37,057 nucleotides of DNA from the NCBI GenBank assembly GCA_026415695.1, contig JAOAGP010000085.1, positions 1-37,057 of the forward strand, in the 5' to 3' direction. The DNA is from Thermodesulfovibrionales bacterium (GTDB lineage Bacteria > Nitrospirota > Thermodesulfovibrionia > Thermodesulfovibrionales > Dissulfurispiraceae). The notes beneath the pieces were generated by a model, which worked only from the letters and a program-made list of their open reading frames with translations, searched no databases and was not told where the DNA came from. Of the stretch, positions 1-37,057 are shown one piece after another. Positions within the stretch are counted from its first letter, which is position 1. Each line of letters begins with the position of its first letter. A program made the position numbers and the translations under genes.

Positions 1-1497
1 GAGGAATTATGGAAAACAATATCATCAGGGGCTGTGTGGAGAGGTGAGTTATGCAACAAGAAAAAGTCAGGAGAGTTGTATTGGGAATTAGCCTTGATTT
101 CTCCACTATATGATGGACACGGCAATCTGACAAACTTCATCGCAATAAAACAGGACATTACAGACATCAAACTCAACCAGATTGAGATACAAAGACGCAC
201 AAAGATACTGGAGTTTTTCTACAGCATAAGCAATGCCTTTATCAAAGAAGAGACCTTGCAACAATCACTCAAAAGATGCACCGATGCAATGTGTAGGCAT
301 TTAGGGGCAGCAATCTCAAGGATATGGTTGGTGGACAACGAAGGCAATCCAACGCTTGTATCTCAGTCTTTTGAGAATTTAGATGATAAGGAATGTGATA
401 TTGATACATTACAAATAGGTAGTAGTAAGGTTAAAGATATAATAAAAACAAGAAGTTACTATATGACAAATGATGTAATGATGGATGAAGGTATAGAAAA
501 CAAGGAATACGCCAAAAGATTTAAATGCAATGCATATTTAGGATATCCTTTGGTGATAGACAATGAGGTGATAGGCGTGCTCTCAATGTTTTCAAAGGAA
601 ACTCTTGATAATCTTACATTAGATACTGTAAAGGCATCTGCAGATACTATTTCAGTTGGTATAAAGAGAAAACAGGTAGAGAATGAATTAAAGGCAAAAA
701 ACAAGATGCTTGAGGATATCAATGAAGAATTAAGGCAGGTAGCATTAAGGGAGTTTAGACTACGACAAGAAAAAGAAAGGATGCTCATTCAACAATCAAA
801 GATGGCAACTATGGGTGAGATGTTGGGGATGATTTCTCATCAATGGAGACAGCCACTAAATGCAATAGCACTATTAGTCCAAAACCTTGATGAATTGGAC
901 TTAAAGACTGAGCAAGACAAGGTTTTACTAAATGAGACCATACAAAATGTCATGAAGCAGATTGACTTTATGTCAAAGACCATCAACGATTTTAGAGACT
1001 TTTTGAGACCACAAAAGGATATCGTCAGTTTTAACCCCTGCAAATACATTGAGGATGTATTAAGTATCATTCATTCACAACTCAAGGTAAACAACATCAG
1101 GATTAATTTGCGGTGTGAGGAAAAGGATTTTCTCATAAAAGGCATCCCAAATGAATTTATGCATGTGATTCTAAACATTCTAAACAATGCAAAGGATGCA
1201 ATCATTGAAAGAAGGGCAAAAGGGGGATTAAAGATAACTGATGAGGGGATTATTGGTGTGGGTGTGTTAAAAGACAAAGACAGTGGTAAGACTGTTATAA
1301 AAATACACGACAATGGCGGGGGGATACCAGAAGATGTCCTGCCAAAGATATTTGACCCCTACTTTACAACCAAACATCACAAAGAGGGCACAGGTTTAGG
1401 GCTTTACATGGTCAAGACTATTGTTGAACAACACCTAAACGGAACGATACAATCAAGAAACATAGAGGATGGCGTAGAGATTACAATTACAATATAA
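1..1497 (+). CDS. Sensor histidine kinase (PAS-GAF-HisKA-HATPase), 5'-truncated by the window
   Basis: The reading frame is open from base 1, so the gene starts upstream; the GTG at 34 is an internal codon. The visible protein begins inside a PAS domain (WRGELCNK motif, then an Asp-Ile-Thr PAS end near nt 160). A GAF domain follows at about nt 200-680, then a coiled coil. The phospho-acceptor box ISHQWRQPLN has its His at nt 838-840. The ATPase domain shows an N box (NILNNAKDAI), G1 (HDNGGGIP), F (FDPYFTTK) and G2 (GTGLGL), all intact. No membrane segment is visible, but the N-terminus is missing. It should autophosphorylate on the His and pass phosphate to a response regulator; no regulator gene follows directly. 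The next gene starts 13 bases on, so the two are probably co-transcribed. Kinase identity is firm; the ligand is unknown. Confidence 0.9.
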   Translation, partial: EELWKTISSGAVWRGELCNKKKSGELYWELALISPLYDGHGNLTNFIAIKQDITDIKLNQIEIQRRTKILEFFYSISNAFIKEETLQQSLKRCTDAMCRHLGAAISRIWLVDNEGNPTLVSQSFENLDDKECDIDTLQIGSSKVKDIIKTRSYYMTNDVMMDEGIENKEYAKRFKCNAYLGYPLVIDNEVIGVLSMFSKETLDNLTLDTVKASADTISVGIKRKQVENELKAKNKMLEDINEELRQVALREFRLRQEKERMLIQQSKMATMGEMLGMISHQWRQPLNAIALLVQNLDELDLKTEQDKVLLNETIQNVMKQIDFMSKTINDFRDFLRPQKDIVSFNPCKYIEDVLSIIHSQLKVNNIRINLRCEEKDFLIKGIPNEFMHVILNILNNAKDAIIERRAKGGLKITDEGIIGVGVLKDKDSGKTVIKIHDNGGGIPEDVLPKIFDPYFTTKHHKEGTGLGLYMVKTIVEQHLNGTIQSRNIEDGVEITITI

Positions 1498-1510
1498 AAA
1501 ATCAAAAACT

Positions 1511-2272
1511 ATGATTCGCAACACATTTTCAATACTTAATGGCATTGGTGAAAGATTAGAAAGAAGGCTCTGGAAGAAGGGCATTACCACTTGGGATGAT
1601 TTCATTAGGGCTGATGACATTGACTTCATACCAATAGATACAAAGATTCGTTACGACCTTCAGTTGCTTGAACTCATGGAGAAACTTCAAAATCAAAACC
1701 TTTCGTACCTGTGCAAGGTTATCAAACGAAGGGAACACTGGAGATTTTTTGAGATATTCAAAGACGGTTCACTTTGTCTTGACATTGAAACCAATGGATT
1801 AAAACCCGAAGAAGGCGGGTATATTACAGTAATTGGCATTTACAACGGTAAAGACTACCATGCTTTAGTGAGGGGTTTTGATTTAGAGCCTCATAGGATT
1901 AAACATCTCATTGAGGGTCATAAATGCCTGATTACATTCAATGGCTCAATCTTTGACATCCCCTTCCTTAAGAAATGCTACCCGTCTATCTCCTTTGATA
2001 TCCCTCACTTTGACCTGTCTTTTGCAGCAAGGAGGCTTGGTTTAAATGGTGGATTAAAGACCATTGAAAGGTCATTTCACATATCAAGGGATTACCGAGT
2101 GGCAAATCTAAATGGCTATGATGCGGTGATGTTGTGGAAACAGTGGCAATCAGGCAGGGAAGAGGCATTGGATCTGCTCGTTGAGTATAACAAGGCAGAT
2201 ACGGTCAATCTTATGAGGCTTGCCGAAGAGATGTATCCACTTTTAAAACAGGCAACAGGGTTTGATGCATAG
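1511..2272 (+). CDS. RNase H-like (YprB/DEDD-type) exonuclease domain protein
   Basis: The 253-residue protein has a helix-hairpin-helix-like N-terminus (LNGIGERLERRLWKKG, residues 9-24), followed by an RNase H-fold exonuclease core. Candidate metal-binding acids are D91 and E93 in LDIETNG, D148 in FNGSIFDIP, and D229 in YNKADTVNL. This is the DEDD order of the RNase_H_2/YprB family. By family it would cut or trim nucleic acid using two metal ions; the substrate is not known. It sits 13 bases after the kinase gene, and its stop overlaps the start of xerD, so the three form one transcription unit. The overlap with a site-specific recombinase hints at a DNA-processing role, but that is inference. 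No strong ribosome binding site is visible. Confidence 0.8.
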   Translation: MIRNTFSILNGIGERLERRLWKKGITTWDDFIRADDIDFIPIDTKIRYDLQLLELMEKLQNQNLSYLCKVIKRREHWRFFEIFKDGSLCLDIETNGLKPEEGGYITVIGIYNGKDYHALVRGFDLEPHRIKHLIEGHKCLITFNGSIFDIPFLKKCYPSISFDIPHFDLSFAARRLGLNGGLKTIERSFHISRDYRVANLNGYDAVMLWKQWQSGREEALDLLVEYNKADTVNLMRLAEEMYPLLKQATGFDA

Positions 2273-3146
2273 TAGGATTATCAAGCAATACGAGGCATAC
2301 CTATCTGTAGAAAAGGGGTTGTCAAGAAATACAGTGCAGTCATACCTGCTTGACCTCAAGGGTTTTTTTGATTTTTTGTCTCAAAAAGGGGTGTCAGAAA
2401 CAAGATTTACAAGACAACACATATCAGAATACCTCTCTCACCTTACGGACAAAGGGATGTCTCCTGCAAGTAGAGGGCGCTTTGTCTCAACGCTACGAGG
2501 ATACTGCACATTTTTGTTAATTGAAAAGATGATTGATGAAAATCCAGCAGAAACACTTCATCCACCAAAAAAGTGGGAGAGGCTTCCAAAGGCATTATCC
2601 CTTGATGAGATAGTCAGACTCCTTGAGACTGAGATGCCTACCAAGTATTATGACCGTGATTCTGCAATGCTTGAACTCATGTATTCTTCAGGATTAAGGG
2701 TCAGCGAGATAGTGTCTTTAAAGATTGATGATGTTAACCTTGACGGAGGGTTTCTGAAGGTTACAGGTAAGGGTTCAAAGGAAAGGGTTGTTCCAATGAA
2801 CAAAAGGGCAATTGATAAGATAAAGTCATACATAAACGGTCTAAGACATGAGACCCTGAAGAAAAAAAACTCCCCCTTTTTATTCCTTTCAAATCGTGGG
2901 GAACCGATGACAAGACAGAGGTTTTGGCAGTCACTTAAGGAATTAGGCAAATTGGCTGGTTTAGAACTGTCTCCCCACTCAATAAGGCACAGTTTTGCAA
3001 CACATCTCCTTGAAGGTGGGGCAGACTTAAGGTCAGTGCAGAAGATGTTAGGACACTCAGACATCTCCACAACACAGATCTACACAAAGGTTTCATCAGA
3101 CAGGATAAAGAAGCAGTATATTCAATATCACCCAAGGGCTAAATGA
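2265..3146 (+). CDS. xerD: Tyrosine recombinase XerD
   Basis: The 293-residue protein has the two-domain Xer layout: an N-terminal SAM-like DNA-binding domain (residues 1-100) and a C-terminal catalytic domain. Catalytic residues, counted from the ATG, are R145 (GLRVSEI), K169 (TGKGSKERV), H238 and R241 (PHSIRHSFATH), H264 (LGHSDIS) and nucleophile Y273 (TTQIYTKV); the set is complete. The MTRQRFW segment and the C-terminal HPRA end are more XerD- than XerC-like. In Xer systems it resolves chromosome dimers at dif with a XerC partner, which is not in this window. The ATG at 2265 overlaps the upstream stop; a TTG at 2262 is a possible alternative start. It ends two bases from the convergent response regulator gene. 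Integron or phage integrase is unlikely because of the standard length and motifs. Confidence 0.9.
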   Translation: MHSRIIKQYEAYLSVEKGLSRNTVQSYLLDLKGFFDFLSQKGVSETRFTRQHISEYLSHLTDKGMSPASRGRFVSTLRGYCTFLLIEKMIDENPAETLHPPKKWERLPKALSLDEIVRLLETEMPTKYYDRDSAMLELMYSSGLRVSEIVSLKIDDVNLDGGFLKVTGKGSKERVVPMNKRAIDKIKSYINGLRHETLKKKNSPFLFLSNRGEPMTRQRFWQSLKELGKLAGLELSPHSIRHSFATHLLEGGADLRSVQKMLGHSDISTTQIYTKVSSDRIKKQYIQYHPRAK

Positions 3147-3148
3147 GA

Positions 3149-3784
3149 TTAGGGTTCAACTAATCCCTTTTTAATCATGTAGTGTGTCAATTCTGCGTTG
3201 TTTTTCATCCCCATCTTTTCAAGAATATGCACACGATGAGTGCTAACGGTCTTGACACTTAAATTCAACTCCTCTGCAATCATGCTCACTGTCTTACCGG
3301 ATGCAATCATACACAGTATCTGATACTCCCTGTCTGTTAACAATTCATGGGGTTGTTTGTCGGTATGAGAGTCAAACTCAAATAAAAACCTTTCTGCAAT
3401 CTCTGGTGTGATGTATTTGCCATCTGAATATACCTTTTTTATCGCCTCAATGAGTTCTTCAGCAGCACTTGCCTTGTTGATGTATCCTGCAGCACCAGCC
3501 TTCAGTGCCCTAATGGCGTATTGATGTTCAGGATACATGCTCAATATCAAGACCTTCAGTTTTGGTCTATGCGTTTTTAAGACCTTGAGCAAATCAAGAC
3601 CTGTTAAACCGGGCATAGAGATATCCAACAACAACACATCACAATCAACCTTACATGCCTTATCAAGTGCATCACTACCGTTACTTGCCTCTGCAACAAC
3701 CTGTATGTCTTTGTTTTCCTCAAGTATCTTCTTTAGCCCATGACGAAATATCGTGTGGTCATCAGCGATTATAACCCTAATCAT
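3149..3784 (-). CDS. NarL/FixJ-family response regulator (REC-HTH_LuxR)
   Basis: The 211-residue protein has a receiver domain (1-120) with acidic pocket D8/D9, phospho-acceptor D54 in LLLDISMPG and the conserved Lys in GYINKASA. A LuxR-type HTH follows at about 145-205 (LTDREYQILCMIASGKT, then LSVKTVSTHRVHILEKM). All key residues are present, so it should be a phosphorylation-controlled DNA-binding regulator. It lies 12 bases downstream of a HisKA_3 kinase on the same strand, the usual cognate arrangement for NarL-type pairs. The kinase is divergently transcribed from the Kai-like cluster, which makes this regulator a candidate output or co-regulated factor for it, by inference only. Target genes cannot be read from the sequence. 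Confidence 0.92.
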   Translation of the reverse strand: MIRVIIADDHTIFRHGLKKILEENKDIQVVAEASNGSDALDKACKVDCDVLLLDISMPGLTGLDLLKVLKTHRPKLKVLILSMYPEHQYAIRALKAGAAGYINKASAAEELIEAIKKVYSDGKYITPEIAERFLFEFDSHTDKQPHELLTDREYQILCMIASGKTVSMIAEELNLSVKTVSTHRVHILEKMGMKNNAELTHYMIKKGLVEP

Positions 3785-3796
3785 ATTACCAAGCTC

Positions 3797-5992
3797 CTAA
3801 ATCGGAATAGTTACAGAGACCCTCGTCCCCTCGTTTTGTATCCCCTCAAATGTTACCTGTCCACCCAAAAACCTTACCCTTTCTCTAATCCCAATAATAC
3901 CAAAGGATGAAGGATTATTTAAACTGTCTTCAGAGATACCACAGCCATTGTCTTGTATATCAAGATATATCGTGTTGTCTCTTACATAAAGGCTGACCTG
4001 TGCCCTTGTGGCTTGAGAGTGTCTTATAATATTGGTCATTGCCTCCTGAAAGATCCTGAATATAGCAGTGGATTTTTTCTCATCAATCGATATATCAAAA
4101 CTTGGCAATTGACTTACAAATTCAATGTTTGACCTCTTTTTGTATTCCTCAATCTGCCATTCTAAAGCAGAAATAAGACCTAAATGCTCCAACACACCGG
4201 GTCTTAATTCAGAGGATATCCTTTGAACCGTCTTGATGGTCTCATTTGTGAGATTAATTATGTCATCAAGATCCATGAGGTATGAACCATCTCCATTTTC
4301 TTCAACCTTCTTTCTCAACCAAGTAATGTCTAATTTCAAGGCAGTAAGCATCTGCCCTAACTCGTCGTGTATCTCGTTTGCAATGTATCGTCTTTCATCA
4401 TCCCTTACCGTCTGTAGATGAGAAGATAGGCTCTGAAGCACCTCTTGTGAGTGTCTTAAATCGTTTTCTATGCTCTTTTGAAGTGTCATATCCCTCATAA
4501 TAGTCTTTGTCTTTTTCATGTTTCCATCACTATCATACTCAACAAAGACATTCAACACTGCAGGGAATACTGTGCCATCCTTTTTTACGATGTTTCTCTC
4601 CAATCCAAACACTGCCCTTTGTTGCTTTATCATCGGGAAGTCCCTTTCATGCTGTTTAGCAGACTCTTCAGTAAATATAAAGGTTATTGGCTTGCCGATG
4701 AGTTCCTCTTTTGTGTAGCCAAGCATCTTTAATTCGGTATCATTACATTCAACAATGATGCCATTTGCATCAACGGAATGATACATATCTGGTGCATTGT
4801 CGTATAAATCCCTGTATTTCTCCTCTGATATCCTCAATGCCTCTTCTACCTTTTTCCTCTTAATCATGTTTATAGAAAGGACTAATATGATGGTTGAAAG
4901 AAATATTATGGCTGCCATGCTCCAAAGGATAACGGTCTTATGTCGTGAAAAGAAGGTATCAGGAGTGTTTATGATAATTGCCTCTTTTGGAATTAAGCTG
5001 CTCAAGGCTTTAAATCTCTTCAATTCATTGTAATCAAACATATATTGGTTTGGACTTTTTCTAACTATTTGTATGTTGGATATATCCTCACCGTTTAGTA
5101 TCCTCAAGGCAAGACTACCTGCGGTCTTACCCTGTAAAAATGCACTCGTTAGCATCCCCCCTACAATGCCCTTACCTAAATAGAAATCCCAGAAACTAAA
5201 TATGGGAACATTTGTATATTTATAAATCACTGATAAACTCTCCTCATAGGCAAAGAAATTGCCACTCTTATCCCTGTTTACAACCACAAGCAAAATAAGT
5301 GTATCAGGAGGGAGATTGCTTACCCTTTTGGGTATGTCAGTAATGTCAAAATCATCATAAAATGTGAAGTCTACCGCATTTTGAAAATGGTCAATAACCT
5401 TCTGTATCTCCTCCTTCATGGCAATACCTGTGGTTGTCCTATCATTGATAACCAATATCTCTCTGGTCTTTGGAAACAACTGAAGTGCTATTTGGATTGT
5501 CCTAAAGGGGTCTGTCTCTTCAACCACACCTGTAATATTTTTGTGTCCCTCAATCATGCTATCTGTGAAGTTGTTTATACCAGTAAACACAATCGGTGCA
5601 TTCTTGAAGATGTCTTTTCTGTATTTAAGTGCAAACATCAAGGCATCGTTGTCAGAGACTATTATCACATCAAAGAGTTTATCTTCATACTTTTTCCTAA
5701 ATGTCTTATAAAGGAGTGTGAAATACGACTCGTCGTAGTATCTCTTTGTATCCATGTATTCAAAATCAATCTCAAGATTAGCCATGTGGTTAGCAAAGGC
5801 AGACTCTATGCCTCTTACGATATTGTCTGTCCAACTCAATCCCTTGTGGTATGAGTTTAACACCAATACCTGCTTCTTTTTGATAACATCATCGCATTGA
5901 ACTTGTGTAGATGTTGCTATTACAAGAGGTATTGTTAATATCAATATGATGACTGTCTTTGATGCAATGTGCATTAGATTTTTTAGATTCAT
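3797..5992 (-). CDS. Sensor histidine kinase with ABC-type binding-protein input domain (HisKA_3 class)
   Basis: Counted from the chosen ATG at 5992, the 731-residue protein has a Sec-type signal (about 8-30) and a periplasmic ABC_sub_bind-like domain (40-335, starting VLVLNSYHKG). A transmembrane segment follows at about 353-376, a PAS domain at 383-506, and a HisKA_3 dimerisation helix with H542 in NEIHDELGQM. The HATPase domain carries DNGCGI and GIIGIRERV. It should sense a small periplasmic ligand and phosphorylate the NarL-type regulator 12 bases downstream. The frame stays open to 6058, but the start at 5992 puts the signal peptide at the N-terminus, has a GGTGG-like site upstream, and leaves room for a promoter. 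The input is a solute-binding protein fold fused to a kinase; the ligand is unknown. Confidence 0.88.
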   Translation of the reverse strand: MNLKNLMHIASKTVIILILTIPLVIATSTQVQCDDVIKKKQVLVLNSYHKGLSWTDNIVRGIESAFANHMANLEIDFEYMDTKRYYDESYFTLLYKTFRKKYEDKLFDVIIVSDNDALMFALKYRKDIFKNAPIVFTGINNFTDSMIEGHKNITGVVEETDPFRTIQIALQLFPKTREILVINDRTTTGIAMKEEIQKVIDHFQNAVDFTFYDDFDITDIPKRVSNLPPDTLILLVVVNRDKSGNFFAYEESLSVIYKYTNVPIFSFWDFYLGKGIVGGMLTSAFLQGKTAGSLALRILNGEDISNIQIVRKSPNQYMFDYNELKRFKALSSLIPKEAIIINTPDTFFSRHKTVILWSMAAIIFLSTIILVLSINMIKRKKVEEALRISEEKYRDLYDNAPDMYHSVDANGIIVECNDTELKMLGYTKEELIGKPITFIFTEESAKQHERDFPMIKQQRAVFGLERNIVKKDGTVFPAVLNVFVEYDSDGNMKKTKTIMRDMTLQKSIENDLRHSQEVLQSLSSHLQTVRDDERRYIANEIHDELGQMLTALKLDITWLRKKVEENGDGSYLMDLDDIINLTNETIKTVQRISSELRPGVLEHLGLISALEWQIEEYKKRSNIEFVSQLPSFDISIDEKKSTAIFRIFQEAMTNIIRHSQATRAQVSLYVRDNTIYLDIQDNGCGISEDSLNNPSSFGIIGIRERVRFLGGQVTFEGIQNEGTRVSVTIPI

Positions 5993-6007
5993 ATAAGATA
6001 CCACCAG

Positions 6008-6048
6008 TTGTAATGACATAATTGTATAAGATATTATGAATGATACAA
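6008..6048. promoter_or_regulatory. Candidate overlapping divergent sigma-70 promoters
   Basis: This is the 106-base gap between the divergent kinase (5992) and the Kai-associated sensor (6099). On the plus strand TTGTAA (6008-6013) and TATTAT (6032-6037) are 18 bases apart. On the minus strand TTGTAT (6048-6043) and TACAAT (6026-6021) are 16 bases apart. The minus-strand elements also form a TTGTAT/ATACAA inverted repeat. The two promoters would interleave, so use of one could affect the other. Both are imperfect matches in AT-rich DNA, so the call is tentative. Confidence 0.35.
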
Positions 6049-6098
6049 AAAAATGCAAGTTTAAAAATTAAGAGATTCATAAAAAGAGATTGTGTCTA

Positions 6099-8060
6099 AT
6101 GAAAAACATCCTGATAAGTGAATTGTCATCAATAAAAACACTGCTATTTTTGGCATTCATATACGCCATCAGTTTGATTGATTTCCTTGTGTTTCATATA
6201 ATCATTGAAACCTATACGGTAGTAATAGCCTTTGCCATCTCTATCTTTATACTGAATACAAGGCAATACCACACACACAACTTTTTTATCATTTTGGGTA
6301 TTGCTTTTGTCTACATTGGCATTGTTGACCTAATCCACATGTTTGCCTATGAGGGAATGAATTTCAAGGCTCTTTCAGGTTCAAACAGGGCATCTCAACT
6401 GTGGATATTTAATCGTTACATACAGGCTTTGACCTTTTTATTAGCAGTTTTTCTAATAAAAAGAAGACTAAACCTCTACATGATAACAACTGGTTTTACC
6501 ATTATTTATGCAATGGGACTATCAAGCATACTGCTCTTTGACATATTCCCAGACTGCTACATTAAGGGCACAGGACAAACCACCTTTAAGATAATAAGTG
6601 AATACATTGTGATTTGTCTGTTTATAGGCTCTTTAGTCTTGCTAAACAGGGCAAGACATCACTTTGACGAATATGTCTTAAAACTTATCAAACTATCCAT
6701 CATTTTTGCCATACTTCAAGAGTTTATGTTTAGTCTTTATATATCCGTATTTTCGCCTGTAAATGCAACAGGTCATGTGTTTAAGGTGTTTTCTTTTTAC
6801 TTCATGTATAAGGCTTCAATATATCTCTCCGTCACAAAACCATTTGATGTCTTTTTTAGGGAGATAAATGAAAAGAGGCTCTTCCTAAATAGTATCATTG
6901 ACTCCCTTTCATATCCCTTTTATGTGATAGATGTAAACACATACGAGGTGGTCATGGCAAATAAGGTATCAGGATTTGATACAAGAGAAAAAACCTTATG
7001 CTACTCACTTCTAAAGAAAACAACTCACCCATGCTTATCAGATGAACAACCCTGTCCTATAGATATTGTAAAGAAGACAAAAAAATCCGTCATACTTGAG
7101 CACACTCAAGGTGATGATGGCATTGAACGGACATATCAAATACATGCCTATCCGATACTCAATGATGCCAAGGAGGTTATCTATCTCATTGAGTATTGGA
7201 TTGATATAACAGACAAGAAAAGAGAACAGGAAGATATCAAAAAGATGTCCTTGGCGATTGAGCAAAGTTCAGATTCAATCATGATTACCGACACACAAGG
7301 GGTGATACAATATGTTAATAAAAGTTTTTTAAATACAACAGGCTACCGCAAAGAAGAGGTGATTGGGGAAAAGGCATCCATTCTAAAATCAGGGTTAACA
7401 CCTGTTGAAGTGTATAAAGACATGTGGCATACCATTAAGTCTAATCGTGTGTGGAGGGGTGATTTGTGTAATAAAGACAAGGCAGGCAATCTCTTTTGGG
7501 AGCATGTATGTATCACCCCTCTTACAAATGATAAGGGAGAGATTACCCATTTTGTTGCCGTAAAAGAAAACATCGGAGACAAACTCAAGGTAAAAGAATT
7601 TGAACTCAAACTAAAGGAAAAGGACTTAAAGATACTTGAGATGCAAAAGGAACTAACCATGCTTGATGAACTATTAAAACTACATCAACCATCTATCACT
7701 GCAATAAGTTTTGGTCATAAACCCTTAAGAGAACTCTCCGCTGTGGTATTTGATGAATTAGTATCGGAGTATGAAGGGCTACTTGAACAATATGTTGACT
7801 ATCAGATATACAAAACAGACATAGATTTGCGTGAAAACATGAGGAGATACATTGAGAAATTGGCTATGTTTAAGGTTGGTGCAAGAGAGATACTTGACAT
7901 ACATACAACCGCCCTTAAAAACAAGATAGCCTCTTCAGATAAAAAAACTCAGGCATACATTGAAGAGGGCAGGATGATGGTTTTAGAGATGATGGGTTAT
8001 CTCGTTAATTATTATAGGAATTTCTCTATAGGTGGCATCGTGGATTTTAAAAAAAGGTAA
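6099..8060 (+). CDS. Membrane MASE3-PAS-PAS protein with C-terminal KaiA/RsbU-N-like domain
   Basis: The 653-residue protein has no kinase domain. Residues about 10-255 form a MASE3-type multi-helix membrane sensor (DLIHMFAYEGMNF motif, several hydrophobic helices). PAS1 (about 262-370) carries a cysteine cluster (C301, H310, C312, C319). PAS2 spans about 378-495, followed by a coiled coil. The last 105 residues (545-650, nt 7731-8048) are an all-helical block with LLEQYV, REILDIHTTAL (H602) and a final MMGYLVNYYRNFSI. This pattern matches my recollection of the KaiA C-terminal domain (VLEIH, then a helix ending MYRRSI) and of the related RsbU N-terminal domain. The next genes are kaiB and kaiC, so a KaiA-like role in stimulating KaiC phosphorylation is inferred. 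The ATG at 6099 is preferred over a TTG at 6090. Domain order is firm; the KaiA-like assignment needs a profile search. Confidence 0.8.
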   Translation: MKNILISELSSIKTLLFLAFIYAISLIDFLVFHIIIETYTVVIAFAISIFILNTRQYHTHNFFIILGIAFVYIGIVDLIHMFAYEGMNFKALSGSNRASQLWIFNRYIQALTFLLAVFLIKRRLNLYMITTGFTIIYAMGLSSILLFDIFPDCYIKGTGQTTFKIISEYIVICLFIGSLVLLNRARHHFDEYVLKLIKLSIIFAILQEFMFSLYISVFSPVNATGHVFKVFSFYFMYKASIYLSVTKPFDVFFREINEKRLFLNSIIDSLSYPFYVIDVNTYEVVMANKVSGFDTREKTLCYSLLKKTTHPCLSDEQPCPIDIVKKTKKSVILEHTQGDDGIERTYQIHAYPILNDAKEVIYLIEYWIDITDKKREQEDIKKMSLAIEQSSDSIMITDTQGVIQYVNKSFLNTTGYRKEEVIGEKASILKSGLTPVEVYKDMWHTIKSNRVWRGDLCNKDKAGNLFWEHVCITPLTNDKGEITHFVAVKENIGDKLKVKEFELKLKEKDLKILEMQKELTMLDELLKLHQPSITAISFGHKPLRELSAVVFDELVSEYEGLLEQYVDYQIYKTDIDLRENMRRYIEKLAMFKVGAREILDIHTTALKNKIASSDKKTQAYIEEGRMMVLEMMGYLVNYYRNFSIGGIVDFKKR

Positions 8061-8125
8061 AATCTGTGTTATTTTAGTATGCTGTAAAATCAAATCACTT
8101 CACTTAATAATCAATGGGAGGCATG

Positions 8126-8434
8126 ATGAGCAAGTATCTTCTAAAGTTATATGTTACAGGTAGAACCCCTCGTTCTGAAAGAGCGATAAGTAACCTCAAG
8201 AGGATATGCGAGGAGGAATTGCAAGGTCAATACGAGATGGTAATCATAGATGTGTTGGAAAGACCACAATTGGCAGAAGAGGAAAAGATACTTGCTACAC
8301 CTACTCTTATAAAGCAACTTCCCCCTCCTTTGAGGAGAATTATTGGAGACCTGTCTGACACTGAAAAGGTCTTGTTGGGGTTGGATATCCTGCCATTTGG
8401 TAAGGTAAAGACCTCAAAAGAAGGAGAGGTGTAA
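8126..8434 (+). CDS. kaiB: Clock protein KaiB
   Basis: The protein is about 102 residues, the usual KaiB size, with thioredoxin-like fold-switching family hallmarks: KLYVTGRTP near the N-terminus, [25 protein letters not shown], and [14 protein letters not shown]. In cyanobacteria KaiB binds the CI ring of phosphorylated KaiC and sequesters KaiA. The frame opens at ATG 8114, but that ATG has no ribosome site. The GGGAGG at 8116-8121 lies just ahead of ATGs at 8123 and 8126, and [10 protein letters not shown] aligns with usual KaiB starts, so 8126 is chosen. The gene is 65 bases after the KaiA-like sensor and 2 bases before kaiC. It is a stand-alone KaiB, not the KaiB-like domain of a SasA kinase. 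Confidence 0.95.
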
Positions 8435-8436
8435 CG

Positions 8437-9954
8437 ATGTTTAACTTTCCAAATTCCTATGTTGAAAAACTTCCCACTGGCATACCCGGTTTTGACCACA
8501 TCTCTAAAGGGGGATTGCCCAAGAATAGAACAACCCTTGTATCAGGCACATCAGGAAGTGCAAAGACGGTATTTGCCGTGCAGTTCCTTGCTGCCGGCAT
8601 AATTCAGTCGGAGGAAAGCGGTGTGTTTGTCACCTTTGAAGAGTCACCTGCAGATATTAGAAAAAACTTTTTGTCTTTAGGTTTTGATATTGCTCAGTGG
8701 GAGGCAGAAGGAAGGTGGTTGTTTGTAGATGCATCCCCTCAAATAGGCGACTCACCTTTTGAATCTGGCAGTTATGACCTTGGCGCCCTGCTTGCCCGTA
8801 TTGAGTATGCCATAAGAAAGATACAGGCAAAGAGGGTATCAATTGACTCACTTGGTGCAATATTCAATCAATTAAGCCACCGTGCAACCATAAGGAGAGA
8901 ACTGCACAGGATTGCAAATGCCCTCAAAAAACTGGGTGTTACTGCGGTGATGACTGCAGAAAGAACTCAAGAGTATGGAAACATTGCAAGGTTTGATGTT
9001 GAGGAGTTTGTTGCTGACAATGTCATCATCTTAAGGAATGTGCTTGATGAGGAAAAAAGAAGAAGAACGATTGAGATACTAAAATTTAGGGGCACAGACC
9101 ATCAAAAAGGGGAGTTCCCATTTACAATAATTCCCAATGAAGGAGTTGTTATCATTCCTCTGTCGGCAATTGAGTTGAAACAGAAATCCTCTGACTACAG
9201 GGTGTCTTCAGGCAATGCCAACTTAGACAAGATGTGCGGTGGTGGCTTCTTCAGGGACTCCATTGTGCTTGTATCTGGGGCAACAGGCACGGGTAAGACC
9301 TTGATGGTTACAGAGTTTATGTCTAAATTGAGCACAAACGACAAGTGCCTTCTCTTTGCATTTGAGGAAAGCCGTGAGCAACTCTTTAGGAATGCCCGTG
9401 GTTGGGGTATGAACTTTGAGAAACTTGAGCAAGATGGCAGACTTAAGGTTGTGTGCGAATACCCAGAGGTAATGGGACTTGAAGACCACTTGATTAAGAT
9501 AAAGGAGATTATATCTGAATTTAAACCCAATAGGGTGGCAGTTGATAGCCTATCTGCACTTGAAAGGGTCTCAACTACAAAGGGATTTAGGGAGTTTGTG
9601 ATTGGGTTGACATCATTTATAAAACATCAAGAGATAGTAGGGCTCTTCACCTCTACTACACCTACACTCATGGGTGGCACTTCAGTCACAGAAACACACA
9701 TATCTACCCTGACTGACAGCATTATACTTCTTAGGTATGTTGAGGTCTATGGTGAGATAAAGCGTTGTATCACAGTTCTTAAGATGAGAGGTTCCATGCA
9801 TGATAAGGAGATAAGAGAGTTTACCATAGACAATACAGGTATGCACATAGGCAAACCATTTAGAAACATCACTGGGATACTGTCGGGCAAGCCTATATTC
9901 ATTCAACAAAAAGAGATTGAGAGATTAGGCAGCATGTTTGAAGACCAGAAATAG
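8437..9954 (+). CDS. kaiC: Circadian clock ATPase/autokinase KaiC
   Basis: The 505-residue protein has two RecA-like domains, CI and CII. CI has Walker A GTSGSAKT (37-44) and catalytic E68/E69. CII has Walker A GATGTGKT (281-288) and E310/E311. The autophosphorylation segment reads VTETHISTLTD, giving T418, S423 and T424. These line up with T426, S431 and T432 of Synechococcus KaiC at an offset of -8. The C-terminus retains an A-loop-like segment (about 479-489) and a short tail, the part KaiA binds in cyanobacteria. It should form a hexamer with slow ATPase and autokinase/autophosphatase activity. The ribosome site AAGGAGAGG overlaps the end of kaiB, so translation is probably coupled. A RadA- or GvpD-type single-domain ATPase is ruled out by the double domain and the phosphosite motif. 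Confidence 0.97.
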   Translation: MFNFPNSYVEKLPTGIPGFDHISKGGLPKNRTTLVSGTSGSAKTVFAVQFLAAGIIQSEESGVFVTFEESPADIRKNFLSLGFDIAQWEAEGRWLFVDASPQIGDSPFESGSYDLGALLARIEYAIRKIQAKRVSIDSLGAIFNQLSHRATIRRELHRIANALKKLGVTAVMTAERTQEYGNIARFDVEEFVADNVIILRNVLDEEKRRRTIEILKFRGTDHQKGEFPFTIIPNEGVVIIPLSAIELKQKSSDYRVSSGNANLDKMCGGGFFRDSIVLVSGATGTGKTLMVTEFMSKLSTNDKCLLFAFEESREQLFRNARGWGMNFEKLEQDGRLKVVCEYPEVMGLEDHLIKIKEIISEFKPNRVAVDSLSALERVSTTKGFREFVIGLTSFIKHQEIVGLFTSTTPTLMGGTSVTETHISTLTDSIILLRYVEVYGEIKRCITVLKMRGSMHDKEIREFTIDNTGMHIGKPFRNITGILSGKPIFIQQKEIERLGSMFEDQK

Positions 9955-9956
9955 TC

Positions 9957-9981
9957 AGGGTTTAGAACAAACCTTCCTTTT
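9957..9981 (+). terminator. Weak Rho-independent terminator after kaiC
   Basis: Three bases after the kaiC stop, AGGGTTT and AAACCTT can form a seven-pair stem (one G-U pair) around the loop AGAAC, followed by CCTTTT. The stem is AT-rich and the T run short, so it may be partial. It suggests that the transcription unit ends with kaiC rather than running into the dGTPase gene. Confidence 0.35.
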
Positions 9982-10030
9982 AAGTTAAATTAGTTAAAGA
10001 GAGGCTGTGGGGTATTATTTATTAAATCAA

Positions 10031-11065
10031 ATGACCATTAGACAACAGATTGAGGATACCGAAGAAAAGATACTGCATCCAAAGGCTGCTTTGAGCAAAA
10101 ACTCAAAAGGCAGGGATAAGCAAGAGCAAGAGTGTAGCGTAAGAACCTGCTATCAAAGGGATAGAGATAGGATAATACACTCTAAATCATTTAGAAGGCT
10201 TAAACACAAGACCCAAGTCTTTTTTGCCCCTCAAGGTGACCACTACAGGACAAGGCTTACACATGTGCTTGAGGTTTCACAGATTGGTAGGACAATAGCA
10301 AGGGCATTGAGGTTAAATGAAGACTTGGTAGAGGCAATCGCTTTAGGACATGATTTAGGACACACACCATTTGGACATGCTGGTGAGGCGGCATTAAATG
10401 AGGTTAACCCTCTTGGTTTTTCACATTACAAACAAAGTATCAGGCTCGTTGAGTGCCTTGAGAAAAACGGGCGTGGACTTAATCTCACAGTTGAGGTAAG
10501 AGATGGCATACTTAAACATTCAAAAGGAAGAGGTAGTATCCTAAACACAGATGACATGCCAATGACACAAGAGGCATTGGTGGTGCGTATTGCCGACATT
10601 ATCGCATATGTAAACCACGATTTAGACGATGCCTTGAGGGCAAACATCATAAAACTCTCTGACCTGCCAAATGACATATTATCAGTAATCGGTCAGTCAT
10701 ATTCAGGTCGTATAGATGTAATGGTAAAGGATGTGATATTTACTACTATAAAGAAAGATTACGAGACAGTCTCTCCAAGTGACAGCATGCTTGAGACGAT
10801 ATACAACTTGAGGGATTTCCTGTATGAAAGGGTGTATGAGCATCCATCAATTATTCAGGAGTTTAACAAGGCAAAGAAGATACTCAAGGAGTTGTATTTT
10901 TACTATCTTCAACACCTTGATATCATAAAGGAAAAATACAGTTTTCAAGACCAAAGCAAAGATTATGACAAGTTTACCATTGCAAGCGATTTTGTATCAG
11001 GCATGACAGACAGATTTGCCTTGTCTTGTTATAAATCCCTCTTTGTCCCTAACCAGTGGTTTTAG
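10031..11065 (+). CDS. dgt: Deoxyguanosinetriphosphate triphosphohydrolase-like protein (HD domain)
   Basis: The protein is about 344 residues from ATG 10031. It matches the dGTPase type 2 subfamily: [20 protein letters not shown], then H78 in [10 protein letters not shown], the HD pair H107/D108 in [15 protein letters not shown], and a later Asp in [13 protein letters not shown]. Family members split dNTPs into a deoxynucleoside and triphosphate and so control dNTP pools. The frame also allows a GTG start at 10007, next to an AGAGAGG site; ATG 10031 is chosen because MTIRQQIE matches typical family N-termini, though it has no good ribosome site. The gene follows kaiC on the same strand, but a weak terminator lies between them. 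The metal-binding set looks complete. Substrate preference for dGTP is assumed from the family. Confidence 0.88.
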
Positions 11066-11113
11066 ATAATCATCCATACAGGGTTTGACCAAAAAGTTCA
11101 ATTCAGGTAATAT

Positions 11114-12805
11114 ATGCAGACTATGAGGATATTGATAGTTGATGACAACCCCTTTGACCTAAATTACCTAACAAATATAGTCAGACAGTCTTGTGAATGT
11201 GATATCGTGCAGTTTTCATCATCCTCTGAAGCACTGAAATGGTGTAATGAAAACAACATAGATATCTTGGTGGTTGACTGTATCATGCCCTCTCCAAATG
11301 GTATTGAGTTTGTCTATTACTTCAAACAAATGAAGAAAAACGAATTAGTGCCAATCATCATGGCTACTATGGCAGAAGAAAGGGAGGTTAAATATCAGGC
11401 ACTGCAGATGGGGGTAAACTTTTTCGTTCCTAAACCAATTGACCACATAGAGTTTCTCGTGATACTTAACAATGCAATCACCATGAGAAACAACTATTAT
11501 GCCTTGAAAAAAAGGGAACAACAACTGACCAAGTCTGAAGAGAAATTTAGGATATTAGCCGAGAGGCTACCAAGTTGTGTAGTTATATTCAAAAATCTCA
11601 AGGTTATTTATTCTAATACTGCCACGCAAAAGATACTGGGAATTGATAGTGATACTTTGATGTCTATGTCCTTCAAAGACCTCATCAAAAAGACCGTTCC
11701 TAAAAGGCTTTATCACAAGGCAATATATCTGATGAGGCTCATCCTTGATGGTATTGAGTTTCAATCTGAGGAGATAGAACTAATAAATGCTTCAAACCAA
11801 ATCATAACAGTCGTGCTATCTACAAGCAATATAGTGATTGAGGATGAAAAAGGCACTATTTGTATAGCCACAGATATCACCAAGCAAAAAGAAACAGAAT
11901 TAAGGGCTATTGAGAGTGAGAGGAGATTAACCACTCTTATTAACAATCTACACGGTATAGTATTTAGGTGTAAAAACGATAAGTATTGGACTATGGAATA
12001 CATAAGTAACGGATGCAAAGAGATAACAGAATATACCCCAGAGGAGATACTAAACAACAATGTTGTATCGTATAATGACATAATCCTTGAGGATGACAGA
12101 GATATTGTCAACGCATATGTCCAAAGGGCGATTAGTCAGTTTGAACCATATGTCATTGAATATAGGATAAGGACAAAGTCTGGTAAGATTAGGTGGGTGT
12201 GGGAGAAGGGAATAGGGGTTTATGATAAAAATAAAAATCTTATTGCCCTTGAGGGTTATATCACCGATATAACCGACAGAAAAGAGGCTGAATACAGACT
12301 TCAATACCTTGCCCACTATGACCCACTTACCGGATTAGCAAATAGGACTCTGTTTTTTGACAGACTTGAGCATGCTATGAAACTCGCCAAAAGGGGTTCT
12401 TATCTGATGGCTCTTGAATACATAGATTTAGACGGATTTAAGTTTATCAATGACACATACGGACATGATGTAGGCGATGAGGTATTAAAAGAGACTGCTA
12501 AAAGGCTTTCACAATGTGTAAGGGAGTCTGATACAGTGGCAAGGATTGGTGGCGATGAGTTTACAGTAATACTTTCAAAGATCAAATCCAAGAAAAATGC
12601 ATTTATAGTTGCCCAAAAGATAATTGATAAACTATCTGAACCCTTTAATCTCAAAAGATTAACACTAAACATCAGTGCAAGCATAGGCATCAGTATCTAC
12701 TTTGCTGGTGATGACGACACTGATTCCCTTATCAAAAAGGCTGATATAGCCATGTATAGGGCAAAGCAGAGTGGAAAAAACAGATACCCCTTATACATCA
12801 GCTGA
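11114..12805 (+). CDS. REC-PAS-PAS-GGDEF diguanylate cyclase
   Basis: The 563-residue soluble protein begins with a receiver domain: acidic pocket D10/D11, phospho-acceptor D55 in VVDCIMPSP and a Lys in FVPKPID. Two PAS domains follow at about 140-260 and 270-395. The GGDEF domain starts at LTGLANRTLFFDRL, has the intact active site GGDEF at 479-483, and keeps the inhibitory I-site R470xxD473 five residues upstream. It should make c-di-GMP under phosphorylation and PAS control with product inhibition. There is no EAL domain. The AGG at 11105-11107 suits ATG 11114; ATG 11123 is an alternative. It ends one base before the convergent methyltransferase gene. No cognate kinase is adjacent; the partial kinase at the window start and the hybrid kinase at 21831 are possible partners. 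Confidence 0.92.
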   Translation: MQTMRILIVDDNPFDLNYLTNIVRQSCECDIVQFSSSSEALKWCNENNIDILVVDCIMPSPNGIEFVYYFKQMKKNELVPIIMATMAEEREVKYQALQMGVNFFVPKPIDHIEFLVILNNAITMRNNYYALKKREQQLTKSEEKFRILAERLPSCVVIFKNLKVIYSNTATQKILGIDSDTLMSMSFKDLIKKTVPKRLYHKAIYLMRLILDGIEFQSEEIELINASNQIITVVLSTSNIVIEDEKGTICIATDITKQKETELRAIESERRLTTLINNLHGIVFRCKNDKYWTMEYISNGCKEITEYTPEEILNNNVVSYNDIILEDDRDIVNAYVQRAISQFEPYVIEYRIRTKSGKIRWVWEKGIGVYDKNKNLIALEGYITDITDRKEAEYRLQYLAHYDPLTGLANRTLFFDRLEHAMKLAKRGSYLMALEYIDLDGFKFINDTYGHDVGDEVLKETAKRLSQCVRESDTVARIGGDEFTVILSKIKSKKNAFIVAQKIIDKLSEPFNLKRLTLNISASIGISIYFAGDDDTDSLIKKADIAMYRAKQSGKNRYPLYIS

Positions 12806-12806
12806 A

Positions 12807-13964
12807 TTATCTTAAAAAAGACCTTGTCACTACCTTGTAAGAAGAGATACCTTCACAAACATTCTCTGGCATTGCAATCAAAAGACAGGGGATTTTTCTA
12901 TCTTCATGGTTTGGTTTATTAGAGATTTTATATCTAAAACCATCAACCTCTGATAACAGATGATTTATCAAATCCATATTCAAATCTATCTTTGGAGATA
13001 GTAATCCAAAACCACCAAATAACTTGTGTGTTAGGAAAAATCTATATCCTTTTTGTCTTTTAAAAAACATCCTCAAACATTCTGCCTCTCCATAAGAGCC
13101 AGCATGTCCACAGATGCTATTTGGTGATGCATCTCCATAATGAAATATCCTCGTTAGAGGATACTCTGGGCAATAGCACATATCATGAATGATGTAGGTT
13201 GTATTATCACCTAAAAATGGCATGATTTTCCTTGTGTATTGTTGGGCAAACTCATAAGTATGTTCGCAATCAATAAAACACAAATCAATATTACCAACAA
13301 GCCCATTTTTTTTAAGGTAATCAGGTATTGTTACAAGTGCATCACCAACTGTTATCTTGAGTTTAATATCGTAACCTTTCATCCTTTCATAAAACTCTGG
13401 CGAGTCAACAATGTCAAATGTGGCAAAGGTGAAATCACGGTTATTCGTCTGTAGCGCCTTGTAGATAAACACCGTTGATAATCCATGTTGAGGAGAAAAC
13501 TCAATCACATGCCTTGGTCTCAATAGCCTTATAAAAAAGTATAGTATCTCGTAATCAAAATGCCTTGTGATAGATTTCTCAAAAAAATCTTTGTCATCAT
13601 ATAAGCCTGTTGATTTTATCTCTGGAAGATAGGTTTTATACAGATTTGTGATAACATCTTTGCTAAAAAGGTTGTTATCTCCACAAAAATCACTTTGAAG
13701 TTTTAACATCTTACCAGATTGTAATACCTTAAGATGTCTGTAAAGTCCAACTGGAGGCAACCTGTTACTATCTATTAATCGGATAATCTCATTGAATTTA
13801 TCTGTCAAACCAAAACGGTAATAGAGATAAGCAAGCATCAATATAGATACGACATCATTTTTAGAAGATATCAGAGCCTTGAGATAATGTATACCTGCCT
13901 CTTCGTAGAAGTTACAATCATAGAGTCTTTGTGCTATCAAGAAATCGTTTGATTGGTTGTCCAA
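12807..13964 (-). CDS. Class I SAM-dependent methyltransferase (Methyltransf_24-like) with N-terminal helical region
   Basis: The 385-residue protein has an all-helical, TPR-like N-terminus (about 1-95) and then a Rossmann-type methyltransferase core. HVIEFSPQHGLSTVFIY is the SAM-binding glycine-loop region, VGDAL is a later strand-loop, and LCFIDCEHTYEFAQQY matches the motif typical of Methyltransf_24. The substrate is unknown; similar proteins often lie near sugar or glycan genes. The start is TTG 13964, the only reasonable start in the open frame before the first internal ATG near residue 43, and there is no strong ribosome site. It lies 10 bases downstream of yidC on the same strand, where other bacteria often have jag or mnmE. 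Function beyond methyl transfer is not supported. Confidence 0.7.
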   Translation of the reverse strand: MDNQSNDFLIAQRLYDCNFYEEAGIHYLKALISSKNDVVSILMLAYLYYRFGLTDKFNEIIRLIDSNRLPPVGLYRHLKVLQSGKMLKLQSDFCGDNNLFSKDVITNLYKTYLPEIKSTGLYDDKDFFEKSITRHFDYEILYFFIRLLRPRHVIEFSPQHGLSTVFIYKALQTNNRDFTFATFDIVDSPEFYERMKGYDIKLKITVGDALVTIPDYLKKNGLVGNIDLCFIDCEHTYEFAQQYTRKIMPFLGDNTTYIIHDMCYCPEYPLTRIFHYGDASPNSICGHAGSYGEAECLRMFFKRQKGYRFFLTHKLFGGFGLLSPKIDLNMDLINHLLSEVDGFRYKISNKPNHEDRKIPCLLIAMPENVCEGISSYKVVTRSFLR

Positions 13965-13974
13965 TGGATTGATA

Positions 13975-15543
13975 TTAAGTTGCTGATTCTTTTTTAATCT
14001 TCTGATTTATGTAATACTGTTGGGCAATGCTTAGGATGTTGTTTACCAACCAATAAAGGACTAACCCTGACGGGAATGTCAAGAATAAGAATGTAAAAAC
14101 CACTGGCATGAGCATCATAATCTTTTGCTGCATGGGGTCCATCGCAGAAGGGGTCATCTTTTGCTGTATGACCATTGTAGCACCCATGATAATCGGTAGT
14201 ATGTAATATGGGTCTTTTGCTGATAAATCGGTTATCCACCATACAAACGGTGCACTTCTAAGCTCAATCGCTATCAAAAGCACCTTGTAAAGTGCAAAGA
14301 ATACTGGTATCTGTAGTAATATCGGCAGACATCCGGACATCGGATTTATCTTATGTGTCTTGTAGAGTTCCATCAGTTCTTTTTGCATCTTTTGTGGGTC
14401 GTTTTTGTATTTTTCCTTGATTTCAGCCATACGAGGCTGCATATCCTGTATCTTCTTCATTGATTTTTGTCCTGCATTTATGACAGGGATAAAGGGAATT
14501 CTAACTAAAATCGTCAGTAAGATAATTGCTACTCCATAATTGTAAGTAAAACTGTAGAAGAATTTTAAGACCCAAAACAACGGTCTTGCTAAAAAGGAGA
14601 AAAACCCAAAATCAACTATATGCTCAAGTCCATAACCAACCTTTTCCAATGCATCGTATTCTTTAGGCCCTGCGTAAATGAGATATGAATTTGAACCTGA
14701 CGGCATCTTTAGGGCAGACAAGGTTGTCTCAGACCTATCCCACACCTTAGCCTCTTCAAACTTGCTCTTTGGCACTATAGCACTGAAAAAGTATTTGTCC
14801 TCCTGTGCAATCCACTTTAGCCCTTCTTTGAAATACTTTGGTTCTTTAACCTTACCGATATCGTATTCAAGTCTTTCTGCATCCTTTAAAACAACAGGAC
14901 CGTAATGCACATCAGAGGTCTTCTCGTAAATCCCAAATTCCTTACCTAATGTTATCCAGTAAGAATTAAGACCGTTTACTTCATCAGTTAGTTCAATTGC
15001 GTAATTTTCATGAGTAAATCTAAATATCCTTCTTATACTGATGCCTTCCTTTGCAAACTCAAATACAACATCAGCCTTTGAGCCTGCAACCACCTTGATA
15101 TGTTCTTTAGCCTTTGAAACAAAATTTGCCTGTGAAAGATTAAAGTTTTCATCACCACCTATGGCAAATGGGGGCAGTATATTATCTGATTTTAAGACAA
15201 TATTATTGCCAGTAGAGTCTTTGTATCTTTTGAGCTCAACTGAGACAATGGTAGCACCCTTTGTTGACATGTTTACCTTCATTACATCATTGTCAATAGT
15301 AATTATGCGACCTTGCTCTGATGTGGGTGTGATGATGATGTCTTTCTTTTCCTTAACCTGCTGTGGCTCAACATCCTTTGATTCAGGTCTCTTTTCTGGG
15401 GATTTTGTCTTTTGCTGAGCAGCCTCGTCCTTTTGGGGTTTGGCTTGTTGTGTTTCTTGAGGATAAAACATTGTGTATAGATATTGATAACCAATCAGTA
15501 TGGCTATTGATAACACTATTGCTAATAAAAGATTTCTGTCCAT
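13975..15543 (-). CDS. yidC: Membrane protein insertase YidC
   Basis: The 522-residue protein has the Gram-negative YidC plan. An N-terminal membrane anchor (about 4-28) leads to a charged linker rich in Lys, Gln and Glu, then a large periplasmic P1 domain (about 80-330). Five C-terminal membrane segments form the insertase core, with YNYGVAIILLTILVRIPF, NPMSGCLPILLQIPVFFAL and FPSGLVLYWLVNN. It inserts inner-membrane proteins alone or with SecYEG. It sits downstream of yidD and rpmH, the conserved ribosomal-protein/insertase locus near the replication origin in many bacteria. The presence of the P1 domain supports a diderm host. The ATG start is clear. Confidence 0.97.
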   Translation of the reverse strand: MDRNLLLAIVLSIAILIGYQYLYTMFYPQETQQAKPQKDEAAQQKTKSPEKRPESKDVEPQQVKEKKDIIITPTSEQGRIITIDNDVMKVNMSTKGATIVSVELKRYKDSTGNNIVLKSDNILPPFAIGGDENFNLSQANFVSKAKEHIKVVAGSKADVVFEFAKEGISIRRIFRFTHENYAIELTDEVNGLNSYWITLGKEFGIYEKTSDVHYGPVVLKDAERLEYDIGKVKEPKYFKEGLKWIAQEDKYFFSAIVPKSKFEEAKVWDRSETTLSALKMPSGSNSYLIYAGPKEYDALEKVGYGLEHIVDFGFFSFLARPLFWVLKFFYSFTYNYGVAIILLTILVRIPFIPVINAGQKSMKKIQDMQPRMAEIKEKYKNDPQKMQKELMELYKTHKINPMSGCLPILLQIPVFFALYKVLLIAIELRSAPFVWWITDLSAKDPYYILPIIMGATMVIQQKMTPSAMDPMQQKIMMLMPVVFTFLFLTFPSGLVLYWLVNNILSIAQQYYINQKIKKESAT

Positions 15544-15565
15544 TTTTTATTGATACCTACTCTGA

Positions 15566-15775
15566 TTATTTAACAGGGTCGTAGCCACCTTTACAGAAGG
15601 GATTACATCTTACTATCCTGTATGCTGACAGTCCAATGCCCTTAAAAAGACCGTGTCTTTGCAAAGCCTCAACACAGTATTCAGAGCAAGAAGGGATAAA
15701 TCTACAACAACTTGGCAGAATAGGTGAAATGATACCCTGATAAAACCTTACAAGATGGATTAGTAAATGTGTCAC
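15566..15775 (-). CDS. yidD: Membrane protein insertion efficiency factor YidD
   Basis: The 69-residue protein carries the family motifs: [29 protein letters not shown], and a closing [13 protein letters not shown]. The family is a small amphipathic membrane-associated factor that aids YidC-dependent insertion. The start codon is GTG (15775-15773), which places the N-terminus as in homologues; there is no clear ribosome site ahead of it. Only seven bases separate it from the rpmH stop, so the usual rnpA gene is not between them. It lies 22 bases upstream of yidC in the same operon. Confidence 0.95.
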
Positions 15776-15782
15776 TTTGTTG

Positions 15783-15926
15783 TTATGGAGTCAGTCTTTT
15801 TCTGCCCTTTGCCCTTCTTCTACTTAATACCTTTCGCCCTGCCTTTGATGAAGAACGGCTTAAGAAACCGTGTGTTCTTTTCCTCTTTATCTTATGAGGA
15901 TGATATGTTGTGTATGCTCCTCCCAT
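15783..15926 (-). CDS. rpmH: 50S ribosomal protein L34
   Basis: This 47-residue ORF is read on the minus strand from ATG 15926. It contains [17 protein letters not shown] and a basic C-terminus with [16 protein letters not shown], the signature of L34, a small rRNA-binding protein of the large subunit. The N-terminus ([10 protein letters not shown]) differs slightly from the common MKRTYQP form. A GGGAGG ribosome site lies just upstream and a near-consensus promoter precedes it. It starts the rpmH-yidD-yidC operon. Confidence 0.97.
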
Positions 15927-15954
15927 AGTAACCTCCCTAAAAAAATGAACTAAA

Positions 15955-15984
15955 ATTATATGAATTTTCAGGGATTAAAGTCAA
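15955..15984 (-). promoter_or_regulatory. Sigma-70 promoter for rpmH-yidD-yidC
   Basis: On the minus strand, TTGACT (15984-15979, five of six consensus bases) and TATAAT (15960-15955, perfect) are 18 bases apart, 28 bases ahead of the rpmH start codon. This is the best promoter match in the window. It covers the upstream-most ATG of the divergent malQ frame (15960), which argues for malQ starting further in. Confidence 0.75.
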
Positions 15985-16028
15985 CCTATGAATTGTGCTA
16001 CATTTTATTGCAAAATACCCTACCAACA

Positions 16029-18203
16029 ATGGATAGGACAGCCCTACTTGATGAATTAGCCAGACTGGTTGGTATCACAAAAGAATATTGGGATATCTTT
16101 GGTATTAAACATGAGGCTTCCTATGAGGTTATTGAAGAGGTCTTAAGGTCTTTAGGTTTTGATGTATCATCAGAGAGTTCGCTCATCAATTACATTGATC
16201 TTTTAAAAAACAAGGATTGGCTTATACCCATTAAACCTGTCTATGTAATACCTCATGATGAACAACCCATAAGGATTTCCCTATCATTGCCTGATAGTGA
16301 AGTCAATTATATTGAGGTTGATATATCATCTGATGACACAAAGGGGGTCATCTTTAGAGGGGCTACAAAAGAGCCAACGATTAGCATTAAAAAGACCATA
16401 AACGGCATTGAGTATAAAAGACTTACCCTTCAGATACCACAAGACTTCAGGTTGGATTTAGGTTACTACACCATTTCAGTATTGATTAACAATGACAAAA
16501 CACTCTTTAGCAGGCTTATCATCACACCTCAAAGTGCCTATTTGCCAGATAATCTAAAGACACAAAAACAGTGGGGCATATCGCTCAATCTCTATTCTCT
16601 TTCATCAGATGATAACTGGGGGGTAGGAGATATTGGAGACCTCAAGAAGTGCTTGGTCAGTGTTTTAGAAAGGGGTGGTTCTTTTGTAGGAATAAATCCA
16701 CTGCATGCAATAACAAACCAGAAGCCATACGGTATAAGCCCTTATTCCCCAATCACCAAGTTGTTTAGGAATTTTATCTACATTGATGTAGAAAAGATTG
16801 ATGGAATAGCAGAGATTAGAAAAGAGGACAAGTCTTTAGACCTTTTGATCAAAGATTTGAGGGATAGCACATTTATTGATTACGAAGGTGTTTGTCAGAT
16901 AAAGTTAAAGGTTCTAAAAAGGCTTTTTGAATTGTTTTACAAAAGACACTTTGTTAATAAAGACGATGTTGCAAAATCCTTTCAAAGATACCTTGATGAA
17001 AAAGGAGATGCCCTTTTATTTTTTTGCACATTCTGTCTTCTTGCAGAGATGAAGAGCAAGGTCAAGCCCATTTATGACTGGAGGCAGTGGGATGAAAAAT
17101 ATCACTCTTACAATAGCAAAGAGGTAAAGGCATTTCAGCAAAGGCATAAAAAGGGGATACTCTTTTACGCATACCTTCAGTGGTTACTTGACTGTCAGAT
17201 TAAGGAAGTATCTGACACCGTAAAAAACAATCCCGATTGCATCGGTATTTATAATGACATTGCTGTTGGTTCAATAAGAGGAGGTAGTGATGAATGGTTT
17301 TATAAGGATGTGTTTGCAAAAAACATAAATGTTGGAGCCCCTCCTGATGATTTTAACCCAACAGGTCAAGACTGGGGATTTCCACCGCTTTGTCCTAATA
17401 AATTGATGGAAAGTGCCTATGAACCACTTATCAGATACATCAAAGAAAACATGAGATATGCAGGTGCGATAAGGATTGACCATGCATTAGGCATCTTTAG
17501 GATGTTTTGGATACCTCAAGGCAGAAAACCTGCCGAGGGTGTGTATGTTGAATACCCCTTTGATGATATCTTAAGGATTATAAGTTTAGAAAGTCACTTA
17601 AACAAAACAATAGTCATTGCCGAAGATCTTGGAACCATCACCGACCAAGCAAGGAAATCACTAAAGCAGTATAAGATGTTGTCATACAGGCTCCTATATT
17701 TTGAAAGAAAATACCCAGATGTAGCCTTCAAGATGCCAGAAGACTATCCAGAGATATCCATATCTTCTGTCACAACGCACGACTTACCAACACTTTGGGG
17801 TTTTTGGTATCTAAAGGACATTGAATTAAGACGGAGTTTGGGGATGTTTAGTTCAGAGCAAGAATATCAAAAGGCAATTGTTGACAGGCAGAGGGATAAG
17901 GCTCTGCTCATAGAGGCACTTAAAGGTGCAGAGTTATTGCCTTTGGATATGCCTGTGCCAGATGATCTGAATGATGATATTGTAGCTGCTATCTATGGTT
18001 TTATCTCAAGGTCAAAAGCCATGCTTGTAGCAGTTAGTCTCGATGACATTATGAGAACTTTAAACCAACAAAACATGCCCGGCACTGTGGATGAGTATCC
18101 CTGTTGGCTACAGAAGACTCCCAAGATGATTGAATATCTCTTCAAAGATGACATATTTGATAAGGTATGCCACATGGTTTCTAAATACCGAAAAAACAAT
18201 TAA
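16029..18203 (+). CDS. malQ: 4-alpha-glucanotransferase (amylomaltase, GH77)
   Basis: The protein is about 724 residues from ATG 16029. An N-terminal accessory domain, similar to the start of E. coli MalQ (LDELARLVGIT), precedes the GH77 barrel. Barrel motifs include INPLHAITNQKPYGISPYSP, the nucleophile D484 in RIDHALG, acid/base E532 in IAEDLGT and the third acid D585 in TTHDLPT. It transfers glucan segments between alpha-1,4 chains in maltodextrin and glycogen metabolism in the cytoplasm. The frame continues to ATG 15960, but that start overlaps the rpmH promoter and adds 23 residues without a clear family match. Neither start has a good ribosome site. glgC follows after 15 bases, so malQ and glgC probably share a transcript for glycogen turnover. 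Confidence 0.92.
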   Translation: MDRTALLDELARLVGITKEYWDIFGIKHEASYEVIEEVLRSLGFDVSSESSLINYIDLLKNKDWLIPIKPVYVIPHDEQPIRISLSLPDSEVNYIEVDISSDDTKGVIFRGATKEPTISIKKTINGIEYKRLTLQIPQDFRLDLGYYTISVLINNDKTLFSRLIITPQSAYLPDNLKTQKQWGISLNLYSLSSDDNWGVGDIGDLKKCLVSVLERGGSFVGINPLHAITNQKPYGISPYSPITKLFRNFIYIDVEKIDGIAEIRKEDKSLDLLIKDLRDSTFIDYEGVCQIKLKVLKRLFELFYKRHFVNKDDVAKSFQRYLDEKGDALLFFCTFCLLAEMKSKVKPIYDWRQWDEKYHSYNSKEVKAFQQRHKKGILFYAYLQWLLDCQIKEVSDTVKNNPDCIGIYNDIAVGSIRGGSDEWFYKDVFAKNINVGAPPDDFNPTGQDWGFPPLCPNKLMESAYEPLIRYIKENMRYAGAIRIDHALGIFRMFWIPQGRKPAEGVYVEYPFDDILRIISLESHLNKTIVIAEDLGTITDQARKSLKQYKMLSYRLLYFERKYPDVAFKMPEDYPEISISSVTTHDLPTLWGFWYLKDIELRRSLGMFSSEQEYQKAIVDRQRDKALLIEALKGAELLPLDMPVPDDLNDDIVAAIYGFISRSKAMLVAVSLDDIMRTLNQQNMPGTVDEYPCWLQKTPKMIEYLFKDDIFDKVCHMVSKYRKNN

Positions 18204-18218
18204 AGGAGGTATCTTATT

Positions 18219-19463
18219 ATGTTTTCAAGTGCAAACATTACAAAAAACACTCTTACAATTATAATGGCTGGTGGTAAAGGTGAGCGACTTCAACCAATTA
18301 CAAAGACAAAGCCCAAACCCGCAGTGCCATTTGGTGGAAAATACAAGATAATTGACTTCGTTTTAAGCAATGTGTTTAATTCGGGCTTGAGAAAGGTCTA
18401 CATAATCACACAATACAAGGCATTTTCCCTAAATAAGCACATCAAGGAATCTTGGGCTAAATGGACAGGACTAAATGAGTTTTTTGACACCGTATCCCCA
18501 GAGACCAAAGGGGAGGCAGAGCAATGGTTTTTAGGCACTGCCGATGCAATCTATCAAAATATAGAACTGATAAAGTCATCAAACTGTGACTATGTGGCAA
18601 TTTTTGGTGGAGATCACATATACAAGATGGACATATCCCAGATGATAATCTACCACAGGATGAACAAGGCGGATATCACCATTGCAGCACTTGAGGTGCC
18701 AGTAAACGAGGCAAGGAGGTTTGGGGTTTTGTCTGTTGACGATGATTTTAAGGTCAATACCTTCATAGAAAAACCATCTCATCCTCCAACAATACCAAAT
18801 AGGGACACCTGCTTTGCCTCAATGGGCAATTACATCTTCAACAAAAAAAACCTATTGTCCATCCTTGAAGAAGGGAAAAAACACCATCACGACCTTGATT
18901 TTGGCAAACATGTTATCCCGATGATGTTAAACAGGGGGGAAAGGGTGTTTGCATACAACTTCTTCGACAATTTTATCCCATCAATGACACCGAATGAGAG
19001 GGGCTATTGGATGGATGTAGGCACAATTGAGTCTTACTATGAAGCCAACATGGACTTAGTATCTGTGAGTCCTAAATTAAATCTTTACAACTACGAATGG
19101 CCAATACTTACAAATCAGGGTAATCTACCACCTGCAAAGACCGTATTTGATGATAACGGTAGAAGGGGGGCAAACCTTGATTCTCTGGTCTGCGGAGGGT
19201 GTATCACAAGCGGTGGCACCGTTAGAAAATCCATATTAGGACCTTCAAGCAGGGTAAATAGTTACAGTCTTGTTGAAAACTCTATTGTCTTTGAGGGTGT
19301 GGATATTGGCAGGCACTGTAAGATTAAGAATACAATCATTGATGAGTATGTAAAAATACCAGAAGGCACAGTTATCGGTTATGACCATGATGGTGACAAG
19401 AAGAGGGGGTTTACTGTAACTAAATCTGGAATAACTGTAGTCACCAAAGAAAACTTTTCATGA
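18219..19463 (+). CDS. glgC: Glucose-1-phosphate adenylyltransferase
   Basis: The 414-residue protein starts with the nucleotidyl-transferase motif MAGGKGERLQPIT and KPKPAVPFGGKYKIIDF. It continues with FGGDHIYKMD, FIEKPSHPP, GYWMDVGTIESYYEANMDL, and a C-terminal left-handed beta-helix region. It makes ADP-glucose from ATP and glucose-1-phosphate, the committed step to glycogen. A strong ribosome site (AAAGGAGGT) lies upstream of ATG 18219. Its stop overlaps the start of thpR (ATGA). Length and motifs are normal for bacterial GlgC. The glycogen synthase and branching enzyme genes are not in this window. Confidence 0.96.
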   Translation: MFSSANITKNTLTIIMAGGKGERLQPITKTKPKPAVPFGGKYKIIDFVLSNVFNSGLRKVYIITQYKAFSLNKHIKESWAKWTGLNEFFDTVSPETKGEAEQWFLGTADAIYQNIELIKSSNCDYVAIFGGDHIYKMDISQMIIYHRMNKADITIAALEVPVNEARRFGVLSVDDDFKVNTFIEKPSHPPTIPNRDTCFASMGNYIFNKKNLLSILEEGKKHHHDLDFGKHVIPMMLNRGERVFAYNFFDNFIPSMTPNERGYWMDVGTIESYYEANMDLVSVSPKLNLYNYEWPILTNQGNLPPAKTVFDDNGRRGANLDSLVCGGCITSGGTVRKSILGPSSRVNSYSLVENSIVFEGVDIGRHCKIKNTIIDEYVKIPEGTVIGYDHDGDKKRGFTVTKSGITVVTKENFS

Positions 19464-20014
19464 GAACATTCATAGCCATCAACCTGTCTGATGAGATTAA
19501 ACACAAGATATCAGAGGCTATTACATCCCTGTCTCGTTTAGCCTCTAAAGAGAGATTTATAAAGCCAGAAAACCTACATCTCACACTAAAATTTTTAGGC
19601 GAGATAGAGATTAAAAAGGCTGAAGACCTCTATGCCTCACTATCAAATGTGCTCAAAGATTTCCGTGCTTTTAAGATAGCCATCAAGGGTATGGGTGTGT
19701 TTCCAAATATGAAAGCACCAAGAATTGTTTGGGTAGGTGTTGACAAGACTAAAGAACTTGAACAGTTGTATCATCACATTGAAACAGTGTGTGAGATGTT
19801 TGGTTTTAAAAAAGAAAATAGGCTGTTTTCTCCCCATATCACCATCACAAGACTAAAGGGTAATGTTTCAGATGAATTTAAGACAGTTATACAGAAAAAT
19901 CCTGATACCACTTATGGAATGTTGGATGTAAGGAGTGTTGAGATAATGCAAAGCATCCTATCATCTCAAGGGGCAGAGTATAAGATTTTTAGAACAATAA
20001 GTCTCGTTACTTAA
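19460..20014 (+). CDS. thpR: RNA 2',3'-cyclic phosphodiesterase (2H family, LigT/ThpR)
   Basis: The 184-residue protein has the two HxTx motifs that define the 2H phosphoesterase family: HLTL at residues 40-43 and HITI at 126-129. It begins MRTFIAINLS, as most ThpR proteins do. Family members open 2',3'-cyclic phosphates to 2'-phosphate and were first described as 2'-5' RNA ligases. Its ATG overlaps the glgC stop by four bases, so it is translationally coupled to glgC although the functions are unrelated. It ends four bases from convergent guaA. Confidence 0.92.
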   Translation: MRTFIAINLSDEIKHKISEAITSLSRLASKERFIKPENLHLTLKFLGEIEIKKAEDLYASLSNVLKDFRAFKIAIKGMGVFPNMKAPRIVWVGVDKTKELEQLYHHIETVCEMFGFKKENRLFSPHITITRLKGNVSDEFKTVIQKNPDTTYGMLDVRSVEIMQSILSSQGAEYKIFRTISLVT

Positions 20015-20018
20015 ACAT

Positions 20019-21566
20019 TTATTCCCACTCAATAGTGCCGGGTGGTTTTGATGTGATGTCAAATACAACCCTGTTTACCCCTTTTATCTCATTTATAATC
20101 CTGTTTGAAATACTGCCAAGCACATCGTAAGGAAGCCTTACCCAATCTGCAGTCATGCCATCCACACTCGTTACAGCCCTTACAGCTACTACATAATCAT
20201 ATGTCCTTTCATCTCCCATCACACCAACGGTTTTTACAGGTAAAATTACGGCAAATGCCTGCCATATCTTTCTGTATAAACCTGCCTTCTTTATCTCCTC
20301 AAGGACTATGGCATCAGCCTCTCTTAAGATGTTGAGTTTGTCCTGAGATATCTCCCCAAGACACCTTATTGCAAGCCCCGGTCCGGGAAAAGGATGTCTC
20401 CAACAAATCTCTTCTGGCAAGCCCAATTCCTCACCAACTGCCCTTACCTCATCCTTAAAGAGTTCCCTCAAGGGTTCAACGAGTTTTAGCCTCATCTTTT
20501 CTGGTAGTCCACCTACATTGTGATGGCTTTTTATCACCGCAGAAGGCCCTTTAAAAGAAACGCTTTCTATGACATCAGGGTAAAGTGTGCCTTGAGCAAG
20601 AAACTCAACATCCTCAATCTTATGAGCCTCTTCCTCAAAAACAGATATAAACTCATTACCGATGATCTTCCTTTTCTGCTCTGGATCAGTAACACCAGAT
20701 AGCCTGTCTAAAAACCTTTGTCTTGCATCCACAAAGACGAGTTTTATGTGAAAGTGTCTCTCAAAGGTGTCTATGACCTTTTCAGATTCACCCTTACGCA
20801 GCAATCCATTGTCCACAAAGATACAGGTAAGATTATCCCCAATTGCCTTATGCACTAACAAGGCTGTTACAGATGAGTCAACCCCTCCGCTTAATGCACA
20901 TATGACCTTTTTATTACCCACATCCTTCCTGATATTATCCACACTCCAAGTGATAAAAGATGACATCTTCCAAGTCGGATTGCACTTGCAGATTGAAAAC
21001 AAGAAGTTGCTTAATATCTTTAACCCCTCTTCAGTGTGGGCAACCTCTGGGTGAAACTGCAGTGCAAAGATATTGAGTTTTGGGTGAGCCATTGCCGAAA
21101 TCGGGGTATTTTCTGTGCTACCAATTGCAACGAAGCCTTCGGGCATTTTTTCTATCCTATCTCCATGACTCATCCATACAAGAGATCTTTTTGACATGTC
21201 TTTGAACAATGGATTGTCTGTATCTGGAATGAAATCTGCCCTACCATACTCCCTTTTGTCTGCCCTTGAGACCTTGCCACCTAATTGTTTAGCAATGAGT
21301 TGCATGCCATAACAAATCCCGAGTATAGGAATGTTTAATCTGTATATATCGGAGGTTATTAACGGTGCCCCTTCATCATAAACACTTGATGGTCCACCAG
21401 AAAGGATAATCCCTTTTGGCTGGAAAAGTTTGATATTTTCAAGACTTACATTAAAGGGCATTATCTCTGAATAGACCCTAAGCTCCCTTATCTTCCTTGC
21501 AATCAATTGTGTGTATTGGGAACCAAAATCAAGGATTAATATCTTGTCAGTCAAAGGTACTGTCAT
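20019..21566 (-). CDS. guaA: GMP synthase (glutamine-hydrolysing)
   Basis: The 515-residue protein has a class I glutamine amidotransferase domain with C85 (GICYGMQ), H172 and E174 (QFHPEVAHT). The ATP-pyrophosphatase domain has its P-loop SGGVDSS at 226-232, and the C-terminal dimerisation domain ends with [14 protein letters not shown]. All catalytic residues are present. It converts XMP to GMP with glutamine as nitrogen donor. The GGAGG site seven bases before ATG 21566 is good. It appears to be transcribed alone; guaB is not adjacent, and I see no purine riboswitch in its leader. Confidence 0.98.
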
Positions 21567-21830
21567 AAATTGCCTCCATCAAATGTCTTTTAGATGAAAA
21601 GTTTATCATATCTGTAGAAAAAATCTAAAATCTGCACCTAACAGAAATACTAACTAAAAAAGGTTCTAAAGAATATGGATTTGTATTATAATACTAAAAA
21701 CGGGGGATAGAGATTTACTATCTTAAAAAGACCTCTTTTAAAGGGGCGGGGGGACAAGTATTATGACACCGCATTTCTTTTGCTGGCTATTACCCTTATA
21801 ATGCCTTGCTAAAATAAGGACACAGATTAT
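21567..21830. other. Divergent intergenic region between guaA and the hybrid kinase
   Basis: The 264-base region has no credible gene. A 12-base perfect palindrome, GTATTATAATAC (21683-21694), holds a TATAAT on each strand and could serve as a shared -10 region or operator, but no good -35 lies at the right distance on either strand. Downstream there is a GATAG/CTATC hairpin (about 21705-21721), a CCTCTTT/AAAGGGG inverted repeat, and an unusual G-rich stretch, GGGGCGGGGGG (near 21742-21754). I do not recognise a known riboswitch. Confidence 0.35.
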
Positions 21831-24326
21831 ATGAAACCTTATTCAAATGGCTTGCCATTAAAGTTAATCCTACTCATACCCATCATCGTACTTAGTCTAC
21901 TGACTGTAGTGACAATAGCCTATGTTTCAATAAAGGGGTGTTTAAAATCAGCAGACCTTGCAATAAACAATCTATTGGTAGAAAAGACATCAGCTGTAAA
22001 GCATAATATTAGAGACCTTCTTAAGATACCGATACTGGTAAACGAGATAAACCAATCAGCCATCAAAAATGGATACCTGAAACTCTCTGATAAAAAAAAT
22101 AGAGAGATTTATTTCTATGACCAGTTAAGGAGATTTGATGCAATCTCTTATACATTCATAGGCACACCTGACGGACAATTCTATGGCACAAGAAGAAACC
22201 TAAAAAACGAGATTGAGCATGTAATGAGGAATGACTCTACAGATGGGGCTTCTTTGTATTTTACTGCTAAAGAAGACGGCACCGCTGGAGTTTTTGTGGA
22301 GAGATTCCCAAAGTTTGACCCACGCACAAGACCTTGGTATAAGTCCGCAGTGCAAACAGGTAAACCCGTTTGGAGCCCTGTGTATAAGCACTTTGTAATG
22401 CCCAGTTTAGCCATTACAGCCTCACACCCTGTCTATGACAACAAAAACAATCTCATAGGTGTATTTGGTGCAGACTTGCTCTTAAGCAATATAAATATCT
22501 TCTTGAAAGACTTACAGATTGGAGAAAACGGTTGGATTTATATAATAGACTCTGATGGTTACCTTGTAGCCACATCAATGGATGACACGCTCTTTGTCAA
22601 AAAAGGTGATGAGATAAAGAGGGTCAGTGCCACAGATTCAGTGAATCTAAAGATTAGGGAGTCTGTAAAAACAATCCTCTCTATCAGTAAACCTCTAACA
22701 AAGGAGATTAAGATAAATGATGAATTGCACTACATACACACAGACATCATCCAAGATGACTATGGGATAAAATGGCAGATTGTAATATGTATTCCAGAAA
22801 AGGATTTTCTAAACCCAGTCCATGAAACTGTCAGATTTACGGTGTTTTACAGTATCTTGATATTAATAATACTCATCGTAACGGCACTTTATGTCTCAAG
22901 TCTCATCACCCGTCCGATAACAAGGTTGGCTGAAATAGCAAGGAATATTTCGTATGGGAAGTGGGAAAAGGTTACTGATATTGGAGATTTTAGATACAAG
23001 GAGGTAAATACCCTTGCCAAGGCATTTGAGAGCATGTCTAAACAACTACAGATCTCCATTGAAAACCTTGACAAGATAATCAAGGCAAAGACCCAAAACC
23101 TTCTGGAAACCAATGAAAAACTCCAAGAAGAGATAAGACAAAGAAAGATTATTGAAGAAGAACTTGTCTTAGCAAAGGAGAAGGCTGAACTTGCAAATAG
23201 GGCAAAAAGCGACTTTGTTGCGATGATTAGCCATGAGATACGCACACCACTTAATGGCATCATCGGTATCTCCTCCCTCTTACTCAACAGCAATCTTACA
23301 GAAGAACAGAAAAACAATCTAAACACTATTATCTACTCTGGCGATATACTTTTAAACCTCATAAATCAAGTCTTGGACTTCTCAAAACTTGAGGCAGGGA
23401 AGTTAGAGATAGAAGAGACAAGATTTAATCTATATGAGACATGTAGCAAGAGTATTGAGTTGATGAAGGCTCAGGCAAGGTCAAAGGGCTTAAAAGTAAA
23501 CCTAAACTATGATGAAGATACGCCAAAATGTTATATCACTGATGGTTCAAAAATAAAACAAATAATAATCAACTTGTTGGGTAACGCACTTAAATTTACC
23601 GACATGGGTAGTATCACACTAAATGTATCGTCTAAAAAGATTGATGAAGATGTCTTTGATGTAAAGGTAAGTGTAGTTGATACGGGAATTGGCATTAAAG
23701 AAGAGGACATGGGGCTTCTTTTCAAAAAATTCTCACAGATAAGCATTCCCGAAAAGGGCAAGATTTCTGGCACAGGGCTTGGGCTTTCTATATCAAAGGC
23801 TTTTGTTGAGATGATGGGTGGAAAGATAGGGGTTGAAAGCACCTATCAAAAGGGGTCAACATTCTGGTTTTCACTACCGCTTAAGATATGTAGATTTGAC
23901 TGTGAGTCCTGTCAAAAATACAAAGGAGTAATGACTTCCGATTCTGCTGTCTTTACAGGCACAAAAGTGCTTGTTGTTGAGGATGATAGGATTAACCAAA
24001 TGGTGATATTAAAGATGCTACAAAATTTAGGTTGTGATGTTACCGTAGCTAACAACGGTATAGAGGCAATAAACCTATTAGCAGAATCAAAATATGATGT
24101 AATCTTTATGGATTGTCTGATGCCACAAATGGACGGTTATGAAACATCTATGTATATAAGAAATGAATTAAAAGATGACACATACATAATTGCACTGACC
24201 GCAAATGTAACCGAGCACGACAAAAAGAAATGTATTGAATCTGGGATGAATGACTTTGTTGCAAAACCAATCAACCTACAAGACATCAGGGATGCCTTAA
24301 AACGATGGCTTGACAGAAGACATTAA
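21831..24326 (+). CDS. Cache-domain hybrid sensor histidine kinase with C-terminal receiver
   Basis: The 831-residue membrane protein has an N-terminal transmembrane helix (about 10-32), a periplasmic double-Cache sensor (about 45-325, with RTRPWYKSAVQTGKPVWSPV and VFGADLLLSNI), and a second helix (337-358). HAMP (360-412) and a coiled coil follow. HisKA has H468 in MISHEIRTPLNG. The HATPase carries VDTGIGIKEE and GTGLGLSIS, and a REC domain (about 710-825) has D761 in FMDCLMPQMDG. There is no HPt domain, so phosphate must go to a separate HPt or the receiver acts as a brake. dCache domains usually bind amino acids or organic acids; the ligand here is unknown. It is not next to a regulator gene. 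Confidence 0.93.
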   Translation: MKPYSNGLPLKLILLIPIIVLSLLTVVTIAYVSIKGCLKSADLAINNLLVEKTSAVKHNIRDLLKIPILVNEINQSAIKNGYLKLSDKKNREIYFYDQLRRFDAISYTFIGTPDGQFYGTRRNLKNEIEHVMRNDSTDGASLYFTAKEDGTAGVFVERFPKFDPRTRPWYKSAVQTGKPVWSPVYKHFVMPSLAITASHPVYDNKNNLIGVFGADLLLSNINIFLKDLQIGENGWIYIIDSDGYLVATSMDDTLFVKKGDEIKRVSATDSVNLKIRESVKTILSISKPLTKEIKINDELHYIHTDIIQDDYGIKWQIVICIPEKDFLNPVHETVRFTVFYSILILIILIVTALYVSSLITRPITRLAEIARNISYGKWEKVTDIGDFRYKEVNTLAKAFESMSKQLQISIENLDKIIKAKTQNLLETNEKLQEEIRQRKIIEEELVLAKEKAELANRAKSDFVAMISHEIRTPLNGIIGISSLLLNSNLTEEQKNNLNTIIYSGDILLNLINQVLDFSKLEAGKLEIEETRFNLYETCSKSIELMKAQARSKGLKVNLNYDEDTPKCYITDGSKIKQIIINLLGNALKFTDMGSITLNVSSKKIDEDVFDVKVSVVDTGIGIKEEDMGLLFKKFSQISIPEKGKISGTGLGLSISKAFVEMMGGKIGVESTYQKGSTFWFSLPLKICRFDCESCQKYKGVMTSDSAVFTGTKVLVVEDDRINQMVILKMLQNLGCDVTVANNGIEAINLLAESKYDVIFMDCLMPQMDGYETSMYIRNELKDDTYIIALTANVTEHDKKKCIESGMNDFVAKPINLQDIRDALKRWLDRRH

Positions 24327-24395
24327 CCACTTGTATTTCTTTATCTTTACAATCAAACTATAAATAATCTTTGTCAAGGGGAATTTTTTAATCAC

Positions 24396-24893
24396 ATGAC
24401 CATCTATACTATCGGGCATTCAAATATTGATATTGACAAGTTTATTAGTCTGCTTAAGGGTGCAGGTATTGAGGTGCTTGTAGATGTAAGAAGCGTTCCT
24501 TACAGTAAATACGCCAATCAATTTAACAAAGAACGATTGATGAATGCCGTTAGAACCAGTGGTATCAAATACATCTACATGGGAGATGTCATCGGAGGCA
24601 TGCCTAAAAATAAGTCCTATTATGTAAATGATAGGATAGACTACCATTTACTCAAACAGAGTAAGCATTTTCAAGATGGCATAAATAGACTATTGTCAGA
24701 TATTCAGAAGTATCGTTTAGCAATCATGTGTGCAGAAGAAGACCCGATGCGTTGCCACAGAAGGCATCTCATATCAAAGACACTACACGAAAAAGGTGTA
24801 GAGATACTGCATATTAGGGGCGATGGAAGGATTGAAAGGGACGAGTTTACTCAAACAAAAAAACAAGTAATACCACAAGGTGTGCTTTTTTAG
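24396..24893 (+). CDS. DUF488 family protein
   Basis: The 165-residue protein matches DUF488: TIGHSNIDIDKFISLLK at the N-terminus, VDVRSVPYSKYANQF, and the conserved IMCAEEDPMRCHRRHLI near residues 108-124 with a Cys and a Cys-His-Arg triad. The biochemical function of the family is not established. It lies 69 bases after the hybrid kinase and has no obvious functional link to it. The next gene is convergent. The call is secure at family level only. Confidence 0.85.
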   Translation: MTIYTIGHSNIDIDKFISLLKGAGIEVLVDVRSVPYSKYANQFNKERLMNAVRTSGIKYIYMGDVIGGMPKNKSYYVNDRIDYHLLKQSKHFQDGINRLLSDIQKYRLAIMCAEEDPMRCHRRHLISKTLHEKGVEILHIRGDGRIERDEFTQTKKQVIPQGVLF

Positions 24894-24921
24894 TTTCATT
24901 AAAACATATTTTTTGCCTAAT

Positions 24922-24957
24922 AAAAAACCCAACCACAACTAATAGTCATGGTTGGGT
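24922..24957 (-). terminator. Rho-independent terminator for the small secreted-protein gene
   Basis: ACCCAACCA (24927-24935) and TGGTTGGGT (24949-24957) form a perfect nine-pair stem with a 13-base loop. Read on the minus strand the stem is followed by TTTTTT, the correct polarity for the gene at 24994-25269. On the plus strand it is followed by AAAGG, so it is not a good terminator for DUF488. Confidence 0.85.
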
Positions 24958-24993
24958 AAAGGTATAATCTTTATGCATACTTTTTAATACATG

Positions 24994-25269
24994 TTACCTT
25001 CTCCTTGCCCCAAAGCCTGTGCCATCCATAGGACGAGGATGTGTGCCATCACCATAACCACCTCTTGGATTCGTACCTGTAAAGTTACAGTTTGTCGTTG
25101 TGCAGTCCCTTTGAGCATTTCTGCCTTGCCACTTACCACCTGCACCAGAGCCATCTCTTAACATCTGCCCTCTGCCATTACCAGCGGCATCTACATTTGA
25201 GACAACTATCCAACTACTTAAAAAAAGGGCGACAACTAAACCAGTAAAAATCCTCTTAACTTTTTTCAT
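24994..25269 (-). CDS. Small secreted Gly/Arg-rich protein with a cysteine pair
   Basis: The 91-residue protein has a Sec signal peptide (KKVKR, then a hydrophobic core to about residue 25, cleavage probably after VDA). The mature part is short, rich in Gly, Arg, Asp and Asn, with two cysteines in RDCTTTNCNFTG and repeated GxG turns. An ideal GGAGG ribosome site lies before ATG 25269; an upstream GTG (25278) overlaps that site and is rejected. A strong terminator follows, so it is a monocistronic gene that may be highly expressed. I do not recognise a named family. Two cysteines suggest an exported disulfide or metal site, by inference only. Confidence 0.75.
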   Translation of the reverse strand: MKKVKRIFTGLVVALFLSSWIVVSNVDAAGNGRGQMLRDGSGAGGKWQGRNAQRDCTTTNCNFTGTNPRGGYGDGTHPRPMDGTGFGARRR

Positions 25270-25561
25270 TCCCTTCACCTCCTTTTTTAATTTTTTTGTA
25301 ATTTAAAGCAATGAATGTGCCTGAAACAAAAAAGATGATTAAGCCCTTGAAATCACTACTAAATACAAGTTAAGGCTGACTTGTGTATATGAAACAAGGT
25401 GCAAAGATTACACCTCCCTTAAAGGCAATTTTTGCACATGACATTATATTTAACTACTTTGCGTGAATTTAGTTGGGTTTGTAAGATTATCCATATTTTG
25501 TTATAGTAAGGTTTATGAAATGGTAAAATATACCAATTAACAAAATCTGAGGAATAGAATC
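25270..25561. other. Divergent intergenic region upstream of rtcB
   Basis: The 292-base region has no credible gene. It contains the ribosome site of the minus-strand secreted protein near 25280, an inverted repeat GTGCAAA/TTTGCAC (25399-25405 and 25431-25437), an AGGTG/CACCT repeat inside it, and the rtcB promoter described separately. The repeats could be a regulator site but may be chance. Confidence 0.4.
25479..25507 (+). promoter_or_regulatory. Candidate sigma-70 promoter for rtcB-mqnA-ugd
   Basis: TTGTAA (25479-25484) and TATAGT (25502-25507, five of six consensus bases) are 17 bases apart, about 54 bases before the rtcB ATG. In E. coli rtcB uses sigma-54 with RtcR; here no sigma-54 site with correct spacing was found and no rtcR gene is adjacent. 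Confidence 0.5.
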
Positions 25562-27004
25562 ATGAATGATAGGATTAAGAGATTAGACCCGTTTAGATTA
25601 GAGGTGCCAAGGGATTATAAACCCGGCATGAATACAAGCGGGATTATCTATGTAGATGAAGGGTTAGAGTCAATATTAGAGAAGGAATCCATAGAGCAGG
25701 TAGCAAATGTAACAACCCTACCCGGTATAGTCGGACAGTCCATAGCCATGTCAGACATACATACCGGATACGGTTTTCCGATTGGTGGTGTTGCAGGATT
25801 TGATGTTGATGAGGGAATCATTTCACCGGGTGGTGTTGGGTATGATATTAACTGTGGGATTAGACTATTGAAGACTCCTCTTATGAAAAAAGACATAAAG
25901 GACAAGATTGAAGACCTCATCATAAGGCTCTACCATGAGATTCCAACAGGTGTGGGTTCTAAAAGCAGGCTAAAGTTAAGCCAAAAGGATGAAGAGAAGG
26001 TTCTTGTAGAAGGTGCAAGATGGGCTGTAAAAAAGGGATTTGGTGATCTGTCTGATTTACAATACACAGAATCAGAAGGGTGTTTAGAAGGCGTAGACCC
26101 ATCAAGGATATCAAAAAAGGCATATGATAGAGGACACAACCAACTTGGCACACTTGGATCAGGCAACCATTTCTTAGAGATACAAGAGATAGTTGAGGTA
26201 TATGAACCAAAGATTGCCGATGTTTTTGGTCTTTTTGAAGGACAGATCACTGTGATGATACACACAGGGTCAAGAGGATTAGGGCATCAGATATGCACAG
26301 ATTTTATAGAGGTAATGCGAAGGGCAAGCAAGAAATACAACATCCCGCTACCTGACAGAGAACTCGTTTCTGCCCCATTTAAATCACAAGAAGGACAAGA
26401 CTACTTTAACGCCATGAAGGCAGCGGCAAACTTTGCTTGGGCAAACAGACAGATTATCACCCATTGGACAAGACAGGTCTTTTATGAGACCTTGAGATTA
26501 CCACCTTCAAGGCTTCACTTGGACATCCTTTTTGATGTTGCACATAACATAGCAAAGGTTGAAAGGCACATCGTTGATGGCAAAAAGAGACAACTCATCA
26601 TCCATAGAAAAGGTGCTACAAGGGCGTTTAGTCCACACCATCCTGAACTACCAGAAAGATACAAAGAAACTGGGCAACCTGTGATTATCCCCGGTGACAT
26701 GGGCAGGGCATCCTATGTGCTTGTTGGCACAGAGCAGGCAATGAGGGATACCTTTGGTTCAACCTGTCATGGTGCAGGAAGGAGGCTTTCAAGGAATCAG
26801 GCTATCAGGGATGCAAAAGGGCGCTCTATTGCAACCGAATTATCACAAAGGGGTGTGATAGTAATGGCAAGTGGGAAGGAGACCCTTGCTGAAGAGATGC
26901 CAGATGCCTATAAAGATGTCTCACAGGTGGTTAATGTGGTTGACAATGCAAATATCTCAAAGAAGGTGGTAAAGATGAGACCGCTTGGAGTAATAAAGGG
27001 GTAA
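25562..27004 (+). CDS. rtcB: RNA-splicing ligase RtcB
   Basis: The 480-residue protein is close in length to the archaeal enzyme. Metal and active-site residues match at nearly identical positions: C98 (DINCGIRLL), H203 (GSGNHFLE), H234 (MIHTGSRG), H328 (DVAHNIAK) and the guanylylated H403 (STCHGAGRR). It joins 2',3'-cyclic phosphate or 3'-phosphate RNA ends to 5'-OH ends using GTP and Mn2+, in RNA repair or tRNA splicing. Its stop overlaps the start of mqnA (TAATG), so the two are coupled. A possible archease partner is not in the window, but the 2H phosphodiesterase ThpR, also acting on cyclic phosphate ends, is encoded about 6 kb away. Confidence 0.97.
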   Translation: MNDRIKRLDPFRLEVPRDYKPGMNTSGIIYVDEGLESILEKESIEQVANVTTLPGIVGQSIAMSDIHTGYGFPIGGVAGFDVDEGIISPGGVGYDINCGIRLLKTPLMKKDIKDKIEDLIIRLYHEIPTGVGSKSRLKLSQKDEEKVLVEGARWAVKKGFGDLSDLQYTESEGCLEGVDPSRISKKAYDRGHNQLGTLGSGNHFLEIQEIVEVYEPKIADVFGLFEGQITVMIHTGSRGLGHQICTDFIEVMRRASKKYNIPLPDRELVSAPFKSQEGQDYFNAMKAAANFAWANRQIITHWTRQVFYETLRLPPSRLHLDILFDVAHNIAKVERHIVDGKKRQLIIHRKGATRAFSPHHPELPERYKETGQPVIIPGDMGRASYVLVGTEQAMRDTFGSTCHGAGRRLSRNQAIRDAKGRSIATELSQRGVIVMASGKETLAEEMPDAYKDVSQVVNVVDNANISKKVVKMRPLGVIKG

Positions 27005-27795
27005 TGATGCTAAAGATTGGTAGGATTCCATACGCAAACCTCTTCCCAATCTTCTATAATCTCAACCACATTCACCAAATCCAAGATTACCAATATGTTG
27101 ATGGCGTGCCAACACATCTTAACAATCTGCTCAAAGAAGGTAGCATTGATCTGAGTCCCTCCTCATCCATTGAATACATAAAAAACAAAGACATATACGA
27201 CTATATTGATGGGCATTCGGTAAGTTCATTTGGGCAGATAGGTAGCATCTTCTTGTTTTCAAATGAACCAATCCAAAACCTAAATGAGAAGATTATCAAG
27301 GTTACCTCCCATTCTGCAACATCCATATGCCTATTAGAGATTATCACAAACGAGTTTTACAATGTATTTCCTAAACTTGTTTCTGACGATAAACCATACT
27401 ATGATAAAGACCATCCTTTTTTACTTATCGGTGATGAGGCATTGATACATTTTAAGACCGATAAGACGCACAATTACATATATGACCTTGGTGAGATATG
27501 GTATGATTTTACAGGATTACCATTTGTATTTGCCCTTTGGATTGTAAGAAGGAAAAACCTGATTGACGACAAAAAAAGGAACTTGTTTAATAGTTTTGTT
27601 ATGCATCTAAACACAGCAAAAAACAAGGCATATGAAAACATAAGTGAAATTGCACAATATTATGATTTAAAAGGCATTTTGACAAGAGACGAGATAGTCA
27701 ATTACTGGAAAAAGATTGACTACAATCTAACTGATAGACACAAAGAAGGACTCAAACTATTTGAAGAACTCTACTTTAAGGTTAGGGGAGACTGA
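27004..27795 (+). CDS. mqnA: Chorismate dehydratase MqnA (futalosine menaquinone pathway)
   Basis: The 263-residue protein has the periplasmic-binding-protein-like MqnA/MqnD fold: KIGRIPYANLFPIFYNL at the N-terminus, DLSPSSSIEY, a SHSATSI loop, LLIGDEAL, and GLPFVFALW, which is typical of MqnA. It dehydrates chorismate to 3-enolpyruvyl-benzoate, the first step of the futalosine route to menaquinone. This supports menaquinone-based respiration. The ATG at 27004 overlaps the rtcB stop; ATG 27007 has better spacing from AAAGGGG and is equally possible. The other mqn genes are elsewhere. Confidence 0.9.
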   Translation: MMLKIGRIPYANLFPIFYNLNHIHQIQDYQYVDGVPTHLNNLLKEGSIDLSPSSSIEYIKNKDIYDYIDGHSVSSFGQIGSIFLFSNEPIQNLNEKIIKVTSHSATSICLLEIITNEFYNVFPKLVSDDKPYYDKDHPFLLIGDEALIHFKTDKTHNYIYDLGEIWYDFTGLPFVFALWIVRRKNLIDDKKRNLFNSFVMHLNTAKNKAYENISEIAQYYDLKGILTRDEIVNYWKKIDYNLTDRHKEGLKLFEELYFKVRGD

Positions 27796-29136
27796 TTGAA
27801 ACTTACCATTGTTGGCACAGGCTATGTTGGGTTAGTAACAGGTGTATGCCTGTCTGAAATGGGCAATAAGGTTATATGCGTTGATAAGGATGAAAGGAAG
27901 ATAGAGACCCTAAATTTAGGTATCCCAACTATCTATGAACAAGGACTTGAGAACTTACTTAAGGAAAATCTAAAGAAAGGCAACATCACCTTTACAACTG
28001 ATCTAAAGCACGCCTTAAGGGATGCAGAGATGGTCTTTATCGCAGTTGGCACACCGCAGGATGATGAGGGTAACGCTGATTTACGGTATGTCAAAGAGGT
28101 TGCAAGGCAGATTGGACAGTTTATCCAAAAAAAGATAATAGTTGTAAACAAATCAACAGTGCCTGTAGGAACTGCTGATTTAGTAAGGGATATCATAAAT
28201 GAGGAGTTGCAAAACAGGGGTGTTGATATAGAGTTTGATGTAGTAAGTAATCCTGAATTTCTAAAAGAGGGAGATGCAGTAAATGACTTTATGAAACCTG
28301 ATAGGGTGGTGGTAGGATATAAAAAGGAGTCATCCCTTCAAAAACTAAAGGAATTGTATGCCCCTTTTACCAGAAGTCACGAGAGGTTTATTGCAATGGA
28401 TGTCAGAAGTGCAGAGATGACAAAATATGCTGCAAACGCTATGCTTGCCACAAAGATATCCTTCATGAATGAGATGGCAAACATCTGCGAGCTCGTAGGG
28501 GCAGACATAAACAAGGTAAGGGTTGGTATTGGCAGTGACAAAAGGATAGGTTATCACTTCATATATCCGGGTTGTGGTTTTGGTGGGAGTTGTTTCCCAA
28601 AGGACCTTAAGGCTCTTGAGAAGGTGGCTTTGAGAGTGGGTTATACTCCAAGGATTATTCAGGCAACTCAAGTTGTAAACGAGGCACAAAAGAGAAAGAT
28701 ACCAAACATGATAATGAAGAGATTTGGTAGCGTAAAAGACATGTTATTTGCCCTGTGGGGGCTTAGTTTTAAACCAGAGACTGATGACATGAGAGAGGCT
28801 CCTTCAATAGTATTTGTAGATGAGATTACAAACAAGGGGGCGAGGGTTGTTGCCTACGACCCAAAGGCTATGGCGTCTGCAAAAAATCTTTGGTTTAAGG
28901 ACAAGCCAAATATAGATTATGTGGATAGCAAGTATGAGGCATTAAAAGGTGCTGATGCCCTCGTAATCCTTACAGAATGGAAGGAATTTAGGAGCCCTGA
29001 CTTTGAGGAGATCAAGACCCTGCTTAAAAATCCAATAATCTTTGACGGTAGAAACTTGTATGACCCTGATGTTATGCTTTCAATGGGGTTTGAGTATTAT
29101 CAGATTGGTTATGGTCTTACTAAAACCAAACCTTAA
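27796..29136 (+). CDS. ugd: UDP-glucose 6-dehydrogenase
   Basis: The 446-residue protein belongs to the UDP-glucose/GDP-mannose dehydrogenase family. It has the NAD-binding loop IVGTGYVGLVTG, the VGTPQ and NKSTVPVGT segments, NPEFLKEGDAV, the catalytic C266 in GCGFGGSCFPKD, and the C-terminal ALWGLSFKPETDDMREAP. It oxidises UDP-glucose to UDP-glucuronate for surface polysaccharides. The start is TTG 27796, directly after the mqnA stop, with GGGGAG upstream. GDP-mannose or UDP-ManNAc dehydrogenase are alternatives within the family, but the motifs favour UDP-glucose. Confidence 0.92.
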   Translation: MKLTIVGTGYVGLVTGVCLSEMGNKVICVDKDERKIETLNLGIPTIYEQGLENLLKENLKKGNITFTTDLKHALRDAEMVFIAVGTPQDDEGNADLRYVKEVARQIGQFIQKKIIVVNKSTVPVGTADLVRDIINEELQNRGVDIEFDVVSNPEFLKEGDAVNDFMKPDRVVVGYKKESSLQKLKELYAPFTRSHERFIAMDVRSAEMTKYAANAMLATKISFMNEMANICELVGADINKVRVGIGSDKRIGYHFIYPGCGFGGSCFPKDLKALEKVALRVGYTPRIIQATQVVNEAQKRKIPNMIMKRFGSVKDMLFALWGLSFKPETDDMREAPSIVFVDEITNKGARVVAYDPKAMASAKNLWFKDKPNIDYVDSKYEALKGADALVILTEWKEFRSPDFEEIKTLLKNPIIFDGRNLYDPDVMLSMGFEYYQIGYGLTKTKP

Positions 29137-29175
29137 GACAGCATGCCTTAAGGATTTGGTAGAAAGGAGAATAAC

Positions 29176-31071
29176 TTGAAGGTAAAACTAACAACTGGGG
29201 AAGAGATAACAACAAAAAGCAACGAGGATATATACAGGGCACTTAAAAGAGAGGGCATATACCTTACGGCATCTTGTGGGGGCAGGGGGATATGTGGTAA
29301 GTGCAAGATTAAGATCGTTGATGGAAATTATAAGGCAACATCATCAGGTGCCCTAACAAAACAAGAGAGAGATGAGGGGGTTGTTCTTGCTTGTAAAACC
29401 TATCCAAAAAGTGATGTTATGGTTGAGATACCGAGGTTATCCATTTTAACAGTAGGTGATAAGATTGCCATTTCTAAGATGCAAGACCTCAAAGAATATC
29501 TCTCAACATACGGTGTAGAGATAAAGCCAATGGTAAGAAGGGTTGCCCTTGAGATATCACCACCATCATTAGATGACAAAAGGGGTGATTTAGATAGATT
29601 AACAGAGAGACTCAAAGAATTAAACCTTCTACCGATGAGATTTTCACATGGTTTTGTGTCATCAATGGCGGATGTAATGAGGTTATCAAATTGGAGTTTT
29701 GACATAAACTACATATCCACACCTGACAATATAAGAGAAGCAATCTACCTAACATCAAAGGAGTTTTGTGACAGGGAGTTTGGTGTGGCAGTTGATATAG
29801 GCACAACAACAGTGGTGGTCTATTTGGTCAATCTTAGTAATGGCAAGATTGTTGATACAGGTTCAATATACAATTCACAGATTAAGCATGGCGATGATGT
29901 TATCACAAGGATTATCTACAGCACTGAAGGAGACGGATTAGAAGAATTAAGAAGTGCTGTGATTGAGGATGTCAACAACTTAATAACTGTCATTAGAGAA
30001 CGGCACAAGATAAAGAGATGTGAGATTAACTCTGTGGTGATATCTGGTAACACTACCATGTCGCATATCTTCTGGGGACTCAATCCTGAATCAATAAGGC
30101 TTGAGCCATACATACCAACCGTTAATAAATTCCCTGTATGGAGGGCAAATAACGCAAGGCTTGCAACTAACAGCCAAGCACCTGTTTATACGATGCCATG
30201 TGTTGCAAGTTATGTAGGGGGAGACATCGTATCTGGTGTGATTGCCTCAAAGATACATAAAAGCGAAGATGTATGTCTGTTTATGGACATTGGAACTAAT
30301 GGAGAGATTGTGATTGGCAATAAGGACTGGTTAGTAACGGCTGCATGCTCTGCCGGACCGTGTTTTGAAGGAGGGGGACTCACATCAGGTATGCGGGCAG
30401 TCAAAGGGGCTATTGAGTCTGTTTCGTTTGATAAAGACACATTAGAGCCAACCTTAAATGTCATAGGTGACAGTGAACCTCTTGGTATCTGTGGTTCTGG
30501 AATAATTGATGCATTGTCAGGGATGTTTCTTAATGGCATTATTGATCAAAAAGGCAAGTTTATCAAGGATAAAACCAGCAGGATTAGAAATGGTGAAAAT
30601 GGCTTGGAGTATGTCTTACACTATGACAAAAAAGGTGGTAAAGACCTTGTCATAACAGAGCCTGATATTGACAACATAATAAGGTCAAAGGCAGCGATAT
30701 ATGCTGGGATTACCACATTGCTAAATGAGGTTGGTCTCAACATTGATGCCATCAAAAAGGTTTATATTGCAGGGGGTTTTGGAAACTATCTAAACATACA
30801 AAAGGCTATCACTATTGGAATGTTGCCCGACATTGAGGCATCAAGATATGAGTTTATCGGCAACACCTCAATCACTGGTGCGTGTCTTGCACTTTTATCA
30901 TTTGACCTTTTAAAAGAGGCAGAGGAGATATCTTCAAGGATGACATACATAGAACTCTCCACGATTAGAAACTTTATGGATGAGTATGTTTCTGCCCTTT
31001 TCCTTCCACATACCGACATCAAAAGATTCAAAACCGTACAAGGTGCTATGCTTCATGATGCAAAGTGTTGA
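29176..31071 (+). CDS. RACo-like corrinoid-activating protein (2Fe-2S ferredoxin plus ASKHA ATPase, DUF4445)
   Basis: The 631-residue protein has an N-terminal plant-type 2Fe-2S domain with C34, C40, C43 and C73 (CGGRGICGKCK), a linker/middle domain, and an ASKHA-type ATPase domain with AVDIGTTTVVVYLV, DIGTNGEIVIG and AGGFGNYLN. This is the layout of RACo/RamA proteins that reductively reactivate Co(II) corrinoid proteins at ATP cost. No corrinoid protein or methyltransferase gene is adjacent, so the client is unknown. The TTG start at 29176 follows an AAAGGAGA ribosome site. A short CCTTAAG/CTTAAGG hairpin overlaps the end of ugd upstream. Confidence 0.88.
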   Translation: MKVKLTTGEEITTKSNEDIYRALKREGIYLTASCGGRGICGKCKIKIVDGNYKATSSGALTKQERDEGVVLACKTYPKSDVMVEIPRLSILTVGDKIAISKMQDLKEYLSTYGVEIKPMVRRVALEISPPSLDDKRGDLDRLTERLKELNLLPMRFSHGFVSSMADVMRLSNWSFDINYISTPDNIREAIYLTSKEFCDREFGVAVDIGTTTVVVYLVNLSNGKIVDTGSIYNSQIKHGDDVITRIIYSTEGDGLEELRSAVIEDVNNLITVIRERHKIKRCEINSVVISGNTTMSHIFWGLNPESIRLEPYIPTVNKFPVWRANNARLATNSQAPVYTMPCVASYVGGDIVSGVIASKIHKSEDVCLFMDIGTNGEIVIGNKDWLVTAACSAGPCFEGGGLTSGMRAVKGAIESVSFDKDTLEPTLNVIGDSEPLGICGSGIIDALSGMFLNGIIDQKGKFIKDKTSRIRNGENGLEYVLHYDKKGGKDLVITEPDIDNIIRSKAAIYAGITTLLNEVGLNIDAIKKVYIAGGFGNYLNIQKAITIGMLPDIEASRYEFIGNTSITGACLALLSFDLLKEAEEISSRMTYIELSTIRNFMDEYVSALFLPHTDIKRFKTVQGAMLHDAKC

Positions 31072-31156
31072 CAATAATCCCATCTGTGCCTTCATTATAA
31101 TTAACCATCTCTTAAAGATATGAATAGGGGCAAAAAAACACAAGGAGTGTTTAGAA

Positions 31157-31172
31157 GGTCTTTGAAAAGACC
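31157..31172 (+). repeat. Short hairpin ahead of the aldo/keto reductase operon
   Basis: GGTCTT and AAGACC form a six-pair stem with a TGAA loop, ending six bases before the GGAGG ribosome site of the next gene. No T run follows, so it is not a terminator. It could affect mRNA stability or translation of the operon, or be chance. Confidence 0.3.
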
Positions 31173-31190
31173 ATTATAGGAGGTGTGGTT

Positions 31191-32378
31191 ATGAACCGTA
31201 GGGAATTTTTAGGTGCAGGTGCTGTATTAACTGTAGCAAGTATGATGCCGTTGGATTTACAGGCAAAGGATGATAAGGACAACACAAAACCAGTTATCAA
31301 GGCATACAAGGAAATAGGCAAAACAGGTATTAAGATGTCAGATATTTCCTTTGGTGCAGGTAGGGCTCCTGCTGCATCTTTAATCTTAAGGGCAATAGAT
31401 GCAGGAATCAACTACTTTGACACAGCCCCTGATTACGGAGCCTCTGAAAAAAACATCGGAGAGGCTATGCCAAGGATAAAGAGAGACAAGATATACATAG
31501 CCACCAAATTCTGCACACCAAACCCATATCCATCACACCTACCATTAGGCTCAAAAAGGGCAGATTTCATTTCATCAGTAGAACAAAGCCTTTCAAGGAT
31601 GAAGACAGACTATATTGACTTTATCTTTGTGCATGCCATCGGAGAGATGAACAGGGATTATGAAAAGGAAAAGAAGAGATTATTTGACCCCGAGATGCTA
31701 TCAGCATTTGAAAAACTAAAGAAGGATGGTAAGGTAAGATTCCTTGCTGTCTCATCACACGGGCCTAATAACACAGAACAACTACTAATGGATGCAGTAA
31801 AATCAGGCAAATACGATATGATTATGCCGTCTTTCAACTTCATGAAGTTTCCAAAGATGATGGATGTTATCAAAGAGGCATACAAAAACAAGGTAGGGGT
31901 TGTTGCTATGAAGACCCTTGCTGGAGCAAAGGACTCGGGTATCTCTGATTACCCACAGGCTGCATTTAGATGGGTGCTCAAACACGAAGAGGTATCGGGG
32001 CTCGTTGTATCATTTAGGACTACAGCGGATTTAGAAAACTATCTACCTGCTTCAGGAACCAAATATAGCAAAAGAGACGAACACATACTTAAGACCTATG
32101 CGAAGATGTTTTCAAAAGACTACTGCAGAACGGGGTGTAATGATTGTAGTGGTGTGTGTAAAAACGGGGTTGACATCGCCACAGTATTAAGATACAGGAT
32201 GTATTTCAAGGACTACTCAATGGAAAAGGAGTCTATGAAGTCATATGCATCACTTGATAACAACGCCTCATCTTGTCTAACTTGTGAAGAACCAACATGC
32301 AACAGGGTTTGTCCATATGGATTACCTATAAAGGATTTACTCGTTGATGCCCACACATCTTTAACCTTCTTTGCGTAG
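31191..32378 (+). CDS. Tat-exported aldo/keto reductase with C-terminal ferredoxin-like domain
   Basis: The 395-residue protein starts with a twin-arginine signal (NRREFLGAGAVLTVASMMP, cleavage near QA). An aldo/keto reductase barrel follows, with catalytic D77, Y82 (FDTAPDYG), K106 (IATKF) and a His in FIFVHAIGE. The tail has two cysteine clusters, CRTGCNDCSGVC and CLTCEEPTCNRVCP, fitting one or two 4Fe-4S centres. Start ATG 31191 is seven bases after GGAGG (31179-31183); an in-frame GTG at 31185 overlaps the site. Fe-S-tailed AKRs are known, but a Tat signal implies folding with cofactor before export. It heads a tightly coupled four-gene operon with a DUF362 protein and a polyferredoxin. 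The substrate is unknown. Confidence 0.88.
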   Translation: MNRREFLGAGAVLTVASMMPLDLQAKDDKDNTKPVIKAYKEIGKTGIKMSDISFGAGRAPAASLILRAIDAGINYFDTAPDYGASEKNIGEAMPRIKRDKIYIATKFCTPNPYPSHLPLGSKRADFISSVEQSLSRMKTDYIDFIFVHAIGEMNRDYEKEKKRLFDPEMLSAFEKLKKDGKVRFLAVSSHGPNNTEQLLMDAVKSGKYDMIMPSFNFMKFPKMMDVIKEAYKNKVGVVAMKTLAGAKDSGISDYPQAAFRWVLKHEEVSGLVVSFRTTADLENYLPASGTKYSKRDEHILKTYAKMFSKDYCRTGCNDCSGVCKNGVDIATVLRYRMYFKDYSMEKESMKSYASLDNNASSCLTCEEPTCNRVCPYGLPIKDLLVDAHTSLTFFA

Positions 32379-33317
32379 ATGCTAAAAGAGATACTGATAA
32401 AGTCTCTGTTGATACTGCTTTTACCCTGTATCGTTCTTGCATTGTATCTTGAAGGGCAGAGGTATGACCCTGCCCTTTTGGACTTTAAGTCAGCACCCAA
32501 AAAATCACAGTCTGAACAGATTTTAGAGAAGACCCCATTATCTGATACCTCAAAAGCCATAGATGGATTTAACATTATAGGCAAACCAAGGGAGTTTACA
32601 AAAGATAACCTCTATGAGCATGTAAACGGTCATGCAGAGTATTTCATCGGGATGGGATTTAAAAAACTCACAGTAAGTGAATATGCCGCAAACGGAAATC
32701 AACCCGAGATTCAGGTTGAGGTCTTTGACATGGGTATGCCCTTACAGGCGTTTGGTGTATTGATGGATGCGGTAGGCTCAAAGGCGACATCAGTGAGTGT
32801 TGGTTCAATGGGCTTTAAGACACAAAATGCTGTCCTTTTTATAAAAGGACAATACTATGTCAGGGTAATACCTTATAAAAAAGAGGCAAACATCATAGCA
32901 TTTGCAAAAGGGTTTGAAAGACTACTACCTTCATCAAAAACAGACCCCTTTGGTGTCTTTGGTAAACTCCCTAAAATCGGTAAGGTCATCTCAACAAAAT
33001 ATGTAAAAGAAGGATACAGGGGGCTTGATTTTTTAAACAATGTCATTGAAAGACAGTACGAATATGAAGGTGGTGTTATACACCTTGCCCTGTTGGTTGC
33101 AAAGGAGGAAGAGATAAAAACAGTGGTCAGAAGTGCATTGGAGTTTTTGGGTAAATCTGGGTCAGAATATCAGAGGATACAAACCCCAAAGGGTGAAGTA
33201 TTTAAGATACATGACAAATACGAGGGGGACTGGGTCATGATACATTCAAAAGATGCAGTGATATGTCTTTTTGGCAATATCAATGATGATGTCATAAAGA
33301 AGGTGTCAGATGTCTAA
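32379..33317 (+). CDS. DUF6599-like membrane-anchored protein
   Basis: The 312-residue protein has an N-terminal hydrophobic anchor or signal (residues 7-24) and then a soluble domain likely outside the cytoplasm. It carries NLYEHVNGHAEYFIGMGFKK and VEVFDMGMPLQAFGVL, which resemble DUF6599 as I recall that family. No cysteines for Fe-S binding are evident. The start codon directly follows the upstream stop (TAG-ATG), and its last eight bases overlap the DUF362 gene, so translation is coupled. Function is unknown; context suggests a partner of the exported redox proteins. Confidence 0.7.
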   Translation: MLKEILIKSLLILLLPCIVLALYLEGQRYDPALLDFKSAPKKSQSEQILEKTPLSDTSKAIDGFNIIGKPREFTKDNLYEHVNGHAEYFIGMGFKKLTVSEYAANGNQPEIQVEVFDMGMPLQAFGVLMDAVGSKATSVSVGSMGFKTQNAVLFIKGQYYVRVIPYKKEANIIAFAKGFERLLPSSKTDPFGVFGKLPKIGKVISTKYVKEGYRGLDFLNNVIERQYEYEGGVIHLALLVAKEEEIKTVVRSALEFLGKSGSEYQRIQTPKGEVFKIHDKYEGDWVMIHSKDAVICLFGNINDDVIKKVSDV

Positions 33318-34281
33318 TACAAAACTGATAAATCGCAGGGATTTTATAAAAAAATCTGGGCTTGTTGCATCTCTTGCTCTTGGTGCAGGTGTGTGGGGTT
33401 ATGTCTTTTATAGCGATGAACCAGTTAAGAAGACTAAAAAGCATATAATGACTGTCAAGGACTTTAGGGTTGAACCTATTAAGACATACCCAGACATTGC
33501 AGTAGCACAAGGTAGGGATGTTGAAGCCATCACAAAAAAGGTGGTAGATAGATTAGGTGGTATGAGTAGATTTGTAAAACCCGGTGAAAGGGTCTTGATA
33601 AAACCTAATGCCTCGTGGGATAGACAACCTGAACTTGCCGCAAATACAAACCCATTAGTCATATCAGCCATAGTCAAGATGTGCCTTGAGGCAAAGGCAA
33701 AGGAGGTATGGGTTACAGATGTAACCGTCAACGATGCCCAAAGGTCATTTGCCCGTTCAGGCATTGAGCAGGCAGTATTGAAGGCAGGTGGGATTATCAA
33801 GTTTCCATCCAGTAATGATTTCGTTGAGACCGATCTAAAAGGTGATGCACTTAAGGTCTGGCCTGTCTGCAGGTTTATTCACGATATAGACAAGGTCATA
33901 AATGTGCCAGTTGTAAAGCATCATTCTCTAAGCAAATGCACTATCGCAATGAAAAACCTATATGGACTGATTGGCGGACAGAGGAATCTTCTGCATCAAG
34001 ATATATACACATCCATTGCTGATTTAGCAACCGCAATTAGAACTACCCTTACAGTCATTGATGCTACTCGTGTCTTGATGAGAAACGGACCTACAGGTGG
34101 TGATATATCCGATGTCTCTGAACATCATACTGTTTTAGCAAGCATTGATACAGTTGCAGCAGAGACATATGCATTGAGATTCTTGGATCTAAAGGTAGAG
34201 GATGTGCCTGCTATTAGCATTGCTGAAAAGAGAGGCGTAGGTTCATCAAGATTAAACGACCTACACATAGCTGAGGTATGA
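33310..34281 (+). CDS. Tat-exported DUF362 domain protein
   Basis: The 323-residue protein starts with a textbook twin-arginine signal (NRRDFIKKSGLVASLALGAG). The DUF362 domain follows, with RVLIKPNASWDRQPELAANT, VWVTDVTVNDAQRSF, INVPVVKHHSLSKCTIAMKN and a closing region around VLASIDTVAAETYALRFL. DUF362 proteins are often found with Fe-S proteins but their reaction is not established. It overlaps its upstream neighbour by eight bases and the polyferredoxin gene by four (ATGA). Unlike some relatives it has no ferredoxin domain of its own; that part may be supplied by the neighbours. Confidence 0.88.
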   Translation: MSNTKLINRRDFIKKSGLVASLALGAGVWGYVFYSDEPVKKTKKHIMTVKDFRVEPIKTYPDIAVAQGRDVEAITKKVVDRLGGMSRFVKPGERVLIKPNASWDRQPELAANTNPLVISAIVKMCLEAKAKEVWVTDVTVNDAQRSFARSGIEQAVLKAGGIIKFPSSNDFVETDLKGDALKVWPVCRFIHDIDKVINVPVVKHHSLSKCTIAMKNLYGLIGGQRNLLHQDIYTSIADLATAIRTTLTVIDATRVLMRNGPTGGDISDVSEHHTVLASIDTVAAETYALRFLDLKVEDVPAISIAEKRGVGSSRLNDLHIAEV

Positions 34282-35798
34282 AGAAACTATTATCCTATAG
34301 AAACATACGAAGGTTGTATGCAGGGTTTTTCTTGCTTTTGTTCTTTTTGCTGATTTTCTTGACAAATTTTAGGTTTATGAGAGGATTTGAGGTAGCCCTC
34401 TTTTTGCAGTTAGACCCCTTGAATGCAATTGCTACATTCCTCACAAGCTGGACTATTTATAAAGGCTTAATCATAGCAGTTGTGATAATAATCAGCACGC
34501 TTATACTTGGAAGATATTTCTGCTCATGGATGTGTCCGTTGGGCATCATAAATCAGATTACAGGAAGCATACTCCAAAAGATTAAGCCAGTGGACGCATA
34601 CAAGATGAACAGTTTTAGGACGGCTTACAGGATAAAATACTATGTCCTGACATTCTTGTTGGTCTTGGCAATAGGTGGAAGTTTACAAATAGGGCTATTT
34701 GACCCAATTGCACTTATAACTCGTTCCTTTGCAGTGTCTGTTTTTCCGGGAGTGAATTTCTCAACCGGTGCCTTATATCTAAACCAGCCCGTGTTTTATG
34801 GTGGTGTCTTGGTAACAGTGGTGTTTTTGATAATCCTTTTTGCAAATAGATACATCACAAGGTATTGGTGTAGAACACTATGTCCTTTAGGTGCGATGTT
34901 AGGGCTTTTGTCATTTAGTCCTATTTTTGCCATTAGAAGGGATGTGGATAGATGTAACAACTGTCAAAGGTGTCTAAAAAACTGTCATGGTGCATGCGAT
35001 CCTCACTCCACTCTTAAGACATCTGAATGTATGGTTTGTATGAATTGCATTGAGGATTGCCCCGAAGGTGCATTGAGGTATGGGCTACCTGCTCATAAAT
35101 CTGCACAAGTAACCAGTTTAGATATAAACAGAAGAAGACTCGTTGAATCCGCTGTCTTTGGGCTTATTGCCTTTCCAATGATAAGGTCATCAGTCAACGC
35201 CGAAAACATCCCTCAACCATCAGTAATCAGACCTCCGGGTTCATTAGCTGAAAAGGACTTTTTAAGGCGATGTCTCAAGTGTGGACAGTGTATGAAGATA
35301 TGCCCAACCAATGCTATTCAGCCTGCACTTTTGGAATCAGGCTTTGAGGGACTTTGGACACCAATCATCATCAATTCAATAGGATACTGTGAATACAACT
35401 GTGTTCTGTGTGGGCAGGTATGTCCAACAGGTGCTATTATGCCTATAACTGTTGATAAGAAGATTGGCAGTGGTGGTGAAAAACCCATCAAGATTGGCAC
35501 CGCATTTTATGACTACGGACGATGCCTTCCATGGGCAATGCACACAGACTGTATTGTCTGTGAAGAGGTATGCCCAACATCACCGAAGGCTATCTGGTTT
35601 AAACAGGTGGATGTTAAGATGAGGGATGGAAGTATCAAGAAGTTCAAACTCCCATATGTTGATGTCAATCTGTGTATCGGTTGTGGTATTTGTGAGAATA
35701 AATGTCCTGTAAAAGACAGACCCGCAATCAGGGTTACATCAGTAGGAGAGACACGGTCAAATAAAAACAAAATGGTCTTGAAAGAAAATAAAATATGA
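34278..35798 (+). CDS. NapH-NapG-like fusion: membrane polyferredoxin with eight cysteine clusters
   Basis: The 506-residue protein joins two parts. Residues 1-275 resemble NapH/MauN: four membrane helices, CSWMCPLG and CRTLCPLG after helices 2 and 4, then two 4Fe-4S motifs (CNNCQRCLKNCHGAC, CMVCMNCIEDCP). Residues 283-506 resemble NapG/MauM. They begin with an internal twin-arginine-like stretch (NRRRLVESAVFGLIAF, R285-R287), then RPPGSLAEKDFLRRCLKCGQ and clusters CLKCGQCMKICP, CEYNCVLCGQVCP, CIVCEEVCP and CIGCGICENKCP. In Nap systems NapH passes electrons from quinol to periplasmic NapG. A fusion could carry electrons across the membrane to the Tat-exported reductase encoded upstream. Cofactor count and topology are inferred. 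Confidence 0.88.
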   Translation: MKKLLSYRNIRRLYAGFFLLLFFLLIFLTNFRFMRGFEVALFLQLDPLNAIATFLTSWTIYKGLIIAVVIIISTLILGRYFCSWMCPLGIINQITGSILQKIKPVDAYKMNSFRTAYRIKYYVLTFLLVLAIGGSLQIGLFDPIALITRSFAVSVFPGVNFSTGALYLNQPVFYGGVLVTVVFLIILFANRYITRYWCRTLCPLGAMLGLLSFSPIFAIRRDVDRCNNCQRCLKNCHGACDPHSTLKTSECMVCMNCIEDCPEGALRYGLPAHKSAQVTSLDINRRRLVESAVFGLIAFPMIRSSVNAENIPQPSVIRPPGSLAEKDFLRRCLKCGQCMKICPTNAIQPALLESGFEGLWTPIIINSIGYCEYNCVLCGQVCPTGAIMPITVDKKIGSGGEKPIKIGTAFYDYGRCLPWAMHTDCIVCEEVCPTSPKAIWFKQVDVKMRDGSIKKFKLPYVDVNLCIGCGICENKCPVKDRPAIRVTSVGETRSNKNKMVLKENKI

Positions 35799-35812
35799 TA
35801 TAAACAAGTTAG

Positions 35813-36655
35813 TTATTGTAAAAGTGTTGTCCTTTGTTCTTCATAAGTTGTTTTTATCTTTTCAATGAGTTTATCTATCTTTTTGATGTCATACCCAATG
35901 CTGTCAAGTCCTATATTTGCAATATCAATGTCTCGTTTAAAACCTATCCCTAAATGAAGGCATATTGCATCTGCTATTCTTGTTATCTGGCAAGATACCT
36001 CATAGGATGTATCAGCAAGTACGCTTAAATCCTCAGTATGATGAAATTCTATTACAGTTTCAAGATTTTTTGGTAGTTTCCATTTTCTTGCAATTAATCC
36101 TCCAACATTGCAGTGATTAAAACCTAAAACATCATTTTCAATATCTAAGAAAGGTAATCCCTCCGCATATGCCCGTTCAATGACTAATGCGTAAGAGTCT
36201 GCAAGGCTTGTATTTAAGACAATCTTCCCCATATCATGCACTAACCCTGCAACCAATGCCTCATCAGGTTTCATCATCTTTGTCTCTGCAGCAATTGCCG
36301 ATGCCGCAAGCGATACTGCAAGGCTGTGCTCCCAAAGTTTCTGTTCAAATATGCCAAAGTTTCTGTGCATATCCTTAAGAGAGGCAGCCACTACAAGAGA
36401 TTTCATCGTGTTAAACCCGATGAGGATGATCGCACTACTTATGGAGTCAACACTCCTGTTTTTGCCGTAATAAGGAGAATTTGCGATTCTAAGTAGTCTT
36501 GCAGAAAAGGATTGGTCCTTTGAAAGTATCTCTTCCAACTCCTTTATAGAGGATGTATCACTGCTGATTAGTTGTAAGACCTTCATCGCTATGGGCGGAA
36601 GACTTGGGATATCAATGGTCTCAAGTATTATCTTTTCTAATGATGTTTGTTTCAT
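35813..36655 (-). CDS. HDOD domain signalling protein
   Basis: The 280-residue protein has an HDOD domain over most of its length: LPPIAMKVLQLISSDTSS at the start, SFSARLLRIANSPYYG, and an HD-like pair in GLVHDMGKIVL. HDOD proteins are regulatory relatives of HD phosphohydrolases and often act in c-di-GMP or two-component signalling; catalytic activity is not assured. It lies ten bases downstream of a stand-alone receiver gene on the same strand and is probably its partner. It ends convergent with the polyferredoxin gene, 14 bases away. Confidence 0.9.
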   Translation of the reverse strand: MKQTSLEKIILETIDIPSLPPIAMKVLQLISSDTSSIKELEEILSKDQSFSARLLRIANSPYYGKNRSVDSISSAIILIGFNTMKSLVVAASLKDMHRNFGIFEQKLWEHSLAVSLAASAIAAETKMMKPDEALVAGLVHDMGKIVLNTSLADSYALVIERAYAEGLPFLDIENDVLGFNHCNVGGLIARKWKLPKNLETVIEFHHTEDLSVLADTSYEVSCQITRIADAICLHLGIGFKRDIDIANIGLDSIGYDIKKIDKLIEKIKTTYEEQRTTLLQ

Positions 36656-36665
36656 GATTGCCCTC

Positions 36666-37040
36666 TCATAGTTTTTCTAATTTTGTGATAAGGTGCTGTA
36701 GTGTATCAATAGAAAAAGGCTTTTGTAAAATATTAATTTTTTCTTTATTGACAAAATCCATTATCTCACCTTCAATGAGTGATCCAGTCATAAGAACAAA
36801 TCTATTCATATTGAACGCATACTTTGTTTTAAGCACATTGAAGATATAATCGCCCCTTGCATCAGGAAGCAAAAAATCGCAAAAAACTGCCCACGGTGTA
36901 GTATCTTTTAAAACACCTTGTGCATCCTTGAAATTGGAACACACAACAGATGAATACCCTAATGTATCAAAAAATATATGAAGTAACTCTGCAATATCAG
37001 GCTCGTCTTCTATTATGAGTATTGTTTTAGGCTCAACCAT
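36666..37040 (-). CDS. Stand-alone response regulator receiver protein
   Basis: The 124-residue protein is a single receiver domain with acidic residues E11/D12, phospho-acceptor D55 in FCDFLLPD, a Thr in LMTGS and a Lys in LQKPFS. No output domain follows, so it acts by protein contact, probably on the HDOD protein encoded ten bases downstream. The ATG is 17 bases from the window edge, so the promoter and any upstream co-transcribed gene, for example a kinase, are not visible. Confidence 0.92.
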   Translation of the reverse strand: MVEPKTILIIEDEPDIAELLHIFFDTLGYSSVVCSNFKDAQGVLKDTTPWAVFCDFLLPDARGDYIFNVLKTKYAFNMNRFVLMTGSLIEGEIMDFVNKEKINILQKPFSIDTLQHLITKLEKL

Positions 37041-37057
37041 AGATCAAACTGAATTGA

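Follow-up and report, generated by a model that had tools for sequence, protein, structure and literature searches.

A putative membrane-anchored KaiA-type regulator beside kaiB-kaiC in Nitrospirota and the recurrence of its KaiA-like tail on other sensors

The window, the whole 37,057-nucleotide stretch analysed here, encodes a 653-residue protein immediately 5' of kaiB and kaiC, with all three genes on the same strand (Table 1). The source genome (2.2 Mb, 99.7% complete) belongs, within the Nitrospirota, to the Thermodesulfovibrionales, the order that also contains Ca. Magnetobacterium casense (L029, the contig of genome G242). The window kaiB is the single PF07689 match in the whole genome, so that no SasA-type KaiB-domain kinase reaches this model, and PF07688 (KaiA) has no match anywhere in the genome. 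Promoter and terminator scans gave signals no more frequent than in shuffles. A divergent two-component pair (3149-6058, reverse strand) starts some 40 bases away from the clock genes and consists of an ABC-substrate-binding-like sensor/PAS/HisKA_3 kinase and a NarL-type regulator. Such a pair is absent at the equivalent place in the sister locus L016, where receiver and kinase genes precede the kai genes and are oriented like them.

Table 1 Features of the clock locus, in positions of the window
Feature	Positions	Strand	Basis
KaiA-tail membrane sensor gene, 653 aa, MASE3-PAS-PAS-helix-KaiA-like	6099..8060	+	ORF, ATG at 6099, stop at 8060; Pfam
MASE3 membrane sensor domain, residues 25-248	6171..6842	+	Pfam, E 1.2e-67
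PAS1, about residues 266-376	6894..7226	+	Pfam PAS_4, weaker in the window (two stretches), clear in sister L016 at 267-374
Cys motif C301-x10-C312-x6-C319 in PAS1	6999..7055	+	Alignment; conserved in three genus members
PAS2, about residues 384-500	7248..7598	+	Pfam PAS at residues 391-492; PDB phmmer
Long helix/coiled coil from PAS2 to the tail, 36 residues, 493-528	7575..7682	+	AlphaFold secondary structure
KaiA-like four-helix output domain (predicted fold), residues 536-647	7704..8039	+	Profile searches, hhalign, AlphaFold, Foldseek, structural alignment
kaiB	8114..8434	+	PF07689, E 1.7e-31; NF006798 above cutoff; start maybe 8126, as in relatives
kaiC, 505 aa, double-domain, KaiC3-like	8437..9954	+	TIGR02655 and NF006799 above cutoff
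KaiC Ser423-Thr424 phosphosite pair	9703..9708	+	KaiC alignment; Synechocystis KaiC3 numbering identical (PMC11372060)
KaiC A-loop and C-terminal tail, residues 476-505	9862..9951	+	Alignment of 38 KaiC; corresponds to the KaiA-binding tail

Pfam and AlphaFold bear out the layout given in the original prediction, namely a MASE3 domain, two PAS domains, a coiled coil and a helical tail in the place of a kinase. Neither Pfam nor NCBIfam finds a HisKA or HATPase match in the 653 residues, and NCBIfam MASE3_PAS_HK (NF047874) matches the N-terminus. The nearest PDB relatives of PAS2 by phmmer are MmoS (3ewk, E 1.5e-29), NifL PAS1 (2gj3, 8.6e-18) and Aer (8dik, 7.7e-14), with LOV domains ranking after them. 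MmoS, NifL and Aer are FAD-binding redox sensors, and the Asn and Trp positions of this group, judged by eye, are kept in PAS2, which from its sequence probably senses redox state or oxygen through FAD. PAS1 alone finds no relative in the PDB at E 1; its cysteine motif is a possible cofactor or redox site. Together with the 36-residue helix, the kinship of PAS2 and the cysteines of PAS1 make a redox or oxygen signal, passed along the coiled coil to the tail, the likeliest input.

Standard annotation overlooks the tail, as had been foreseen: no Pfam or NCBIfam model recognises it. The window protein has no match to PF07688 (cutoff 22.2 bits), against which a receiver-tail protein from a cyanobacterium reaches 20-21 bits and the L016 sister protein 16.5 bits. 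KaiA C-domains nevertheless rank first when the PDB is searched with the single tail sequence (E 0.15), and they are the top four matches of a 15-sequence tail profile (E 0.003-0.016). Alignment of the tail family with canonical cyanobacterial KaiA C-domains by hhalign gave E-values of 5e-6 to 1e-5 (9.5e-6 in one run) and scores of 32-37. In the control run KaiA scored 32, against a maximum of 10 for 50 column shuffles and 3-4 for two HisKA domains encoded in the window; reversed KaiA stayed at background and the control E-values were 0.5 or more. The AlphaFold model, built from a 26-sequence alignment, has four helices (core residues 548-571, 577-590, 595-612 and 617-649) with core pLDDT mostly above 85-90. 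Foldseek places KaiA C-domains at all of matches 1-12 (probability 0.98-1.0, the next match 0.47). The Foldseek E-values, at 0.03, are no better than modest, which the small size and helical nature of the domain would lead one to expect. Structural alignment of the predicted tail with VIA-align gives Z of 10.5-11.8 for KaiA and 5.9 for RsbU-N (1w53), although a Z of 11-12 is by itself insufficient to settle a helical bundle. We call the tail KaiA-like because sequence, profile, fold and gene order concur. Judged on these alignments and on a fold that is a predicted model, the tail is homologous to the C-domain of KaiA and KaiA3. The motifs GxRD..IH, EEGR and MGxL..YYRN are conserved in it across phyla; viral contigs yielded no relative.

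The gene order at the locus is maintained well beyond the window, and more than chance would give. All three genomes examined from its genus carry a MASE3-PAS-PAS-tail protein with kaiB downstream (window, L016 and L056). When genome contigs were scanned with the tail alone, 27 loci emerged, 26 of them with kaiB and kaiC directly 3'. Among 104 distinct tails from tail-only searches, kaiB and/or kaiC lies directly 3' in 90 (kaiB in 86 and kaiC in four more), and two of the remaining 14 tails are at a contig edge. The tail also co-occurs with KaiC like that of the window, defined by E below 1e-120. In a sample of 296 Nitrospirota genomes, all ten with such a KaiC have the tail, which is found in 12 altogether (Fisher p 5e-17); in 297 genomes of the Desulfobacterota, the phylum of L053, the figures are five of five, with seven tails in total (p 1e-9). 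The original prediction, which placed the protein directly upstream of kaiB-kaiC, also noted that most kaiBC loci outside cyanobacteria are described as lacking kaiA. That view does stand in the literature, where KaiA is reported as exclusive to cyanobacteria (PMC5520375), but it reflects older BLAST surveys.

Magnetotactic Nitrospirota, of the same phylum as the window, offer a direct comparison. Their loci were described as 'kaiBC-based' (PMC10278575) and published without KaiA, whereas all three clusters on the analysed contig (L017, L018 and L033) have a tail gene directly 5'. These form three tail-kaiB-kaiC operons on a single contig of Ca. Magnetocorallium paracelense XS-1 (G154:C74), and the L018 tail (8522-9358) is strongly diverged, as are its KaiB and KaiC.

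All 38 aligned KaiC proteins retain the CII P-loop, both catalytic Glu pairs, the phosphosite pair and the C-terminal tail, and the phosphosite motif reads HIST throughout, except for HVST in L038. The canonical CI P-loop of KaiC is GTGKT. In the window (8545-8568, KaiC residues 37-44) and in 33 of 37 aligned relatives it is GSAKT or GSSKT, mostly GSAKT, which at the sequence level is a signature of the tail-associated KaiC group. With this unusual CI Walker A, GSAKT for GTGKT, the ATPase rate of the group may differ. The KaiC entry 8zn5 is nowhere mentioned in PMC12084410.

The closest described relative is KaiA3 of Synechocystis (sll0485), a NarL-type receiver with a KaiA-like tail that binds KaiC3 and promotes its phosphorylation, which KaiB3 opposes; Synechococcus KaiA is unable to replace it (PMC11372060). 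KaiA3 and the window protein have in common the KaiA-like four-helix C-terminal domain (predicted in the latter), the tail-kaiB-kaiC order and a KaiC partner with S423/T424. They differ in that KaiA3 has a receiver with a phosphorylatable Asp, whereas the window protein is a membrane MASE3-PAS-PAS protein with no receiver and hence is not KaiA3. The window tail is 39% identical to the receiver-tail proteins of L034 and L035 (Gomphosphaeria and an Oscillatoriaceae cyanobacterium) and has profile links to them; taxon, layout and synteny are the grounds for treating these two as KaiA3-like, and the comparison uses them as stand-ins for sll0485. Canonical KaiA resembles the window protein in C-domain fold (predicted here), remote sequence homology, gene position 5' of kaiBC and possibly a redox-linked input, its pseudoreceiver in cyanobacteria binding oxidised quinones (PMC11372060). 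Unlike canonical KaiA, the window protein is membrane-bound; lacking a pseudoreceiver and falling below the Pfam cutoff, it is not a canonical KaiA. Histidine kinases of the NF047874 type share the N-terminal MASE3 and PAS domains but carry a kinase core where the window protein has the KaiA-like tail.

Since the same three parts stand in the same order as in the KaiA3 system, the most economical interpretation is an activator of the KaiA type that is bound to the membrane. We consider it very probable that the 653-residue protein is a membrane-anchored, sensor-driven KaiA-type regulator of KaiC, with a tail homologous to the KaiA/KaiA3 C-domain. Its likely role, by analogy, would be that of a membrane redox sensor directly gating KaiC autophosphorylation. 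As in KaiA, the tail would dimerise and the dimer would grip the C-terminal tail of KaiC, driving autophosphorylation at Ser423/Thr424 while KaiB opposes it. MASE3 and the two PAS domains would signal to the tail via the coiled coil, and the state of the sensor would determine the strength of the drive towards KaiC phosphorylation. Redox or membrane state would thus be fed into KaiC via a sensor unrelated to the cyanobacterial pseudoreceiver; if PAS2 binds FAD, the redox input would have been kept and the sensor replaced relative to cyanobacterial KaiA. What the analyses establish is the domain order, the gene order, conservation, the homology and predicted fold of the tail, and the swapping of inputs, while KaiC binding, kinase activation, a bound FAD and any rhythm all belong to this inferred scheme.

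The same homology could serve a different effect, with the tail binding KaiC, or KaiB-KaiC, mainly as a membrane tether or restraint, within a switch responsive to redox or stress or within an hourglass, with no self-sustained rhythm. The MASE3 anchor would suit such a role, as would a small Nitrospirota genome with no PF07688 match and one PF07689 KaiB, and residues at the interface of KaiA3 with KaiC show lower conservation when set against KaiA (PMC11372060). KaiC, however, shares conserved phosphosites and a conserved C-terminal tail with KaiC3, whose phosphorylation KaiA3 promotes, and we regard a tethering or restraining role as unlikely. It is very improbable that the tail is instead an RsbU-N-like domain recruiting an RsbT-type switch kinase rather than KaiC. 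KaiA and RsbU-N do share a related fold, and PF08673 (RsbU_N, cutoff 25.5) weakly matches the L016 sister (14.1 bits, E 0.056); but the window protein has neither a PF08673 match nor a PP2C domain, its structural match to RsbU-N is much the weaker one, the PDB profile search returns KaiA and no RsbU, and kaiB or kaiC follows most tail genes. A degenerate HisKA helix pair, which the original prediction had named as an example of a refuting fold, or a plain coiled-coil dimerisation domain, is scarcely credible: many MASE3-PAS proteins carry a kinase at the C-terminus and MASE3_PAS_HK matches the N-terminus, but kinase-domain matches are missing, hhalign puts both HisKA domains of the window at background, and the tail motifs are kept across phyla. 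Both identities for the tail were dropped, HisKA on the hhalign background and RsbU-N on its Z, and the KaiA-type fold originally proposed is favoured.

A KaiA-type tail is found on many inputs besides MASE3-PAS-PAS, the arrangement of the window, L016 and L056. According to Pfam and local profiles, it is joined to receivers in 74 of 100 tree rows and to one, two or three PAS domains in 18. Rarer partners are REC-PAS (L046), protoglobin (L052, Methylobacter) and MASE3-GAF (L053, a Desulfobacteraceae bacterium); the N-terminus of L080 has no Pfam match, and its 'GAF' tree label was assigned by eye only. On the tail tree (103 rows, 134 columns), the input labels need approximately 15 changes, with well-supported branches forcing at least three for receivers and at least two for MASE3; these counts are rough because the tree is short and its resolution poor. 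Repeated input swapping across the family is nonetheless hard to avoid. The exchange of input domains that had been predicted thus stands, as the same tail occurs on varied sensors, but it is not wholly new, since KaiA3 with a receiver has been published for cyanobacteria and five non-cyanobacterial genera (PMC11372060). We found no description of KaiA-like tails attached to PAS, globin or MASE3 inputs in a literature whose subscription papers and preprints were mostly beyond reach; the protein is a variant of KaiA-like regulators, and the input swap is the part for which no prior description was found.

With the same tail on differing sensors in several phyla, the activator looks like a plug-in output module. 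It seems probable to us that KaiA is a portable output module of this kind, that receiver, PAS, protoglobin and MASE3 sensors have repeatedly been joined to a KaiA-like tail acting directly on KaiC, and that many "kaiA-less" kaiBC timers own a KaiA whose sensor is specific to the lineage, in this case a redox sensor in the membrane. The phrase 'kaiBC without kaiA' would then become a testable statement, that many non-cyanobacterial Kai loci each have a KaiA-like activator with its own sensor. The family would offer an evolutionary series in which inputs are exchanged on a single conserved output and a route to study the coupling of a clock or timer to its environment when no histidine kinase is involved, and its redox, globin and receiver modules could serve as ready-made parts to control KaiC phosphorylation in vitro.

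Some tails lie away from kaiBC, for example in L027, L028, L082 and L083, so some family members may bind another partner. In the Nitrospirota, L026, L027 and L028 encode receiver-tail proteins with no kaiB or kaiC in the stretch read, L028 having no clear receiver. The Chloroflexota loci L082, L083, L092, L094 and L096 likewise encode receiver-tail proteins with no kaiB or kaiC in the stretch read, and the same genomes encode a PAS-PAS-tail protein. The receiver-tail proteins of these eight loci may regulate output or may work in trans. In the Pseudomonadota, L114-L117 and L119-L122 form a diverged receiver-tail group (57-67 bits), mostly 5' of kaiB/kaiC, whose long branch leads towards canonical KaiA; its position may reflect an intermediate or an artefact of long branches. 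In the Methylobacter locus L052, a protoglobin is fused straight to the KaiA-like tail (5335-6426) 5' of kaiB-kaiC and is a candidate haem oxygen input to KaiC. Immediately 3' of kaiC, the window (10007-11065) and L016 (3058-4089) both carry a dGTPase-like HD gene (HD and HD_assoc domains), with 70% identity between the two.

Follow-up and report, generated by a model that had tools for sequence, protein, structure and literature searches.

A conserved operon of Tat-exported redox proteins with a DUF362 protein that probably carries the nickel-pincer nucleotide

Three described systems come closest to the locus reported here: the LarA superfamily of racemases and epimerases (PF09861), which work with the nickel-pincer nucleotide (NPN); the quinol-oxidising ferredoxin subunits NapH and NapG of periplasmic nitrate reductase; and aldo/keto reductases (AKRs, PF00248) with a C-terminal ferredoxin domain. 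In LarA, His174, Lys184 and His200 bind NPN or act together with it. DUF362 and LarA_N are both placed in Pfam clan CL0471 (PMC11770544). The operon described here lies in a window of 37,057 nucleotides (contig JAOAGP010000085.1 of a Thermodesulfovibrionales bacterium). Its genes look like the components of a redox system that is exported from the cytosol; the central DUF362 protein has, in a predicted model, the lactate-racemase fold and probably carries the rare NPN cofactor.

Gene order and conservation

Four genes lie on the forward strand at 31191-35798, encoding an AKR, a DUF6599 protein, a DUF362 protein and a NapH-NapG fusion (NapHG). The coordinates and the contact or overlap at every junction, as given in the initial annotation, were confirmed: the AKR stop codon TAG is immediately followed by ATG (32376/32379), the DUF6599 and DUF362 genes overlap by 8 nt (33310-33317), and the DUF362 and NapHG genes share an ATGA overlap (34278-34281). 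The three twin-arginine motifs noted earlier were also found, at R3R4 of the AKR, R9R10 of DUF362 and R285-R287 of NapHG. A survey of gene neighbourhoods brought up the four families together elsewhere: of 80 related loci from Nitrospirota, Magnetococcales and other groups, 51 carry all four genes in the order seen here (junctions across the 80 loci were counted from start codons picked by script). Because the four genes occur together and in order in these loci, the arrangement is genuinely conserved as a module and not a product of chance. The earlier proposal is supported to this extent: the genes form a unit that is inherited together, depends on Tat, is rich in Fe-S clusters and includes a membrane part of the quinol type. 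The outcome named beforehand as refuting it, that the families do not co-occur elsewhere, was looked for and did not arise.

Residue conservation was read from alignments that contained the window and 79 of the 80 loci (A3), 52 rows (A4), 62 rows (A5) or 55 rows (A6); incomplete or doubtful genes were excluded, and locus L065 was removed by hand from A4 and A6. When neighbouring genes were clustered across the loci, no fifth gene recurred as widely as the four do. Some larB, larC and larE (larBCE) genes sat in small neighbour clusters, where they were recognised through a later direct search. Further candidates were rejected. A corrinoid activator encoded upstream (29176-31071) showed no recurrence in the related loci queried; in some Nitrospirota the DUF6599 and DUF362 genes are separated by inserted genes that resemble restriction-modification and other cargo, and these were set aside; and a literature search found no link that would identify the operon as a sulfur-disproportionation cluster.

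The reductase, the DUF6599 protein and the NapHG fusion

The first gene (31191-32378, forward strand; PF00248, 112.9 bits against a cut-off of 24) starts with ATG, with AGGAGG at 31178-31183, and encodes a predicted Tat-exported AKR whose C-terminal Fe-S domain is expected to hold two [4Fe-4S] clusters. Across 56 rows, the twin arginines R3/R4, the tetrad D77, Y82, K106 and H148 (Asp-Tyr-Lys-His, presumably catalytic, as in the family), the eight C-terminal cysteines and C108 are all invariant. The eight cysteines lie within C312-C374 (32124-32312, forward strand), where the Fer4_9 match is below cut-off. In sequence alignments the nucleotide loop appears degenerate, with a C-terminal loop that lacks the Gly and Asn of other AKRs.

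The second gene (32379-33317, forward strand) matches PF20244 (101.1 bits, cut-off 27), and its product has an N-terminal membrane helix at residues 5-23 followed, in a predicted model (pLDDT 90), by two putative Mog1/PsbP-like domains. For this model VIA gave Z scores of 11.2 to 1vr8, 10.0 to 4esq and about 7 for PsbP/Mog1; Foldseek gave no match at E<=1e-3, and a PDB sequence search with the DUF6599 profile found nothing.

The last gene (34278-35798, forward strand) encodes a membrane part with two CxxxCP motifs (C82/C86 and C198/C202, a motif of NapH/NapG) together with six four-Cys sets of the [4Fe-4S] type. An internal twin-arginine motif, R285-R287 (35130-35138, forward strand), lies after the NapH membrane part and ahead of the NapG half, and its R286 is invariant in 63 rows. 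The NCBIfam equivalog models for NapG (92.1 against a cut-off of 269) and NapH (84.1 against 234) match below their cut-offs.

The initial annotation had read these parts as a quinol-linked periplasmic complex in which the AKR would be fed by the polyferredoxin in place of cytosolic NADPH. On such a model DUF362 would be a structural or maturation partner without NPN. The conserved tetrad and eight cysteines, the NapHG architecture and the co-occurrence of the four genes in 51 of the 80 loci agree with such a system. However, DUF362-NapHG is found without the AKR in 11 of the 80 loci, some of which are truncated where the contig stops, and also in another group of loci, and the reading leaves the LarA fold and the larBCE linkage described below unexplained; we consider it unlikely. 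Since DUF362-NapHG occurs without the reductase elsewhere, the module is probably not centred on that enzyme.

The DUF362 protein and its link to NPN synthesis

What the earlier reading overlooked is the core of the module, an exported DUF362 protein with a LarA fold and a link to NPN synthesis. Its gene (33310-34281, forward strand) matches PF04015 (157.1 bits, cut-off 24), and the twin arginines R9/R10 are invariant in 80 rows. The predicted model (pLDDT 92.3) has the fold of the N-domain of the lactate racemase LarA, and the protein is a candidate NPN carrier. All 19 Foldseek matches in the PDB at E<=1e-3 are LarA-type, and 207 residues of the model (within 67-296) align to 6d6z with a Z of 17.9 and an rmsd of 2.9, the best unrelated row reaching a Z of 5.4. 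The link came from structure comparison only: hhalign detected no sequence-profile link between DUF362 and LarA, a PDB sequence search with the DUF362 profile had no LarA among its matches, and Pfam gives only DUF362 for the protein, with no match to PF09861 (Lar_N).

A His-(9)-Lys-(13)-His series (H205, K215 and H229; 33922-33996, forward strand) is invariant in 80 rows and is kept in 11 of 11 sequences compared separately, which include a second Tat group and a ferredoxin-type DUF362 protein. By their spacing, which is consistent with the aligned ranges, these residues are candidates for LarA His174, Lys184 and His200. R105 (33622-33624, forward strand), likewise invariant in 80 rows, is tentatively placed as the counterpart of the phosphate residue Arg75 of LarA, with an uncertain register. 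H205 fits His174, and no invariant His lies near the position of His108, the second catalytic His of LarA, in the 80 rows. The C-terminal substrate domain of LarA is absent, the match stopping at residue 296 of the 323 in the model and at residue 265 of about 400 in the matched chain.

In seven loci the operon contains or adjoins the genes for NPN synthesis, larB, larC and larE. In L099, L111, L112 and L127 the order larC-larB-larE follows NapHG on the same strand; in L124 and L131 larE follows NapHG and larB and larC face it; and in the gammaproteobacterial L139 larC follows NapHG, and matches to larE and larB come farther along. In L111 and L124 these names hold at curated cut-offs; in L139 this applies to larC only. 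The seven loci sit on three separate branches of the tree, which forces at least three changes, and PF09861 (LarA) is absent from their genomes. Genes for larBCE adjoining NapHG were absent from all 31 loci that are labelled Nitrospirota and have 1.2 kb of sequence downstream, from 13 of 19 Magnetococcales loci and from two of three others.

The window's own genome encodes LarB (268.9 bits), LarC (440.4 bits) and LarE (246 bits), and has no PF09861 match. Co-occurrence was tabulated from genome lists transcribed by hand and is confounded by clade: among the 50 relatives covered for all three of LarC, LarA and DUF362 (of 60 relatives, 10 outside the LarC survey were left uncounted), 43 have LarC and no LarA, and DUF362 is present in 43 of these 43; LarC is found in 30 of 32 module genomes, the other two being without it; and five of 181 genomes with DUF362 are without LarC, as is Bacteroides ihuae. 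In Nitrospirota, 69 of 245 genomes with LarC have no DUF362; therefore NPN must serve other proteins in them, or LarC must have further functions.

A DUF362 protein with NPN might instead catalyse racemisation or epimerisation in the periplasm, a redox-neutral reaction, with NapHG serving the AKR or keeping NPN active. The larBCE linkage would fit this, as would the nature of LarA enzymes, which are racemases and epimerases (PMC11770544), but the single catalytic His is a misfit with two-base racemisation and the DUF362-NapHG pair recurs without the AKR, and we regard redox-neutral action as improbable. A further reading, in which larBCE in Magnetococcales point to a nickel-pincer protein other than DUF362 and DUF362 binds a different ligand with the same fold, would suit the unlinked Nitrospirota loci and the missing profile-level link to LarA, but not the lack of LarA in the seven lar-linked genomes, the three lar arrangements on three branches or the invariant Lys/His series, and is very improbable.

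A proposed periplasmic system and its known counterparts

On balance, we favour the view that the four genes specify an oxidoreductase system of the periplasm, with a DUF362-family NPN protein at its centre. LarB, LarE and LarC would make NPN in the cytosol, where it would be loaded into DUF362, with K215 as the tether, H229 as a nickel ligand and H205 as the acid/base. The folded holoprotein would be exported by Tat and remain tethered via its N-terminal helix. In the periplasm, NPN would accept or donate a hydride, with a hydroxy or oxo compound as the putative substrate, and the NapHG fusion would link this chemistry to the quinone pool via its six [4Fe-4S] sets; we know of no NPN precedent for the hydride-to-Fe-S step. 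The Fe-S AKR may work on that substrate or on the one that follows, and the DUF6599 protein, anchored by its helix, may keep the soluble parts at the membrane. By analogy with Nap, reduction by quinol is somewhat favoured as the direction.

If true, this would answer a published question, that of the NPN-using protein where LarA is absent. DUF362 is a concrete candidate for the NPN user in bacteria that make NPN without LarA, its LarA fold is predicted, residues to test are named, and a ready expression system exists in the E. coli Duet system of PMC11796402, a source that gives a mass gain of about 450 Da for NPN bound to LarA. Within the literature searched, it would be without precedent both as an NPN enzyme located beyond the cytosol and as one coupled to an electron-transport chain. 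More tentatively, the DUF362 family may be the missing non-LarA NPN user, with NPN here replacing NAD(P)H as an extracytosolic hydride carrier, in an organometallic enzyme that is exported by Tat and connected to the quinone pool.

With the LarA superfamily, the DUF362 protein shares the predicted N-domain fold and a His/Lys/His series of near-matching spacing, and its operon is linked to larBCE in the seven loci; in contrast to LarA, it belongs to another Pfam family, is without one catalytic His and the C-terminal domain, and is Tat-exported and paired with NapHG. The nearest NCBIfam model is that of the cyanobacterial DUF362 proteins (Npun_F2552 family, NF052623), at 77.6 bits, below the cut-off of 500. 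With NapH and NapG of periplasmic nitrate reductase, the fusion has in common two CxxxCP motifs, NapH- and NapG-type Fe-S sets and a Tat motif on the NapG half, but it is one fused gene, scores below the NapH and NapG cut-offs, and has DUF362 and not NapA as its partner. The operon AKR shares the barrel family, the catalytic tetrad and eight C-terminal cysteines with AKRs that have a C-terminal ferredoxin domain, whereas its Tat export, its degenerate nucleotide loop and an additional invariant cysteine, C108, next to the catalytic lysine set it apart.

Organization and conservation of the four-gene operon

The operon occupies positions 31191-35798 of the window on the + strand and encodes an aldo/keto reductase, a DUF6599 protein, a DUF362 protein and a NapHG fusion. 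The first three matched their Pfam families above cut-off, Pfam assigned several 4Fe-4S domains to the last protein, and the NapH and NapG models matched the fusion, both below their own cut-offs. The successive junctions are a stop codon immediately followed by a start codon, an overlap of 8 nt and an overlap at ATGA. Twin-arginine motifs lie at residues 3, 9 and 285 of the reductase, DUF362 and the fusion, respectively. The contiguous or overlapping genes with three such motifs described in the initial annotation were borne out. The position of the motif at residue 285 is that expected of an internal Tat signal, which would move the NapG half across the membrane. Directly upstream lies a RACo/AcsV-type corrinoid activator (29176-31071), which did not recur beside the module in the other loci queried. 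An RtcB-family protein is encoded at 25562-27004; its best match is an intein-containing model, yet there is no intein here.

Genome contigs were scanned with a DUF362 alignment, and the best 80 of 122 loci were kept. By record title, 43 of these are Nitrospirota-labelled, 30 are Magnetococcales and 7 are others (Gammaproteobacteria, Nitrospinia, Zixibacteriota and one labelled Deltaproteobacteria). The four families do occur together elsewhere, a check that the initial annotation had proposed: the complete set was present in 51 of the 80 loci, in every one in the window's order. Partial sets comprised DUF362-NapHG only (11), loci without NapHG (8) or without the reductase (7), and DUF362 alone (3), many of them reflecting contig ends that cut the locus. 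At the three junctions, gaps of 30 nt or less were found in 43/59, 50/66 and 51/69 cases. The four-gene module is real.

Among 295 Nitrospirota genomes, DUF6599 was found in 28, at 30 places, and a reductase gene adjoins it at 28 of these; seven of the 28 (L033-L039, related loci in other genomes) hold a divergent pair of Tat reductase and DUF6599 (~33% and 26% identity) and have neither DUF362 nor NapHG. In four loci of related Nitrospirota genomes (L045, L046, L049, L051), DUF6599 and DUF362 are separated by unrelated cargo (methyltransferase/restriction-type and repeat proteins), a pattern resembling an insertion hot spot. In five loci of Magnetobacteriaceae-type genomes (L088, L090, L095, L096, L101), a small exported protein of ~150 residues directly 5' of DUF362 replaces the reductase and DUF6599.

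Reductase, DUF6599 and the NapHG partner

The reductase retains Asp77, Tyr82, Lys106 and His148, together with eight cysteines for two predicted [4Fe-4S] clusters and Cys108. In alignments, its C-terminal nucleotide loop lacks the Gly and Asn present in other reductases, and NADPH use by the exported enzyme is therefore doubtful. The Zymomonas glucose-fructose oxidoreductase is exported with a tightly bound nucleotide, and by analogy the reductase could possibly be exported in the same way. DUF6599 has a membrane helix and two domains resembling the Mog1/PsbP group at moderate Z, and this modelled fold suggests a scaffold.

NapHG contains two CxxxCP motifs and six four-cysteine sets, the layout known from NapH plus NapG. 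In a second Tat DUF362 group (~300 residues), a NapH/NapG-like gene lies directly 3' in loci L178 and L179 and farther away in L181; this assignment comes from a scan of the gene for L178 and from a similar start for L179 and L181. No reductase gene was recognised nearby in the stretches read at these three loci. Hence, the core of the system is likely to be DUF362 together with NapHG. Members of this second group, which have a NapH/NapG-like gene of their own, are common in the phylum Nitrospirota. Another locus, L147 (G000:C83:34000-53999), holds several molybdopterin oxidoreductase genes, two of them with an in-frame TGA and perhaps encoding selenoproteins.

DUF362 and the LarA fold

The AlphaFold2 model of DUF362 (pLDDT 92.3) gave 19 structure matches at E<=1e-3, all LarA-type, and VIA-align matched it to malate racemase 6d6z with Z 17.9 over 207 residues, the first unrelated row having Z 5.4. 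According to PMC11770544, DUF362 belongs to the same Pfam clan as the LarA N-domain, and LarA, the lactate racemase using the nickel-pincer nucleotide (NPN), holds NPN via Lys184, His200 and Arg75 and uses His108 and His174. The series H205-(9)-K215-(13)-H229 of DUF362 mirrors His174-(9)-Lys184-(15)-His200 of LarA; the offsets in 6d6z numbering are 34, 34 and 32, close to the 33 and 31 at the ends of the aligned range. This register is derived from the spacing together with the aligned ranges rather than from residue-level superposition. These three residues were invariant across 80 aligned DUF362 rows, and kept in a set of 11 sequences that includes the second Tat-exported group, the tandem DUF362 pair found in another Nitrospirota family and, from the window genome itself, a ferredoxin-type DUF362. 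Arg105 may be the counterpart of Arg75, less surely than the His/Lys/His series, and a counterpart of His108 is absent from DUF362.

NPN synthesis genes, proposed function and known systems

LarB, LarC and LarE, the products of the NPN synthesis genes, were found above cut-off in the window genome, and a genome search found no LarA. LarC is present in 30 of the 32 genomes with the module or its DUF362, and LarA is absent from 29 of them. Across the 295 Nitrospirota genomes, LarC occurs in 176 of the 181 with DUF362 vs 69 of the 114 without (Fisher 1.6e-16, a value inflated by the common descent of both genes among relatives); the 69 LarC-positive genomes without DUF362 and the 5 with DUF362 and no LarC count against a simple rule. 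Of 50 relatives examined for LarC, LarA and DUF362, 43 had LarC without LarA, and all 43 had DUF362. The 14 control genomes include two with DUF362 and LarC but no LarA (Synechococcus elongatus, Haloferax volcanii), one with DUF362 but no LarC (Bacteroides ihuae) and two in which LarC is accompanied by neither DUF362 nor LarA (Corynebacterium glutamicum, Methanocaldococcus jannaschii).

When the window genome's LarB, LarC and LarE were searched against 186 loci, minus the source loci of the query genes, lar genes appeared in seven module loci, and LarA is absent from all seven genomes. NapHG is followed by larC, larB and larE, all on its strand, in L099, L111, L112 and L127; by larE, with larB and larC facing it, in L124 and L131; and by larC, with larE and larB matches further on, in L139 (a gammaproteobacterium). 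NCBIfam models matched above cut-off all three lar proteins of L111 and of L124, and LarC of L139. Counting only loci with 1.2 kb downstream of NapHG, linkage was seen in 6/19 Magnetococcales, 1/3 other and 0/31 Nitrospirota-labelled loci. The seven fall on three branches of the DUF362 tree, where well-supported forks force at least 3 changes; one ancestral gain with losses is a possible account. A congener of the window's species has larB at a distance of ~3 kb from a Tat DUF362 of the second type.

NPN synthesis is cytosolic; thus, a protein carrying NPN outside must leave folded, and Tat exports folded proteins. In the mechanism that we propose, DUF362 would be loaded with NPN, then exported and anchored. 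Hydride would be exchanged between its bound NPN and a substrate with a hydroxy or oxo group, and NapHG would couple this chemistry to the quinone pool.

The module's parts are known families, and their combination was found in no paper of the open-licence literature searched. That literature gave no match for DUF6599, for DUF362 with twin-arginine or for nickel-pincer with periplasm. Matches to the string DUF362 include papers where it is only part of DUF3623, one where DUF362 serves as an outgroup, one on nested Fe-S motifs and one that mentions it with carbohydrate-binding modules. DUF362 differs from LarA proper in having no PF09861 match, no pair of catalytic histidines and no C-terminal substrate domain, and is therefore not filed as LarA. 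PMC11796402 takes the presence of larBCE in the absence of larA to imply an NPN protein yet to be identified, and it is on this published question that the DUF362 finding bears.
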